NCBI GenBank assembly: GCA_949373085.1
Contig: CASICJ010000028.1
Coordinates: 1 to 64,000 of the forward strand
Direction: 5' to 3'
From: an uncultured Verrucomicrobiales bacterium
Lineage (GTDB): Bacteria > Verrucomicrobiota > Verrucomicrobiia > Verrucomicrobiales > Akkermansiaceae
DNA length: 64,000 nt
Below are positions 1-64,000 of this stretch, piece after piece. The position numbers and the translations under genes are program-made. Every line of letters begins with the position of its first letter. The stretch's first letter is position 1. Below the pieces are notes generated by a model, which was given only the letters and a program-made list of their open reading frames with translations, was not told the DNA's origin and made no database searches.

Positions 1-1
1 T

Positions 2-1300
2 TACATCTATGCCAATCTTCTTGGGAACGAAGCCGGACGCGCCATTTACGATGGCGGAGGCCTCATCGCATCTGCCGGAAAGATTATTGCCGAAGGCCAA
101 CGCTTCTCCTTTAAAGAGACGACCCTTGTTCATAAGACCGTTGATATCGAGCGCAACCGACTCCTTCAGGCCCGAACTGTGAGCCGAAAAATCGACGTTC
201 AGGGACTTTCTGAAATTGAACTCCCTTTTGAGTGGCCAGAAGTTACGCGCCAGGATGGACAGGAACCTCTCCCGCCCATGTCGAAAAACGAAGAGTTTAC
301 ACGCGCTATGGCGCTCGCCTACTTCGACTATCTTCGCAAATCATGGTCGAATGGATTTGTAGTCTCCCTGAGTGGAGGAGCTGACTCAGCTGCTGTCTCG
401 TCCTTCGTTAAGATCATGGTCGATCTCGCCCTGAACGAACTTGGCGAAGAAGGAGTTCGAGAACGCCTCCCTCACCTTGATCTTCCTGAAAATCCTCAAG
501 ACTGGATGAAGATTCTTCTCTTCTGCGCTTACCAAGGCACAAAAAATTCTGGCGAGACAACCCGTAACGCCGCCCGCTCGGTGGCCAAGGCGCTGGGGTG
601 CGACTACGCCGAATGGGAGGTTGATAATCTCGTCGAGGGATATGAAAGTACGATTGAATCCGTACTCAAACGCCAGCTCAGCTGGCAAACCGATGACATC
701 GCACGCCAAAACATACAGGCCCGCGTCCGCGCGCCTGCCATTTGGATGATGGCTAACATTCGTAATGCGCTTCTTCTCGCCACTTCAAACCGCTCCGAGG
801 CTGCTGTCGGTTATGCCACCATGGATGGTGATACCTCGGGTGGACTCAGCCCAATCGCAGGAATCGATAAACACTACCTCCGCGAGTGGCTTCGCTTTAT
901 GGAATTAACCGGTCTCCCTGAAAGCCCTTCCATTGAGGCTCTCTCCCAAATCAACGTCCAGAACCCAACTGCCGAACTCCGCCCCAAGGACGCGAACCAA
1001 ACCGATGAAGATGACCTCATGCCTTATCAGGTTCTGGACACCTTGGAGCGCGCCGCCATCCGTGACAAAAAAGGGCCAAAGTCAGCGCTTCAAGTCATCC
1101 GCGCTACCTATCCCCAGCAAGAGGAAAAACAGCTCATCGACTGGACTAAAAAATTCTACCAGCTCTGGTGTCGCAATCAGTGGAAGCGCGAACGCTACGC
1201 GGTCGCGTTTCACGTGGATGATCAAAATCTCGACCCCAAGTCTTGGTGCCGCTTCCCTGTTCTTTCGGCCGGTTTCCGCGAAGAGCTATCTCAACTTTAA
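2..1300 (+). CDS. nadE: Glutamine-dependent NAD(+) synthetase, 5'-truncated by window edge
   Basis: Frame 2 is open from base 2 (YIYANLLGNEAGRAIYDGGGLIAS...), before the listed GTG at 179. Contains the PP-loop SLSGGADSAA and downstream NAD-synthase sequence LLLATSNRSEAAVGYATMDGDTSGGLSPIAGIDK. Confidence 0.93.
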   Translation, partial: YIYANLLGNEAGRAIYDGGGLIASAGKIIAEGQRFSFKETTLVHKTVDIERNRLLQARTVSRKIDVQGLSEIELPFEWPEVTRQDGQEPLPPMSKNEEFTRAMALAYFDYLRKSWSNGFVVSLSGGADSAAVSSFVKIMVDLALNELGEEGVRERLPHLDLPENPQDWMKILLFCAYQGTKNSGETTRNAARSVAKALGCDYAEWEVDNLVEGYESTIESVLKRQLSWQTDDIARQNIQARVRAPAIWMMANIRNALLLATSNRSEAAVGYATMDGDTSGGLSPIAGIDKHYLREWLRFMELTGLPESPSIEALSQINVQNPTAELRPKDANQTDEDDLMPYQVLDTLERAAIRDKKGPKSALQVIRATYPQQEEKQLIDWTKKFYQLWCRNQWKRERYAVAFHVDDQNLDPKSWCRFPVLSAGFREELSQL

Positions 1301-1577
1301 TCATATTTTCTGCCTGAGCTAGTAAACCCATGGGTCTTCAGCTGGGTCGATTTTTGAAAAGGCGCGGCGGCAGAAAACTGATAATTTTTAGACGACCTCG
1401 GGATGATGAGCCGCCCCGATCATCAGCGATAAAATCAGTAACGAGTTTGAGGCTCTAACAGGCTGATGGCCAGAAGGTGAGACGATCCACGACTATTTCC
1501 AATCAAACCGGCCATTAGAATGGCTTCTCATCGCTCCAATTCGTTGATCTTCCTCAAAATTAATATATTTTTTCAAG

Positions 1578-4268
1578 ATGCGAAGCTTCGCGACCAACAT
1601 CCGATTACTGCTGCTTCTGGCGCCGGTTGTCGCAAGTCTTCCATTTGCTTGGAAAGCCATGGAAACGCGCTCTGAAGCACAGGCTATTCAAGCACCACTC
1701 TCTGGGCACCGCGGCGCTGAGAGTCTCCGCTGGAAGGAGCACCTGCACAACCATCCATCTCTCGCACCCTATTCCGAAGTTCTACTCAAACTGTCCCATA
1801 GGCTCCCCCTCGATAAATTTACCTCGCTTTCACCCAACGTGCAGCAGCGGCTGGCAGCCTTCATAGCAGATCGCCTCGATCCGAATAGCCCTGTCATGAC
1901 TTTATGCTGGGCTCCTGGAATCTCCAAAGAGGCGATCATGGCTTTTCATATTGCCGAGGAGATGGCCGCCCAAGAAACAGCCTTCGAGGAAATGCTCCCC
2001 GAAGTCATGGCATCTGAAGGTGATCCAATCATTGATCTCGCAACCCAATTTGATGATGGCGACCGGTGGCGCAGAACCGCCACCTTCAATTCATTTTTTG
2101 AGAGAGCGGAACAAGGCCTGCCAACCACTTTACTCTGGGGGTTCATGAAAGACGGCACGAGAATCGAGGGCTTTAATGGCGAACCCACTTCGGGCAGTGA
2201 CCTAATCGCTTTTCTCGACGAAATTTATGACGTAGACGGTGGCAGCGATGATCTTACAAACCGTCCTTGGTTTTCAGTCTTCCAGGGGGCCTTCGATAAT
2301 ATTGCCAGCTTAACCGGAATCACTTACGTCTATGAGCCCAACGACGACAGAGCCCGCCTCAGCAATTTCTCCCGTCCCTCAGGTCGTGTTGGTCTTCGCG
2401 CAGACATCCGCATTGGCGGGCACTACATTGACGGCGATTCTGGATCTAACACCCTTGCCTATAATTTTGCTCCCGAATCCGGAGGGGACATGATCATAGA
2501 TACTGGTAATACTTCATTCTTCGGAAAAACGACCTTGGACTCTATTAATCTTCGTAATGTGGTCGAGCACGAACATTGCCATGGACTTGGTCTCAGTCAC
2601 ATCTGTCCCATCAATGAAACCAAACTGATGGAGCCATTCATCTCGCGACGTTTCCGGGGACTCCAGCTTGATGACATCTTCTCACTCAATCGACTCTATG
2701 GAGACTTTTACGAAAAGGTGCATCGCGACCGTGACAACGACTCCCCTGAAAATGCCACTGTTCTTCCAATTATTTCTGGTGAGACCTTTAAACGGGAATC
2801 TCTTAGTATTGATGACAACTCCGATATAGATATCTATCAACTTGAAAATCTCCCAGCTGGAACGCCAATCACAGTGAAGGTCACCCCAGTCGCAACTCCG
2901 CCTGGTTTTGTTGAAGGTCCGCAAAATTCCGATGGCAGTTGTTCAGCCGGATCAAACTTTGATTTCACCAATATTCATGATCTTGAGATTAAAATCATTG
3001 CCTCGGACGGTCGCACTATTCTTTCACAGGCGAATGACCAACCGATTGGTATGTCCGAAGAAATCATCGCCTTTGAACTACCCTCTACGAGCGACTACTA
3101 CATCCACGTTGCCGGGGACACAGCAAACAACACCCAGCTCTACACTCTGGAGGTCGACTTAAGCAGCCCACCTAGCCCACCTTCCAAATTTATAGCCAAT
3201 GTCAATTCCGCCGGCCAAGTTTCCCTGAACTGGAGGGACACCAGCGAAAATGAAACCGGATTTGAAATTGAGCGTAAATTGGAAACCGAGGGGGAGTGGG
3301 AAACCTACGCAAATATCGAATCCGGCATTGAATCTTTCCAAGATCCCAACCCAATTACCGGCATCAATTTATTCTACAGGGTGATTGCAACTGGGACGGA
3401 TTTAAACTCTGAACCCTCAAACGAGTCCACGATCATGATCATAGACCCGTCCGCACAAATCTATCGCTACGACTTTGGGACGACTACCAGCCCAACCGCC
3501 CCTGATCACACCCGGATTTCCCCCCTAACCCGCGGCCATGCCAATTGGTCTGGCGCGGTGCTCGCACGCGACCGCGAGGACGCGGACCTGGCTAATCGGG
3601 ATTTCGTCATTTCGCCCAACTCAGCGACCTGGAGCCATCTTATTGAAAATGGCCAATGGGAGGTTTCAGTCCGCCAAGGTGACAAGACCCGTCCTCGCGA
3701 TAATCTTGTAGTCATAGCTGAGGGGGGCCTTCAGAAAGAAAATATTAATGCCGCCGCAAATGGATTCGTTGAAACGACCTTCGTTATCGAAGTGGCCGAC
3801 GGCACCCTTGATCTTACCTTTGATGACCTTGGAGGAGAAAACAATCGCTGGGTCGTCAATCGTATTTCCTTAAACCGCAAGTCTCACTACGAAGCTTGGG
3901 CAACTTCTCAGGGGATTCCTAAAATCCTAAATTCTCCTGATCAAGATCCTGATGCTGACGGGATTCCAAATATTCAGGAATTCTTCTTCGGCCTCCCGCC
4001 CCTCCAAAAGGGGCCCGGCATTCACATCAAGAGTTCCATTTCAGAAGACGGTCTTCAGACCATCGTTAGCTTTGAAAAAAACCCGGTGGCGTCTATAGAA
4101 AGCGTGATCTTCGAAATGAGTGAGGATCTTGTTTCCTGGGTGTCTTTCATTCCTTCACCTGAAAACATCACGCTCAGAACTGTGGGAGATCTCGAAAGAG
4201 TCACTCTCCGGATGCCCGGGATTTATGAGAATGCTTATATCAGGCTGGGCTTGAATGTTCCCGACTAA
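1578..4268 (+). CDS. Secreted matrixin-like zinc metalloprotease with a fibronectin-III-like region
   Basis: 896 aa, N-terminal hydrophobic segment, metzincin zinc motif HEHCHGLGLSH (about 2568-2600) followed by a Met-containing segment (KLMEPF); FN3-like PPSPPSKFIANVNSAGQVSLNWRDTSENETGFEIERK. Confidence 0.8.
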   Translation: MRSFATNIRLLLLLAPVVASLPFAWKAMETRSEAQAIQAPLSGHRGAESLRWKEHLHNHPSLAPYSEVLLKLSHRLPLDKFTSLSPNVQQRLAAFIADRLDPNSPVMTLCWAPGISKEAIMAFHIAEEMAAQETAFEEMLPEVMASEGDPIIDLATQFDDGDRWRRTATFNSFFERAEQGLPTTLLWGFMKDGTRIEGFNGEPTSGSDLIAFLDEIYDVDGGSDDLTNRPWFSVFQGAFDNIASLTGITYVYEPNDDRARLSNFSRPSGRVGLRADIRIGGHYIDGDSGSNTLAYNFAPESGGDMIIDTGNTSFFGKTTLDSINLRNVVEHEHCHGLGLSHICPINETKLMEPFISRRFRGLQLDDIFSLNRLYGDFYEKVHRDRDNDSPENATVLPIISGETFKRESLSIDDNSDIDIYQLENLPAGTPITVKVTPVATPPGFVEGPQNSDGSCSAGSNFDFTNIHDLEIKIIASDGRTILSQANDQPIGMSEEIIAFELPSTSDYYIHVAGDTANNTQLYTLEVDLSSPPSPPSKFIANVNSAGQVSLNWRDTSENETGFEIERKLETEGEWETYANIESGIESFQDPNPITGINLFYRVIATGTDLNSEPSNESTIMIIDPSAQIYRYDFGTTTSPTAPDHTRISPLTRGHANWSGAVLARDREDADLANRDFVISPNSATWSHLIENGQWEVSVRQGDKTRPRDNLVVIAEGGLQKENINAAANGFVETTFVIEVADGTLDLTFDDLGGENNRWVVNRISLNRKSHYEAWATSQGIPKILNSPDQDPDADGIPNIQEFFFGLPPLQKGPGIHIKSSISEDGLQTIVSFEKNPVASIESVIFEMSEDLVSWVSFIPSPENITLRTVGDLERVTLRMPGIYENAYIRLGLNVPD

Positions 4269-4428
4269 AGCCCGATTGGCTTCCACACCCGGTGACTCAG
4301 GACTCTTTGGTCCTTTGCCGATGAAACCTTTTACTTAGGAAAAATAGTGTTTTCCTTTGGAGGAGAAGACTGAAACCAGAGGGGACGGGAAGGCTAGGAG
4401 CTCATAAGATCTTATCCAGCCCAGGCAC

Positions 4429-4464
4429 AAAAAAACCCTGAACGCTATCAGCGATCAGGGTTTG
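4429..4464 (-). terminator. Rho-independent terminator for the minus-strand PEP-CTERM remnant
   Basis: Minus strand reads AAACCCTGATCGCTGATAGCGTTCAGGGTTTTTTT: stem AACCCTGA/TCAGGGTT followed by a T tract. Confidence 0.8.
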
Positions 4465-4483
4465 ATAAAATAGTGAACGAGGA

Positions 4484-4537
4484 CTATCGCTTGCGGCGAG
4501 CGCCGAGAGTCAAGAGACCAAGACCAGCAAGGAACAG
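4484..4537 (-). pseudogene. Orphan C-terminal PEP-CTERM sorting tail (LFLAGLGLLTLGARRKR*); rest of gene absent
   Basis: The minus strand encodes a hydrophobic helix plus ARRKR-stop, typical of PEP-CTERM C-termini. It sits directly upstream of the minus-strand terminator, and no matching minus-strand ORF body lies beyond about 4540. Confidence 0.75.
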
Positions 4538-6431
4538 ACCCGAATAATGCGGATACCGATGGAGACTTTCTTGGGGACTCCGTGGAAATTCTGAGTGGAC
4601 GTGACCCAACAGTCGCGACGGTTATCGGTCCTGTCGCAGGCGTTCTTTTGGCTAACTTCGACGGTAATCAGGTAAATTACGACGAACTAGCTGTCCGAAC
4701 ACCGGGTTTCCTCGCCCAGCAGATTGTTGATAATGGTCCAACTGGCAGCTACTACCACCTCCTCGATGGTGGAGAGGGTGACGCAGGAAACTATCTTTCA
4801 TTCGACGCGCCTTCCGATACTACTGGATGGCAAACAGTTCAATTTTCTATGGACTATCGCGCTGACCGGGTATCCGCCGATGGTTGGCATATTGCCTTCC
4901 TTGACATCCCAACTCATGGCCCTACGGGCACGGTTCGAGCTGGTGCAGGTGGATTTGGAGATGTTGAGGAACGCGGATTGTATTCCAACTCAATCGGTGT
5001 TGGTTTTCGGACCTTTAATGGTCCGAACGCAACCGTTAATTACAGTGGCAATCAAAGTGGCGACGTAAGCTACGAACAACAATCAGGCGATTGGGGTTCG
5101 GTGGAAGTCAACTTGCAGAAAACTGATTCTGGGGATGTTCTCCTGAATGCGACGCTCTTCCCAGAGCTCGGCTTCTTGGAACTGGCCAACAAGTCTTCAA
5201 TAATTATTTACTTGAAGATGTTGCCCTTGAAGAATTTCGCGTTCAACTTGGTGGGCGAACTGGAGGTGCATCCATGGACCTCGACGTCGACAACTTGGTC
5301 CTTAATGTTTTCAAATCCGGTGAAGGTGATTCTGATGGCGATGGCCTTGCTGACCTTTGGGAAAAGAAGTTTGATTTGTCGATAGATGATGACGGATCAG
5401 TCGATCCAAAAAATGGCCCCGATGGCGATCCGGATGGAGATGGACTGACAAACCTCCAGGAGATCACTCTTGGAACTAGCCCAGTAGATGACGACTCCGA
5501 TAATGATGGCGCTAAGGATGGAGTTGAGGATGGCGGAGGAACCTTCGTTAGCCTCTCTAAGACAGGAACTAGCCCTATCAATCCAGACACTGACGACGAT
5601 GGCCTCCTCGATGGTGCCGAGAATCCGTTGCTTGATTTCGTAGACGCTGACCAACCTGGGACAGATCCAAACAACCCTGACTCTGACGGTGATGGTTTCA
5701 AAGACGGCATCGAAATCGCAGCCGGTAGTGATCCCACTTCTGGTGACGTTGTTACAGTGGGGGGCGACGGAGTCATCGCAAACTTCGATCTCACAGGTGA
5801 AAAGTATGCTGAAGAAGCACTCCGCAACGCTCCGATCGTAGGGCTCCAAGCCCAAGAAGGAGATTCCGATAGAAACTTCTACCAACTTCTAGAAACCGTT
5901 GGTAGCGCTGGAAACTATATCTCATTTGAATCAAGTGAAGACTACACCGGTTGGGAAAGCTTCTCATTCCAAATGGACTATCTTTCTACTGAAATGCAGG
6001 CTGATGGGTTCGGAATCAACTTCCTGGACACCGAAGTCCATGGTGCATCTGGTGCTGTTCAGGTTCTTTCTGAGGAAGAAAATGCATTGCTCGATAATTC
6101 CTTCGGGGTTGGCTTTAAGACCTTCCAATCCACTGAAGCTTCCATCACGTGGAATGGCATTGATGTCAGTGGAAGGATTCCTTTCACCCTAACCAACGAT
6201 AAATGGGCTTCTATTGGCATTGACGTTGATAGAGATCCAATCACGAAAACTGCGCTTGTCGATGTGACTGTTTACGACGCCCCGGACCGTCAAGGACTTG
6301 CTGAAGAGGTCTACACTGACTTCGAGGTTGAGGGCATGACTCTTGAGGACTTCCGAGTCCAACTTGAGGGCCGCACCGGTGGTGCGTCCATGAATTTTTC
6401 GATCGATAACCTCAAACTGATTGTCGATGGC
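4531..6431 (+). repeat. Two diverged copies of a TSP3 plus lectin-like unit
   Basis: Unit 1 GTDPNNADTDGDF...LLANFDGNQ...EEFRVQLGGRTGGASMDLDVDNL; unit 2 GTDPNNPDSDGDG...VIANFDLTG...EDFRVQLEGRTGGASMNFSIDNL. Confidence 0.8.
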
Positions 6432-6704
6432 AGCGGAGGAGGAAACTCCGGAATCGTCATTAACTCGGTTACAAGAGAGGTTGTGAATGGAAGTGTCTCG
6501 GTGACAATTACGTGGAACTCCCGTGAAGGGCAGACCTACTCAGTTCTTGCGAGTGAAGACCTCGCACTAGGCGATCTCACGCTTTGGGACGAGCTTGATG
6601 ATGGTGTCCAGGCCGCCGTTGGCGCAGATGTGACATCATTCACCGAAAGCGGTCTCCCACTTGATACCAAGACAAGATTCTACATCGTGCGGATTCCTGA
6701 ATAG
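4531..6704 (+). pseudogene. 5'-truncated, frameshifted protein with TSP3-type (DxDxDG) repeats and two lectin/LamG-like domains
   Basis: Frame 1 reads GTDPNNADTDGDFLGDSVEI... with no plausible start or signal peptide (in-frame stop at 4471). Frame 1 then switches to frame 0 near 5160: frame 0 upstream of ORF 5274 reads RARLLGTGQQVFNNYLLEDVALEEFRVQLGGRTGGASMDLDVDNL, homologous to the second copy EEVYTDFEVEGMTLEDFRVQLEGRTGGASMNFSIDNL. Confidence 0.8.
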
Positions 6705-6741
6705 GACCCAGCACTCTGGTTTCCGGTCAGAGCGTTTTTCG

Positions 6742-6780
6742 GGGGGTGACTGCCTGCAGGCAGTCACCCCCTTCTTTTTT
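6742..6780 (+). terminator. Strong rho-independent terminator
   Basis: Perfect 30-nt inverted repeat GGGGGTGACTGCCTG|CAGGCAGTCACCCCC followed by TTCTTTTTT, just after the stop at 6704. Confidence 0.9.
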
Positions 6781-6953
6781 GTAGGTCCTGCCAAAATCGG
6801 CCGAACGCACTGCTGACAGGCAGTGCAAGACATCATCTTCCCCATCCAAGTTTAGAGGGAAAATGGAAGCCCCCCACAACGAAGCTAGGATTTTGAACTT
6901 GAGGTCGCAACTTGGCGAAAAATCCGTTAAAGCCGCCATTCAAACAATTTATC

Positions 6954-9900
6954 ATGCGGTCATCACTTGCTCTCCTCCTCACTTTCTTTCTCCTTCCGAT
7001 ATCTGTTTTCGCAGAAGAACCAGCGAAAGTAGATCCTCCTAAAAAAGAGACGCCTAAGAAAAAGCGGAAACAAAAATCTCCCGTCAAACCCGCCGACTAC
7101 GCTCAATGGGAGCGGCTTGATCCGGGAAATCGCCAATTTTCTCCGAACGGAAAATGGTTGGTCTACGGGGTCACCCGTGTCGATGAAGAGAGAACCTTGC
7201 GACTTCATCGCCTTACGGGAAAAAAAATGCCCGAGGTGGAGAGCTTCCAATATGGCACGCGCCCTATCTTTTCAAATAACAGCGCATGGCTCGCCGTCAC
7301 TATCGGCAAATCACCAGCAGAGGCTAAAAAAGAACCAAAAGAAAAATTACCCGGCGCAACCACCCACCTCCGAAATCTCGCCAGCAAGGAAACCATCATA
7401 TTCAAAAATGTCAGCGCATTCCACTTCAGCGATGACAGCCGATTTGCCGCGATTGAAGTTAATGGAAAATCACCCAGAAAAGCCCTCGTCGTTCGCAATC
7501 TCTCTGATAAGAGCAACACCACCTTCGGCAATGTCACCCAACATGCTTGGAGCGATCAAGGCTCTCACCTAGCAATGGTCATCGACTCTCCCAGCATTAG
7601 CAACTCACTTCAGGTCTTCTCGCCCAAGATCGGAACGCTGCGTACGCTTGACTCAAGCGAGCTGGAATACAAATCCCTCCAGTGGCGCAAAGACTCGCTC
7701 GATCTAGCCGTAATGCGTGAAAAAAAGCACGCCGAGAAAGAAGACATCTCGCACACTCTCCTCGCATGGAAGGAAGTCGCTCAAAAGAAAACCAAAAAGC
7801 TCGTCTATGATCACACCAAAGACAAAAACTTCTCAGCAGAAATGTTCCTCCCAGTCGGTAAAATCAGCTGGTCAGAGGATGGTGCGGCCCTTTACTGCGA
7901 TTTGAAGAAGTGGGAGAAAAAACCGAAAACACCAAAACCCAAGGCTGCTTCAGAGCCAGAGAAAGAAGAAGGGGAAAAGGAAGACTCTGAAAAAGAACCA
8001 CAGCCCAAAAAAGAGGACGAAAAAGAAACTATAGAAAAGAAAGCTCCTGAAAAAAAGCCAGCGCCAAAAAAAGAGGAAGAGACTAAAGGGAAAACGCTCC
8101 GTGATACCCTTCAGGAGAAATCAAACGTCGAAGTCTGGCATACCAAAGACGCTGAAATCATGCCCCTGCAAAAGAAGCAGGCTTCGTCCCAAAAAAACCC
8201 AAGCCGAAAAGCAATGTGGTGGCTAGGTGAAGAATCAATGGTGCAGCTCGGAAACGACTTAACAGAAAAAATCGGGATCACCCGAAAAGGAAACCGAGCC
8301 ATTGGCATCGATCGCACCCCTCACAAAGAAACCGCGATGTTCGGGCCTCGTCTGCAAGACGTTTACAAAATCGACACCAAAACTGGTGAGCGGGAGAAAA
8401 TTCTCGAAGGCCTCAAATATGTCCTATCAACAAGTCCCAACGGTCGACACCTCCTCTTCATGCGTAACGGGCAACTTTGGGCTTACGATCTCGAAACGAA
8501 CCAAGACCTTCATCTTAGCAAAGACCTTGATACCCATTTTTCTGACGAAGAAGACGATACTCTCGCCGTTGAAAAACGTCCATATAGCCAAGGGATTTGG
8601 CTCAAGGATTCCTCCGCCTTCCTGATGTACGATCGCTACGACCTCTGGCTCATTTCTCCGGATGGCTCGTCCACTACCAGAATAACAAATGGTCGCAAAG
8701 ATCGTATCCGCCATCGCCTCTCGCAAGCCAACTTCTTAAAAGACAACGAGGGTTTCCTTGAACCTGATCAAGCTCTCTATCTGGCCCTCTATGGTGATCG
8801 CACCAAGAAGTCAGGATACGGAAAACTGGATGCCATTCGCTCAAAAGAACCCGTTGAGGTTTTAGTTTGGGAAGACAAAATGATTAGCTCGCTGACCCGT
8901 GCTAAAAATGCTGACCGCTACCTTCTTACTATCGAAAGCGGCAATGATTCACCGGACATTTACGTCTCAGGCCCAAATCTTGCCCGGCGAAAGCAGATCT
9001 CTAAAACCAACTTATTCCAAAACCAATACTACTGGGGACAGACCGAATTAATCGATTTCGAAAATAAGAACGGAGTCAAACTCCAGGGGTCCCTGCGCTA
9101 CCCGGCCAACTACCGTGAAGGAAAAAAATACCCCATGGTCGTTTATATCTACGAGAAACGATCCCAAGGGCTCCATAAATACGAAGTCCCAAGCGAAAAG
9201 CATCCCTACAATCCCGCCGTTTTTTCCGCTGAAGGATACTTCGTTTTCCAACCTGATATCGTTTATCGCCCCCAGGAACCCGGGATCTCAGCCCTTGAGT
9301 GCGTCGTCCCGGCAGTCGAACAAGTCCTCAAAACCGGAATGGTTGATGAAAATAAAATTGGTCTGGTCGGCCACTCATGGGGCGCTTACCAAACTGCTTT
9401 CATCGTGACTCGAAGCGATCTTTTCGCCGCGGGCGTCGCAGGCGCTCCACTCACCAACATGATGAGTATGTCGGTGAGCGTGTATTGGAATTCTGGTCAG
9501 ACCAATGCCGCCATTTTCACCCAATCACAAGGCCGCATGGACAAACCTTTTTGGCAAGCCCCTGAAAACTATATTCGGAACTCCCCTATCCACGGACTCG
9601 ATAACCTAAACACCCCACTTCTCATCGCATTCGGTGATAAAGATGGGGCCGTAGATTGGGGCCAGGGAGTCCAAATGTACAACGCCGCCCGCTGGGCCGG
9701 GAAAGAAAACCTCGTCATGCTAGTCTACCCGGGCGAAAATCACAGCCTTCGAAAGGAAGAGAATATGGTCGACTACCACTATCGTATTCGGGAGTGGTTC
9801 GACACCCATGTCAAAGGCCAAGAGGCCCCAAAGTGGATCACCGAAGGAAAATCATTCCTCGAAAGACAAAAAGAAAAAGAAGACCAGAAAGACAAACCTC

Positions 9901-9968
9901 AATCCAAAACCAAACCGGCTGCCAAACCAAAGAAAGAAGAGTCTCCAAAGAAAGGAAAGGCGAAATAA
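6954..9968 (+). CDS. Secreted S9-family (prolyl oligopeptidase-like) peptidase with a Lys/Glu/Pro-rich insert
   Basis: Signal peptide MRSSLALLLTFFLLPISVFAEE from ATG 6954 (listed ORF begins at an upstream TTG). C-terminal alpha/beta hydrolase with GHSWGAY nucleophile elbow, GDKDGAVDW and GENHSL. Confidence 0.88.
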   Translation: MRSSLALLLTFFLLPISVFAEEPAKVDPPKKETPKKKRKQKSPVKPADYAQWERLDPGNRQFSPNGKWLVYGVTRVDEERTLRLHRLTGKKMPEVESFQYGTRPIFSNNSAWLAVTIGKSPAEAKKEPKEKLPGATTHLRNLASKETIIFKNVSAFHFSDDSRFAAIEVNGKSPRKALVVRNLSDKSNTTFGNVTQHAWSDQGSHLAMVIDSPSISNSLQVFSPKIGTLRTLDSSELEYKSLQWRKDSLDLAVMREKKHAEKEDISHTLLAWKEVAQKKTKKLVYDHTKDKNFSAEMFLPVGKISWSEDGAALYCDLKKWEKKPKTPKPKAASEPEKEEGEKEDSEKEPQPKKEDEKETIEKKAPEKKPAPKKEEETKGKTLRDTLQEKSNVEVWHTKDAEIMPLQKKQASSQKNPSRKAMWWLGEESMVQLGNDLTEKIGITRKGNRAIGIDRTPHKETAMFGPRLQDVYKIDTKTGEREKILEGLKYVLSTSPNGRHLLFMRNGQLWAYDLETNQDLHLSKDLDTHFSDEEDDTLAVEKRPYSQGIWLKDSSAFLMYDRYDLWLISPDGSSTTRITNGRKDRIRHRLSQANFLKDNEGFLEPDQALYLALYGDRTKKSGYGKLDAIRSKEPVEVLVWEDKMISSLTRAKNADRYLLTIESGNDSPDIYVSGPNLARRKQISKTNLFQNQYYWGQTELIDFENKNGVKLQGSLRYPANYREGKKYPMVVYIYEKRSQGLHKYEVPSEKHPYNPAVFSAEGYFVFQPDIVYRPQEPGISALECVVPAVEQVLKTGMVDENKIGLVGHSWGAYQTAFIVTRSDLFAAGVAGAPLTNMMSMSVSVYWNSGQTNAAIFTQSQGRMDKPFWQAPENYIRNSPIHGLDNLNTPLLIAFGDKDGAVDWGQGVQMYNAARWAGKENLVMLVYPGENHSLRKEENMVDYHYRIREWFDTHVKGQEAPKWITEGKSFLERQKEKEDQKDKPQSKTKPAAKPKKEESPKKGKAK

Positions 9969-9970
9969 TT

Positions 9971-10750
9971 ATGAGACTTCAAAACCAAATCGTCCTCATC
10001 ACCGGTAGCACCACCGGGATCGGCGCCGCGATGGCCCGCCTCTTCGCAAAGGAAGGTGCCAAAATCATTCTCCATGGACGTAATGTCGAACGAGCCAATG
10101 CTATTCGAGAAGAACTTGGATCTGAAAACTCGGCCTTCGTACAAGGTGATCTTCAAGATCCCGAAGGTCCGGCGCGAATCGCCAGAGGAGCCCTCAACTG
10201 TTTTGGAAAAATCGATTGCCTCGTCAACAATGCGGCCTTTACGACGCGCGGATATTTGCAAGAGACCGATGTCGCTTTTTTCGACCGCATTATTGCAGTC
10301 AACCTGCGAGCACCTATCCAACTCATTCGCCACCTCTTCCCCGCGCTTAAAAAAAGCGAAGGATGTGTCGTCAATATCGGTAGCGTCCTCGCTCACTGCG
10401 GACAAGCCAACATGCTTGCCTACTCGGTTAGCAAAGGAGGGCTCATGACCATGACCCGTAATCTCGCCGACTCCCACGGCACCGACAAAGTTCGCTTCAA
10501 CCAACTCAATGTGGGTTGGACCCTTACCGACAACGAATACCAGGTCAAACTCGACGACGGTCTCGCCGAAGACTGGCCTGAAACCCTTCCCGAATACGCT
10601 GCACCCTCCGGCCGTATCCTGGCTCCTGAGGAAATTGCCGAAGCCGCGGTCTATTGGGCTTCAAAAGCAAGCCGACCCATCACCGGCAGCGTCCTCGAGC
10701 TTGAGCAATACCCACTCATTGGCCGCTACACCAATCACGAAGATAAGTGA
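9971..10750 (+). CDS. SDR-family NAD(P)-dependent oxidoreductase
   Basis: Starts at ATG 9971 (the listed 9656 start overlaps the peptidase gene). TGSTTGIG nucleotide-binding motif, NNAA, YSVSKGG active site. Confidence 0.92.
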   Translation: MRLQNQIVLITGSTTGIGAAMARLFAKEGAKIILHGRNVERANAIREELGSENSAFVQGDLQDPEGPARIARGALNCFGKIDCLVNNAAFTTRGYLQETDVAFFDRIIAVNLRAPIQLIRHLFPALKKSEGCVVNIGSVLAHCGQANMLAYSVSKGGLMTMTRNLADSHGTDKVRFNQLNVGWTLTDNEYQVKLDDGLAEDWPETLPEYAAPSGRILAPEEIAEAAVYWASKASRPITGSVLELEQYPLIGRYTNHEDK

Positions 10751-10818
10751 CACCAAAATTATTTTCGAACCTCTGCTGATTTACTCCTCTGCGTGAATCC
10801 CACTTTTTATAAATCTTA

Positions 10819-12747
10819 ATGTCCCGCTCACTTATCTTCGACTCCGGCCTTGAGGAAATTTATACCCTCAAAACTAAAGCGCCCGGACCATCCGGAGCTC
10901 TCCCATTTCTCCCAGAAAAATTAGCCACCGAACCTTCAGGTCATCTCTTTGGATGGACGCAGAATGTTGGGATGGGCTGGTCCTCGGAGAAAGTTTCAGG
11001 TGGCGACTATCTCATTCTCTCCACCCAAGGTGGCATTCGTCGTGAGGACGGCACTCCCGTAGCCCTTGGCTATCATACTGGTCATTTTGAAGTTGGTCTT
11101 CTGATGGAGGAAGCTGCGAAAACGATCACTGCCGCAAAAGGCGTTCCCTTTGCTGGCTTCGTCTCTGATCCTTGCGACGGAAGAACCCAAGGAACCGACG
11201 GAATGATGGATTCCCTTCCTTATCGTAATGATGCCTCGATGGTTTTCCGCCGTCTAATTCGTTCTCACCCAACCCGCAAAGGTGTCGTCGGAGTGGCCAC
11301 TTGTGACAAGGGTCTCCCTGCCATGTTGATGGCGCTCGCTGCAACCCCGTCACTCCCTACCATTCTTGTTCCAGGTGGCGTATCATTGCTAAGCGAGGAG
11401 ACCGACGAAGACCTTGGTCGAATCCAAACTATCGGCGCGCGCTATTCCCAAGGCGAGATCTCTCTCGACTACGCAGCTCACGCTGCCTGCCGGTCTTGCG
11501 GTTCCGCTGGTGGCGGATGTCAGTTCCTCGGGACCGCTGCTACTGCTCAAGTGGTTGCTGAGGCACTCGGCCTCTCTCTTCCCCATTCCGCCCTCGCACC
11601 ATCCGGAACCGAGATTTGGAAAGACATGGGACGCCGATCTGCTCTTGCGATGCTCGACCTAGAAAAGAATGGCCTTACCACCGCCGATATCCTTTCGGAG
11701 AAATCACTAGAAAATGCCCTCGCCCTCCACTGCGCCTTTGGTGGCTCCACCAACCTAATCATGCACCTCCCAGCGATTGCCCATCAAGCTGGCTTAAGGC
11801 GCCCCAATGTCGATGACTGGCGTCGTTTTAACGCCGAGATTCCACGCCTCGTCGACGCTCTTCCAAACGGGCCACAACACTTTGCAACCGTCCAGGTCTT
11901 CCTTGCTGGCGGAGTCCCCGAGGTGATGCTTCACCTTCGTGACATGGGAAAACTTCATCTTGATGTCATGACTGTCACCGGACAAACGATCGGTGAAAAC
12001 CTAGAATGGTGGGAAAATTCCGAACGCCGTATTCGTCTCAAGGAAAAACTCACTCAACTTGACGGTATTGATCCAGATGACGTCATACAATCCCCGGCCC
12101 GAGCCCGCGAAAACGGACTCACCTCTACCGTCACTTTTCCTACAGGAAATCTTGCACCCGAAGGTTCGCTTATTAAATCTACGGCCATAGATCCCGCGCT
12201 TATTGATAGCCAAGGAATCTATCTGCACGAGGGTCCAGCTCGTGTTTTCACCTCTGAACCAGATGCCATCGCCGCTGTTAAATCAACCGGTAACGACCGC
12301 ATTTGCAAAGGCGACGTCATTGTCCTCATCGGATACGGCCCCATCGGTTGTGGCATGCCAGAAACCGCCCAACTCACGATCGCACTTAAGCATCTTTCGT
12401 GGGGTAAAGAGGTCGCTCTCATCACCGATGGCCGATTCTCCGGCGTCTCGACGGGAGCCTGTATCGGACACATCTCCCCAGAAGCTTGGTCTGGCGGCCC
12501 GATCGGAAAACTCCGTGATGGCGACCCTATTCGCATTGAAATTAACTGCCACAATATGACTGGTTCTGTTGATTACACTGGCACCGAAAATATCACCTCT
12601 CGTGATATCAACCCTGCTCTTCAACCCAATCCCGATGTTCCTGATGACACTCGGCTCTGGGCTGCTCTTCAGGATGTCAGCGGTGGCTCCTGGGGCGGCT
12701 GCGTTTACGATGTCGATGCCATCATCTCAAAACTGAAAAACTCATGA
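10819..12747 (+). CDS. yjhG: IlvD/Edd-superfamily dehydratase of the YjhG/YagF (xylonate dehydratase) type
   Basis: Full-length resemblance to YjhG, including IYTLKTKAPGPSGALP, SGHLFGWTQNVGMGWS, FVSDPCDGRTQGTDGMMDSLPYRNDASMVFRRLIRS and CDKGLPAMLMALA. Confidence 0.9.
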   Translation: MSRSLIFDSGLEEIYTLKTKAPGPSGALPFLPEKLATEPSGHLFGWTQNVGMGWSSEKVSGGDYLILSTQGGIRREDGTPVALGYHTGHFEVGLLMEEAAKTITAAKGVPFAGFVSDPCDGRTQGTDGMMDSLPYRNDASMVFRRLIRSHPTRKGVVGVATCDKGLPAMLMALAATPSLPTILVPGGVSLLSEETDEDLGRIQTIGARYSQGEISLDYAAHAACRSCGSAGGGCQFLGTAATAQVVAEALGLSLPHSALAPSGTEIWKDMGRRSALAMLDLEKNGLTTADILSEKSLENALALHCAFGGSTNLIMHLPAIAHQAGLRRPNVDDWRRFNAEIPRLVDALPNGPQHFATVQVFLAGGVPEVMLHLRDMGKLHLDVMTVTGQTIGENLEWWENSERRIRLKEKLTQLDGIDPDDVIQSPARARENGLTSTVTFPTGNLAPEGSLIKSTAIDPALIDSQGIYLHEGPARVFTSEPDAIAAVKSTGNDRICKGDVIVLIGYGPIGCGMPETAQLTIALKHLSWGKEVALITDGRFSGVSTGACIGHISPEAWSGGPIGKLRDGDPIRIEINCHNMTGSVDYTGTENITSRDINPALQPNPDVPDDTRLWAALQDVSGGSWGGCVYDVDAIISKLKNS

Positions 12748-14165
12748 AGCATCTCCTCGCCACCCTTGCTTTAATTTCCCTTTCTGCCTTCGGAATTGAA
12801 AAGCCGAACGTCTTATTTATCATCTCGGATGATCTGACCGCCACCGCGCTTTCGTGCTATGGCAACACAGTCTGTAAAACCCCGAACATTGATCGTCTTG
12901 CCTCACAAGGCACCCGGTTTACCAAGGCCTATTGCCAGGGGACCTACTGCGGCCCTTCCCGGGCCTCCTTCATGAGTGGGTATTACCCACACGCCATCAA
13001 AATGCTCGGCTATGGATCACCCCGGCCAGCCATTGGAGAGCGAGCTACCTGGGCTCAACATTTCAAAAATAATGGCTACCACACTGCGCGAGTCTCCAAG
13101 ATCTTCCACATGGGCGTTCCCGGTGGAATTGAAAAAGGCACCGATGGTGCTGACGACCCGGCCTCTTGGACCGAGCGATTTAACTCAGCAGGCCCAGAAT
13201 GGAAAGCTACAGGAGATGGTGAAACTTTGGAAAATAATACCGACGGACGAAAGCCCGGCCCGGTAGGTGGTAATACTTTTGTCGTCGTAGAAGCCGATGG
13301 CGATGATCTCGTGCACTCCGACGGAAAAACCGCCGCCAAAGCCGTAGAACTCATCAAGCAGCATAAAGATAAACCCTTCTTTATCGGAGTCGGTTTTGTA
13401 CGGCCTCACGTTCCGTTTGTCGCACCGAGAAAGGACTATACCGACTTCCTTCCCTACTCAAAAATGCAGCTACCTCCAAAACTCAAAGACGATTGGGCTG
13501 ATATTCCAAAGGCGGGAATCAACTACAAAACAAGTAAGAATATGAAGATGGACGTTCGTCGACAAAAGAAGGCTGTGGGCGGATATTACGCTTCTGTTGC
13601 GTTCATGGACCGTATGGTTGGGCAGGTGCTCGATGGATTGGAGGAAGCCGGTTTAGAAGACAGCACTATCGTCATTTTCACCAGCGATCACGGCTACCAT
13701 TTGGGCGAGCATGATTTCTGGGCCAAAGTCAGCCTTCACGATGAGTCTGCCGCTGTCCCACTCATCATCCGCATGCCGGGTAAAAAACCCGCTGTTTGTC
13801 ACTCTCTGGTCGAACTCCTCGATCTTTACCCCACTCTTTCCAATCTCTGCGGCCTCAAAATTCCCAAACGCCTACAAGGAAAGGACATCTCCAAGATGAT
13901 GAACGACCCTGCAAAGGAAGTTCGTAAAGCTGCCTTCAGCGTAAACGGGAAAGGCTTTCTCCTAAGAGAACAAAACTGGGCTTATATTGCATACGGAAAA
14001 GACGGCCAAGGTGATCAAGAACTCTTCGATATGAAGCAGGATCCCAAACAATTTATCAACCTCGCCAAGGATCCCAAACATGCTCAGACCATTACCCGCT
14101 TCCAAAAGCAAATGGCTGCCAAACTCAAGGAAGTGCTAACCAATGACTTGGGCCTAAAGTATTAA
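12744..14165 (+). CDS. Secreted sulfatase (iduronate-2-sulfatase-like)
   Basis: Signal peptide; NVLFIISDD; formylglycine motif CGPSR; IVIFTSDHGYHLGEHDFWAK. Its ATG overlaps the yjhG stop (ATGA). Confidence 0.92.
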   Translation: MKHLLATLALISLSAFGIEKPNVLFIISDDLTATALSCYGNTVCKTPNIDRLASQGTRFTKAYCQGTYCGPSRASFMSGYYPHAIKMLGYGSPRPAIGERATWAQHFKNNGYHTARVSKIFHMGVPGGIEKGTDGADDPASWTERFNSAGPEWKATGDGETLENNTDGRKPGPVGGNTFVVVEADGDDLVHSDGKTAAKAVELIKQHKDKPFFIGVGFVRPHVPFVAPRKDYTDFLPYSKMQLPPKLKDDWADIPKAGINYKTSKNMKMDVRRQKKAVGGYYASVAFMDRMVGQVLDGLEEAGLEDSTIVIFTSDHGYHLGEHDFWAKVSLHDESAAVPLIIRMPGKKPAVCHSLVELLDLYPTLSNLCGLKIPKRLQGKDISKMMNDPAKEVRKAAFSVNGKGFLLREQNWAYIAYGKDGQGDQELFDMKQDPKQFINLAKDPKHAQTITRFQKQMAAKLKEVLTNDLGLKY

Positions 14166-14307
14166 GCCGTATCTTTTTTCTCTAATAATTTTTAAGGTCA
14201 CGAGACCTTACCTTAGGAGGAGATCTGTCTATCGTAGAATATCCGCGCGAAATCCTTGGTTTTGGTATAAATTCCAGAGCTCTGAGCCTACACCCCAATT
14301 CCAACTA

Positions 14308-14339
14308 AGAAAAATGGCCCGAACCTGAAGGCTCGGACC
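14308..14339 (-). terminator. Rho-independent terminator downstream of the CIA30-fasciclin gene
   Basis: Minus strand GGTCCGAGCC TTCA GGTTCGGGCC ATTTTTC, a 10-bp stem including two G-U pairs. Confidence 0.75.
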
Positions 14340-14368
14340 AGTGTGAGAGACCTTTTTGAGGTCAAACC

Positions 14369-16084
14369 CTAGTTCTTGGAAAGAGTAGTATAAACGTGGT
14401 CCAACCCACTTCGAAGAACCCAAGCCCGTTCGGTATCGCTTTCAATATTCCCAGCCTTTTCTACCAATTGCTTGATCACCATACTGACGCGAGAATCAAC
14501 GCAAGACGCTTTTGAAATGGAGACCATACAGTCACGGTAGATGCTCGCGCACTCACCGTGCTCCCCACTGTTGAAAATCGGAACCCCGCGGTCGATCGCT
14601 GTCTCAATCTGCTCGAGGGGCGTCTTGTCAGTAATAGAAGTAGTTTTACTCTCATCGCGAGTCGAAGATGGAAGGATGACTGCGTCGATCACGTGGATGA
14701 CCCCATTGTCACACTTGATATCAGTCTTGATTATTGTCGCTCCATTGACCTTAAGGAGACCATCCACGACGTCAAATTTTAGCGATCCACCGCTAAGAGA
14801 CTTTGCGGTGCCAACATTCAAGGCGTCACCAGCGCTGACTTTTCCCGGGATGGCATGGAGGCTCAAAATAGCTGTCAACTTGCCACGATTTTCGGACTTC
14901 AGTAGCTCCTCAACAGTGCCCTTAGGCAGGGCGGCAAATGCAGCATCTGTCGGAGCCAAAACAGTCACGTTTTGATCACTAGTCAGTGCATCGGTCAGCC
15001 CAACAGCATCAACTGCTGCGAGAAGGGTCGTGAAATTGCCAGCACGCTTTGCAACGCTCGCAATGTCATTGGATGGCTCGGGAGCCTCTGGGGGAAGAAT
15101 GACTGAATCGATCACATGAATGACGCCGTTTGAGCATTGAACATCTGCGTTGATGATCGCAGCGTCGTTGACACGAACCCGACCTTCCAAAAAAGCAATC
15201 TTAACAGGAGATCCCTGAACTGTTTTTGCTTCTGCAGCAGAAAGCGCGTCGGCCAAATTTACGGAACCGCCTACGACGTGGTAGGTGAGGATGGCCTGAA
15301 GCTTCGCACTGTTTTCCGGCTTCAAGAGTGTCTCGATGGTACCCTTAGGAAGTTTCTTAAACGCTTCGTCCGTTGGGGCAAAAACCGTGAAGGGCCCCTT
15401 GCTCTGGAGAGTGTCTACTAGTTTCGCCTCTGTCAAAGCCTTTGCAAGAATTCCAAACCGTCCATCTGCGAGAGCCGCTGAAACAATATCGTCCCCACCA
15501 GTTGCACTATTAAATGAACGAATCCAATCAACCTGTAGCTCAAATGGGCCCTGCTTCTTGTCGCCAAGAAGAAGACCGACCCGACTGATCTTGCCAGGAT
15601 TGAACTTCTCCTTGGAAAGGCTCATCCCACGAAAACTTCCTTTGAATTGATCAAAGGGCACTTTAACTTCAATCCACTCGTCTTTCTTCGTCTTGAAGTC
15701 TGCCTTAAACGAGATCTCCATCCCCCGAAACCGGGCTTCAGTACTGAACCGCATCTGATAGGTGCGGCCGTCACCCTTAACCCGAGCAACGAGGCCATCT
15801 GCCTCGGCAAGATTCATCTTAAGCTTTTCGGTCCGGAGTGAGGAAAAACCCCCGTTATTTTCTAAAGAAAGCTTTCCGCTGAACGTGAGAATCCCATCGT
15901 CTGAAACCCTGATACTGCCTTTCGACCGCCCGCCCATCACGCCATCATCGACAACACGCCAACCGAGAGACTCGGCCTCGCTCGAATCGAATTCGGCGAC
16001 AGAGTTTTTCCCGGCTAACGCAGGAGTTTGGGAAAGGGCCAAACATGCGACGGCCAGAGCTGTTTTTTGAAACGGGTTTTTCAT
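14369..16084 (-). CDS. Secreted CIA30-domain plus two fasciclin (FAS1) domains protein
   Basis: Signal peptide; CIA30-like WRVVDDGVMGGRSKGSIRVSDDGILTFSGKLSLENNGGFSSLR; two FAS1 copies with TVFAPTDEAFKKLPKGTIETLLKPEN / TVLAPTDAAFAALPKGTVEELLKSEN and NGVIHVIDSVILPP / NGVIHVIDAVILPS. Confidence 0.88.
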   Translation of the reverse strand: MKNPFQKTALAVACLALSQTPALAGKNSVAEFDSSEAESLGWRVVDDGVMGGRSKGSIRVSDDGILTFSGKLSLENNGGFSSLRTEKLKMNLAEADGLVARVKGDGRTYQMRFSTEARFRGMEISFKADFKTKKDEWIEVKVPFDQFKGSFRGMSLSKEKFNPGKISRVGLLLGDKKQGPFELQVDWIRSFNSATGGDDIVSAALADGRFGILAKALTEAKLVDTLQSKGPFTVFAPTDEAFKKLPKGTIETLLKPENSAKLQAILTYHVVGGSVNLADALSAAEAKTVQGSPVKIAFLEGRVRVNDAAIINADVQCSNGVIHVIDSVILPPEAPEPSNDIASVAKRAGNFTTLLAAVDAVGLTDALTSDQNVTVLAPTDAAFAALPKGTVEELLKSENRGKLTAILSLHAIPGKVSAGDALNVGTAKSLSGGSLKFDVVDGLLKVNGATIIKTDIKCDNGVIHVIDAVILPSSTRDESKTTSITDKTPLEQIETAIDRGVPIFNSGEHGECASIYRDCMVSISKASCVDSRVSMVIKQLVEKAGNIESDTERAWVLRSGLDHVYTTLSKN

Positions 16085-16249
16085 AACTCTCTAACAACGC
16101 ACTGGAAATTTTTCTGTCAAAGAGATTTTACGCCCTAATTTATTTAGGAAACCAAGAAGACTTTACTAATGAACAAACTCCCCGAGATACCTCTGAGAAT
16201 CCTTCTTGTCCGTCTTCGCAAGACCCACAATTAATCCAGCGAAGAAAAA

Positions 16250-16971
16250 TCATAGAAACAACGCCTTCAATTCACTGATCTTCCCAATTGTCTTATCAGG
16301 CTCAATATCACCAGACTTACGTTCAAATTTCTCATAAGGCAGGTGCTCAGTCGTAAGAATTGAATTCATTCCCATCCCCTTTGAACCCTGCACATCGGCA
16401 AGCCAATTATCACCAACATAAACGCACTCACTCGGGTCACTTTGCAATTGTTCTAAAAGCGCCTGATAGGGGCGTGGATCCGGCTTGACCCAACCAATCT
16501 CCCCCGACACCACAATCGCATCAAAGAATTGAGTCATCCCGAGCCTTTCAACACCATCACGAATCGAACGGCTACAAGGAAAATTGGATAACAAGGCAAG
16601 CCTATATGATTTAGCGAGGTCACTCAGAAGAGGTAAAATAACATCCGACAATTCAATGATCTCAACAAAAATCTTATGTCGCTCCTCAGCTAACTCTTTG
16701 ACCTGAGCCTCCGTTGCGGCGACCGGATAAATTCCCTCGATGAGCTCACGACATCATTTTCCCGATAACCATTGTGATAAGGGGCCACGATTTGACGATC
16801 CCGAATCGCCTTCAGTTTTGCAGTGTCACAACTTCCAAAAATTTCCGTAAGCTTGGAAGTCAGCCCCTGATATTGTTTCGCAATCTGCCTCGGACCAAAT
16901 CCTATTAAAGTATTACCCAAATCAAAACAGATCACTTTGATATTTTTAAAGTCAGCGTCCATCATTATCAT
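16250..16971 (-). pseudogene. HAD-family hydrolase interrupted by an apparent 1-bp frameshift
   Basis: N-part VICFDLGNTLIGFG (DxGxT variant of motif I) in one frame; C-part LALLSNFPCSR..., KPDPRPYQALL, VYVGDNWLADVQGSKGMGM in another. Reading through gives ENDV|ELIEGIYPVAATEAQVKELAEERHKIFVEIIELSDVILPLL. Total length 722 nt, one base short of a whole number of codons. Confidence 0.82.
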
Positions 16972-17107
16972 TGTATCTGTATTGCTCGGAACAGATTTGC
17001 AAGCCGCTTCCAGATCCCCGAAAGAGGGGAAGTCTTTTTCCTTCTAATAAGTAGAAAATCTATTTGGCGGATTGCGATAAGACGCCCAGAACATAAGCTG
17101 GCCAAAC

Positions 17108-18547
17108 ATGAAGCCCTTACTTTTTTCTTTAATCGCCCTCTTTTCTTTTCCTGCTCTGGCGGCAAAAAAACCAAATATCCTTTGGATTTTCTGCGAAGAC
17201 CTTTCCCCTTGGATGGAATCCTACGGCTTTCCTGTAAATGCGGGCAAGACTCCCACCCTTGACAAGCTCAGCAAAAATGGCCTCCGATTTTCTCGCTGCT
17301 ATGTCCCTGCCCCAGTCTGTTCGGCCTGCCGCTCCGCCATGATCACCGGTGTCTATCAAACAACCACCGGGACTCATCAACATCGCTCCTCCCGGAGCCC
17401 CGAAGCCGCAATCCAACTGCCCACAGGAATCAAAACATTACCACAGCTATTCATCGAGAATGGCTACTCCACCTTTAACAAAGGCAAGGACGACTACAAT
17501 TTCGTCTATGATCGTAAAGAGCACTACACCGCTGATACTCAAAACCCAGCACCCAAGTCCGGCCAGAGAAAAGGATTCTATGGAAAAAGAGGAAAGGCTG
17601 ACTGGACGGCCCTCCCGAAAGGAAAGCCCTGGTTCGGACAAATCCAACTAGGCGGCGGAAAAACCAACACCCGAAAGCTCGCCGACAAAGTCGATCCTAC
17701 GACCATGAAAGTCCCACCTTACTTCCCAAATGAAAAAATCTTCCGTCAGGAATGGGCTCACCATTACGACACCGTCCGCGTGACGGACGGCCATGTCAGA
17801 AGTATCATGGATCGTCTAGAAGACGATGGCCTACTCAAAAACACCATCGTCTTTTTCTTCTCCGATCATGGCAATAACCACTCTCTCCGCCACAAGCAAT
17901 TCTGCTATGAAGGCGGTGTCCATGTTCCCCTCATCATTTCAGGACCGGGCATCGAGAAGGATACAACCCGCAACGAACTCATCAGCGGTCTTGATATCTC
18001 TGCCACCACCCTCGCTCTTGCCGACATCAAACTTCCCGACTACCTACACGGAAAAGACCTCTTTGGCGATCACTACCAAGCGCGAGACCACGTCGTCTCA
18101 GCCCGTGATCGTTGCGATTACACGATCGACCGCATCCGCACCGTCCGGACTGAAAAGTTCCGCTACCTCCGCAACTTCATGACAGATCGCATTCTTCTCC
18201 AAGCCCAATATCGCGACGGACAAGCCCAAACCAAGCGCCTTCGCGAACTCCACACCAAAGGTGAACTTGGGAAGATCCCGACTTGGGCCTTTTTCGGAAA
18301 ACGTCCTCCCGAAGAACTTTACGATCTCGAAAAGGACCCCCACCAAATCGATAATCTTGCTAACACTCCCAAGTTTGCTGGCGAGCTCAAACGCCACCGT
18401 GAACTCCTCACTAAGTGGATTAAAGAAACAGGCGACAAGGGAGAGCACTCCGAATCTAACGAACACCTTCGCGCCATTTACAAACGTTGGGGGACTAAAT
18501 GCGTTAACCCCGAGTTCGACGTTTTTAAAGATGAAGACACCAAATAG
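17108..18547 (+). CDS. Secreted sulfatase (N-sulfoglucosamine sulfohydrolase-like)
   Basis: Signal peptide; PNILWIFCEDLSPWM; formylglycine motif CSACR; TIVFFFSDHGNNHSLRHKQFCYEGGVHVPLI. Confidence 0.9.
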   Translation: MKPLLFSLIALFSFPALAAKKPNILWIFCEDLSPWMESYGFPVNAGKTPTLDKLSKNGLRFSRCYVPAPVCSACRSAMITGVYQTTTGTHQHRSSRSPEAAIQLPTGIKTLPQLFIENGYSTFNKGKDDYNFVYDRKEHYTADTQNPAPKSGQRKGFYGKRGKADWTALPKGKPWFGQIQLGGGKTNTRKLADKVDPTTMKVPPYFPNEKIFRQEWAHHYDTVRVTDGHVRSIMDRLEDDGLLKNTIVFFFSDHGNNHSLRHKQFCYEGGVHVPLIISGPGIEKDTTRNELISGLDISATTLALADIKLPDYLHGKDLFGDHYQARDHVVSARDRCDYTIDRIRTVRTEKFRYLRNFMTDRILLQAQYRDGQAQTKRLRELHTKGELGKIPTWAFFGKRPPEELYDLEKDPHQIDNLANTPKFAGELKRHRELLTKWIKETGDKGEHSESNEHLRAIYKRWGTKCVNPEFDVFKDEDTK

Positions 18548-18577
18548 AGCTAACTCAAAGATCCAAAATTCATCCTC

Positions 18578-19975
18578 TTGAAAACCCTCGTCCTCTCTCT
18601 ACTCTGCATCTCCGCATCTCTACAAGCGGCAGATCGCCCCAACATCATCCTCCTGATGACTGATGATCAGGGTTGGGGCGATACTGGCTACAATGGTCAC
18701 CCTCACCTCAAGACTCCCCACCTCGACCAAATGCAGGCCGAAGGAGTGACTTTCACCCGCTTCTACTCCGCCGCCGCGATGTGTTCGCCTACCCGGGGAA
18801 GTTGCTACACCGGACGCAATCCCTATCGCTTTGGCATCACCTTCGCCATGAAGGGCATGCTTGAACCGACCGAAATACCCATCACTTCGATTCTTAAACA
18901 ACAAGGCTACACCACTGGCCACTTCGGCAAGTGGCACCTTGGCACTCTTTCCAAAGAAAAGGGCGACCAGAAACGCTGGGGCGCCTTCGCCAAAGATCCC
19001 GTCCGCTACTACTGCCCGCCCTGGGAACGTAATGTCGACGTCTCCTTCGTCACCGAATCGAAAGTCCCAACCTGGGACCCCCTCGTCGACCCCGGCCCGA
19101 TCAAAAAGACAAAATCCAGCGCCGCGAATCCCGTTAAAGCATATGGCAATGATTACTTCACCGGCCCCGGAAAAACCATCACCGAAAATACCAGAGGCGA
19201 TGACTCACAAGTCCTGATAGACCGTGCCATTCCCTTCATTCAGAACGCCGCTGAAAAGAAATCGCCTTTCTTTGCCGCCATTTGGTTTCACACCCCGCAC
19301 TCTCCAGTCGTTGGCGGGCCGAAATATCGCAAAATATATCACGCCCAACCGGAACACGCGCAACACTACTACGCCTGTCTCACCGCGATGGATGAACAAA
19401 TCGGACGTCTGCGCACCAAGCTCAAATCTCTCGGCATTGCCGACAATACCATGATTTGCTTCTGCTCTGATAACGGCCCCGCCCGTCAGGGATCACCTCG
19501 TCACATCGGAACCGCCAAAAATCTTAAAGGATACAAGCTCTCCCTGAACGAAGGTGGCATCCGGGTGCCCAGCCTCATGGTTTGGCCCGCAAAAATTGAA
19601 GAACCCCGCACCGTCGCCGCTCCCTGCTTCACCTCCGATTACTTCCCCACCATACTCGCCGCACTTAAAATCCCTCTTCCCAGCGACCGCGTCTACGACG
19701 GCGTCGATATTCTCCCCTTCGCAATCGGCAAGCAAATCGAACGCAAAAAACCGCTCGGCTTCCTCAACAAAGACGGCAAAGAAGCGGCCTGGATCGAAAA
19801 CCGCTATAAGCTCATTTCTCGGAAAAAGGGAAATGAACTCTACGACCTCATTAATGACCCCGGAGAGAAAATAAATCTTATCCAAGAAGCTCCAAAAATC
19901 GCCAAACGCATGGAAGGGCAGCTTTTAAATTGGAGAAATGGGGTGATGGCTGAGCTCAAGCTCATTCCAAAATAA
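18578..19975 (+). CDS. Secreted arylsulfatase-type sulfatase (TTG start)
   Basis: Signal peptide; RPNIILLMTDDQGWGDTGYNGHP; CSPTR motif; GHFGKWHLG; CFCSDNGPARQG. Confidence 0.92.
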   Translation: MKTLVLSLLCISASLQAADRPNIILLMTDDQGWGDTGYNGHPHLKTPHLDQMQAEGVTFTRFYSAAAMCSPTRGSCYTGRNPYRFGITFAMKGMLEPTEIPITSILKQQGYTTGHFGKWHLGTLSKEKGDQKRWGAFAKDPVRYYCPPWERNVDVSFVTESKVPTWDPLVDPGPIKKTKSSAANPVKAYGNDYFTGPGKTITENTRGDDSQVLIDRAIPFIQNAAEKKSPFFAAIWFHTPHSPVVGGPKYRKIYHAQPEHAQHYYACLTAMDEQIGRLRTKLKSLGIADNTMICFCSDNGPARQGSPRHIGTAKNLKGYKLSLNEGGIRVPSLMVWPAKIEEPRTVAAPCFTSDYFPTILAALKIPLPSDRVYDGVDILPFAIGKQIERKKPLGFLNKDGKEAAWIENRYKLISRKKGNELYDLINDPGEKINLIQEAPKIAKRMEGQLLNWRNGVMAELKLIPK

Positions 19976-20252
19976 CTTTGGAATTGTTCCTTAATCGGAC
20001 GCTTTACGGAACATCTCGTCATTTAAGCTTTATTCCAACTTTTCTAAACCCATTTTACCTGCAAATCTCTCAAGGGGAATAAAGCTGAGAACACCGGCAA
20101 CATCTTTATGGCAGCCAAATAAACAAGCTCGACCATAAAACTGAGGTTCACGAGATGTCCTCCAGCCAATTTCTCCACATTCCTCCTGATTATCCCAATG
20201 GGTGATAAACTGTAGCTTATTCAACTGTAGGTATTTAACCTCGATTCTCACC

Positions 20253-21941
20253 ATGTTTCATTCCCTCAAACACTTTTTCTTCTGGCTCTCTGGTGCAGGT
20301 TCAGAAACCCTTGAACGATGCCCAAATTGGGAACAGCGTAAATACGTCGCATTCGGAGCCACTGTCCTTGTTCCCTGTGCCTTTGCCTTTATCGCCTGTG
20401 CATATGCCCTTTCGACTATCACTGATAAGGCAGCCGTCATTTTTCCAGTGGCTTTTGTCTGGGCTTTTATCATCTTAACCATCGACCGAGCTCTCGTCTC
20501 TGGATACCGAGCCTTCCTCTCCTGGCCACGCAAGCTATCGCAATTTGCTCTTCGTCTCGTGGTGGCTATTCTCATGGGCCTCACCATCGCCCACCCGCTC
20601 GTCCTCCTTCTCTTCAGCGACACCGTAAGCTCGGTCATCGAAGAAGATCGTGCGACGGAGATCGAGCAGGTACGAACCCAGTTCGGAGAGACCAAGTCTA
20701 GAGTGCGGGGCGAAATTGGAAAACTGGATCAGTCGATTGCCACCCAACGCGAAAAGTGGACCGAAAGTTTTCAAGCTCGCTTCATCATTCAAGAACCCAG
20801 CTCCAAGAGCGACGCCATCCCCGGCCTGACTCCCGAGCAACAAAAGGAACTCGATGATGCTATCGACGAGTCAACCTCCCCATTCACTAATCGACTCGCA
20901 ATCGTTCAAGAACAATACGACGGCCTTTCGCCTCAATATTCAAAATTACAAACCGAGCTCTCGTTTTGGCAGACGGAATATGAGCGCGAGCTCAATGGCC
21001 AACGCTCGGGCTTAGTAGGCGAGGGGCCTCGAGCCAGATCAATCAAGGCCGACCAGCTTGAACCACGCCGGACCGACTCGCAAAGGCTCGCCCGTCAGCT
21101 CGAACATCTCAGCGGCGAGAAGTCCATGCTCGAAACTCAGGCCCGCACCGCCGAAGCGAGCGCCATTGAGGCCTTTGAAACTCGCCTCGCAGAGATCGAA
21201 GCTGCCGACCGGGCCGAAGAGAAACGCGTTATGGCGCTCAAAAGGCAGGTTGAAGAAGATCAGGCGAGCGCATTTGTGACCCAGCAAAATGCTCTGCGAG
21301 TGACCATCAAAGAGCAAATTGATTCACTTCTCGCCGAACAACAACTCGCAAAGGATGAATTAGCCGCCGTCGGCGTTGAAGAACGAAACCGACTCAAGTC
21401 AATTCGAGAGGAGCCCCGACGCGATATCCTCACCCAAACCCTAGCCCTTCACAACTTGTTCGAGGAGGGGGCAGAAGGAGGACGATTTGCATTTTACACT
21501 TACATCATCCTCACCGCGCTCTTTATGTTGGTCGACACGATACCGCTGGTGGTCAAATTCTTCACCAAGGCAGGACCTTATGACACCTTGGTCGATCGTG
21601 ACGAAATCTCCTTCGACTCGGAGCATAGCGCTTTTAAGTCGGGCAACGACCGCTACATGGACAATCTCTCCGAGGGTAACCTTATTTCAGTGACTCGTAA
21701 CAAGGGACTCGAGAACGCCCTAGTGGATGGCATAGAACACTCACGCGCTGGCCGCGAATTCCTCGCTTCTCTCATCGCGATGGAAAAATCATTCGCCGAA
21801 GAAATGCGTATTGAACAAGAAACCCTTGCTCACTCAAATCCCGAGAAGCGGGCTATGCTCGAGAAAATGAAAGCCAGCTTTTACGAAGACCTCCACCGCC
21901 GGATGGAAGCCTTCTTCAAAAACGGGGCCACCCAGAGTTGA
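20253..21941 (+). CDS. DUF4407 domain membrane protein with long coiled coil
   Basis: ATG 20253 is a more plausible start than the listed GTG at 20202. MFHSLKHFFFWLSGAGSETLERCPNWEQRKYVAFGATVL... with multiple TM helices, coiled coil and a C-terminal TM segment; resembles DUF4407. Confidence 0.8.
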   Translation: MFHSLKHFFFWLSGAGSETLERCPNWEQRKYVAFGATVLVPCAFAFIACAYALSTITDKAAVIFPVAFVWAFIILTIDRALVSGYRAFLSWPRKLSQFALRLVVAILMGLTIAHPLVLLLFSDTVSSVIEEDRATEIEQVRTQFGETKSRVRGEIGKLDQSIATQREKWTESFQARFIIQEPSSKSDAIPGLTPEQQKELDDAIDESTSPFTNRLAIVQEQYDGLSPQYSKLQTELSFWQTEYERELNGQRSGLVGEGPRARSIKADQLEPRRTDSQRLARQLEHLSGEKSMLETQARTAEASAIEAFETRLAEIEAADRAEEKRVMALKRQVEEDQASAFVTQQNALRVTIKEQIDSLLAEQQLAKDELAAVGVEERNRLKSIREEPRRDILTQTLALHNLFEEGAEGGRFAFYTYIILTALFMLVDTIPLVVKFFTKAGPYDTLVDRDEISFDSEHSAFKSGNDRYMDNLSEGNLISVTRNKGLENALVDGIEHSRAGREFLASLIAMEKSFAEEMRIEQETLAHSNPEKRAMLEKMKASFYEDLHRRMEAFFKNGATQS

Positions 21942-21965
21942 ACTCTCATTCTTTAAAGGAGTCGC

Positions 21966-24482
21966 CTACTTCCTTTTATCATTAGCGGTAATCTTGCCAT
22001 CCTTATTGGTGTCGACGTTGGGGAATTGCCCACGGAAGATGTTGAGATGCTCTTCGCGGGACAGCTTTCCATCTTTGTTTTTGTCGGAACCTTTGAGGGC
22101 CTTGGGGTGGGAGAATTCTTTTGCGTCGAGAAAGCCGTCTCCGTTTTTATCCTTGGGGTCGAACTGCTTGGCGCGGTAGTCGAGGAATTCCTTTGGAGTG
22201 ATGACTTGGTCACGATTGAGGTCCATCCCTCGGACCATTCCGACGGGGAGGATGGTGATCTTTGCGGGCTTGGGTTTCTTTGATTTGGATTTCGCTTCAA
22301 CCAAATGCTCGGGGGCGTTTCCAAAGTTACCGAGGAATAATGCAAGCGATTGGTCGTAATCGACGTCGGGGACAATCCAGAGGTTTCGGAAGGAAACGCC
22401 GGTGCCTTTGTGGTCTTGGATCTTGAGAGGAAGCGGGCCGTGTTTTTTGTAGGGCTTGCCGACTTCGCCATAGGCCCAGGCATCTTGGTGGATGAGGATA
22501 CCATTGTGATACATGGTGACGCGGAGGGGTTCCAAAAGGGAGCCGTCGTCGTGGAAATCAGGGGCCTTGTAGAGGATGTCGTAGGACTGCCATTCGCCAG
22601 GCTTGCGGCAGGCGTTGGCGCGGGGTGGTTGTTGGCCGTAAATCGAGCCGCAGTGGCCGTCGGCGAAGGTTGGGTTTTGGTAGCTGTTGACGACCTGGAC
22701 TTCGTAGGCGGACATCAAAAACACGCCGGAGTTGCCGTAGAGTTGGCCGGTCCAGTTTGGATCATCGGAGGGATCGAAGCGGAATTCGAGGTGGATGCGG
22801 GCGGAGCCGTAGGACTCCTTGGTGGCGTTGCTGCCCTTGCCGCGTGGCATGACTCCTTGAGCGTCGAATTTCCAGTCTGGACTGTTCCACTGGGAGGCAT
22901 CGAGCACCGTGGCCTCGGCGGGGACGGGAACGACGCAGTCTTTTTCTGGAAGGGGTGCCACGACGGGGGGATGCGATCGCGTTTTGTCATTCCGAACCCA
23001 ACCTGACCCCACAAGCTTAATGGCGTGGGGCTTTTTCTGGCGCGCTTGTTTGGCGGGAAGAAGTTTGTTGGCGGTGTAGTAGATGGTGTCGAAGTCGAGG
23101 GGCCGGGCCTTGGCGTTCTTTTGCTCGAGGAATTTGATGGCGTAGACTTTTCCGGCGGTGAGCGGGACATCGAAGGTGACGGTCTTACGATCTTTGGAGA
23201 GCTTAAGATTGGACACTTTCAGCTCCTTTTCATCGACCCTGGGCGAGCCGTAGGTGCTGTAATAATGGTAGTGATAGTTAGTGACCGCGGGGGTGATTTC
23301 CTCGCCGATCGGCTGGGAGAATTCGACCTGAAAACCTGTCTTGGTAAGACTGGCTGACTTGATGGCGAAGGGCTCGGTTTTGCCGTCCCACTCGACATAC
23401 TGCAAGGCGGTGCGTTTACCCCCGAGGCTGAACCATCCGCGCCCGACTTGTGCCGACCAGAGGCGGCCCTTGGAGTCGAAGGACATTTTCACGGGGCCGG
23501 ATTTCAGTCCGCGAAGGAAGTCAATACACCATCCTTGATAGTCCCCGGCGACTTTTTCGAGTCCGCAGCGGAAGTAGTTCGACTGCCATTGATCTCCAAC
23601 GAAGATTTGATTTTTGAATGGGCCGAACTTTCCGCCCGTGGTGTCCCAGATCGGGCTGCCGGGTGAATTTGCGATGACCTCCCGGGGAAACCAAATCGAG
23701 GGGGGCGTGCGAAGTTTGGCGAAGTCAGCAGCTTTGAGAGATTGGACTTTTTCCTTGGTGAAGTCGGGTCGGGCGGGAAGAGAAGCGGGGTGGCCGTAGA
23801 AGTTTCCTTCACGAACGTGATAGAGGCAGCAGTCGGCGACCCAGTCTCCTTGGTTATCGGTGATGAAGAGTTCATCTTGCGGGCTCATGCCAATGCCACA
23901 GGGCGAGCGAAATCCAGAAGCCAACGGTTGAAAGTGCCCAGTGCGATCCGAGCGATAGATCCATCCTCGCCACGGGGCATTATAGGACATATTGCCGCCG
24001 CCCTTTCCTTTGGGTTTGCCATCGGGGACGGTGAAATCTCCGCGGGCCCCGAGATTGAGCGAGGCGTATTTCCGACCGAGAGAATCGACAACCGGGCCGT
24101 AGTGATATTCATGGTATTCGCCGGAGATGCCAAAGGCGTCGGTAACGCATTCGTAGCGATCACAGATGCCGTCTTTGTTGTCATCGACCAACTTGGTGAG
24201 TTCGGGTTTCTGTGCGACGTAATAGGCGCCCTCTTTGACATCGTAATAGATTCCATTGGGCTCCATGAGATTTTCGGCAAAGCGGGTCCAGGTTTTGTCT
24301 TTGTATTCCCAGACCTCGCCTTCCCAGGTGACAACGGCGAGGGTGTCATCCGGCTTGTGACAAAGTCCAAGAATAGTCACGGCGCCTTTGGGGAGGGGAA
24401 CGGTTTCGATACGATAGCCGGCTGGGATTTGGGCCAATCCAAAGCAGGTGAGTGAGAGGAGAATGAGAGTAATGTATTTCAT
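21966..24482 (-). CDS. Secreted PVC-type beta-propeller plus DUF1080 (3-keto-disaccharide hydrolase-like) plus EF-hand protein
   Basis: Signal peptide; propeller region FRSPCGIGMSPQDELFITDNQGDWV; DUF1080-like VLDASQWNSPDWKFDAQGVMPRG...NSGVFLMSAYEVQVVNSYQNP...FRNLWIVPD; several DxNxDG EF-hand motifs at the C-terminus. Confidence 0.87.
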   Translation of the reverse strand: MKYITLILLSLTCFGLAQIPAGYRIETVPLPKGAVTILGLCHKPDDTLAVVTWEGEVWEYKDKTWTRFAENLMEPNGIYYDVKEGAYYVAQKPELTKLVDDNKDGICDRYECVTDAFGISGEYHEYHYGPVVDSLGRKYASLNLGARGDFTVPDGKPKGKGGGNMSYNAPWRGWIYRSDRTGHFQPLASGFRSPCGIGMSPQDELFITDNQGDWVADCCLYHVREGNFYGHPASLPARPDFTKEKVQSLKAADFAKLRTPPSIWFPREVIANSPGSPIWDTTGGKFGPFKNQIFVGDQWQSNYFRCGLEKVAGDYQGWCIDFLRGLKSGPVKMSFDSKGRLWSAQVGRGWFSLGGKRTALQYVEWDGKTEPFAIKSASLTKTGFQVEFSQPIGEEITPAVTNYHYHYYSTYGSPRVDEKELKVSNLKLSKDRKTVTFDVPLTAGKVYAIKFLEQKNAKARPLDFDTIYYTANKLLPAKQARQKKPHAIKLVGSGWVRNDKTRSHPPVVAPLPEKDCVVPVPAEATVLDASQWNSPDWKFDAQGVMPRGKGSNATKESYGSARIHLEFRFDPSDDPNWTGQLYGNSGVFLMSAYEVQVVNSYQNPTFADGHCGSIYGQQPPRANACRKPGEWQSYDILYKAPDFHDDGSLLEPLRVTMYHNGILIHQDAWAYGEVGKPYKKHGPLPLKIQDHKGTGVSFRNLWIVPDVDYDQSLALFLGNFGNAPEHLVEAKSKSKKPKPAKITILPVGMVRGMDLNRDQVITPKEFLDYRAKQFDPKDKNGDGFLDAKEFSHPKALKGSDKNKDGKLSREEHLNIFRGQFPNVDTNKDGKITANDKRK

Positions 24483-24488
24483 GCGATA

Positions 24489-25613
24489 CTAGTGGATCGA
24501 GATGTTGAAGGATTGGGCTCCTTTGGGAGAAATGGTGACGGTCTTTTCGCCGTCTTGTGTTTTGAAGGAGATGAGCGTGGATTCGCCCTTGATTTGATAG
24601 CTGAGAAACCGGAGCGAATCCGACTTAAGCGGGCTGGATTTGAACTGGTCAATCGGAGTGCCTGTGACTTCCGAAGGCTTGGCACTTCGGTCGGGCAGGG
24701 AGGGCGTCTGATTGATCTCGGCAGAATGCCAGGCCTTGATGATTTGGCCGTCCACCGGATTGAGCGCGACGATCACCCGGTTGGATAAGAGGCACATGAG
24801 AGTGCGCGGAGGAAGGTCTTTGATCCACTTGCGCACGACGAGTGCTTCTCCTCGTCTTGCTTTGATGAACTTGGGAATATTTCCTTCGAGACTGCGACCC
24901 GTCAGCGCAAAGCTCTTGCCGCCGACCTGCTGAAGCACCGCTCGGAACCGGTAACTATGGCTCTTTTTCTCCTCATGAAAGATTTCCAAATCATGGACTC
25001 CGGGCTGTAAGGTGACCGTCTTGTTGAAGTGGGTTTTTTTGTCGGTGTTCGCATCCGAGTAATGAATCTCTTCTCCATTCAAGAAAATGGAAGTCCGTCC
25101 AATTGGCCCGATTGAAAAGCGGTATTCACCGGCGGTCTTGATATAGAGCTTGGAATTTCCACGCAGAACGCCAACACCATTCCGCTTGAAGTAATAATGA
25201 TTCTCGGGAAGCGGTGTTTGTGAAAGTGATTCCACCGATGCAAAGTCTTTTGGGGCGAAGCGCTTGTCCTTAAAATACTCAACGGGATAAACCGAGCGCA
25301 CCGTCTCGCGCATTCCTTCTTGTTCGGAGAGAATGAAATCGCGTAGAGCAAGTCGGTCGGCTTCAGGAAAAACCTCCTCGTAGGCGATCATCGCCGAGCC
25401 GGGCACGCCTTTATTGATAACCTCGAGAATGGCCGCGGGCGAGGAACCGTGACGCCAGTATTGATCTCTTAAAGACGGCCCCTGTCCGCCATCCAAGGTC
25501 GGCCCGTGGCAGTTGAAACAGAGCTGGGAATAGAGAGTCTTGCCGCGTTCCAGATCCGCGCCGAGGGCACTCGAGGTGACAAGAGCGCATAGAAATGAGA
25601 GGAGTAATTTCAT
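24489..25613 (-). CDS. Secreted c-type cytochrome-domain protein with a PA14-like region
   Basis: Signal peptide from ATG at 25613; haem motif CFNCH with GPTLDGGQGPSL; GEYRFSIGPIGRTSIFLNGEEIHY resembles PA14. Confidence 0.82.
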   Translation of the reverse strand: MKLLLSFLCALVTSSALGADLERGKTLYSQLCFNCHGPTLDGGQGPSLRDQYWRHGSSPAAILEVINKGVPGSAMIAYEEVFPEADRLALRDFILSEQEGMRETVRSVYPVEYFKDKRFAPKDFASVESLSQTPLPENHYYFKRNGVGVLRGNSKLYIKTAGEYRFSIGPIGRTSIFLNGEEIHYSDANTDKKTHFNKTVTLQPGVHDLEIFHEEKKSHSYRFRAVLQQVGGKSFALTGRSLEGNIPKFIKARRGEALVVRKWIKDLPPRTLMCLLSNRVIVALNPVDGQIIKAWHSAEINQTPSLPDRSAKPSEVTGTPIDQFKSSPLKSDSLRFLSYQIKGESTLISFKTQDGEKTVTISPKGAQSFNISIH

Positions 25614-25635
25614 GATTGGTGATGAGTGACGTGCA

Positions 25636-27015
25636 TTATTTCTTGTTCTTTGGAGCACGGGCCCAGCCATGGCCTTTGGGAATGATTGGTTGGTCAGTTG
25701 TGATCTTTGGAATCTTGGCGAGTGGCGCCAGGGTTTGTCTCCAGGCCGCATGTTTGGAGGCCATTTGAGCGACAATTTCGGGGTGTTTCTTCGCAAGATT
25801 GGTCTCTTCCATGGGATCCTTTTTCAGATCAAAAAGTTGCCACGTGTCCTTGTTGTATTTTTTGTAGAGACGCCAGTTCTTCCATCGGGCGGCAATGAGA
25901 TGCCTCCGCTCCGCATCTCCCGGTTCGTTGTTGAGCCAGAAGAGATACTCATGCGCCTCGTCGGTGTTTTCCCCCTTCAGGTAAGGGATCAGATTCACTC
26001 CGTCACAATGCTTGGGAATCGACTTGCTCGTCAGTGCGGCGATCGTGGAATAGAAGTCGAAATTGGCAATCATGCCATCGTGTTGAGTTCCTGCGGGGAG
26101 AGTCCCGGGCATGGAGAAGATCGTGGGCACGCGGACCCAGCCTTCTTTCTGCGTGCCCTTTCCTTTGCCCCCGGTGTAGGGCGCCGATGATGCGCCTTCG
26201 CCACCGTTGCCACCATTGTCACTGGAGAAAATGATCAGCGTGTTTTTGCGCAGACCCTGTTTCTCCAGTGTTTGGATGAGTTTGCCGACCTGGTCATCGA
26301 CCGAGACGATGGCGCCGGCCAGTTTGCGTCGCTCACCCTTGGCGGTGGTTCGTTTCATCAAGCTTTCGGGGGCTTCGGTGCTGGGTGAGTGGACTGCTGC
26401 CGGGGACCAGTAGAGAAAGAAGGGGGACTTCTGATGTCGCTCGATGAAATTGACCATCGAGTTGCCATCGTAATCAGTCAGCCAAACCGTCTCGCCAGCT
26501 TCATTGAGACAGAAGTATTTCGAGGTGCGTAGTTTGCGAATTTTTGCAGATTGCCCGGCGAGTTCTTTCTTGGTGTAGGTTTTTTTTGGCGGATCTTTGG
26601 CAACTTCAGCGAATCCCACTTGCAATGGCCCTTGTTTTTTTGAGCCGAGATCCCATTTACCAATGTGCCCGGTTACGTAGCCATTTCCGCTGAGAAATTT
26701 AGCCAGGGTGGGGCGACCCTCCGGGATCGGAAGTCCGCGAGACATCCCGTATTTTCCAAATCGCTGGGCGTATTGCCCCATGATCAGACTGCACCGACTC
26801 GGGCAACAGGGAGGGTTGGTGATGTAGGAAGCCGTGAAGCGGACTCCTTCCTTTGCAAGCCGATCAATGTTCGGAGTGGGGATGTCCTTGCAGCCGTAGC
26901 ATCCGATGTCGCCGTAGCCGAGGTCGTCGATGTAGATGAGGACAACGTTTGGCTTGGTGGCAAACAGGCTAGTGGTTGATGTCGCAATTAAGATAAATAA
27001 TAGGAAGAATTTCAT
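25636..27015 (-). CDS. Secreted sulfatase
   Basis: Signal peptide; KPNVVLIYIDDLGYGDIGCYG; CCPSR motif; GHIGKWDLG; IIFSSDNGGNGG. Confidence 0.92.
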   Translation of the reverse strand: MKFFLLFILIATSTTSLFATKPNVVLIYIDDLGYGDIGCYGCKDIPTPNIDRLAKEGVRFTASYITNPPCCPSRCSLIMGQYAQRFGKYGMSRGLPIPEGRPTLAKFLSGNGYVTGHIGKWDLGSKKQGPLQVGFAEVAKDPPKKTYTKKELAGQSAKIRKLRTSKYFCLNEAGETVWLTDYDGNSMVNFIERHQKSPFFLYWSPAAVHSPSTEAPESLMKRTTAKGERRKLAGAIVSVDDQVGKLIQTLEKQGLRKNTLIIFSSDNGGNGGEGASSAPYTGGKGKGTQKEGWVRVPTIFSMPGTLPAGTQHDGMIANFDFYSTIAALTSKSIPKHCDGVNLIPYLKGENTDEAHEYLFWLNNEPGDAERRHLIAARWKNWRLYKKYNKDTWQLFDLKKDPMEETNLAKKHPEIVAQMASKHAAWRQTLAPLAKIPKITTDQPIIPKGHGWARAPKNKK

Positions 27016-27034
27016 GTTGAGGGTCCGGAGGGCT

Positions 27035-28372
27035 TTACTTTCTAGGGTCTGTTTTTAAGTCACGTGAGTGCAGGAAATCTTGGTATCCAGCCAGCAGTGA
27101 TTGCGCTTTTTTGGGATGCGATTTCAAGAGATTCGTCTTTTCCGAGAGGTCCTTACTTAAGTCGTAGAGAGCGGTGGCCTTTGCGTTCTTTCCATTTCCA
27201 CGATAACCGTCGGCAATGAGTTTCCACGAACCGATGCGATAGCTCCCGAGGACGACCATCGGTGGGCGTGAGTGCCGGGCCGAGGGATTTGAAAGAACAG
27301 GAAGGAAGCTGTGACTATCGCGTGCGCTCTTCGGGTAGCGCTTCGCATAGTCGACTTTAAGAAGGTCGGCGAAGGTCGCGAAAAAATCGGTGTGGTTGAC
27401 GAGAGCAGAAGTGGTGGTGTTCTCCGGCACTCTTCCAGGCCACTTCACGATGAGCGGTGTGCGGTGTCCGCCTTCCAGGGGCATGGCCTTGTAGCCCGAA
27501 AGCACCCCATTGGCGAGGTGGTTCGGGCAGGTTGACATGTTCTTTTTGGAGGCACCGTTGTCACTGGCGAAGATGACCATCGTCTTTTTATCGAGCCCTG
27601 TGTTCTTGAGAGTTTTCAAAACTTCGCCCACCCAGTGATCCATTTGCACGAGGTAGTCGCCGTAGGGACCTACGCCACTTTTCCCGACGAGGTTTTTTTC
27701 GGGGAGGTGTGGGTTGTGAGGCTCATGCAAAGCGTAATAGAGGAACAAAGGTTTCCGGCCATCAGACTTCGCGTGTTCCTTGATCATCTTGACGACATCT
27801 TCGCAGTAAGTCCGGTTTTGCGTCCTGATGTCTATTGCTTGGCCGACCTGGTTACGGCCGCGGATTGGGAATTCACTGAGACCAGCGTAGTCTCCATGAA
27901 AGTATTCGAACCCGTGATCCATTGGCCCGCCTCGTAGGGTTGACTTGTCGTTGATCGTCTTTTTCGAGGTTCCTGCCGGCAGGTTGAATCCAAGATGCCA
28001 TTTACCAACCATGCGGGTGTGATAGCCCTGATCTTTCAGAAGTTGGGCGATGGTTGATTCCCCTTCATCGATGACCGCGCGTGAACTGGCCAAGGTGTTT
28101 TTGACGCCAGTTCGGGCTGGACTGGTTCCAGTCAGAAATCCGTAACGCGACCCGGTGCAGGTGGCGTGAGGAGCGTGGGCATCGGTAAACCGTAGCCCTT
28201 CTTTGGCCAGTTGGTCGATGTTGGGGGTGGGAATGGAAATGCCCGCATTGTAGACGACGCAATCCCCGTAGCCCATGTCATCGGCGTAGATGAAAATAAT
28301 GTTTGGCCTAGCTGCGAGTAGGCCGGGGGCTGCTGCCGCAATTGAGATGAATAACAATAGGAAGAACTTCAT
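27035..28372 (-). CDS. Secreted sulfatase with non-canonical maturation motif CTGSR
   Basis: Signal peptide from ATG at 28372; RPNIIFIYADDMGYGDCVVYN; CTGSRYGFLTGTSPARTGV; GKWHLGF; MVIFASDNGAS. Confidence 0.9.
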   Translation of the reverse strand: MKFFLLLFISIAAAAPGLLAARPNIIFIYADDMGYGDCVVYNAGISIPTPNIDQLAKEGLRFTDAHAPHATCTGSRYGFLTGTSPARTGVKNTLASSRAVIDEGESTIAQLLKDQGYHTRMVGKWHLGFNLPAGTSKKTINDKSTLRGGPMDHGFEYFHGDYAGLSEFPIRGRNQVGQAIDIRTQNRTYCEDVVKMIKEHAKSDGRKPLFLYYALHEPHNPHLPEKNLVGKSGVGPYGDYLVQMDHWVGEVLKTLKNTGLDKKTMVIFASDNGASKKNMSTCPNHLANGVLSGYKAMPLEGGHRTPLIVKWPGRVPENTTTSALVNHTDFFATFADLLKVDYAKRYPKSARDSHSFLPVLSNPSARHSRPPMVVLGSYRIGSWKLIADGYRGNGKNAKATALYDLSKDLSEKTNLLKSHPKKAQSLLAGYQDFLHSRDLKTDPRK

Positions 28373-28492
28373 GATGAAGGTTTTTGTTTCCAGAGAGCTG
28401 GGACTACGGTTTTCAATTGGTCGGAGAAACACCCCCCCGTTCCCGGATCAAAAAGAGATGGCCTCGAAACGGAGATTAAAATGTGAGTCCTA

Positions 28493-29212
28493 CTATTGCT
28501 TGCGAAGTGGGATATTGAGCGCTCTGAGAACAAGGTTCGAAAGCAAGCGATTACCTTTCTCGTTCAGGTGGACGCCATCCGAGGTGAAAATTCCCTTGGT
28601 GGCATTTTTGGGATTCTCCTTTTTAAGTTGGGTGATAATTTCTTTTCGGAGGTCAAGAAGTTGGGAGCCCGTTTCTTTGGCAACTTTCCGGCTGATGTTT
28701 GAATACTGGTCGAGCCTTTTATCGTCTGGGTTGCTGCCGTCTGACTTCTCACCAATCACCGTTGGAGTACAGAGGATGATCCGGGCCCCAGCCTTCTTGA
28801 TCTTCAAAATCATTTCCTTAAGGCCATTTTCAAAATCCTCTGGCGTCGTCCCTTTTTTGCCTCGGGCAACGACTTTGGGGTGAGTCCAGTGCCAGACGTC
28901 GTTGATCCCGATGTAGATGAAAACAATGGTGGGCTTTTTTTGCAGGACGTCCTTGTCGAGACGCTTTTGGCAGTCGGGGACCTTGTGCCCACCTATGCCG
29001 GCTCCGATCACTTCGATATTTAGATCGGGGTGCGCCTTGGCAATGGCCGCGGAACTCAGGGTGACATAGCCGCTCTTGCGGACTCCGGCGGCGGTGATGG
29101 AGTCGCCGAGGAAGACGATGCGGTCGTTTTTCTTGAGCGGTTCCTGGGCCAAGGCGGTGGCGCTAAAGAAAAGGGCAAGGAACAGGCGGCTGATGATGGT
29201 GAGTGTTTTCAT
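28493..29212 (-). CDS. Secreted SGNH/GDSL-family hydrolase
   Basis: Signal peptide; FLGDSITAAG block I; GINDVW block III; DGVHLNEKGNRLL block V. Confidence 0.9.
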   Translation of the reverse strand: MKTLTIISRLFLALFFSATALAQEPLKKNDRIVFLGDSITAAGVRKSGYVTLSSAAIAKAHPDLNIEVIGAGIGGHKVPDCQKRLDKDVLQKKPTIVFIYIGINDVWHWTHPKVVARGKKGTTPEDFENGLKEMILKIKKAGARIILCTPTVIGEKSDGSNPDDKRLDQYSNISRKVAKETGSQLLDLRKEIITQLKKENPKNATKGIFTSDGVHLNEKGNRLLSNLVLRALNIPLRKQ

Positions 29213-29261
29213 GGAGTGGGCTTGTGAGATTAATACGCAGGTCGTTCGATTGCTTATCTCC

Positions 29262-31133
29262 TCATTTCTGAGGAGGCCGTGCTTTCAGGGCATACTCGGA
29301 GTATTGTTTATCGCGTGCGTCTTTTTTGAAGCCGCCGGGGAAGCTGACGAGGAAGTTGTGCTCATCAATGAGGTTGATGAGGTAGTGGGTGGTCCCTTTT
29401 GGGAGGGTTGCGGTGACGGTTCCATCGGTGTTGAGGGGGGCGGGGGCGCGATACCACTCCTCGTAACGATGGCCGCCGTTGTCGGTATAGAGGAGATTGG
29501 CGCGGGTGACATGGGCACCGTTGTTTTTGAAGACGAAGGTTGCGGTGTTTCCGGTGAGCTTGTGGCTGGTGACGGTGGGGACTTTTTCTTTATTCGCGAG
29601 GGGACGTTTGTAGTTCGGGTTGAGGTAGGGGTAGCTGGCCTTCATCTCAGTGAGGATGCTGGTGAGTTCGTTGTTGAGTTCGACGGTTTTGGTGAGGTGG
29701 GTCTTGGCGAGGTTTTCTTGCTCCCCGATATCGACTCGTCTGGACGTTCCGTTCTTTGTTTCGTATAGCTGGAAGAGTTCGAGTTTTTCGCCCTGCGGGG
29801 TGTAGTTGCGTACGAGCTTGAAGTCGCCCCGACGAATCGAGCTTTCGAGGGCGACGCTGTTTGGGAAGTGCCAGATCATGGTGTCGCGTGGCTTACCGGA
29901 AGCGGTTTTTACGAGGGAGGGGTCGGTGGGGTCGCCCTTGAGAAGTGGGGCTAGGTCGAGGCCATCGAGTGCTTTTCCCTTGGGCATTGGCGTTCCGGTG
30001 AGCGAGAGAACGGTGGGGTAGAAGTCGAGGCCGTTGATCATGACATCGGATTCGATGCCTGCCTTGATCCCGGGGCCGGTGATGATGAGTGGGACGCGGG
30101 TGCCGCCTTCCATGATGGAGATTTTTCCGCGATCGAGCGGGAAGTTGTCGGTAATGACTTCGCCGGGGTGGCCTTCCATTCCGCCGTTGTCGGAGGTGAA
30201 TATGATGTAGGTGTTTTCGATGAGTTTGTGTCCGGGCCAGCGGGGATCATCAGTGGTTTCGAGTTCCTCCACGAGTTGGCCGACGTAGTAGTCGAGCATC
30301 TCGACCATGGCACAATACCAGGGATTCTTTTGGCCTTTCTCTTCCCACTTATGGGCGTGTGATTCGTCGGGGGTGACGCCGAGTTTGGCACAGTATTTTT
30401 TATAGAGCGCTTCGCTGCGGGTGTGGATGGGGGTGTGGACGAGCCAGGTCGCGTAGTAGAGGAAGAAGGGATCGGCTTTGTGCTCCCGAGGAAAGGTGAG
30501 GGCATCGTGGCTGTTCTGATGAAAGGGGAAGCCGTTTTCATCGAGCCGGAAAGGGTCGTTTTTCCGACTCGTGGAGAAGCCAGAGAGCCGGTTCGGCTTG
30601 GCCGGTTTGGTGACCCCCCGGTCCGAGCGAGTCCAATCGAAGCCCTGGTCTTCAGGTTGAGGAAAGGCGTGGTGATTGATCGCCATGTGCCATTTTCCGG
30701 AGTGTCCGGTGGTGTAGCCTCCTTGTTGGAGAGCTTTGGCAAGGGTCATTTCGCCCGCCGGCATGCGGCCACTGTACCAAGGGGGCATCATGGGGTGGGC
30801 GGTGAGGTGGTGGGGCGCGGGAGGGTTGCCGCCGACAACGTGGGTCTTTTGCGCACGGGCAGGATGGTTCCCGCTCATGATGGCGCAGCGCGAGGGTGCG
30901 CAGGTGGGAGCGGGCGAGTAGGCCTGCCAGAATTTGACGCCTTTCTTCGCGAGGGCATCGAGATTCGGTGTCTCCATGGGGGATGGGTCATCGACATCGT
31001 AGCATTTCACATCCTGCCAGCCGAGGTCATCGGTGAGGATGAGGACGATATTGGGCTTCGCAGGGCGCTCGGCAGCATGCAGGTCGCCAAGGAAAACAAC
31101 AAAAACGAGGAGGAAAAATGAACGCATCTGCAA
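29262..31133 (-). CDS. Secreted sulfatase with C-terminal extension
   Basis: KPNIVLILTDDLGWQDVKCYD; CAPSR motif; GHSGKWHM; YIIFTSDNGGMEGHPG; about 100 aa C-terminal beta-rich extension. Confidence 0.92.
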   Translation of the reverse strand: MQMRSFFLLVFVVFLGDLHAAERPAKPNIVLILTDDLGWQDVKCYDVDDPSPMETPNLDALAKKGVKFWQAYSPAPTCAPSRCAIMSGNHPARAQKTHVVGGNPPAPHHLTAHPMMPPWYSGRMPAGEMTLAKALQQGGYTTGHSGKWHMAINHHAFPQPEDQGFDWTRSDRGVTKPAKPNRLSGFSTSRKNDPFRLDENGFPFHQNSHDALTFPREHKADPFFLYYATWLVHTPIHTRSEALYKKYCAKLGVTPDESHAHKWEEKGQKNPWYCAMVEMLDYYVGQLVEELETTDDPRWPGHKLIENTYIIFTSDNGGMEGHPGEVITDNFPLDRGKISIMEGGTRVPLIITGPGIKAGIESDVMINGLDFYPTVLSLTGTPMPKGKALDGLDLAPLLKGDPTDPSLVKTASGKPRDTMIWHFPNSVALESSIRRGDFKLVRNYTPQGEKLELFQLYETKNGTSRRVDIGEQENLAKTHLTKTVELNNELTSILTEMKASYPYLNPNYKRPLANKEKVPTVTSHKLTGNTATFVFKNNGAHVTRANLLYTDNGGHRYEEWYRAPAPLNTDGTVTATLPKGTTHYLINLIDEHNFLVSFPGGFKKDARDKQYSEYALKARPPQK

Positions 31134-31212
31134 ATACTACGCACGAATAGAACGTAACTTGATCCCTATTTTTGAGGACGGAACGATGAGCCTAAAACTT
31201 TTGTGGAAAGCG

Positions 31213-32703
31213 TCACCTGATCTTCTCATCCGGAAGCTCGCCTTTGATCCCTTCGTCCATGGGCATCTTATCTTTACCGCCGGGGTAGGATTCGGCGATT
31301 CGTAGATCGAGTTCTTTTTTGAGTTTCGCGACGGTTGCTTTGTGCTTTTCGTCCGCGATTAGGTTGGTGGTTTCACCGGGATCGCTCTTGAGATGATAAA
31401 GCTCGGCCATGTGCTTGTCCGCAGAGCCGTCACCATGAGGATAGCGTATGTATTTCCACTCGTTGGTGCGGAGAGCTCGGACATTGGGCGTGTAGGGAAA
31501 TTGCTTCTCGTAGTTGTATTCGTAATACCAACTGGTTCTCCAATTCGGATCGCCATTGGTGACGAGATTCTTCCAGGACCGACCCTGGGTTTTCGGGAGC
31601 GGCGGAGCGCCACAGATCTCCAAAATGGACGAGGCAAAATCGAGGGTGAGAGTTTGAGCTTCGATTGTCTTTGCTGTGGTGGTGAGTCCGGGATAGCGAA
31701 CCACCAGCGGGATGCGTAGTGACGGTTCGTGACCAGTGCGCTTGTCCACCATGCCGTGCTCGCCCTCGAGTAGGCCATTGTCGCTGGTGAAGATGAAGAG
31801 GGTGTTGTCGAGCTGGCCGGTCTTTTCCAAATAGGCATAGAGACGCCCCACCGAGTCATCGACTGAAAGCAAAGTGCCCCAGTAGGCTCGCACCATCTTT
31901 TCGAAATTCAGCATTCCGGAGGCGGAGGTATCGGGGAAGTCTTTGCGCCAATCGAAGAGCGGGCCATAGATCCCGTGCCAAGTGCTGAGGCGCTGGCTGA
32001 TCCACTTAGGTTTATCGCCAAGTTGGAAGGCCGTTTCAGGATACGGAACCCTCACCTGATCAAAGCTCTTTTCGTATTTCTTCTCTGGAAAATAAAAGCT
32101 GTGGGGAGCCTTGTGACCCAGCATCAGCATGAAGGGCTTGTCGCCACCTTCCTGCTGCTTGATCCAATTGAGCGCCATATCGGTAACCACAGTTGTGTAG
32201 TAGCCAGGGACAACCTTCCGCTCACCATTATTCGCGCGGAATTCGGTGTCGAAGTATTTTCCCTGTCCACGATGAGTGACGAAGTGGTCGAAGCCGGGAC
32301 GCTTGCTGTCATCGTCTTCGCCCATATGCCACTTGCCGATATAGGCGGTGGTGTACCCGTTGCTTTGGAGCTGACGGGGAAAGGTAGGAAGATCCCTAGG
32401 ATAGTCGGTGAAATTATTCACGACGCCATGGGAATGGGCATAGAGGCCTCCGAGAATGGAGGCCCGGCTGGGTGAGCAAAGCGAGGTGGTGCAAAAATGG
32501 TTTTTAAAGAGAAGACCCTCCTGAGCGAGACGATCAATATGAGGCGTCTTGAGATGCGGATGCCCCATGCAGCCAAGGGCATCGGAGCGCTGGTCGTCGG
32601 TGAGGATGAAAACGACGTTGGGACGAGATGAATTTTGATCAGCGAACAGTGAGGATGAACTTTGAACAAAGAAGAAGGCGAAAAGGACAAGGATGTATTT
32701 CAT
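31213..32703 (-). CDS. Secreted sulfatase
   Basis: [28 protein letters not shown] motif; [39 protein letters not shown]. Confidence 0.93.
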
Positions 32704-32715
32704 GGGAAAGAGAGC

Positions 32716-34137
32716 TTATTTTTTCTCCTGACGGAGTGCGGAGAATACTTCTCCACTTGGTCCAGCGGGAAGCGATTTTTTCCAACCCTCAATCAGAGCG
32801 GTCAGGCGGACGACTTCTTCCTCTTTGGTCTCACTGAGATTGGTCTTTTCGAAAGGATCGGCGACGATGTTGTAGAGTTCCTTGTAGGAACCGTCGTTGT
32901 TGGTGACGAGTTTCCATTGACCATGAACCACCGCAAAGGACACCCAGTGATCGGGCTTGGCTTTACGAGCAGGCCAGGCCGAGTGGGATTTCCAAAAAAG
33001 CGGCTTGGTCCGGACGCTGCCATTCTTTGATCCCTGCATCACTTCGATTTGGTTCACCCCGTCGGGCTGATAACCTTCAGGCAAGGCAACCCCCGCAACC
33101 GCACAAAAGGTCGGAAGAAGATCCACCGCTGAGATCATCGAGGCCTTGTCGATTTTCCCAGCCGCAATTTCCCCGGGCCAACGAACAATGAAGGGAACAT
33201 TGATGCCGCCTTCGAAAAGAGCAGCCTTGTAACCCTTTCGTCCCGCCGTGATTCCCTTAGCAGCATTGATTCCCCACCCCGCACCAGTTGCGGTGTCATA
33301 GTTGAGTTTGAGCTCGCCGGCCGTACTCGCGCGGGCCGGTCCGTTGTCGGAACTAAAGATCACCAGGGTGTTGTCGGTGATTTTCAAACGGTCGAGAGTG
33401 TTGAGCACTTCACCAATGCGGTCATCGGCGTGGGAAAGAACGGAGGCGTAAATAGCATCGGGCCGGCTCTCCATCTCACGGAATCGCCACTCGTATTTCG
33501 GCACGGTATGAAAAGGAGTGTGCGGCTCATGGACCCAGAGATTGACAAAGAAGGGCTTACCCGCCGCAACCGCTTTTTCAATGAAGGCATTCGTATGCAT
33601 GGCGTCTTCGTGGACCGGCATCTGCTCGCCGGAGCAATTAAAAGCACCGTATTCGTCATAACCATACTCAGCCGGAGTGGGCGAATCGGGGATCATGTTA
33701 TTAGCGAGGTGCCACTTCCCATAGTGCGCAGTGGCGTAGCCCGCCTTTTGAAGCATCTTCGGAAGAGTGGGAGCCTTGGTATTAAGCCAGTCCGGCATGC
33801 CACGTTTGGCATTGCTGGGAACCCAGGCAAAATGGCCGTCGATGGCATAACGTGCGGGAAAGTGCCCCGTCATCACCGCGGTACGACTCGGGGAACAAAC
33901 TCCGCTGGCCACGGTGAAGCGATGGAAATCGGTGCCTTCTTTGGCAAGGCGGTCGATATTGGGCGTCTTGACATAAGGATGTCCGTGACAACCAAGATCA
34001 CCCCACCCCCAGTCATCAGCGAAGATAAAGAGAATATTAGGGCGATCAGAGCTTTCGCCCTGACTCTTATTTTCAGGGACTGCGATCGATGGACTCAAAG
34101 TTCGCACAAAGAGGAGAAGAACGAGAAGGCGTTTCAT
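32716..34137 (-). CDS. Secreted sulfatase
   Basis: RPNILFIFADDWGWGDLGCHGHP; CSPSR motif; AHYGKWHL; VIFSSDNGPARA; GGINVPFIVRWPG. Confidence 0.93.
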   Translation of the reverse strand: MKRLLVLLLFVRTLSPSIAVPENKSQGESSDRPNILFIFADDWGWGDLGCHGHPYVKTPNIDRLAKEGTDFHRFTVASGVCSPSRTAVMTGHFPARYAIDGHFAWVPSNAKRGMPDWLNTKAPTLPKMLQKAGYATAHYGKWHLANNMIPDSPTPAEYGYDEYGAFNCSGEQMPVHEDAMHTNAFIEKAVAAGKPFFVNLWVHEPHTPFHTVPKYEWRFREMESRPDAIYASVLSHADDRIGEVLNTLDRLKITDNTLVIFSSDNGPARASTAGELKLNYDTATGAGWGINAAKGITAGRKGYKAALFEGGINVPFIVRWPGEIAAGKIDKASMISAVDLLPTFCAVAGVALPEGYQPDGVNQIEVMQGSKNGSVRTKPLFWKSHSAWPARKAKPDHWVSFAVVHGQWKLVTNNDGSYKELYNIVADPFEKTNLSETKEEEVVRLTALIEGWKKSLPAGPSGEVFSALRQEKK

Positions 34138-34527
34138 AGAGTGATTTAGTAAGCTTCGCTGTTAATGCCTAATGAAGGGGCCAGCAAAGGGTTTCTTCGG
34201 GAGGGTCAAGTGGTTTGAAAATCGCACTCACCACACTTTTATCAGAGGAGACAATGTTGATTTCTTGATTTTGCCAAGATTAAGTTCACTTGGGTATGTC
34301 TGAGAGGGGCTCCTCCAGAGAACCCAAATCCAAAAAACACCTAACTCATCCAATTCTTTGTCGACCTGCCAGTTGACCAAATCACACCTAAATGCTATCT
34401 CCTTAAGCCGTAATAGCTGGTTTAAATTCTTAATTTCGCCGCGGGACACTCCTTACCCTCCTTAAGCTTTTTAGCACTTCTACGATCAGCTACAGAAGGT
34501 TACTGCCAGTCACTTATACTCTTTTGA

Positions 34528-35652
34528 ATGAATCAGGAACACCCTTCAGAATGCCCAGTCTCAGGAGACCAATCAATTCCCCCGCCCCCTCTAGAATATC
34601 ATGATACTCGTTGGGATCTCTCAGAAGATGCTGATCGCCTTTGTCCGATTCCAAGCGAGCATGCCGAAAGTCTTGAGCAATCCGCCAAATTAGCTTGGCG
34701 AAACTCCGTCCGCTGTATCGGAAGAAGACTTTGGAAAGGGTTGGATGTGATCGATGCACGAAGCCTTAAGGAACCTGATGATATTTTTGAGGCTCTTCTC
34801 ACTCACCTCCGCAAAGCCACCAACGGTGGAAAGATTATTCCCGTCATGACGGTGTTTCGAGAATGGCTTTCGGATGCCCCCGAAATCCGAATTTGGAACC
34901 ATCAATTGATTCGCTATGCGGGTTACGCAAATACGAATGGGAAAAGGCTAGGTGACCCGATGAATGTCGAGCTCACGAGACTCGCACTAAAACTCGGATG
35001 GCAACCGCCATCGGAACGAGGTCATTTCGACCTCCTCCCTATCATTATCCAATCGGGAGAAAAAATACAATGGTACGAACTCCCTAAGCATGAAGTTCAC
35101 GAAGTCAAAATCCGGCATCCCAAATACCCCTGCATTGAGCAAATGGAATTAAAGTGGCATGCAGTTCCAGTTGTTTCGGATATGATTTTTGCGACAGGTT
35201 CTACTCTTCACTCGTGTGCTCCTTTCAGCGGATATTATCTCGGCACGGAAATTGGGGCGCGTAATTTTGCAGACCCAAACCGCTATAATTTATTACCCGA
35301 ACTTGCGAGAGGGCTCGGCCTTGACACCAACAATCGACGGAGTCTCTGGAAAGATCATGCCCTTATAATTCTCAATGAAGCGGTCTTGTGGTCTTTTGAC
35401 ACTGAGGGTGTAGGGATCGCGGACCATCATGGCGCATCTGACGATTTTCTGCATTTCTGTAAACAAGAAACAAAAGCAGGACGAGATGTCAGAGCAGAAT
35501 GGAGTTGGATCGTTCCTCCAATTTCAGGTTCTGCAACATCGGTATTCCATAACCGCTATAACGAATCCGCTGTTTACCCAAATTTTCTTCTTCAGGTAGC
35601 GGCGTGGGAAACAAAGCGAGGGCAGAAGCTTCTTGCCTCACAGGGGATTTGA
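34528..35652 (+). CDS. nos: Bacterial nitric oxide synthase, oxygenase domain only
   Basis: Haem-Cys motif AWRNSVRCIGRRLW (Cys codon about 34714-34716); substrate region CAPFSGYYLGTEIGARNFADPNRYNLL; ALIILNEAVLWSFDTEGVGIADHHGASDDF; pterin-site region AEWSWIVPPISGSATSVFHNRY. 374 aa, with no FMN/FAD reductase domain. Confidence 0.95.
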   Translation: MNQEHPSECPVSGDQSIPPPPLEYHDTRWDLSEDADRLCPIPSEHAESLEQSAKLAWRNSVRCIGRRLWKGLDVIDARSLKEPDDIFEALLTHLRKATNGGKIIPVMTVFREWLSDAPEIRIWNHQLIRYAGYANTNGKRLGDPMNVELTRLALKLGWQPPSERGHFDLLPIIIQSGEKIQWYELPKHEVHEVKIRHPKYPCIEQMELKWHAVPVVSDMIFATGSTLHSCAPFSGYYLGTEIGARNFADPNRYNLLPELARGLGLDTNNRRSLWKDHALIILNEAVLWSFDTEGVGIADHHGASDDFLHFCKQETKAGRDVRAEWSWIVPPISGSATSVFHNRYNESAVYPNFLLQVAAWETKRGQKLLASQGI

Positions 35653-35736
35653 ATAAATTTGGGCGACCTACCTAGGAGTGCCCATCCGAAAAAGCTATCA
35701 GGACCGCAAAAACGGTCTTGAGGTAAACCCACCCCC

Positions 35737-38700
35737 TCATGAACGATCAGAATGAAAGCCCAACAGACGCTTCAAAGATCGGCCAATATCGTCAGCAACA
35801 AGGAGAGCGCAGGGAATTAGGAATAAGGTGATGGCGGTGGCAAAAAGAATGCCGTAAGCCAATGAAACTGCCATTGGAATAAGAAACTGGGCTTGAAGAG
35901 ATTGATCCAGCAGCAAGGGGACAAGACCTGCGAAGGTCGTAAGAGATGTCAGGATAATGGGACGGAACCGTCGTGCCCCGGCGGCAAGCGCCGCTTCAAT
36001 AAGAGGCATTCCAGAACGACGCCTCTTATTCACAAAATCAACCATGACAAGCGAGTCGTTTACCACAACACCAGCAAGCGCAAGCATTCCAAAAACCGAA
36101 AGGAAGTTGGGGGTGATATCCATAATCAAATGTCCCAGCAAAGCACCAATCACCCCAAAAGGTACTGCCAACAAAACATAAATCGGCTGAACGACAGAGC
36201 GGAATGGAATCGCCAAGAGTGCGTAGAGCGCAAAAATAAGGAACGCGGCATTAAGCCAGGTTTTCTTCACTGATTCCTCGTGCTCGGCAACATATCCCGT
36301 CCAGAGAAAAGAGAGCCCCTTCACTTTGTCAGTTAATTTGCGAATCTTAGGATCAATCTCTTCGGCAATACCAATAATATCAACGCTGTCGTCTTGTGGC
36401 ATACCACCAATTCGAATCACTTCGGCACCATCATTTCGCTCAACAAATGTCGGAGCCTTAGTGAATCTATAATTCGCCACCGTATTCAGCGAAACTTCCC
36501 CGCCTCTTGGAGAACGTATCTTCAGCCTTGATAAAGTATGGAGCGATTTTCGATCGTCCTTAGGCAAACGAAGCATAATACGGATCTCCTCGCTATCACG
36601 AATGATTCTCTGGGCTTCTTCTCCATAGAAAGCCTGTCTTACTTGTTGCGCAAGAAGTCCTTGAGTGATCCCGAGTTCCGCGGCACGGGGCTTGAGGGTA
36701 AACTCAATCTCATCTTGACCGCGATTAATCTGTGCCCAAGCACCACCAATACCCTCGTACTCTCGCATCAGTTTTTTAATTTCCTCGGCGATCTGATTTT
36801 TCGCCTCCGAATTTGGCCCCCGAAGCTCAAGCGCCATTGGTTCACCACTCCCGGCATTCTCTTTCTGCTCCTCGCGACGCTCTTTTCCGGTAATTTCGGC
36901 ATGAATATAGAACGAATCTGCTTCTTCGATTTCGCCAACCAATTGGGTCCAACGTTTTGCGATTTGTGCATTGGTTGGTCCAGCTTCAGAACGTTCACTT
37001 GGCGGCATTACCTCGACAACAACCTTGCCACGCGATGAGTCAGAACGGCCTTCAAAGTCAGACGATCCAGTGATCCGAGCCACGTTTCGGATCAGGGTCT
37101 CCCCAGTCTTTGGATCGGTGTATTCCTTCTTCAGGATCTCAGTGGCAGCTGTAATACGCTCAATATAGGCGTGTGTCCGCTCTATCGGCAAATCGTTGGG
37201 CAAATTCAGGTCCGCAGAAATACGCAAGTTTTCTACCGCCGGAAAAGAAGCGAATCCCATCCGGCCACCAGCCCAGTATCCAGCCATCGCTATCGCTAAT
37301 GAGATAAAAAGAGCCAAAACCGAAAAACGATAACGCACCGCGACTTTCAAAATCGGAATATAAACACGATCAACAAACCTCTCCATCCCATCAGCAATTC
37401 CTTTTTGAAAGCGCCCAAAACCACCAATGTTTTTCCCCCGTGGACGCACGTGCTTCAGGTGCGACGGCAAGATGAGTTTGGATTCGACTAACGAGAACAA
37501 GAGAACAGGAATGACGACCGGCGGGATCTGTTTTGCAAAGTCGCCCCACCCTCCACTGACGTGTGACAAGGGGACGAAGGCAGCTATCGTGGTCAAGATT
37601 CCAAAGGTCACCGGGACCGCGACCTCTTTTGTTCCAAGAACAGAAGCTTCAAGTGGATCCATTCCAGTCCGTAATTTCGAGAAAACGTTTTCACCAGTCA
37701 CAATTGCATCATCGACCACCACTCCAAGTACGATAATAAACCCAAAAAGACTCATTACATTAGCAGTTATGGGATAGATCTCAAAAAATGGTAGGTCCAT
37801 CGACATCACCAAAACGCCGCCAGCAAAGCTGATGGGAATGCCTAGGACAACCCACAGCGCAACCTGCGGGCGCAGGAACAGGCCGAGAATTAAAAAGACC
37901 AAAACGCACCCCTGAAGTAACGAACTGATTAGCGTGCCGAGACGACCCCGGATCGATAGAGAGCTATCATTCCAAGCATAAAGGTGCGCTCCCTCGGGAG
38001 CGCGTGCCGAAACGTATTCCTTAATACGATCCGAGATCTCAATCGCATCCTCACCGCGTGCCCGCCGAACTTGAATAAACATTGCAGGTCGCCCATTAAA
38101 CTCGACGATTTTTTGTTCCTCCTCAAACCCGTCATTTACCTTAGCAACCTCTCCCAGCATGACGTCGGCACCATTAGCAGCCCGGATCAAGATCTTCTTA
38201 AACTCGGCGGCCTGGTAGGCCTGACCACGTGTCTTGACAACGAGTCGGCCACTATCGCTGCGGATCGTCCCCGCTGTCAGATTGATCGATGAACTACGGA
38301 TGGCATCAGCAAGCTCACGAAAGGTGAGCTTGTAGGCACGCAATTTAGCGAGATCTGCCTCAATTGAGATTTCAGTTTTTCGGACTCCCTGGATATCAGC
38401 ACGACTGACACCCTCCAACTCAAGAATTTCCCGCTGCACTTTCTTAGTGACTTGGAGCAAAGCCGCCTCATCAAATTCACCAGTCACCGCCACACTCAGC
38501 ACCGGCAACCGACCACTGGAATCAGGAATAATAATCTTCGCGCGCTCAGTTTCACCAGGAAACGTCGAGATGGTATCGATGCGGCCCTTGATCTCATCGA
38601 GCAGCTTATCAAGGTCGACTCCTTCCTTCGCCTTGAAGTAAAACTTCGCCATTCCCGGCATTCCGTCGGAATTAATTTCGCGAATACCACTAATCCCCTC

Positions 38701-38913
38701 CAGAGCACGTTCAACGGGAATCAGCACATTTTCCTCGATATCCTTTGGGGTTCCTCCGCGATAGGGCATCTCCATGTAAACGATCTCCCATGCGCTTGAT
38801 TCAGGGATGACCTCCAGTGGCACCTTGTTCCATGCCGCGTTGAAGCCCGCCGCGAGGATCGCAAACATTAACAGGTTGGCTGCGATGCCATTATTGGCGA
38901 ACCAGCGAATCAT
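35737..38913 (-). CDS. RND-family efflux transporter permease
   Basis: 1058 aa; MIRWFANNGIAANLLMFAILAAG; VVLGVVVDDAIVTGENV; two-fold AcrB-like repeats with 12 TM pattern; GVVVNDSLVMVDFVN. Confidence 0.93.
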   Translation of the reverse strand: MIRWFANNGIAANLLMFAILAAGFNAAWNKVPLEVIPESSAWEIVYMEMPYRGGTPKDIEENVLIPVERALEGISGIREINSDGMPGMAKFYFKAKEGVDLDKLLDEIKGRIDTISTFPGETERAKIIIPDSSGRLPVLSVAVTGEFDEAALLQVTKKVQREILELEGVSRADIQGVRKTEISIEADLAKLRAYKLTFRELADAIRSSSINLTAGTIRSDSGRLVVKTRGQAYQAAEFKKILIRAANGADVMLGEVAKVNDGFEEEQKIVEFNGRPAMFIQVRRARGEDAIEISDRIKEYVSARAPEGAHLYAWNDSSLSIRGRLGTLISSLLQGCVLVFLILGLFLRPQVALWVVLGIPISFAGGVLVMSMDLPFFEIYPITANVMSLFGFIIVLGVVVDDAIVTGENVFSKLRTGMDPLEASVLGTKEVAVPVTFGILTTIAAFVPLSHVSGGWGDFAKQIPPVVIPVLLFSLVESKLILPSHLKHVRPRGKNIGGFGRFQKGIADGMERFVDRVYIPILKVAVRYRFSVLALFISLAIAMAGYWAGGRMGFASFPAVENLRISADLNLPNDLPIERTHAYIERITAATEILKKEYTDPKTGETLIRNVARITGSSDFEGRSDSSRGKVVVEVMPPSERSEAGPTNAQIAKRWTQLVGEIEEADSFYIHAEITGKERREEQKENAGSGEPMALELRGPNSEAKNQIAEEIKKLMREYEGIGGAWAQINRGQDEIEFTLKPRAAELGITQGLLAQQVRQAFYGEEAQRIIRDSEEIRIMLRLPKDDRKSLHTLSRLKIRSPRGGEVSLNTVANYRFTKAPTFVERNDGAEVIRIGGMPQDDSVDIIGIAEEIDPKIRKLTDKVKGLSFLWTGYVAEHEESVKKTWLNAAFLIFALYALLAIPFRSVVQPIYVLLAVPFGVIGALLGHLIMDITPNFLSVFGMLALAGVVVNDSLVMVDFVNKRRRSGMPLIEAALAAGARRFRPIILTSLTTFAGLVPLLLDQSLQAQFLIPMAVSLAYGILFATAITLFLIPCALLVADDIGRSLKRLLGFHSDRS

Positions 38914-40193
38914 TAGTCCGTCTTGTTATCGTTGCCATTAGTAGCAACAGGGGTTTCACCTTCCGGAGAAGGGTCCGGCAAAATTTCAACCGGAGTCCCA
39001 TCCGGAGTATACACAAGAAAAGCAGTTGCAAGTAAAGTGCCATCAACGAGGGACTCGTCACTGACAATCAAATCGGTCTCGTTTTCCCAGAGCGGAGTCA
39101 CCATACGTTTACTGATCATATGAGAATCTCGATCAACGACCGTGATACGTGAAAGTTGACGAACCGCTTCGCGCGGGATCACAACGACTTTCTCGAAGGG
39201 CCGCCCGGGAACTTTTGCAGAAACCGGCTGTCCAATCCGAAGCGGTGCCTTCCCTGATTCCCGACCGAATGGATCATCAATGCGAGCGATCGCAAAGAGA
39301 TCGAGCGACTGTTCATTCAATGCCCCTTCGGTTCGCACAATCCACGCTTCCCGCTCAATTTTATTACTCTCGTCCAGAGCATCGCGAAGGATGATCTTGA
39401 CCGGTGAATCACTTGCTTCCTCTGGCAATTCAAGAAATCGAATATGCCTAGCCTCAATTGGGAGGCGCACCTCGGCATAGTCTACCGCAAAGATGGAAGC
39501 GAGGCTCGTTCCACTGCTTATCGTTTGACTGACTCCGACCATGCGCTGCCGAATTCGGCCATCAAACGGAGCACGAATCTGGCAACGTTCAAGACCACGC
39601 TCGGCCTGTTCCAGCTGGGCAGCAGCAGCTTCAACACGAGCTTCTGCCTCGCGTAACTGCGGAACGCGCAGTACGAGATCGCTGGGTTCCTCTTCATAAC
39701 CAAGATCCTCCCAATCCAAGCGAGCCTGCTTAGCCCGTGTCTGCTCCTGTGCGAGTATCGCAAGCGCTTGGGCCTCCTGCGATTTTGCACTCGCAACCGC
39801 TGTTTTGAAATCCGCCTTATCAAGCTCCACGAGAACAGTCCCTTCCTCAAAGTAGGCTCCATCCTCAAACTGAGGATGAGTTGCCACAATCCGTCCACTC
39901 ACTTGTGAAGTGAGATTGATTTGATTGTGTGCCCTTACCACTCCGCTGGTTTCGATCTGTGGTTCAAAATCAACAACAGTCAGTTCGATAACTCTTGTCT
40001 TTGGCAGTTGGGGTAAATCCCGCTGCCGCTTTTCCCGAATTTCTGGTTGCATCCAGTAATCGAATGCAACCCATCCAGTTCCAAGCAAAATCAATGGTAG
40101 GATCAGACGCCAAACCCTTCCAAGAGCTCCAACCTTAGTTGCCGGGAGCAGGGTCACACTTCGACTAGTTTGAGATTCAGTTGATTCTGCCAT
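38913..40193 (-). CDS. RND periplasmic adaptor subunit (HlyD/AcrA-like)
   Basis: N-terminal TM; VRAHNQINLTSQVSGRIVATHPQFEDGAYFEEGTVLVELD; CQIRAPFDGRI. Abuts the permease gene. Confidence 0.92.
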   Translation of the reverse strand: MAESTESQTSRSVTLLPATKVGALGRVWRLILPLILLGTGWVAFDYWMQPEIREKRQRDLPQLPKTRVIELTVVDFEPQIETSGVVRAHNQINLTSQVSGRIVATHPQFEDGAYFEEGTVLVELDKADFKTAVASAKSQEAQALAILAQEQTRAKQARLDWEDLGYEEEPSDLVLRVPQLREAEARVEAAAAQLEQAERGLERCQIRAPFDGRIRQRMVGVSQTISSGTSLASIFAVDYAEVRLPIEARHIRFLELPEEASDSPVKIILRDALDESNKIEREAWIVRTEGALNEQSLDLFAIARIDDPFGRESGKAPLRIGQPVSAKVPGRPFEKVVVIPREAVRQLSRITVVDRDSHMISKRMVTPLWENETDLIVSDESLVDGTLLATAFLVYTPDGTPVEILPDPSPEGETPVATNGNDNKTD

Positions 40194-40252
40194 TTACCGC
40201 TTTTTTTGTTGGGGAAAGATATCCAGCATTACTCAACCTTCGATAAAAAACA

Positions 40253-41800
40253 TCACTTCGATTTACGGAAAGCAATTAAGTGTTCTTCCGTACGGATATA
40301 GATTGAATTTTGGTCGATAGATGGAGTCGTTTCGGACTCTTCGCCAAGGTCATACGAATGAATCTCCTTAAATTGCCTGCCGGTCGCAACAACTGAGATC
40401 ACTCCGTGACTGGCAACGAGGTAAAGGTGCCCGTTAGCGTAGACCGGAGAAGCGGTGCACTGGCCTCCAAGACTCGAAATTCTGTTGCGGTAGATAATCT
40501 TACCATTTTGGGCGTCAGTCGCTGCGAGAACTCCTCCCGCCCGGATCAGGTAGATAATGCCATCGTGTAGAAGCGGAGAAGGGATTTCTGGGATATTGCG
40601 GTTTACTGACCAACTTGAGTGACTCTCTGTAACGTCCCCAGAGCCACCCGGCCGAACTGCCACGAGCAGTGGCTTCCCAGGCTTGTCCTTGAAACCCTTC
40701 ATGAACTCCTCCTCACTCCAAGCCCGGTCTTTATCTTTATCAAACCAACTCAAGATCCAGTCCACACGTTCCTCACGCTTTTTTAGATCGTCAGGCATGG
40801 GAAAACCAAATCCGGGGTGATCAACCGGAAGTTCCGGTCGGAAAGGAAAGGTAAAAGGCGGCTTCATTTCCGACCTTTCAATCTTACTATTCTTGTTCTC
40901 GTCAAAGGGCAGAATTGCATCCCAGAATGGCTTTGGGTTGGTCTCTGCATCGCCATCACCACCTCTCCGTGACGAAGAGGCAAAGACATGATCACGGTTG
41001 GCGACCGGAACCGCGATCGTCTCGCGGGAAAAACCAGTAGTATGCCACTTCCCCTCGCCTGTTGTCGGATCATAACCATTGAGACGTCCATCTCCCAAAA
41101 CGACAAGATCCGATCCCGCCTTGTGGTTCCAGATGATGGGCGTCGACCAGCCGCTGCGAGAAAATGGCCGCGCTGTCTTCCATACTTCCTTTCCCGTCGC
41201 TTTTTCGTATGCGATGACCTTAGAGCGGCTCAACTTACTGCCAGGTAGATTTCGGTCGTCATCAAGAACCATAATCACCATCTTACCGAAACCGATTGGC
41301 GAGCTTGCCATTCCATACAAGGTCTGGGGAGTTGGAATCGGCTTCTTCCAAATTTCGTTGCCATCGTGGTCGTAACAAAGAAATCCATAGGACCCGAAGT
41401 AGACAATGACATATTGTTCATCGACCAAAACAGTCGAAGAAGCCTGACTCGCGGCACGGTGAACCTTCTCCGTCGCCTTTACCGGAGAGAACCTTCGCCA
41501 GCGCTCTCTCCCGCTCTCTTTATCGAGGGCAATTGTCATCAACTTGCGATCTCTAACAGCAGTGAAAAAAATCTGACTCTCCGATAAAACAGGTGAAGAC
41601 AGCCCCTGCGGAATTGGGACACGCCACGCTTCGTAAGCTTTGCCAACTCGCACGGGTGGCTGACAGCCAACTGCAATCCCGGAACCGTTAGGACCACGGA
41701 AACGATTCCAAACACCAGTCTGATCCGCCCTCACGGAGGGAATTAGCAAAAGCATAAGACCAAACAACTTAAAGAATACCTGCGTCTTTTCTATGATCAT
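40253..41800 (-). CDS. Secreted PQQ-like beta-propeller protein with EF-hand-like insert
   Basis: Likely start ATG at 41800 preceding a signal peptide; propeller motifs WNRFRGPNGSGIA, GWSTPIIW, LYLVASHGVISVV; DxNxN / DKDKDRAWSEEEF EF-hand-like sequences. Confidence 0.83.
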   Translation of the reverse strand: MIIEKTQVFFKLFGLMLLLIPSVRADQTGVWNRFRGPNGSGIAVGCQPPVRVGKAYEAWRVPIPQGLSSPVLSESQIFFTAVRDRKLMTIALDKESGRERWRRFSPVKATEKVHRAASQASSTVLVDEQYVIVYFGSYGFLCYDHDGNEIWKKPIPTPQTLYGMASSPIGFGKMVIMVLDDDRNLPGSKLSRSKVIAYEKATGKEVWKTARPFSRSGWSTPIIWNHKAGSDLVVLGDGRLNGYDPTTGEGKWHTTGFSRETIAVPVANRDHVFASSSRRGGDGDAETNPKPFWDAILPFDENKNSKIERSEMKPPFTFPFRPELPVDHPGFGFPMPDDLKKREERVDWILSWFDKDKDRAWSEEEFMKGFKDKPGKPLLVAVRPGGSGDVTESHSSWSVNRNIPEIPSPLLHDGIIYLIRAGGVLAATDAQNGKIIYRNRISSLGGQCTASPVYANGHLYLVASHGVISVVATGRQFKEIHSYDLGEESETTPSIDQNSIYIRTEEHLIAFRKSK

Positions 41801-41902
41801 GGTTGTCTTAAGGGCCAAGAGCTCTTTTTCCCGTTGCTTGGTATCACTTCCAAGAACTATTTCCCAATACATCGCCACCAACCAAAAAATGCGAACAATA
41901 AT

Positions 41903-43702
41903 TTACCGAAGAACAGAAATCTGGTTCGCTTCTTCCACTTCCCAACGTAAGTAAGCCTCCGCATAGGCCGAACAACCTTCGACTAGGTCATCATGGGCAC
42001 CATCTGCAGCCAATCTTCCCTGATCGAAAAAGAGGATACGCGGAGCCTGACGGAGAAGATCAATGCGATGAGTCACGAGAACCGTAGTCCCACCACTCTC
42101 CCGTGAGCGTTTTAAAACTGCCTCGTGAATTAAAAATTCACTTTCGGGCTCAACTGAGGCGGTTGGCTCATCAAGCAAGAGGATACGCGGCGTGGCCAGA
42201 AAAGCTCGTGCTAAGCTCAATCGTTGACGCTGACCTCCCGAAAGTTTCACTCCATTTTGGCCGACCTGCGTTTCATAGCCATTCTGCAAAGACAGAATAA
42301 AATCATGAGCATTAGCCTTCTTGGCAGCTGAAAAAATTTCTTCCTCAGTAGCAGCCGGATCACCATAAATCAGGTTCTTCCATATTGTGCCATCGAAAAG
42401 ATAATGGTCCTGCCCCACATACCCAATTTTCTTGCGAAGAGAGTCGAGCGTCACCATTTTGATTTGGGTCCCATCGATCGTAATCGAGCCAGAATCGACA
42501 TCATAAAAGCGGGGAATTAAATTGAGCAGCGTACTTTTCCCTGAGCCACTCCCCCCGGCAACCGCCACAAATTCACCGGCTTTGATCGAAAAACTTACCT
42601 GCTTCAAAATCGGCTTCCCTTGGAGATACGAGAAACTCACCTCGTTAAAATCTATGGCTCCATTCACGCTTCCCAAGGATCTGGCGTCCGGTTCATTTTT
42701 GATGGACACAGGTTTATCGAGAAGCTCCATAATACGCGTAGCCGCTGCTCGAGCCCGCTGGAGGATATCACTCGTTTGAGCAATCGTCCGGATGGGACTC
42801 TGCAGGCGCCACCAAAAACCACGGTAAGCCAGAAGAGCCCCGAGTGAAAAGAGACTACTGTCGTTCATGATGAGCCACGCCCCAAGGCCCAACATGATGA
42901 CATTATTGATAAAGCCAAAAACTGAAACGATTGGAAAATAGGTATTCCGAAGCCGACTTGCCTTAACACTTGAATCATAAAAATGATCAGCATTCTCGCG
43001 AAATTTCTCTGTTTCATGATCCCTACGGCCAAATGATTGAGTGACCAAGATTCCAGCTAACCGATCTTGCACGAAGGATCCGATATTCCCGAGCTTCTTT
43101 CGCACTCCAGCATAAAGTGATTTGACCCTGCGATTGTATTTTCGAATAAAAATAAAAGCGAAAGCGAGGGGAATAATAGAAACCGCACCAACCACCGGAC
43201 TGATCCAGAGAACCATGCTCGCCACTACGATAAAAGTGACGAACTCCTCCACCAATGCAGTCAGTCCCTGTAAGACCGATTGCTCCATCGCATCAACATC
43301 ACTGGTAATACGGGTGACCAGCTCGCCAGTTCTGCAATCACGGTGGTAAGCAAGTGACTGTTCCTGAAACTTAGAAAAAAGCTCGGCCCGAATATCTCGA
43401 ACAAAAGCCTGACCTGTCTTTTCGAGAAGGTAGCTCTGAACCGCACCCGCAGCAATTCCGATGAGATAGCTCCCGAGCATAATAGAGAGCCACATCACGA
43501 GAACATCGGATGTAAGAGTCTGATCAACTAAAGCGTCAGCGACAAATCCCCAAACTAAAGGATGAAAATTCACGAAAGGAACTGCAAAGACAAGAAGGGT
43601 CAACGCCCATCCGATTCGTCTGCGATAGGGGCGTAAGCGGACCCATATCCGCCCCGCCAATTCACGATCGCTCAGTTCATAGTGAAAATCATTATCCTCC
43701 AT
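41903..43702 (-). CDS. ABC transporter, fused permease/ATPase (exporter type)
   Basis: Walker A GGSGSGKSTLL, signature LSGGQRQRLSLARAF, Walker B RILLLDEPTA, N-terminal six-TM region. Confidence 0.93.
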   Translation of the reverse strand: MEDNDFHYELSDRELAGRIWVRLRPYRRRIGWALTLLVFAVPFVNFHPLVWGFVADALVDQTLTSDVLVMWLSIMLGSYLIGIAAGAVQSYLLEKTGQAFVRDIRAELFSKFQEQSLAYHRDCRTGELVTRITSDVDAMEQSVLQGLTALVEEFVTFIVVASMVLWISPVVGAVSIIPLAFAFIFIRKYNRRVKSLYAGVRKKLGNIGSFVQDRLAGILVTQSFGRRDHETEKFRENADHFYDSSVKASRLRNTYFPIVSVFGFINNVIMLGLGAWLIMNDSSLFSLGALLAYRGFWWRLQSPIRTIAQTSDILQRARAAATRIMELLDKPVSIKNEPDARSLGSVNGAIDFNEVSFSYLQGKPILKQVSFSIKAGEFVAVAGGSGSGKSTLLNLIPRFYDVDSGSITIDGTQIKMVTLDSLRKKIGYVGQDHYLFDGTIWKNLIYGDPAATEEEIFSAAKKANAHDFILSLQNGYETQVGQNGVKLSGGQRQRLSLARAFLATPRILLLDEPTASVEPESEFLIHEAVLKRSRESGGTTVLVTHRIDLLRQAPRILFFDQGRLAADGAHDDLVEGCSAYAEAYLRWEVEEANQISVLR

Positions 43703-43931
43703 CGCTAGTATTCTAATGCGGGATTTCGGTTGGGCAGGCAGAATGATTTATTTTTCTCATAAAGAAATCTGATCACGACGAAAGGACTAAAGCCAGCACG
43801 CTCTTGGGGCTTAGTTAAAGATGAGTATTAATCAATAGATGACTCAATCCCTACGATCCCCACCGACCTTTCATTCCGCCAAAGGAATACGCCGATAAAT
43901 TTAGAGTTGCCAATCGCAAAGACCAAAAAAA

Positions 43932-46151
43932 CTAGAACCTCCACGTCCAACCCACTTTGGCTACCGCCTCTCTGCCCGAGCTTTCATAGCGCCTCTCCGG
44001 ACCCATTTTAGTCAGACTCTGATTCACCACAAAGAAAACATTGCTCCCCGGTTTCACCGTCCACCTCACGCGCCCATTGATTCCGACTTTCTCCGATAAA
44101 TTGTCATATTGCAAATCGGTTGTCAAAAGTAGTTCCGTTGTCGGTGTCCACTGTAGCGCACTATTCACCACGAAGGTTTCAAAGTCCCCTCCAGGCAGTT
44201 GATTCCAATCGTTATTCACCGAAACTCGCGTGGCCCATTGTGGGCTTGGTTTCCAAAACATCTCCAGATCAATTCCCTGCCTCTGCCCTCCCAGATATTC
44301 CCCTGCACTCAGTTTTAATCTGGAACCCCACCTCCAGGACGAAGGCGTGCTAAACCCACCAAATACTCGCGTGTGCCGATAATCACCCACGGGAATAATC
44401 ACACCATCTAAGATCTCAAAATCTTCCAAGAAGCGCTCGCGTTCGTGCTCGATGCCCAGATTATATTCTCCTCCTCCCTTCTTCTCAAAAGTCACATCAA
44501 ATTCAAAATCCTCCGATAAAACCTGTCCTTCCAAATCAGCATCAAAGCCCGCCGCAAAATCAAAATCAATCTCGTTCCAATTCCTTCCGCCCGCCTCGAA
44601 TGCATACGAGAAGAACGAAGCAAATTCGTAAATTCCTGGTCTCCTCACAAATCCCATCGCTGGATCCAAATCCTTACCCACTCGCTGTAATCCAACCCGC
44701 ATGTAGAGAGGATTATTCGGATAAATCGCCGTCAACCCCCACCCGTAATCATCCACGCCATCGCTATCGGTTTGCATCAACCACCCTATCAACTCCCCCG
44801 TTTTTTCCTCTCTCCCCAGATAGCTACTATCCTTCAGATAAAAATCTAAACCAAAAGTGCGGGCCGATCCATTGCTGCGAGGGTCACCATCCGTCACAAT
44901 CACTCCCACCTGGGACTCCTTGAACAAATCGTAGGTCACCCGGCCCGCAAATACGTCATCAGCTTCCAACACCCCCTTTCCTTCCAATCCCACTCCAAGC
45001 AAACCCAGATTCCAATTCCCCACTTTGCCTGTCAACTTCCCGCCCATCTCAATCGGCACACGCTCACCATTCCCCGACAAACCGATCGTCCGCGAATGAA
45101 AAGGAAGGGGGCTTCTTCTGATTCCACCAAAGCGAAAATAGCGCGCATCTTCCAAGAAAAAGGCCCGCTTTTCAGGAAAGAAAAGAGGAAATCTTGTGGT
45201 ATTCACCACCCGTTTATCGACCTCCGTGTCTGCAAAATCTGTCTGCCAACTTAGGGTCGTAGTCAATGATGGTGTAACTCGAAAAAAGGCATCGATCGAC
45301 GGCACGATTTCAAACGTATTCGAACCACCCATTTCCTCCCGCCAGCGCGATACCAGTGAAGGTCGCACATCCAGTCCCAGCCCAGTCTTCAGATCCCGCA
45401 TCCCAGTGATCCGCCCGGCACCCTCCATTGCGTAAAGCAATTTTTTCCGCGTAGGCGATGCCCACCGTAACTTTTCCTCCTTCCGCCTGATCACGCGCTC
45501 AATATTAAACCCCCAGCTCTCCTGATTTGGCTCGAAGGCAATACTGCGAAACGGAATCTCAATCTCCGCCACCCAGCCCTCGGCAGTTACACGCGTCCTG
45601 ACATCCCAAATACAATCCCACTCCATCTCCGGACGATTCCCCGCCCTTACGATCCCATCCGCGCTCGACCCCCCCGCTGCAATCCCAAAAAAATATCCCT
45701 CGGTTCCCCGCGCAAACGGATCAATCACGATTCTCAGTCGATCATCACCTGAACCCGTGGAGTCCCTCCTCCGGTCTCTTGCCAAAACCTCTGCTGGACT
45801 TCGATCAAAACACCTTACTCCCAGATATAAAGCTTCATTCGTGCGCATCAACAAAACTTCCGTCCGCTCCGATACCTCTTCCCCTTCGCGGGGCTCTACC
45901 TGCCCAAAATTCCTAATCTTCTTCGCGTGTATCCATTCCTCCTCATTCAAAACTCCATCAATCACCGGCTTGCCCTTAATCTGCTGAACCACCACCGAAG
46001 GTTGGACCTCTCCGGCATGAGCATTCCCCAAACAGCTCATCAGCACCCCAAAGACCACGACGAATCCACCTTTCACCCGCAGTCTTACGCACATATTTTT
46101 CAATAGTATCAACCTATCACTCCCATCGATAAAGAACTCCAACACGATCAA
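43932..46151 (-). CDS. CBM9-like/DUF5916 outer-membrane beta-barrel protein
   Basis: KPVIDGVLNEEEWIHAKKI...; FFPEKRAFFLEDARYFRFGG; C-terminal amphipathic strands ending in WRF. Confidence 0.82.
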   Translation of the reverse strand: MIVLEFFIDGSDRLILLKNMCVRLRVKGGFVVVFGVLMSCLGNAHAGEVQPSVVVQQIKGKPVIDGVLNEEEWIHAKKIRNFGQVEPREGEEVSERTEVLLMRTNEALYLGVRCFDRSPAEVLARDRRRDSTGSGDDRLRIVIDPFARGTEGYFFGIAAGGSSADGIVRAGNRPEMEWDCIWDVRTRVTAEGWVAEIEIPFRSIAFEPNQESWGFNIERVIRRKEEKLRWASPTRKKLLYAMEGAGRITGMRDLKTGLGLDVRPSLVSRWREEMGGSNTFEIVPSIDAFFRVTPSLTTTLSWQTDFADTEVDKRVVNTTRFPLFFPEKRAFFLEDARYFRFGGIRRSPLPFHSRTIGLSGNGERVPIEMGGKLTGKVGNWNLGLLGVGLEGKGVLEADDVFAGRVTYDLFKESQVGVIVTDGDPRSNGSARTFGLDFYLKDSSYLGREEKTGELIGWLMQTDSDGVDDYGWGLTAIYPNNPLYMRVGLQRVGKDLDPAMGFVRRPGIYEFASFFSYAFEAGGRNWNEIDFDFAAGFDADLEGQVLSEDFEFDVTFEKKGGGEYNLGIEHERERFLEDFEILDGVIIPVGDYRHTRVFGGFSTPSSWRWGSRLKLSAGEYLGGQRQGIDLEMFWKPSPQWATRVSVNNDWNQLPGGDFETFVVNSALQWTPTTELLLTTDLQYDNLSEKVGINGRVRWTVKPGSNVFFVVNQSLTKMGPERRYESSGREAVAKVGWTWRF

Positions 46152-46413
46152 TCATTCTCAATTTTCCTTCTTCAGTGCGGAAACTTGATCAGCAAAATCC
46201 CAAATTGTTCGCACCGGCCGCAAAATCAAATACCCTAGCGTCCGATATCGCAATGCACTGAGTCCCTCGAACATTTCCGCCTAGAGATGCCCTCTACCCC
46301 ATTTTAAAATTACGCGATACTTCATCCATGCGCATATTTCTCTTGGTCTTCTTAGCAAAGACCTTCGGCACCAAAGAAAAACGATGCCCAAAAAATCACT
46401 CAATCGTGGGGTC

Positions 46414-47187
46414 TTAATTGCCGGAAGGCTTTATCCTCGGCACAACCAACTTTCGCGCCCAAATATTGCGAAATCGAACCGGATTACCATGATCCTGAAG
46501 TGAGAGTCCGCCTGACTTCGCCTTACCACCCTCTTGCACTGCGAACTGCGTCACGACACCATTGTGTAGCACAGTGATTGATCCCGGTTGGATCACTTTG
46601 CCGTCGGTGCCCTTCTTCTCCCGAATGCAAATAACATCATAAGTCTGCCACTTGCCCGGCCCACGACTCGCGTTCACCAAAGTCACACTCTTTTGATAAA
46701 GCGAGGAAGCTTGGCCATCGGGATAGGTATCATTTTTAAATGAATCAAGCACCTGTACTTCGGGATATCCTCCAATGAAGACGCCACTATTGCCGCGCCC
46801 CTGACTATTCCCCTTCACTTCGGCCGGCGTGCACCACTCAATATGCCACTGGCAATCTCCCTCGACCTGATTACGGGTTTGGATTGATCCAGTTCCTCGC
46901 ACCACCTCCATAAAACCATCCTTCACCTGCCAATTTGCACCATCATTTCCATCCTTTGCACGGCCCTTCCATTTCGAAAGGTCACGCCCATCGAAAAAGA
47001 CGATAGCATCGGATGGGACTGCGCCAGGTTTGGCATCGGTAGTATGACCTGGAGGTGTCACGACTGCCGGGCGTTCATTCTTGACCTGTTCCTTTCTCCA
47101 ACGCCCAGCGTCGGAAATAGAGACTTGGGCGTGGAGAGTGGACAAGTTAGCCAAAAAAGGAGTCAAAATCAGAAAATGATATTTCAT
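46414..47187 (-). CDS. Secreted DUF1080 (3-keto-disaccharide hydrolase-like) protein
   Basis: Signal peptide; FFDGRDLSKWKGRAKDGNDGANWQVKDGFMEV; GNSGVFIGGYPEVQVLDSF; FRNIWARKL. Confidence 0.87.
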   Translation of the reverse strand: MKYHFLILTPFLANLSTLHAQVSISDAGRWRKEQVKNERPAVVTPPGHTTDAKPGAVPSDAIVFFDGRDLSKWKGRAKDGNDGANWQVKDGFMEVVRGTGSIQTRNQVEGDCQWHIEWCTPAEVKGNSQGRGNSGVFIGGYPEVQVLDSFKNDTYPDGQASSLYQKSVTLVNASRGPGKWQTYDVICIREKKGTDGKVIQPGSITVLHNGVVTQFAVQEGGKAKSGGLSLQDHGNPVRFRNIWARKLVVPRIKPSGN

Positions 47188-47332
47188 AGAGAGCAGATTT
47201 AGTTACGAATGATCGAATTGATCGTCTATAACTACGCCCGATTTAGCGCCTGCTTTCAAGTCCACTCTTGGAATAAGCGAAAGTAGTTTTTTATCGATGG
47301 AACTCGCGGGCAAAATCAGGTGAGATCCCAAG

Positions 47333-49771
47333 ATGCGATTACTACTAGTCACTGCATTCGCCATTTTGCCACTCCATGCCAATTGGATTGAACTATTCGA
47401 CGGAAAATCGACTAACGATTGGACGCCGCGCGCAGAAGTCGAGCAATTTGAAGCCATTAATGGTGAACTTCATCTTCTCTCAAAGACTAATGTCTGGGTC
47501 ACCTCCAAGATTGAAATGGATGATTTCGAAGCTGAACTAGAGGTGTTCCTCCCTAGGGAGCCAGGGTTTAATTCCGGCCTCGCATTCCGCTGTTCGGGAG
47601 CGAAGGGAAAACCGAAGGGCTATCAAATCGAGATCGATCGAAAAGCTCCCGGCGGAGTTTACGGAATTGGGCTTGGTGGCTGGCTTACGAAGAAGAAAGG
47701 TAAGCTCAAAGAAGGCCAGTGGAATCATTTCCGCGTGATTGCTCAAGGCAATCGCATTGAGACCTTCGTTAATGGAAACCCCGTCGCGGACATTCGAGAG
47801 GAAAAACAACTCAAAGGCTACTTCGCAATCCAGCATCACGGCAAAGGGGGCGTTGTAAAATTTCGAAAAATCCGAGCACGCAAGCTCGAATCTAAGACGT
47901 CCACTCTTGAGCAACCCAACATCATCTGGATCGTCGCCGAAGATCTCAGCCCCGCTCTCGGCTGCTACGGCCACCCCGATGCTCTTACTCCAAATCTTAA
48001 TGCCTTCGCCAAAGAGAGTATTCTCTTTACCCATGCCTTTGCAGCTTACCCAGTCTGCTCTCCTTCGCGCTCCTGCCTCATCACCGGAATGTATCCTTCT
48101 ACGACTGGAACCGGACAAATGCGGTCTGCTTTCCCACTCCCCCAAGGAGTTACAGGTTTCCCGCAATACCTTCGCGAAGCTGGTTACCACACAACTAATA
48201 ATGTCAAAACTGACTATAATTTCGCAGATGCAGAGCGACTCACCAAAAATTCGTGGGTTGAATCAAGCTCGAAGGCTCACTGGCGGACTCGCAAAAAAGG
48301 CCAGCCTTTCTTTGCGATTTTCAACGATATGACCACCCACCAGTCGCGCACCATGGTCTGGCCTTACTTAATATTTAAAAAGGAAATCCAAGCGAAGCTT
48401 TCTCCCGACGAAATTCACAAACCGAACAAAGTTCGAGTTCCCTCTTACTATCCTAACACTTCGCTGATCCGACGAGAACTTGCCCGTTTCCACGACTGCG
48501 TCACCGTAATGGACCGGAATACCGGAAGTATTCTTGCTGAGCTGGAAAAGGACGGCCTTGCCGAAGACACAATCGTTTTCTTTTACTCCGACCACGGCTC
48601 AGGGATGCCACGTCACAAGCGACTTCTCACCGACTCAGGAATGCGGGTCCCCCTCATGGTTAGAGTGCCTAAAAAATGGCAACACCTTGTCCCCGGGTCC
48701 GAAAATCGTGGCAGCAAAAATAATAGATTAGTTTCTTTTGTCGACTTCGCGCCAACCGTCCTCGCGCTTTGCGGGATTGATGCGCCGGCTTACATGCAGG
48801 GGCACAACTTCCTCGATCAAAAAAACAACCGTGAGTGGGTTTATGGTGCACGTGACCGGGTCGACGAAGTCTTCGACTGCTCCCGTTCGGTTCGCAACGG
48901 CCGCTGGTTATACATTCGAAACTACCACCCATTTCTCGGCTGGAACCAACCTTCGGTTTTCTCAGATCTAGGTGAAATCCGGAATGAAATTACCAATTAT
49001 TCACTTAATACTGGGACGACCCTTTCAAACGAACAAAATCATTACACCTCACCACAGCGGGCTCCGGTTGAGTTTTATGATTGCATCGCCGATCCCGAGA
49101 ACACCCGCAATCTAGCTCTTGAAAAATTGAGTCCTACTCAGAAAGTCTCGCTCGAAAAAGCCCACCGAGCCCTAAAAAGAATTCGCAAGAGAACTCGAGA
49201 CGTAGGGTGCCTACCTGAAGGAGTCATGGCTGAGTTGGTTGAGAAAAATGGAGAATCCATTGCAGATCTTGCTCGGAATGGAAACCTCAAGCTTGATCAA
49301 ATCTGGAATATCGCTGATTCGGTTGGGAGAGACACCAAATCCGCCCTTAAATTTTTCAGGCCCAACGATCCCTCGATCAATTTTTGGGTTGTTAATGCCC
49401 TCAAAGGCTCTCGCCCTAATGATAAACATAAAGATGATGCCTTCCGCTACGTAGGGCAAACAGGTAGCGCTGAAGCGAGTATCGAAGCTGCCGCCTGGCT
49501 AGCCGCAGAAAGTCGCTACTCGGAAAAAGCCATGAAGGTTCTTATCGACGAACTAGAAAACTCAAGCTGGCCTGTCGCACTCCGTGCCTGCCGTGCGATC
49601 GAACTCCTTGGTTCACAGGCCAAGCAAGCTGTTCCCACAATGAAAAAACTTTACGCCCTGAACCGCCATAGGAAAGGCGACGCGGCACTCTTCCTTGCTT
49701 TTTCATCTGGCGCCTTTCTCGAAAAGCTCGGCGAGAAAACGGAACCCTGGGACTTTACTCCCAAACGCTGA
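47333..49771 (+). CDS. Fusion protein: DUF1080-like domain, sulfatase domain, C-terminal HEAT-like helices
   Basis: WIELFDGKSTNDWTPRAEVEQFEAINGELHLLSK; then QPNIIWIVAEDLSPALGCYGHPDALTPNLN with CSPSR motif and FFYSDHGSGMPRHK; the C-terminus ASIEAAAWLAAESRYSEKAMKVLIDELENSSWPVALRACRAIELLGSQAKQAVPTM looks like HEAT repeats. Confidence 0.88.
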   Translation: MRLLLVTAFAILPLHANWIELFDGKSTNDWTPRAEVEQFEAINGELHLLSKTNVWVTSKIEMDDFEAELEVFLPREPGFNSGLAFRCSGAKGKPKGYQIEIDRKAPGGVYGIGLGGWLTKKKGKLKEGQWNHFRVIAQGNRIETFVNGNPVADIREEKQLKGYFAIQHHGKGGVVKFRKIRARKLESKTSTLEQPNIIWIVAEDLSPALGCYGHPDALTPNLNAFAKESILFTHAFAAYPVCSPSRSCLITGMYPSTTGTGQMRSAFPLPQGVTGFPQYLREAGYHTTNNVKTDYNFADAERLTKNSWVESSSKAHWRTRKKGQPFFAIFNDMTTHQSRTMVWPYLIFKKEIQAKLSPDEIHKPNKVRVPSYYPNTSLIRRELARFHDCVTVMDRNTGSILAELEKDGLAEDTIVFFYSDHGSGMPRHKRLLTDSGMRVPLMVRVPKKWQHLVPGSENRGSKNNRLVSFVDFAPTVLALCGIDAPAYMQGHNFLDQKNNREWVYGARDRVDEVFDCSRSVRNGRWLYIRNYHPFLGWNQPSVFSDLGEIRNEITNYSLNTGTTLSNEQNHYTSPQRAPVEFYDCIADPENTRNLALEKLSPTQKVSLEKAHRALKRIRKRTRDVGCLPEGVMAELVEKNGESIADLARNGNLKLDQIWNIADSVGRDTKSALKFFRPNDPSINFWVVNALKGSRPNDKHKDDAFRYVGQTGSAEASIEAAAWLAAESRYSEKAMKVLIDELENSSWPVALRACRAIELLGSQAKQAVPTMKKLYALNRHRKGDAALFLAFSSGAFLEKLGEKTEPWDFTPKR

Positions 49772-49933
49772 AAACCGTTGTTTCTTTAAGGCAGAAAGTT
49801 GCGGTGTATATTCACATATCCCAGCAAACGAAATGGCTTATCATTTCACCGGGACGAATCTTGGCCGCCACCAGAAAAATCGGCCTATCCTAAGCACGGA
49901 AATTTGACGCTGATTTCCACATCGCTTCTTCAA

Positions 49934-51238
49934 CTAATTCGACGAGACCATTGTGATTCTAAGCCGGTAGAAGAGGGGACCATTTTGCGCGGGTGTTCGA
50001 GTCAGAGAGCGAGTCTGCACTCCAGCTGGATTATCCCGAACACTTGAGATCTGCGTTAGATCGACAACCGGAGCCCAGTTGTCCAAGTCGATTGAGGACT
50101 CCAGCACCGTGCTAAGGTTTCGCCCTTCCAAATCCAACGACTCCACTAGGACGAAGGAGTGAGAACCGTCCGGAAGATAATCAATCGTCATTGGCCCTAT
50201 CCCTGTGCTCGCATCACTTGGGTCAGAACCTGCAAGATATTCCTCGAGATTGGAAAAACTATCATTATCCGGATCATCAGAAAATCCCGAGAGGGAGATC
50301 CCTGCACCCTCTAGCCAACTATCAAACTTTTCAGCCGGACTCAGATCTTTCCATTCAATGGCAGGGTCAATTAGGGCCTGAATTTCCTCGGCACGATCAC
50401 TGATTCGTGAGCCATAACCATTGGTCTGACGATAGAATCGGATATCAGATGAATTCTCAGATTCACCAAAAATCGGAATCAAGTCCCACTCAGAATCGTC
50501 GCTACCGATATACAGACCACCAGCATCATAGAATACTCCGTTAAAGCGATTTTGATTCGAAGGAATCGCGGAAGACGAATAAGAGGCATCCACCGAAGAG
50601 GTGACCGCAGCCAACTTCCAAATTGGGCCATCTTTAATAAACCAACCCCCTCCGGAATCGCGAGGGGAAACAATCGCCTCATCCTGGCCCAAGATATCTG
50701 AAAAATCAAAATGTAGAAGTTCATTACCTTCCACATCTACGGAACCGCCCACCTCATTACGACCCCATCGAGATTTTTGCGTCGCATAAGACCCCCACTT
50801 CCAGCCTCTCCCTAGGACTTCCTCGCCACGATCAATGCCCCGCCCGTGAACGACCATCTCTTTACCAACCTCATCAGACTTCGTGTAGAGCAAGGCATAG
50901 TCATCGAAAGTTTCCCAAATCTCAAAAACCCGCAGATCAGAATCCCCAATCGTCACCGGAGTTCCTTTTATCGCAAAAGTCTTGAGTTCAACCCCATTAA
51001 AAAAGGCCTGCTGCGTCACCTGCTCCTGACTAGCACCCAGATGGTGAGCGGTAATGAAATGCTTGGGCGAAATAATAGTGGCATGCGAAGTCAAATATCG
51101 CAGCTGATGCTGCCAACCACTTCCCGCATAATCACCAATGGGCGCGGTGCGCGTATTCGCGGCAGGGCTTAAACCATCTCGGAAAATCAACCCACTCGCC
51201 GGAAGTCCTACGACCGCCCATAACAACAATAGTTTCAC
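49934..51238 (-). CDS. Secreted trypsin-like serine protease-family protein
   Basis: Signal peptide; ISPKHFITAHHLG (candidate His) and RDSGGGWF (candidate Ser); C-terminal DPDNDSFSNLEEYLAGSDP motif. Confidence 0.65.
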   Translation of the reverse strand: MKLLLLWAVVGLPASGLIFRDGLSPAANTRTAPIGDYAGSGWQHQLRYLTSHATIISPKHFITAHHLGASQEQVTQQAFFNGVELKTFAIKGTPVTIGDSDLRVFEIWETFDDYALLYTKSDEVGKEMVVHGRGIDRGEEVLGRGWKWGSYATQKSRWGRNEVGGSVDVEGNELLHFDFSDILGQDEAIVSPRDSGGGWFIKDGPIWKLAAVTSSVDASYSSSAIPSNQNRFNGVFYDAGGLYIGSDDSEWDLIPIFGESENSSDIRFYRQTNGYGSRISDRAEEIQALIDPAIEWKDLSPAEKFDSWLEGAGISLSGFSDDPDNDSFSNLEEYLAGSDPSDASTGIGPMTIDYLPDGSHSFVLVESLDLEGRNLSTVLESSIDLDNWAPVVDLTQISSVRDNPAGVQTRSLTRTPAQNGPLFYRLRITMVSSN

Positions 51239-51296
51239 AGTAAATTACAATAGCCCTGATTCGCTTTATTGTCGCCCCAAATTTAAAGAATGCACC

Positions 51297-51791
51297 CTAG
51301 CCAAATAACTCCGGATCCTGAGTTTCTTGAGCAAGGTAGCCCGAGTCTTCGATAAATTTTCCAGCATCAATTGCCTCATTTACTAAGGAATCACAACGCT
51401 CATTGAATGTGTTGCCAGCGTGTCCCTTAACCCACTTCCAGGCGATAGTGTGCCCTCCAGCCTCTTGTTCAAGCTGCTCCCAAAGGTCACGATTCAATAC
51501 TGGTTTTTTATCCGATTTTAACCACCCACGCTTCTTCCAACCGACCAGCCACCCTTTAGTCATGGCGTCGACGAGATATTTAGAATCCGAATACAAAGTG
51601 ATCGCGCACGGCTCCTTAAGAATTCCTAGCGACGCAATCGCGGCCATAAGCTCCATGCGATTATTAGTGGTATGATCAAATGCCCCTTTCAGCTCTTTAC
51701 AATACTGTCCAAAAATGACGACTGCCCCAAATCCACCCGGCCCAGGATTTCCGCGCGCCCCCCCATCTGTATAAATCTCAACCCTTTTCAT
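51297..51791 (-). CDS. rnhA: Ribonuclease HI
   Basis: IYTDGGARGNPGPGGFGAVV; NNRMELMAAI; YSDSKYLVDAMTKGW; KWVKGHAGNTFNERCDSLVNEA. Confidence 0.96.
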   Translation of the reverse strand: MKRVEIYTDGGARGNPGPGGFGAVVIFGQYCKELKGAFDHTTNNRMELMAAIASLGILKEPCAITLYSDSKYLVDAMTKGWLVGWKKRGWLKSDKKPVLNRDLWEQLEQEAGGHTIAWKWVKGHAGNTFNERCDSLVNEAIDAGKFIEDSGYLAQETQDPELFG

Positions 51792-52279
51792 AGTGCGGTA
51801 ATCTTAGTCTCACACATTTTGCTCACGGCCTCAAAGTCCTCCTCTGACGAAAAGGCCGACTTCGGTAAAATAAAATATTGATCCTTGTGGAGATAGAGCA
51901 GAATTCCCTTGGGAGACAAGTAGCGATCTTCAAATTCTTGCCATTTCAGGGTCTTCTCATGACCCTTTGATTCCTGATCGACCGTCTTATTGGAAAAGGT
52001 CCAAGTCAGCATCTGGCCCGCCTCAGGCGAAGACTTGGAGCTATGGATCAGGCGGTATTGCCAGAAGGTTTTCCGCATAAAAAGCAGAGGGCCAACGAGA
52101 ATGCAGAGAAAACCAAAGGTCCGCTCACCAAGAAAGAGAAGAAGCGCTCCGATCGGGACCAAAATAAGATAAAAATATCGAAAGATCAGGAAGATTGGAT
52201 GGCGGTTCCGCATATGCATCGCCGAACCCAACTTTAGGGTCTTGACGTCAAATCGACTCGTTGCTTGATAATGCTTCAT
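51788..52279 (-). CDS. YcxB-like membrane protein
   Basis: Likely start ATG at 52279; two TM helices followed by TFSNKTV...WQEFEDRYLSPKGILLYLHKDQYFILPKSAFSSEEDFEAV; overlaps the rnhA start by 4 bp. Confidence 0.65.
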   Translation of the reverse strand: MKHYQATSRFDVKTLKLGSAMHMRNRHPIFLIFRYFYLILVPIGALLLFLGERTFGFLCILVGPLLFMRKTFWQYRLIHSSKSSPEAGQMLTWTFSNKTVDQESKGHEKTLKWQEFEDRYLSPKGILLYLHKDQYFILPKSAFSSEEDFEAVSKMCETKITAL

Positions 52280-52349
52280 CTGCTCCGAAAGCCATAGCGC
52301 CTTCCTTTGCACTGGACAAGACCGTGATCTCCATGACTTTGTAAAGGAA

Positions 52350-53219
52350 ATGAAGAGATTCCTTCCAAGATTATTATTATTGCTGATGACACTCGGCACC
52401 GCGCTTAACGCACAAGAGGCTTGGATCCTCGAAATGCCCAATAAATACAGTGACTACCTCATCAAGAAATCAGTCGCAGAAGAGCATGACACCGTTGCTG
52501 GAATCATCGAAAAGCTACCCAGTCTTGTCACAAAAAAACAAATCCGCGAAGTCGACTTGATCAAATGGAACGCCGAGGGAGGGAAAATTAATCAAAAGCG
52601 GGAAATTAACGATGGCGGACGCATCTTTAAAGGCGGCGCACGTTATTACTCAATCAGCGGCCGAAAACCGGATTTTCGGAAAATAAAAATTGCTGATATT
52701 CCAACCAATCCAAACCTCGAATTGAGTGCTTGCGGATTTCTCCCACGAGCGTGGACTCCTACCTTCGCCCACCGCAAAGGTAATCTCACCCTCCTTGTTT
52801 TAGAGCGTGATACCAATTCACCCACCGCGACCGTTTCCCTCAAGAACATGCGGCAGATCGAATTCGACGCTGGCGAGACGAAGGAAAGCGTCTCCTGGTA
52901 TTCGGCTGACCCGCTCGACACTAAAGAACTCTCATACTCATCCGCAATTGCTTTGGCAGCAAATCCCAAGGTTCAATTCATCACTAGAATTTTCTCGGAA
53001 GTGAAAAAAGGGGGTGATTCTCTCCTTCGGATTGAAGCCAGCAGCGGCAGTCCCACTGCCACCGAATCGATCACGCTTCACCACAACGAAGCAAAGTTTA
53101 AAGGACACAGCGAAACCACTGGCCCCCTCAAAAAGGAAACGATTAAAATTGCTGATAAATCCTACACCAAGGAAGGTGAAGCTGGCGCCTGGACGCTCAA
53201 TCTCGCGAGCGGCGAATAG
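52350..53219 (+). CDS. Secreted hypothetical protein
   Basis: 289 aa with signal peptide MKRFLPRLLLLLMTLGTALNAQE; no family recognised. Confidence 0.7.
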   Translation: MKRFLPRLLLLLMTLGTALNAQEAWILEMPNKYSDYLIKKSVAEEHDTVAGIIEKLPSLVTKKQIREVDLIKWNAEGGKINQKREINDGGRIFKGGARYYSISGRKPDFRKIKIADIPTNPNLELSACGFLPRAWTPTFAHRKGNLTLLVLERDTNSPTATVSLKNMRQIEFDAGETKESVSWYSADPLDTKELSYSSAIALAANPKVQFITRIFSEVKKGGDSLLRIEASSGSPTATESITLHHNEAKFKGHSETTGPLKKETIKIADKSYTKEGEAGAWTLNLASGE

Positions 53220-53255
53220 GCTATTCACCAGCCACCCATGGATTAAAAATCGTTT

Positions 53256-54386
53256 CTAGCGTTCCTCAATCGGAGCGACTTTGGAAAGCTCGGTCGGCCC
53301 AACATACTTGGTGAGCGGACGGTAGAGGCGGTTATCCTCGAGCTGCTCAAGAACCTGTGCGGTCCAACCAGCCATGCGGGAAATTGCAAAAATTGGTGTA
53401 AAGAGATCGGTCGGAATATCGAGAGAATAATAGACAGTAGCGGAATAGAAATCAACGTTGGCATTCAACCCTTTTCGTTCGCGCATCATGGTGGCAATCC
53501 GCTCGGACATGTCGATCCACTTGGTCTCACCCAACTCCTCGGTAAGCTTGACCGCCATCCTCTGGAGATGAGGTGCGCGGGGGTCGAGCACCTTGTAGAC
53601 GCGGTGGCCGATTCCCATGATCTTCTTTTTATTCTCCAAGCAGTCCTCAACGTAGGCATCGACCTTATCAAGGCTGCCGATTTCCTGAAGCATCTTGATC
53701 ACGCCTTCGTTGGCACCTCCATGGAGAGGTCCTTTGAGCGTTCCAACCGCAGAGGTCATCGCGGAATAAAAATCGGAAAGAGTCGCAACTGTCACACGAG
53801 CCGAGAATGTCGAAGCATTCATGCCATGGTCGGCGTGAAGAATATAAGCAATATCGAGAGTCTTGGTTGCAGCATCGGAAGGTTCCTCACCGGTAATGAG
53901 GTAGAGAAAGTGACCTGCTTCGGAAAGATCATCACGCACAGGCGGCAAATCTAACCCCTGACGGGCACGGTGATAGTAAGCGACAATAACCGAAGTCTGG
54001 GCACAGAGGGAGATGGCTACCTCGCGGTTAGCGTCCTGGTCCGGCTCACCAATCCCGGCGCGTTTATCAAAAAGCCCCAACATGGAAACTCCGGTCCGGA
54101 GCACGTCCATTGGATTCGCGTCTTTCGGCGCGGATTTCAGGAAATTAATGACTCCCTGGGGAATCTCGCGATTTGTCCGGAGAGACTTTTCAAAATCAGC
54201 TAACTCACTTGTGTTTGGCAACTTACCAAAATGCAGAAGATAAGTGGTCTCCTCGAAACTGCAATTCTCAACCAACTCATCGATAGAATAACCTAGGTAA
54301 GAAAGACGACCATCGAGACCTTCGACGTTTGAGAGTGCGGATTCATTGGCAATAACTCCTTCGAGACCTTTAGCGTAATCAGACAT
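53256..54386 (-). CDS. gltA: Citrate synthase (citrate/2-methylcitrate synthase family)
   Basis: From ATG at 54386: YLGYSIDELVENCSFEETTYLLHFGKLP; LHADHGMNASTFSARV; GPLHGGANEGV; MGIGHRVYKVLDPRAPHL. Confidence 0.93.
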   Translation of the reverse strand: MSDYAKGLEGVIANESALSNVEGLDGRLSYLGYSIDELVENCSFEETTYLLHFGKLPNTSELADFEKSLRTNREIPQGVINFLKSAPKDANPMDVLRTGVSMLGLFDKRAGIGEPDQDANREVAISLCAQTSVIVAYYHRARQGLDLPPVRDDLSEAGHFLYLITGEEPSDAATKTLDIAYILHADHGMNASTFSARVTVATLSDFYSAMTSAVGTLKGPLHGGANEGVIKMLQEIGSLDKVDAYVEDCLENKKKIMGIGHRVYKVLDPRAPHLQRMAVKLTEELGETKWIDMSERIATMMRERKGLNANVDFYSATVYYSLDIPTDLFTPIFAISRMAGWTAQVLEQLEDNRLYRPLTKYVGPTELSKVAPIEER

Positions 54387-54508
54387 AAAAATAAAAGTAG
54401 TGAAAGTTAGGGTGACAGAGGCATAGTGCCCCCAACAATAGTGCGCAAGGGTTTCCCGCAAAGATTGTTTGAGTTTTTTAGTTAGAGAAAATTAACTGTC
54501 TTCCGAAG

Positions 54509-55165
54509 ATGGCCGTGACAAAGAACCACACAATCCTCGCCCTAGAGACGAGTGTTGCCCAAGCTACCATGATCCTGGCCAACGAAAACGGCATTCTTTC
54601 CCAGAAATCCTTTCGGAGCGAGCGATCTCAGGAATGTGATCTCTTCACACCCCTGCTAGATCTGCTTAGTAAACTTCCCTCCGATGAAAAACTTTCCGCT
54701 GTAGTCGTCGGTATCGGCCCCGGATCCTATAACGGAACAAGGGTTGGTGTTGCAACAGCTCAGGCTATCGCCCAAGTCCATGGATGCCGGGTCGCTGGTC
54801 TCTGCTCGTTCGAGGGAGTCCCCGAGGCGTTTCGTAACGAAACGATCTGGGCCGTGGGAGATGCGCGGCGGGACTCCTATTTTCTCATGCCGGTCCAAAA
54901 TGGTCGGGCTCAAATCCCTCCCAAGCTCCTTGATAGAGAAGAATTTTCTATATTACTCGCTAAGTGCGAAGGACCCAAAATCACATTTGAATCACCCCAG
55001 CGCCTTCCAGAGATTACCGATTGCCTAGAAAGTCATTCAAATGCCGAAGGGCTTCTCAAGTCGTGGCTCACACGCTCGCCGGAAGAGCAGGAAGATCTCC
55101 TAAACATGCCAGTCGAAGCCTTCTACCTTCGCCCACCACACATCACGAGATCCCAAAAAAAATAA
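54509..55165 (+). CDS. tsaB: tRNA threonylcarbamoyladenosine biosynthesis protein TsaB
   Basis: ILALETSVAQATMIL; VVVGIGPGSYNGTRVGVATAQAIA; EAFYLRPPHITRS C-terminus. Confidence 0.87.
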   Translation: MAVTKNHTILALETSVAQATMILANENGILSQKSFRSERSQECDLFTPLLDLLSKLPSDEKLSAVVVGIGPGSYNGTRVGVATAQAIAQVHGCRVAGLCSFEGVPEAFRNETIWAVGDARRDSYFLMPVQNGRAQIPPKLLDREEFSILLAKCEGPKITFESPQRLPEITDCLESHSNAEGLLKSWLTRSPEEQEDLLNMPVEAFYLRPPHITRSQKK

Positions 55166-55311
55166 ACAGGCTAACTTTCCATCAACACGAATAATAGGAT
55201 GACCCTAACAGTCAGGTCTGACTACAAGGTTCAAACCCTGATCGTAACCAAACGACTTCACGAATTCATTCGTAACCCAGCTTTTTATCTTATACGGAAT
55301 AAGGGACTTCG

Positions 55312-56562
55312 ATGATGAAAGCGAAAATATACATCCCACTCTTGCTCCTGTTGGCCGTAGTTTTCGTAATCGTTTACCGGGAGTGGCGCGAACCGGACGA
55401 AGGAAAAGTTGATTGGGTCGAGAAGGGCCGTTGGTTCAAGGGGAACACGCACACCCATTCCTTGTGGAGCGATGGCAATGACCTGCCGGAGATGATCGTA
55501 GATTGGTATAAAAAAGAAGGCTACGATTTCCTCTCTCTCTCCGATCACAACACACTTAGCCGCGGCCAGAGATGGATGCCCGTAAAACAAGTCGAGAAAC
55601 GCCGCCAAAAAGGAGATAGCGGCACGGTGGCCAAATACCTCGAACGCTTCGGTAAAGACTGGGTCGAACTTCGGGGCGAACCCGGAAGTGAAGAAGTCCG
55701 CTTAAAAACTCTTGAGGAAATTCGCCCCCGCTTTGAAACTGATGGTGATTTTCTTCTCATCGAAGCCGAAGAAATTACCGATAAATTTCGGCAATATCAC
55801 ATTCACATCAACGCTATTAACTTAGGTGAAGTCATAAAACCGCAGGGAGGCGACTCCGTCGTCGAGACAATGCGGAATAATTTACGAGCGGTCAAAGAGC
55901 AGTCAGAACGACTGAAGCGCCCTATTCTCACCCACCTTAATCACCCTAACTTCCATTGGTCCGTCACTCCGCAGCAACTGGCCGAAGTCGTGGAAGAACA
56001 ATTTTTCGAGGTTTACAACGGCCACCCAAGCATCAACCACCTTGGCGACACAGACCACCCAAGTGATGAAGCAATCTGGGATATGGCAAACACTCTGCGC
56101 ATGCTCACACACGATGCTCCCCCACTCTTTGGAGTGGCGACTGACGACTCCCACTATTACCACGGCGGAAACGTATCGCCAGGCCGGGGATGGGTCATGG
56201 TTTGGGCTGAAGAATTAAACGCCAATCAATTGGTTAAATCAATGGAACGGGGAGAATTTTACGCTTCGACCGGCGTCGTGCTCAAGGAGGTGAAATACGA
56301 CCAAGGATCCCGAAAAAATCTCGTCGAAATAACTCCGATCGAAGGGGTCGATTTTGAAACCCAATTTATTGGAACTCGTCGCAGCACCCCAGACACAACT
56401 GGCGAAGTTTTTGCAACCGTGTCCGGCCCCACTGCCGAATACCAACTCAGCGGAGATGAACTTTATGTGCGCGCCGTCATCACCTCCACTCGCGAGCACC
56501 CAAATCCATCTTACTCCGATCAAAAGGAACAAGCGTGGACCCAACCGATCGGTTGGCGGTAG
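55312..56562 (+). CDS. PHP-domain metallohydrolase-like protein
   Basis: WFKGNTHTHSLWSDGNDLPEMIVDWYKKEGYDFLSLSDHNTL; IEAEEI; ILTHLNHPN; VATDDSHYY. Confidence 0.85.
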   Translation: MMKAKIYIPLLLLLAVVFVIVYREWREPDEGKVDWVEKGRWFKGNTHTHSLWSDGNDLPEMIVDWYKKEGYDFLSLSDHNTLSRGQRWMPVKQVEKRRQKGDSGTVAKYLERFGKDWVELRGEPGSEEVRLKTLEEIRPRFETDGDFLLIEAEEITDKFRQYHIHINAINLGEVIKPQGGDSVVETMRNNLRAVKEQSERLKRPILTHLNHPNFHWSVTPQQLAEVVEEQFFEVYNGHPSINHLGDTDHPSDEAIWDMANTLRMLTHDAPPLFGVATDDSHYYHGGNVSPGRGWVMVWAEELNANQLVKSMERGEFYASTGVVLKEVKYDQGSRKNLVEITPIEGVDFETQFIGTRRSTPDTTGEVFATVSGPTAEYQLSGDELYVRAVITSTREHPNPSYSDQKEQAWTQPIGWR

Positions 56563-56571
56563 TAGATTTCG

Positions 56572-57729
56572 TTATTTGCGACGCTTCCAACGTTTCGATT
56601 TCATTTCAAATCGCTCAAGAGTTCCCTCCGGAACTTCCTCGACCGGAATCCTCAGGCTAAAAACTTCGAGCAAACGACTTTCAAGTTCGCTCGCTCCAGA
56701 TCCCTCAGCACGAAGGCGAACTTCCGCCATCGAATTCACCTCTTCAATCAATACTTCGTATTCCAAAATTCCCTCAACCGAACGCACGACTTCCTCAACC
56801 GCTCCCGGATAGAGATTCACACCACGAACCACCACCATGTCATCGACACGCCCAATGATTCCGCCCTTGAGCGCGAAGCTCTCATCCGGCTGCACTAGAT
56901 CACCTGTACGATAACGCAAAATCGGCGAACCGTGACGCCCCAAAGTCGTAAGAACCAGCTCACCAATCCCCTGTTGGTCCTGGTTAATAACCTCGCAAAA
57001 GTAAGCCTCATGGCGAACAAGTAATCGTCTAGGATTAGTAATGTCGCTTACTGTCACCGGTCCGATTTCCGTCATCCCATGGTGATCAATCACTTCGGCA
57101 TCCCACGCTTCGGAAAGACGATTACGAACTTTCGGCAGACTTCCTCCGGGCTCACCAGCCACGATGATTTTTTCAACCCCAAGGCTTTTCGCATCATCCG
57201 AGATTTCGGCCAATCGAAGTCCATAAGTTGGGGTGCAGCAGAGAATTTCAGGACGTAGTCTCTCCATCATCTTGAGACGATTTTCACTGGAGAGTCCGCC
57301 CGCTGGAATGGCGCGAATTCCAAGTCCGGCGGCTGATTCAAAACCCGCCCAAAACCCTAAAAACGGGCCAAAGGAAAATGGAAAAAAGGCGGCTTGCCCG
57401 GGAGTCACTCCGGCCTTTTCCCAGACCCATGCCCAATTTTCGCAAAGCCACTCCCAGCCCGCTTTATCATCAAGCCAAATCATCGGCTGTCCGCTAGTTC
57501 CGCTGGTTTGGTGGAAGCGGTGATAGCTCTCGAGGGGAAAAGTCAGATTACTTCCGTACGGTGGGTGCAATTTTTGATCAGCCGCCAACTCCGCCTTGGT
57601 GGTAAAAGGCACCTTTGTCGAATATTCCTCCAGAGTAGATACTGAAGTCAGCCCATTCAATTTATTCTGGTAAAATGGATTGGTCGAAAGCGCCCTGAGA
57701 AGGCTGTTAATTTTATCCAGACTCATCAC
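56572..57729 (-). CDS. Phenylacetate-CoA ligase-like (PaaK-type) adenylate-forming enzyme
   Basis: RFHQTSGTSGQPMIWLD; VAGEPGGSLPKVRNRLSEAWDAEVIDHHGMTEIGPV; RYRTGDLV; GRVDDMVVVRGVNLYPGAVEEVV. Confidence 0.9.
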   Translation of the reverse strand: MMSLDKINSLLRALSTNPFYQNKLNGLTSVSTLEEYSTKVPFTTKAELAADQKLHPPYGSNLTFPLESYHRFHQTSGTSGQPMIWLDDKAGWEWLCENWAWVWEKAGVTPGQAAFFPFSFGPFLGFWAGFESAAGLGIRAIPAGGLSSENRLKMMERLRPEILCCTPTYGLRLAEISDDAKSLGVEKIIVAGEPGGSLPKVRNRLSEAWDAEVIDHHGMTEIGPVTVSDITNPRRLLVRHEAYFCEVINQDQQGIGELVLTTLGRHGSPILRYRTGDLVQPDESFALKGGIIGRVDDMVVVRGVNLYPGAVEEVVRSVEGILEYEVLIEEVNSMAEVRLRAEGSGASELESRLLEVFSLRIPVEEVPEGTLERFEMKSKRWKRRK

Positions 57730-58787
57730 TTACTTCCGATTTCCCCGGCTCCGGTGAGAAGATATACGGCGAAGGTTCCCAGCCAGTGATCGCCTTCGTA
57801 GTGGCCGCTGATGGCATCACGCAGCCCCGCTTTTTCGTGAGCATCCGCAACCTTTAATAATTCGAATTTTGGATTTCCATCCAACACGCTTGTAATACCT
57901 CGCAAGCTCCACGCCCGATTTAAATTCAAGCCAACCAGATGAACCAAATGACCATCCTCGAAATCACTCACCGTGACCGGCGTTGTGAGATTCCCCAGCT
58001 CAAATCCCGGAAAGAATTTTTCAAGCCACTTACGATATTCAGCAGCCGAGAGAACCCGACGCATCAGATCTGCCTCATTTAATCCGGGTGAGAAAAAATC
58101 GTTTCCACTGGGTTCATAGCGAACCGGATAAGCCACATCTTCAAGATAAAATCTTTTTGCCTTTCTGATCAAGAGATCCGCGAAGCTCTGATCACCAGTC
58201 AAACGGGCCCAGTCTAATAATTGCCCGAAAGCGAAAGATGATTCAGGATGGAACCCACATCGGATTGGCCAATCGAGTTTGGGAAGGTACGATTCTGCAT
58301 TCAGGACAATCGCCCTCTCGACAGGACGATAAAAGGACGCCCATTTCCTTCCTTGAGCGTCATCAAGGGCCCGAAGTTCGATCCCCAAGCGCAAAGCCCA
58401 AGCCCAACCATACATGCGTTCAAATGAAGGATTCTTTTTCAAATAGGACGCCTCTTTTGCCAAGCCCTCTCGGGTCAGCTTCTTGGCCAATTCCGCTCGC
58501 ACGGATTGATTCCATTCCGCCTTCGGGAAAAGCCGGACGAGACGAACCAGAGTCCAGTGACCATGCACTGACGAATGCCAATCGAAATGGCCAAAAAAAA
58601 CGGGTGTGAGTTGGCTAGGAGCTTTAGCATCCTTCGGAGAGCGTAAAACGTTTCCCGGCTTATTAGGAAATTCCCGATTAAGCCCAGCAAGCGCGAGGTC
58701 AACGAAGCGCCTAGCATCAGCTTCAGAGAGACGATTTTTCGCGGCGAGTGACATTCCGGTTAGTAGAAGGAGGCAAAGAAACTTCAT
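57726..58787 (-). CDS. DUF2891-family protein
   Basis: Signal peptide; LTPVFFGHFDWHSSVHGHWTLVRLVRLFP; HPESSFAFGQLLDWAR; GHYEGDHWLGTFAVYLLT. Confidence 0.85.
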   Translation of the reverse strand: MKFLCLLLLTGMSLAAKNRLSEADARRFVDLALAGLNREFPNKPGNVLRSPKDAKAPSQLTPVFFGHFDWHSSVHGHWTLVRLVRLFPKAEWNQSVRAELAKKLTREGLAKEASYLKKNPSFERMYGWAWALRLGIELRALDDAQGRKWASFYRPVERAIVLNAESYLPKLDWPIRCGFHPESSFAFGQLLDWARLTGDQSFADLLIRKAKRFYLEDVAYPVRYEPSGNDFFSPGLNEADLMRRVLSAAEYRKWLEKFFPGFELGNLTTPVTVSDFEDGHLVHLVGLNLNRAWSLRGITSVLDGNPKFELLKVADAHEKAGLRDAISGHYEGDHWLGTFAVYLLTGAGEIGSK

Positions 58788-59197
58788 TACATCAACTCGA
58801 TATTGGTAAACTTTTTAAGGATCACAACCAATAGCCAAAAAAGAGCAATGGTGAGCATCGCGTTTACAAAAAGGGTAAAATAAAAGCCGTGACCTTTACG
58901 GAGCATCCACGGAATGACCAGAAACATGGGAAGAGTCGGCAAAACGAACCAGAAGGTATAGTAGGCATGATTGGCAATGCTCTCAATCCGGATGGCTTGA
59001 TTGGGAATCTTACTTTCATGCCTCATCCAGATCATCGCGAGGATTGAAGTAAGCGGAAGGGCGATAAGAAGGGCCGAAAGCCGATCGCTCAATAACTGAA
59101 GCTTGGTCACGATAAGAATAATGACCGCTGTGAGAAGAATCTTCGCTATATCCTGAGAACTAGGCGTAAAGACCTTAAGAAGTTCGTTTTTGTCCAT
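58787..59197 (-). CDS. DUF3147-like small membrane protein
   Basis: 136 aa, four hydrophobic segments; LSALLIALPLTSILAMIWM. Confidence 0.7.
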   Translation of the reverse strand: MDKNELLKVFTPSSQDIAKILLTAVIILIVTKLQLLSDRLSALLIALPLTSILAMIWMRHESKIPNQAIRIESIANHAYYTFWFVLPTLPMFLVIPWMLRKGHGFYFTLFVNAMLTIALFWLLVVILKKFTNIELM

Positions 59198-59232
59198 TGC
59201 GATAGGTCGACTCTGAGCGCATTCTTCGCGAT

Positions 59233-60087
59233 ATGCAAGTTGCTCGATTCGTTCTGCCTATCCTTTGCCTCATGTCTGGATGCTCGGCGGACCCGCCAGG
59301 TGGCCAACCCCGACCGTCCGGACCTCGCGCAATTGAGCCTACAGCAGCTCCGAACGCCGGAGCACTGAAGCTCACCGCGGCTCAAAAATCATCAATTGGT
59401 CGGAAAATTTGGCAAAATGAATCAGCAGGTAAGATCACCGGCTTAACTCATTGGAATGACGGGGAGGAATTCCCATCACTCGGAATCGGACATTTCATCT
59501 GGTACCCAAGAGGTTTCAACGGACGTTGGAGCGAGACTTGGCCGGAGTTCGTCAACTATGCAATGCGGCAAGGTCTACAGGTTCCCGCAGTTGGCCGAAG
59601 CCCCGATTGCCCTTGGCCTAATAAACCCTCCTTCATGCGCGATTTTAATGGCCCACAGTTGGCCGGTCTGCGTCACTGGTTGGCTGCGAACATGACGATC
59701 CAGACCGAATTCATTGCATACAAATCCCAGGAGGCTCTTCCTAGGATCATGCGTGCCGCACCGGCCCACGAGCAGGCGCGCATTAAATCGAATTACGAAA
59801 AAGTGGCCGCAAGCGCAAATGGTGTTTATGCCTTGGTTGACTACGTCAACTTTAAGGGCGACGGAACAAATCCAATCGAGCGCTATAACAATCAAGGCTG
59901 GGGGCTAATGTGGGTGCTCATGGAGATGAAGAATGTTCCTGCAGGACAAAAAGCTGCGCGCGAATTTAGCGCAGCTGCCAAGAGAAGGCTTGATCTGCGA
60001 ATTGCCAATTCTCCTAGAGCACGCGGCGAGTCACGTTGGAGACCAGGTTGGCATAACCGCTGCGATTCCTACGGGCGAGCACTCTAA
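59233..60087 (+). CDS. Putative lipoprotein, possibly lysozyme-like
   Basis: Lipobox-like LMSGCSADPP; GRKIWQNESAGKITGLTHWNDGEEFPSLGIGHFIWYP; the lysozyme-like fold is inferred from this motif only. Confidence 0.6.
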   Translation: MQVARFVLPILCLMSGCSADPPGGQPRPSGPRAIEPTAAPNAGALKLTAAQKSSIGRKIWQNESAGKITGLTHWNDGEEFPSLGIGHFIWYPRGFNGRWSETWPEFVNYAMRQGLQVPAVGRSPDCPWPNKPSFMRDFNGPQLAGLRHWLAANMTIQTEFIAYKSQEALPRIMRAAPAHEQARIKSNYEKVAASANGVYALVDYVNFKGDGTNPIERYNNQGWGLMWVLMEMKNVPAGQKAAREFSAAAKRRLDLRIANSPRARGESRWRPGWHNRCDSYGRAL

Positions 60088-60099
60088 TGATCCGCCCCG

Positions 60100-60987
60100 C
60101 TACTTTGACTTAAGCCGCTTCAGGATCTGAGCGGCTAGTTTACCATGTGAAGAATTGGCATCGACCGCAATAACTGCCTCCGCAGCCTTAATCGCCTCCG
60201 CCGTTTGCTTACCGTGATTTAAGGCAGCAAGCTTAGGAAACAGGGCTTTTTGTAAGAGAGCTCCTTTAGGCTCAAATCTGGTGATATAATCGTCGACCAA
60301 TTGAATCACCTCGTCATAGGAATCCTTGTGGAACACCTCTTCGAGGCCGCGATCCAAATCCGCAAATCCTCTCTCTGCAAGATGATTCTTTTGAAAGCCC
60401 AGAGAGTCATCCGGATCAAGCCTCGCGAGCTCTTCAAGGTGTTCAGCGTCGAGGGAAGGATCTGATCCCCGAGGAGTGCTCTTAACCAGAGCTATCAAAC
60501 TCTTAGCCCTCTCAAGACCATTCTGCTGATAAGCTTCTTTGATTGATTTCAATCTCGCCACTTGATCCTTAGATCGTCGAATGACTTTGGCAGCGTGCTT
60601 TAGTGGTCCATTAGTGGCTGCCCCGATTTCCCGAGCATAAACGATCCCTTTAGAATTAAGAAAAAAGGCCGTCGGATACCGATCAACTCCAAAAGTCTCT
60701 GCCACCACTCGATTGGCAGCAAGCGGAGAAACAATCCCAGGAGTCTGTTTGAGAGGAACATCCAAAAGAACAGGCACGAAACGGGCTGCAATAGCTCCTT
60801 GAAACAAATCTTGGGAGAGCACGCGTTTCTTGAATTGAACGCATGCCCCGGAAATTTCAGTGGCTAAAAAAACCAAATAAACGTCCTTCTTTTCTTCAGA
60901 CGCCTGCTTCTTAGCTTCTTTAAGATCGGTGAGCCAAGCCCCTTGAAGAGGTAGAATCATGACTAAGACAAGGGCCAATCTAAACAT
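60100..60987 (-). CDS. Secreted thioredoxin-like protein with SGAC in place of CxxC
   Basis: Signal peptide from ATG at 60987; DVYLVFLATEISGACVQFKKRVL; DRYPTAFFLNSKG supplies the cis-Pro loop. Confidence 0.75.
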   Translation of the reverse strand: MFRLALVLVMILPLQGAWLTDLKEAKKQASEEKKDVYLVFLATEISGACVQFKKRVLSQDLFQGAIAARFVPVLLDVPLKQTPGIVSPLAANRVVAETFGVDRYPTAFFLNSKGIVYAREIGAATNGPLKHAAKVIRRSKDQVARLKSIKEAYQQNGLERAKSLIALVKSTPRGSDPSLDAEHLEELARLDPDDSLGFQKNHLAERGFADLDRGLEEVFHKDSYDEVIQLVDDYITRFEPKGALLQKALFPKLAALNHGKQTAEAIKAAEAVIAVDANSSHGKLAAQILKRLKSK

Positions 60988-60991
60988 CGGG

Positions 60992-62320
60992 CTATTTTCC
61001 TTTCTTGATCTTATCGGCTTGCTTCCGGAGATCATCTGCCTGCTTTTGCAGAGCAGCAGCACGCTTCTCCAGCTCGCTTATATCGCGCTTACGCTTTTCC
61101 ATCGCTTCGTGATTTTCCACCACGTCCTTCAGTGCTTGAGCTTTACGGGCTAGTTTCTCACGCTCCATAACGGCATTTTTCAGGGCAGTATCAGCTTTTT
61201 TCCCGGCATCACGAAGTGTGTTTAAAGCTGCCTCGGCCGTCTTTATTTTCTGATCTACTTCGGCCTTGGACTTCTGCAAATCCTTCTCGCCGGCGATAGC
61301 TTTGACTAAATCCTCCTCTGCTGTCTTGGCATCTTTTTTTAGCTCATTGATATCAGTGACAATAGCAACCGGCTTAGAGACAATTGGTTTCCGAGGCTTT
61401 GGATTTTTGGCCATCTCTTTTATTTTCGCAGCCCGGGTTTTTGCTCCTTCGATCTGATCACCGAATTTATCGGCCTGCTTACCAAGGTCTGACACAGGTG
61501 CAAGTTTCTTCATTACCACAATCGCAGCTACGGCTTCGTCATATTTCTTTAAAGAATAAAGAGCTTGGACTTCATACATCTTAATCCGCTGGGCGTCCTC
61601 CCCTTTAAGGTTTTCCCCATCCTTCTTGGACGCTTTAATGATGTCCTCATATTTCTTATCACGAAACATCATGTTATATCGCGCTTTCTCCTGTTTAAGC
61701 GCCTCGGCTTTTTTGATCTCAGTCACATACCCGGTCGTCCCATCTTTGTCGGCCTCAGCAATAAGGGTTAACTCTGGTGCATAATAATCGCGAATGAAAG
61801 TTTGAGGGAGAGCCTTCAGTGCCTTTACGTAAAGCTCCGCACGCTTGAGGTCCTTCTCTTTAAGGGCAGCAGCGAAAGCCTTGTCACGGTCCACTCGAAC
61901 CTGATGCATCTCCCCAAGGTGCTTCAAATACTCGGTAGCATTCTCACGGGTCTCGCTCGAATAAGCATAAGGCCTACCCTTGAAATCGGTCAAAACTACC
62001 GATGGGATAGTCTTGAAATGGTAATCCTGCTCAAGCTCGAGAATCTGTTCGTGAGCTTCGTCCCGTGTCCGGGGAATTTCGAAAAGCACTTGCACAAAAT
62101 CTTTACCCATCGCCTTTTTAAATGGATCGGTCTTAAGAACCTTCTCTTCGAAGGACTTGCTTTGAGGGTGCCAAGCCGAGCCTGAGAAGATCATGAGGAC
62201 ATCTTTCTTAGACTGAGCCGCGTTAGTCTGAGCTTCTCTTAAAAGTTCCTTCGGAGCTTTGGCATGAAGCAAGAATGGAACAGCAATCAACGCAGATACA
62301 AAAAGGGAAAGTGGTTTCAT
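60992..62320 (-). CDS. Secreted degenerate thioredoxin-like domain plus C-terminal coiled coil
   Basis: Signal peptide; KDVLMIFSGSAWHPQSKSFEEKVLKTDPF with no CxxC; KTIPSVVLTDFKGRPYAY; Lys/Glu/Ala-rich coiled coil at the C-terminus. Confidence 0.75.
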   Translation of the reverse strand: MKPLSLFVSALIAVPFLLHAKAPKELLREAQTNAAQSKKDVLMIFSGSAWHPQSKSFEEKVLKTDPFKKAMGKDFVQVLFEIPRTRDEAHEQILELEQDYHFKTIPSVVLTDFKGRPYAYSSETRENATEYLKHLGEMHQVRVDRDKAFAAALKEKDLKRAELYVKALKALPQTFIRDYYAPELTLIAEADKDGTTGYVTEIKKAEALKQEKARYNMMFRDKKYEDIIKASKKDGENLKGEDAQRIKMYEVQALYSLKKYDEAVAAIVVMKKLAPVSDLGKQADKFGDQIEGAKTRAAKIKEMAKNPKPRKPIVSKPVAIVTDINELKKDAKTAEEDLVKAIAGEKDLQKSKAEVDQKIKTAEAALNTLRDAGKKADTALKNAVMEREKLARKAQALKDVVENHEAMEKRKRDISELEKRAAALQKQADDLRKQADKIKKGK

Positions 62321-62379
62321 AACAAATTAAATCGATATCTCTCTGCAAATTCACCCAACCATAGCGAGCCGTCGAGTGG

Positions 62380-62415
62380 AAAAATAAAAAGGCTCCGGGG
62401 CACCGAAGCCTTTTG
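62380..62415 (-). terminator. Rho-independent terminator downstream of the Verru_Chthon A gene
   Basis: Minus strand AAAAGGCTTCGG TGCC CCGGAGCCTTTTTATTTTT, stem with one G-U pair and a T tract. Confidence 0.85.
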
Positions 62416-62446
62416 GAGGCAAAAAATGCTCTTCCTAGTGCGAGGA

Positions 62447-64000
62447 CTACACCTCGTCGGCGTGGAGCCAGCGGAAGGAAACAATCTCGAAGCGACGCCC
62501 AAAGTTCACCTCGCCATCCTCGGGGACCCGTGGGTTTAATCCACTGACCTGATCAGGCCTAACGGGCTCTGGAGTACGCTGAACAATTGCCTCACACCAA
62601 GCTTTCGCAAGGACCTTGCCATTAATATCACGAGACTCGCCAAAGGAACGGACCGTAAAGGTATCCGAGCGGGCAGATAGTCCAGAACCAATAACTTGGA
62701 GAATGTCACCTTGAGTGATGTATCCAGGCGTTCCATATCCTGTGGAAGCTGGCTTGAGAAGTTGGTCACTCCGAGTGAGATCGGACTGCCGAGGATTACC
62801 CTCAGCAACTAGACCACCCTGATTGGGAAGGCTCTGCTTCGTGATTGGGAACTGCTGATTCTGACCACGATTAGGGAGTGATTGCTCGAGAGCGGCTTCA
62901 ATGGCACCGTTGCGTCCAGTCGGATCTTCGGTAAGACGACGATTCACAAAGTCGGAAAGCCCAAAGAAGGGAGCGCGCACCTTGACCTCACGAACGATCG
63001 CCTCGGCCAGTGAGTCAATTTCTTGATCACCCAGACTACGGAAGCCTGTGAACACCTTGGTGGAATACTCCGCCTTGTCGTTCTCCTGACCCTGCGGGAA
63101 GAGCGTGCGGGGGAACGGAGTCCGGTTTGGTGACCCATAACCAGTATCACGAGTCGTCGCGAGCAGAGCCTTCCAGGCCTCCTTGTTGGTAGAGTGAACA
63201 TCAAACCCACCATCGATCATGAGACGGCCCGCTGCGCGGAACATATCATTCAAATCACTGGTCGGATCACCATTGCGATCCCAGAGTCTTAGGTTGCCAT
63301 TATTGAGCGGGCGTCGAATCGGATCTTGAGCAAAGTTAGCGATCTGATTTGGAGTTCCTCCAGTAAGGAAGAAGTCAGACCAAAGGTTATGATTCACTTC
63401 ATAGCTCATATCGAAGATTAAGTGGTTTTTTTCCGGCAGATAGAATACGATGTCACTAAAGAGCTGAGCCCAGTAGCCGGTTCCCATTCCTGCTGAAGAC
63501 CACCCCCGATTGTTCCCAGGAATTTCAGTTGGAATCGTCCCCGTGGTTGGCACCTTGGGGTCAGCAACTGAGGTTCCGATCGTGTAACTCGGATGCCAGA
63601 CATATTCAGATAACTGGAGATGACGGAGGTAACCCAATGATGGAATCCCGACTTCCCGAGTAGGCACCTCAAAGGCAACCACAGTATCAACCCCGAAGTT
63701 GGCCTTCCCGAATGGGAAGCCAGTTTGGAATCCGTTGCGCAGAACAGGGTTCAGGTTATCCCAACTGAGTTCGTCACTCGGATTATCACGGGTGTAAATT
63801 CCGTGGAAGTACGGGGCCCGGTTGGTTAGATTATCGTAAGGATTACGACAAATATACGAAGCACGGAGGTTCCAATTTCCAAGCGGAGCTTCTTGAAGAA
63901 ACAACTCATTATTAACGCCTTTGTTTGAGGCGGTTTCATCAAGCCATCGAACCCGGAATCCATCCCGAGAGAACGGATGAGGAGGATTTCCGGCGTCGAT
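62447..64000 (-). CDS. Verru_Chthon cassette protein A, 5'-truncated by window edge
   Basis: Minus frame is open through base 64000 (IDAGNPPHPFSRDGFRVRWLDETASNKGVNNELFLQEAP...), so the listed TTG start is internal. PLGNWNLRASYICRNPYDNLTNRAPYFHGIYTRDNPSDELSWDNLNP, MFRAAGRLMIDGGFDVHSTNKEAWKALLA and FGRRFEIVSFRWLHADEV resemble this verrucomicrobial family. Confidence 0.8.
   Translation of the reverse strand: MDAGNPPHPFSRDGFRVRWLDETASNKGVNNELFLQEAPLGNWNLRASYICRNPYDNLTNRAPYFHGIYTRDNPSDELSWDNLNPVLRNGFQTGFPFGKANFGVDTVVAFEVPTREVGIPSLGYLRHLQLSEYVWHPSYTIGTSVADPKVPTTGTIPTEIPGNNRGWSSAGMGTGYWAQLFSDIVFYLPEKNHLIFDMSYEVNHNLWSDFFLTGGTPNQIANFAQDPIRRPLNNGNLRLWDRNGDPTSDLNDMFRAAGRLMIDGGFDVHSTNKEAWKALLATTRDTGYGSPNRTPFPRTLFPQGQENDKAEYSTKVFTGFRSLGDQEIDSLAEAIVREVKVRAPFFGLSDFVNRRLTEDPTGRNGAIEAALEQSLPNRGQNQQFPITKQSLPNQGGLVAEGNPRQSDLTRSDQLLKPASTGYGTPGYITQGDILQVIGSGLSARSDTFTVRSFGESRDINGKVLAKAWCEAIVQRTPEPVRPDQVSGLNPRVPEDGEVNFGRRFEIVSFRWLHADEV

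Follow-up and report, generated by a model that had tools for sequence, protein, structure and literature searches.

An oxygenase-only nitric oxide synthase in a marine Akkermansia relative and the patchy distribution of its family in Akkermansiaceae

The window analysed here is a 64,000-nucleotide stretch of DNA from an uncultured member of the Akkermansiaceae, a marine relative of Akkermansia. Within it, we identified an intact gene for a stand-alone nitric oxide synthase (NOS) oxygenase (nos, 34528..35652, plus strand), which starts with ATG, encodes 374 amino acids and lies in the interior of a 107.7-kb contig. It is the only NOS gene in the assembly. Two genes on the minus strand, both outside the NOS system, flank it: one for a sulfatase (32716..34137; PF00884, E=9.5e-49) and one for an AcrB-type RND pump (35737..38913; PF00873, E=1.9e-150). 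The minus strand at 27038-34137 carries a tandem row of four sulfatase genes and an ORF for a GDSL-like hydrolase, which is typical for sulfated-polysaccharide degradation.

The protein matched the NO_synthase family (PF02898) with E=3.7e-127 and 424.7 bits, far above the family cut-off of 22.7. A sequence search against the PDB gave 81 distinct matches with scores of up to 339.7 bits, and all those listed were NOS. Identity to the Bacillus subtilis and Geobacillus enzymes was 48-50% over 306-310 domain residues. The AlphaFold model, based on an alignment from 40 relatives (pLDDT 87.3, pTM 0.86), had B. subtilis NOS (2amo) as its best structural match (TM 0.80, E 2.2e-37), and the top matches were all NOS. 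Both the ORF and the Pfam search revealed one domain only, i.e., an oxygenase with no fused reductase, and no reductase was found by Pfam among the flanking ORFs. The original prediction of a 374-residue, oxygenase-only NOS that relies on a borrowed reductase is thus supported, including its three motifs, WRNSVRCIGR, TEIGARN and WIVPP, which occupy residues 57-66, 240-246 and 327-331.

Alignment to B. subtilis NOS placed the haem Cys, the proximal Trp, the substrate Glu, the next Arg and the pterin Trp in register. The haem-thiolate motif WRNSVRCIGR (34696..34725, plus strand), with the proximal Trp57 and the haem ligand Cys63, is invariant. TEIGARN (35245..35265, plus strand) provides the substrate Glu241, Arg245 and the bacterial-type Asn246, and WSWIVPP (35500..35520, plus strand) corresponds to the pterin-stacking Trp region (W325/W327); both assignments were based on alignment and conservation. 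The protein also keeps the His and Asn that characterize bacterial NOS. In all these features, as well as in fold and in consisting of the oxygenase only, the protein resembles the NOS oxygenases of B. subtilis and Geobacillus stearothermophilus (1m7v, 2flq), but it differs from them in its first 45 residues and at two positions. Mammalian NOS oxygenase domains share its fold and catalytic residues, although it lacks their zinc CX4C site, calmodulin region and reductase domain. Sorangium cellulosum NOS, a reductase-oxygenase fusion, also has the NOS oxygenase domain, but its fused N-terminal [2Fe-2S]/FAD/NAD reductase is absent here. Pairwise dN/dS values of nos against three sister species were 0.17, 0.15 and 0.13, the first from only eight differences; such purifying selection implies that the gene is maintained.

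The two variant positions are Val216 (35173..35175, plus strand), aligned with B. subtilis Ile218, the NO-release gate (PMC9500659, PMC6104048), and Leu355 (35590..35592, plus strand), aligned with B. subtilis Tyr357, which is mutated to Phe (Y357F) in one of the structures matched by the model (4ugv). It was stated previously that Ile occupies position 218 in all bacterial NOS (PMC6104048). Here Val is found instead, and Val, Leu or Met are also present in many prokaryotic homologues, which implies that this rule is too strict rather than that membership is in doubt; Ile218 is a feature stated in that paper and not a defining feature of PF02898. The Ile218 signature cited for bacterial NOS thus does not apply throughout the group. 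That Val and Leu occur naturally at these two positions is mildly new, and the enzyme's kinetics may differ as a result of both replacements.

It is most likely (probability roughly 0.87) that nos encodes a functional, single-gene, oxygenase-only bacterial NOS, which is predicted to be active with borrowed electrons. Cys63 would bind the haem and Glu241 the L-arginine; a reduced pterin is probably bound too, tetrahydrofolate rather than biopterin. Arginine would then be oxidized in two steps, first to N-hydroxyarginine and then to citrulline and NO, with electrons from a general reductase of the cell that is encoded at another locus. The best candidates for this donor are two diflavin (CysJ-like) reductases in the same genome, whose domain order of flavodoxin, FAD and NAD is also that of the mammalian NOS reductase. 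One, at C1:36464 on contig C1, has a bifunctional-nuclease protein as its neighbour; the other, at C21:9366 on contig C21, lies directly before sulfite reductase and PAPS reductase and is therefore taken to be CysJ. Flavodoxin-domain proteins of the diflavin type were detected in 26 of the 27 genomes of this genus and hence are not NOS-specific. This is in line with the idea that NOS of bacteria draw on general reductases (Gusarov et al. 2008, cited in PMC3701330). As to physiological role, NO-mediated stress protection or local signalling appears most likely. A tie between NOS and biopterin synthesis was considered and rejected, because the PTPS family occurs throughout the genus, in genomes that have NOS and in those that lack it; there it probably serves queuosine synthesis.

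At the N-terminus, the Pfam alignment begins at residue 45 of the protein and position 47 of the profile. The 45-residue segment encoded by 34528..34662 (plus strand) stands in place of the helices with which bacterial NOS canonically begin; when N-termini were compared, these residues were unlike the helices of Bacillus NOS. The segment carries a Cys9-Pro10 motif (34552..34557, plus strand), and Cys-Pro was found in 24 of the 24 complete N-termini of the NOS clade to which the protein belongs, most often 31-37 residues upstream of the domain and in most cases followed by Arg-Trp-Asp. Shuffled segments would give about 5 in 24, a rough yardstick since the N-termini share ancestry and not every start is certain; among other NOS, the motif was observed in 12 of 52 (4.5 expected from shuffling). 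In the AlphaFold model the first 17 residues are disordered, and the Cys-Pro N-terminus of a relative from another family (G359) gave no match to solved proteins even at E 10. An invariant N-terminal Cys-Pro motif across this clade is mildly new. One guess is that the tail is a haem- or thiol-responsive element. A wider reading, tentative and rather unlikely, would make this clade of Verrucomicrobiota a structurally distinct subfamily, with a regulatory or haem/thiol-sensing disordered tail and, in the group around the protein studied here, faster NO release through the Val gate. If the tail does act in this way, NOS activity or haem supply would be controlled through it.

Another possibility is that the enzyme serves a dedicated pathway; TxtD, RufN and PtnF, for example, provide the NO for nitration steps in the biosynthesis of natural products. 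Natural-product NOS do exist (PMC9500659), and in five species of one genus (g12) a clade-A NOS is located near a type III polyketide synthase gene. However, a NOS of this type would be expected in a biosynthetic gene cluster, whereas the neighbours of nos are sulfatases and an RND pump, and no biosynthetic gene adjoins it. In addition, the polyketide synthase is present in all 27 genomes of the genus studied here, with or without NOS, so that the g12 arrangement looks like the local gene order of one genus. A link between NOS and this synthase was therefore rejected, and a dedicated pathway is improbable. In the g12 arrangement itself (L081:5922-9912 and g12 relatives), the genes downstream of NOS, all on its strand, encode in turn a methyltransferase-like protein, an FAD oxidoreductase-like protein and a type III polyketide synthase.

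It might also be argued that catalysis by this enzyme is weak or altered, with NO no longer its main product, since Leu replaces Tyr357, Val replaces Ile218 and the N-terminus is remade. Yet both positions vary freely among NOS that keep every catalytic residue: Tyr357, for example, is missing from Deinococcus and B. thuringiensis enzymes, and Natribaculum has Val at 218. Val is moreover the mammalian residue at this gate, where it has been tied to efficient NO release (PMC9500659), and nos is under purifying selection. We consider such a loss of function quite improbable, somewhat more so than a dedicated pathway.

NOS was found in 74 of 262 species genomes of Akkermansiaceae (7 of 16 genera), and in 45 of the 174 that are at least 90% complete; each carried a single copy, except one genome with two fragments. 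For the phylum as a whole, an evenly drawn set of 394 genomes contained 18 with NOS, in scattered positions. A 2017 study had already reported NOS in a verrucomicrobial metagenome-assembled genome (MAG) and called it common to other reconstructed MAGs (PMC5673642). This freshwater NOS (Opitutae-Tous-C4FEB) resembles ours in being verrucomicrobial and in having no toxin genes adjacent, and differs in taxon (Opitutae), the likeness being one of description and not of sequence. Given both the family counts and the MAG report, this lineage is not an unusual place for NOS, contrary to what was originally predicted, and the synthesis of NO from arginine probably occurs widely but patchily across Akkermansiaceae, a group seldom considered as a source of NO. 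Nor is bacterial NOS restricted to Firmicutes and Deinococcus, from which the oxygenase-only type is mainly known: plasmid records by themselves contain oxygenase-type NOS from cyanobacteria, actinobacteria, alphaproteobacteria and haloarchaea as well as Deinococcus. Thus, nos is a normal feature of its bacterial group and a member of a known enzyme family, and neither this spread nor the Ile218 exception alters the picture of NOS or of its mechanism.

No viral contig matched any of six peptide patterns for NOS. Two records named as Staphylococcus phages (OR850403.1 and OR845001.1) contain a NOS with 43.7% identity to our protein, the same value as the copy in an S. aureus plasmid record; it is likely a Staphylococcus NOS, with host DNA in these records. 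A Desulfobacteraceae match (L007) was rejected as NOS, since the similarity is short and the ORF appears methyltransferase-like.

To place the protein, we reconstructed a maximum-likelihood tree of 85 NOS domains. It fell into a clade of 26 sequences, distinct from the Bacillus enzymes and from another verrucomicrobial clade, which comprised 33 sequences. NOS sequences of its genus were spread over several parts of the tree, and a constraint to a single clade was rejected (AU p 5.6e-39). Together with the single NOS per genome, this split implies exchange or replacement over long times, and NOS has clearly moved among these bacteria on that scale. On the other hand, four other species of the genus have NOS with 89-99% identity to ours, and sulfatase and/or RND neighbours are common to the sister genomes wherever contigs reach the flanks. 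With close orthologues in at least four congeneric species, at the same site where assembled, nos is not a recent import, and these comparisons indicate that it is stable on a short time scale in its genus. The suggested horizontal acquisition therefore holds for the deeper history of the family and fails for recent times; the isolation of a gene between unrelated neighbours, from which it had been argued, is in itself no evidence of transfer.

Recent import, or contamination of the assembly, is the least probable of the alternatives and was rejected on conserved synteny and orthologues: the gene is isolated, the G359 genome from another family has a NOS 75% identical to ours whose flanks are not those of nos, and two congeners have the orthologous RND pump with no NOS beside it, but nos is interior to its contig and its GC and GC3 (48.0% and 42.5%, against window gene means of 51.2% and 54.2%), although lowish, are within 2 SD. 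The AU test did not separate a placement of the G359 sequence inside the group of our protein from one just outside it (p 0.365). Both congeners have a different NOS elsewhere in the genome, and in the one that was read gene by gene a sulfatase comes next to the pump.

Across the clade of our protein, no conserved operon partner or neighbour gene of NOS was found, and neighbours differ between subclades. Family searches of the genome, an 81% complete assembly on which such absences rest, found neither an H-NOX sensor nor a globin. In the genus (g1), globin was present in 0 of 14 genomes with NOS and 4 of 13 without (Fisher p 0.041), and H-NOX in 1 of 14 and 9 of 13, respectively (Fisher p 0.0013); since neither shared ancestry nor the incompleteness of assemblies enters into the counts, they are leads only. 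The near-exclusion of NOS and H-NOX may reflect only shared ancestry.

Several relatives showed other gene arrangements. At L079:3859-5001, an IS110-type transposase directly adjoins a clade-A NOS and is a possible means of NOS movement. In another NOS clade of the same family (L067:5960-10379, L070, L077 and L094:6007-11473), NOS adjoins genes on the same strand for a GAF/PAS histidine kinase and a LuxR-type response regulator, which suggests NO signalling or regulated NOS expression there. In another family of the class (genome G409, L139:3-2648, minus strand), NOS is fused to an N-terminal reductase: two stretches of the cyclic-nucleotide-binding type come first, then a [2Fe-2S] domain resembling BFD and a weak match to an FAD-binding domain, and finally the NOS, which is cut by the contig end. 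This fusion is similar to the Sorangium type in domain makeup, and its cyclic-nucleotide-binding part would suggest a regulated enzyme.
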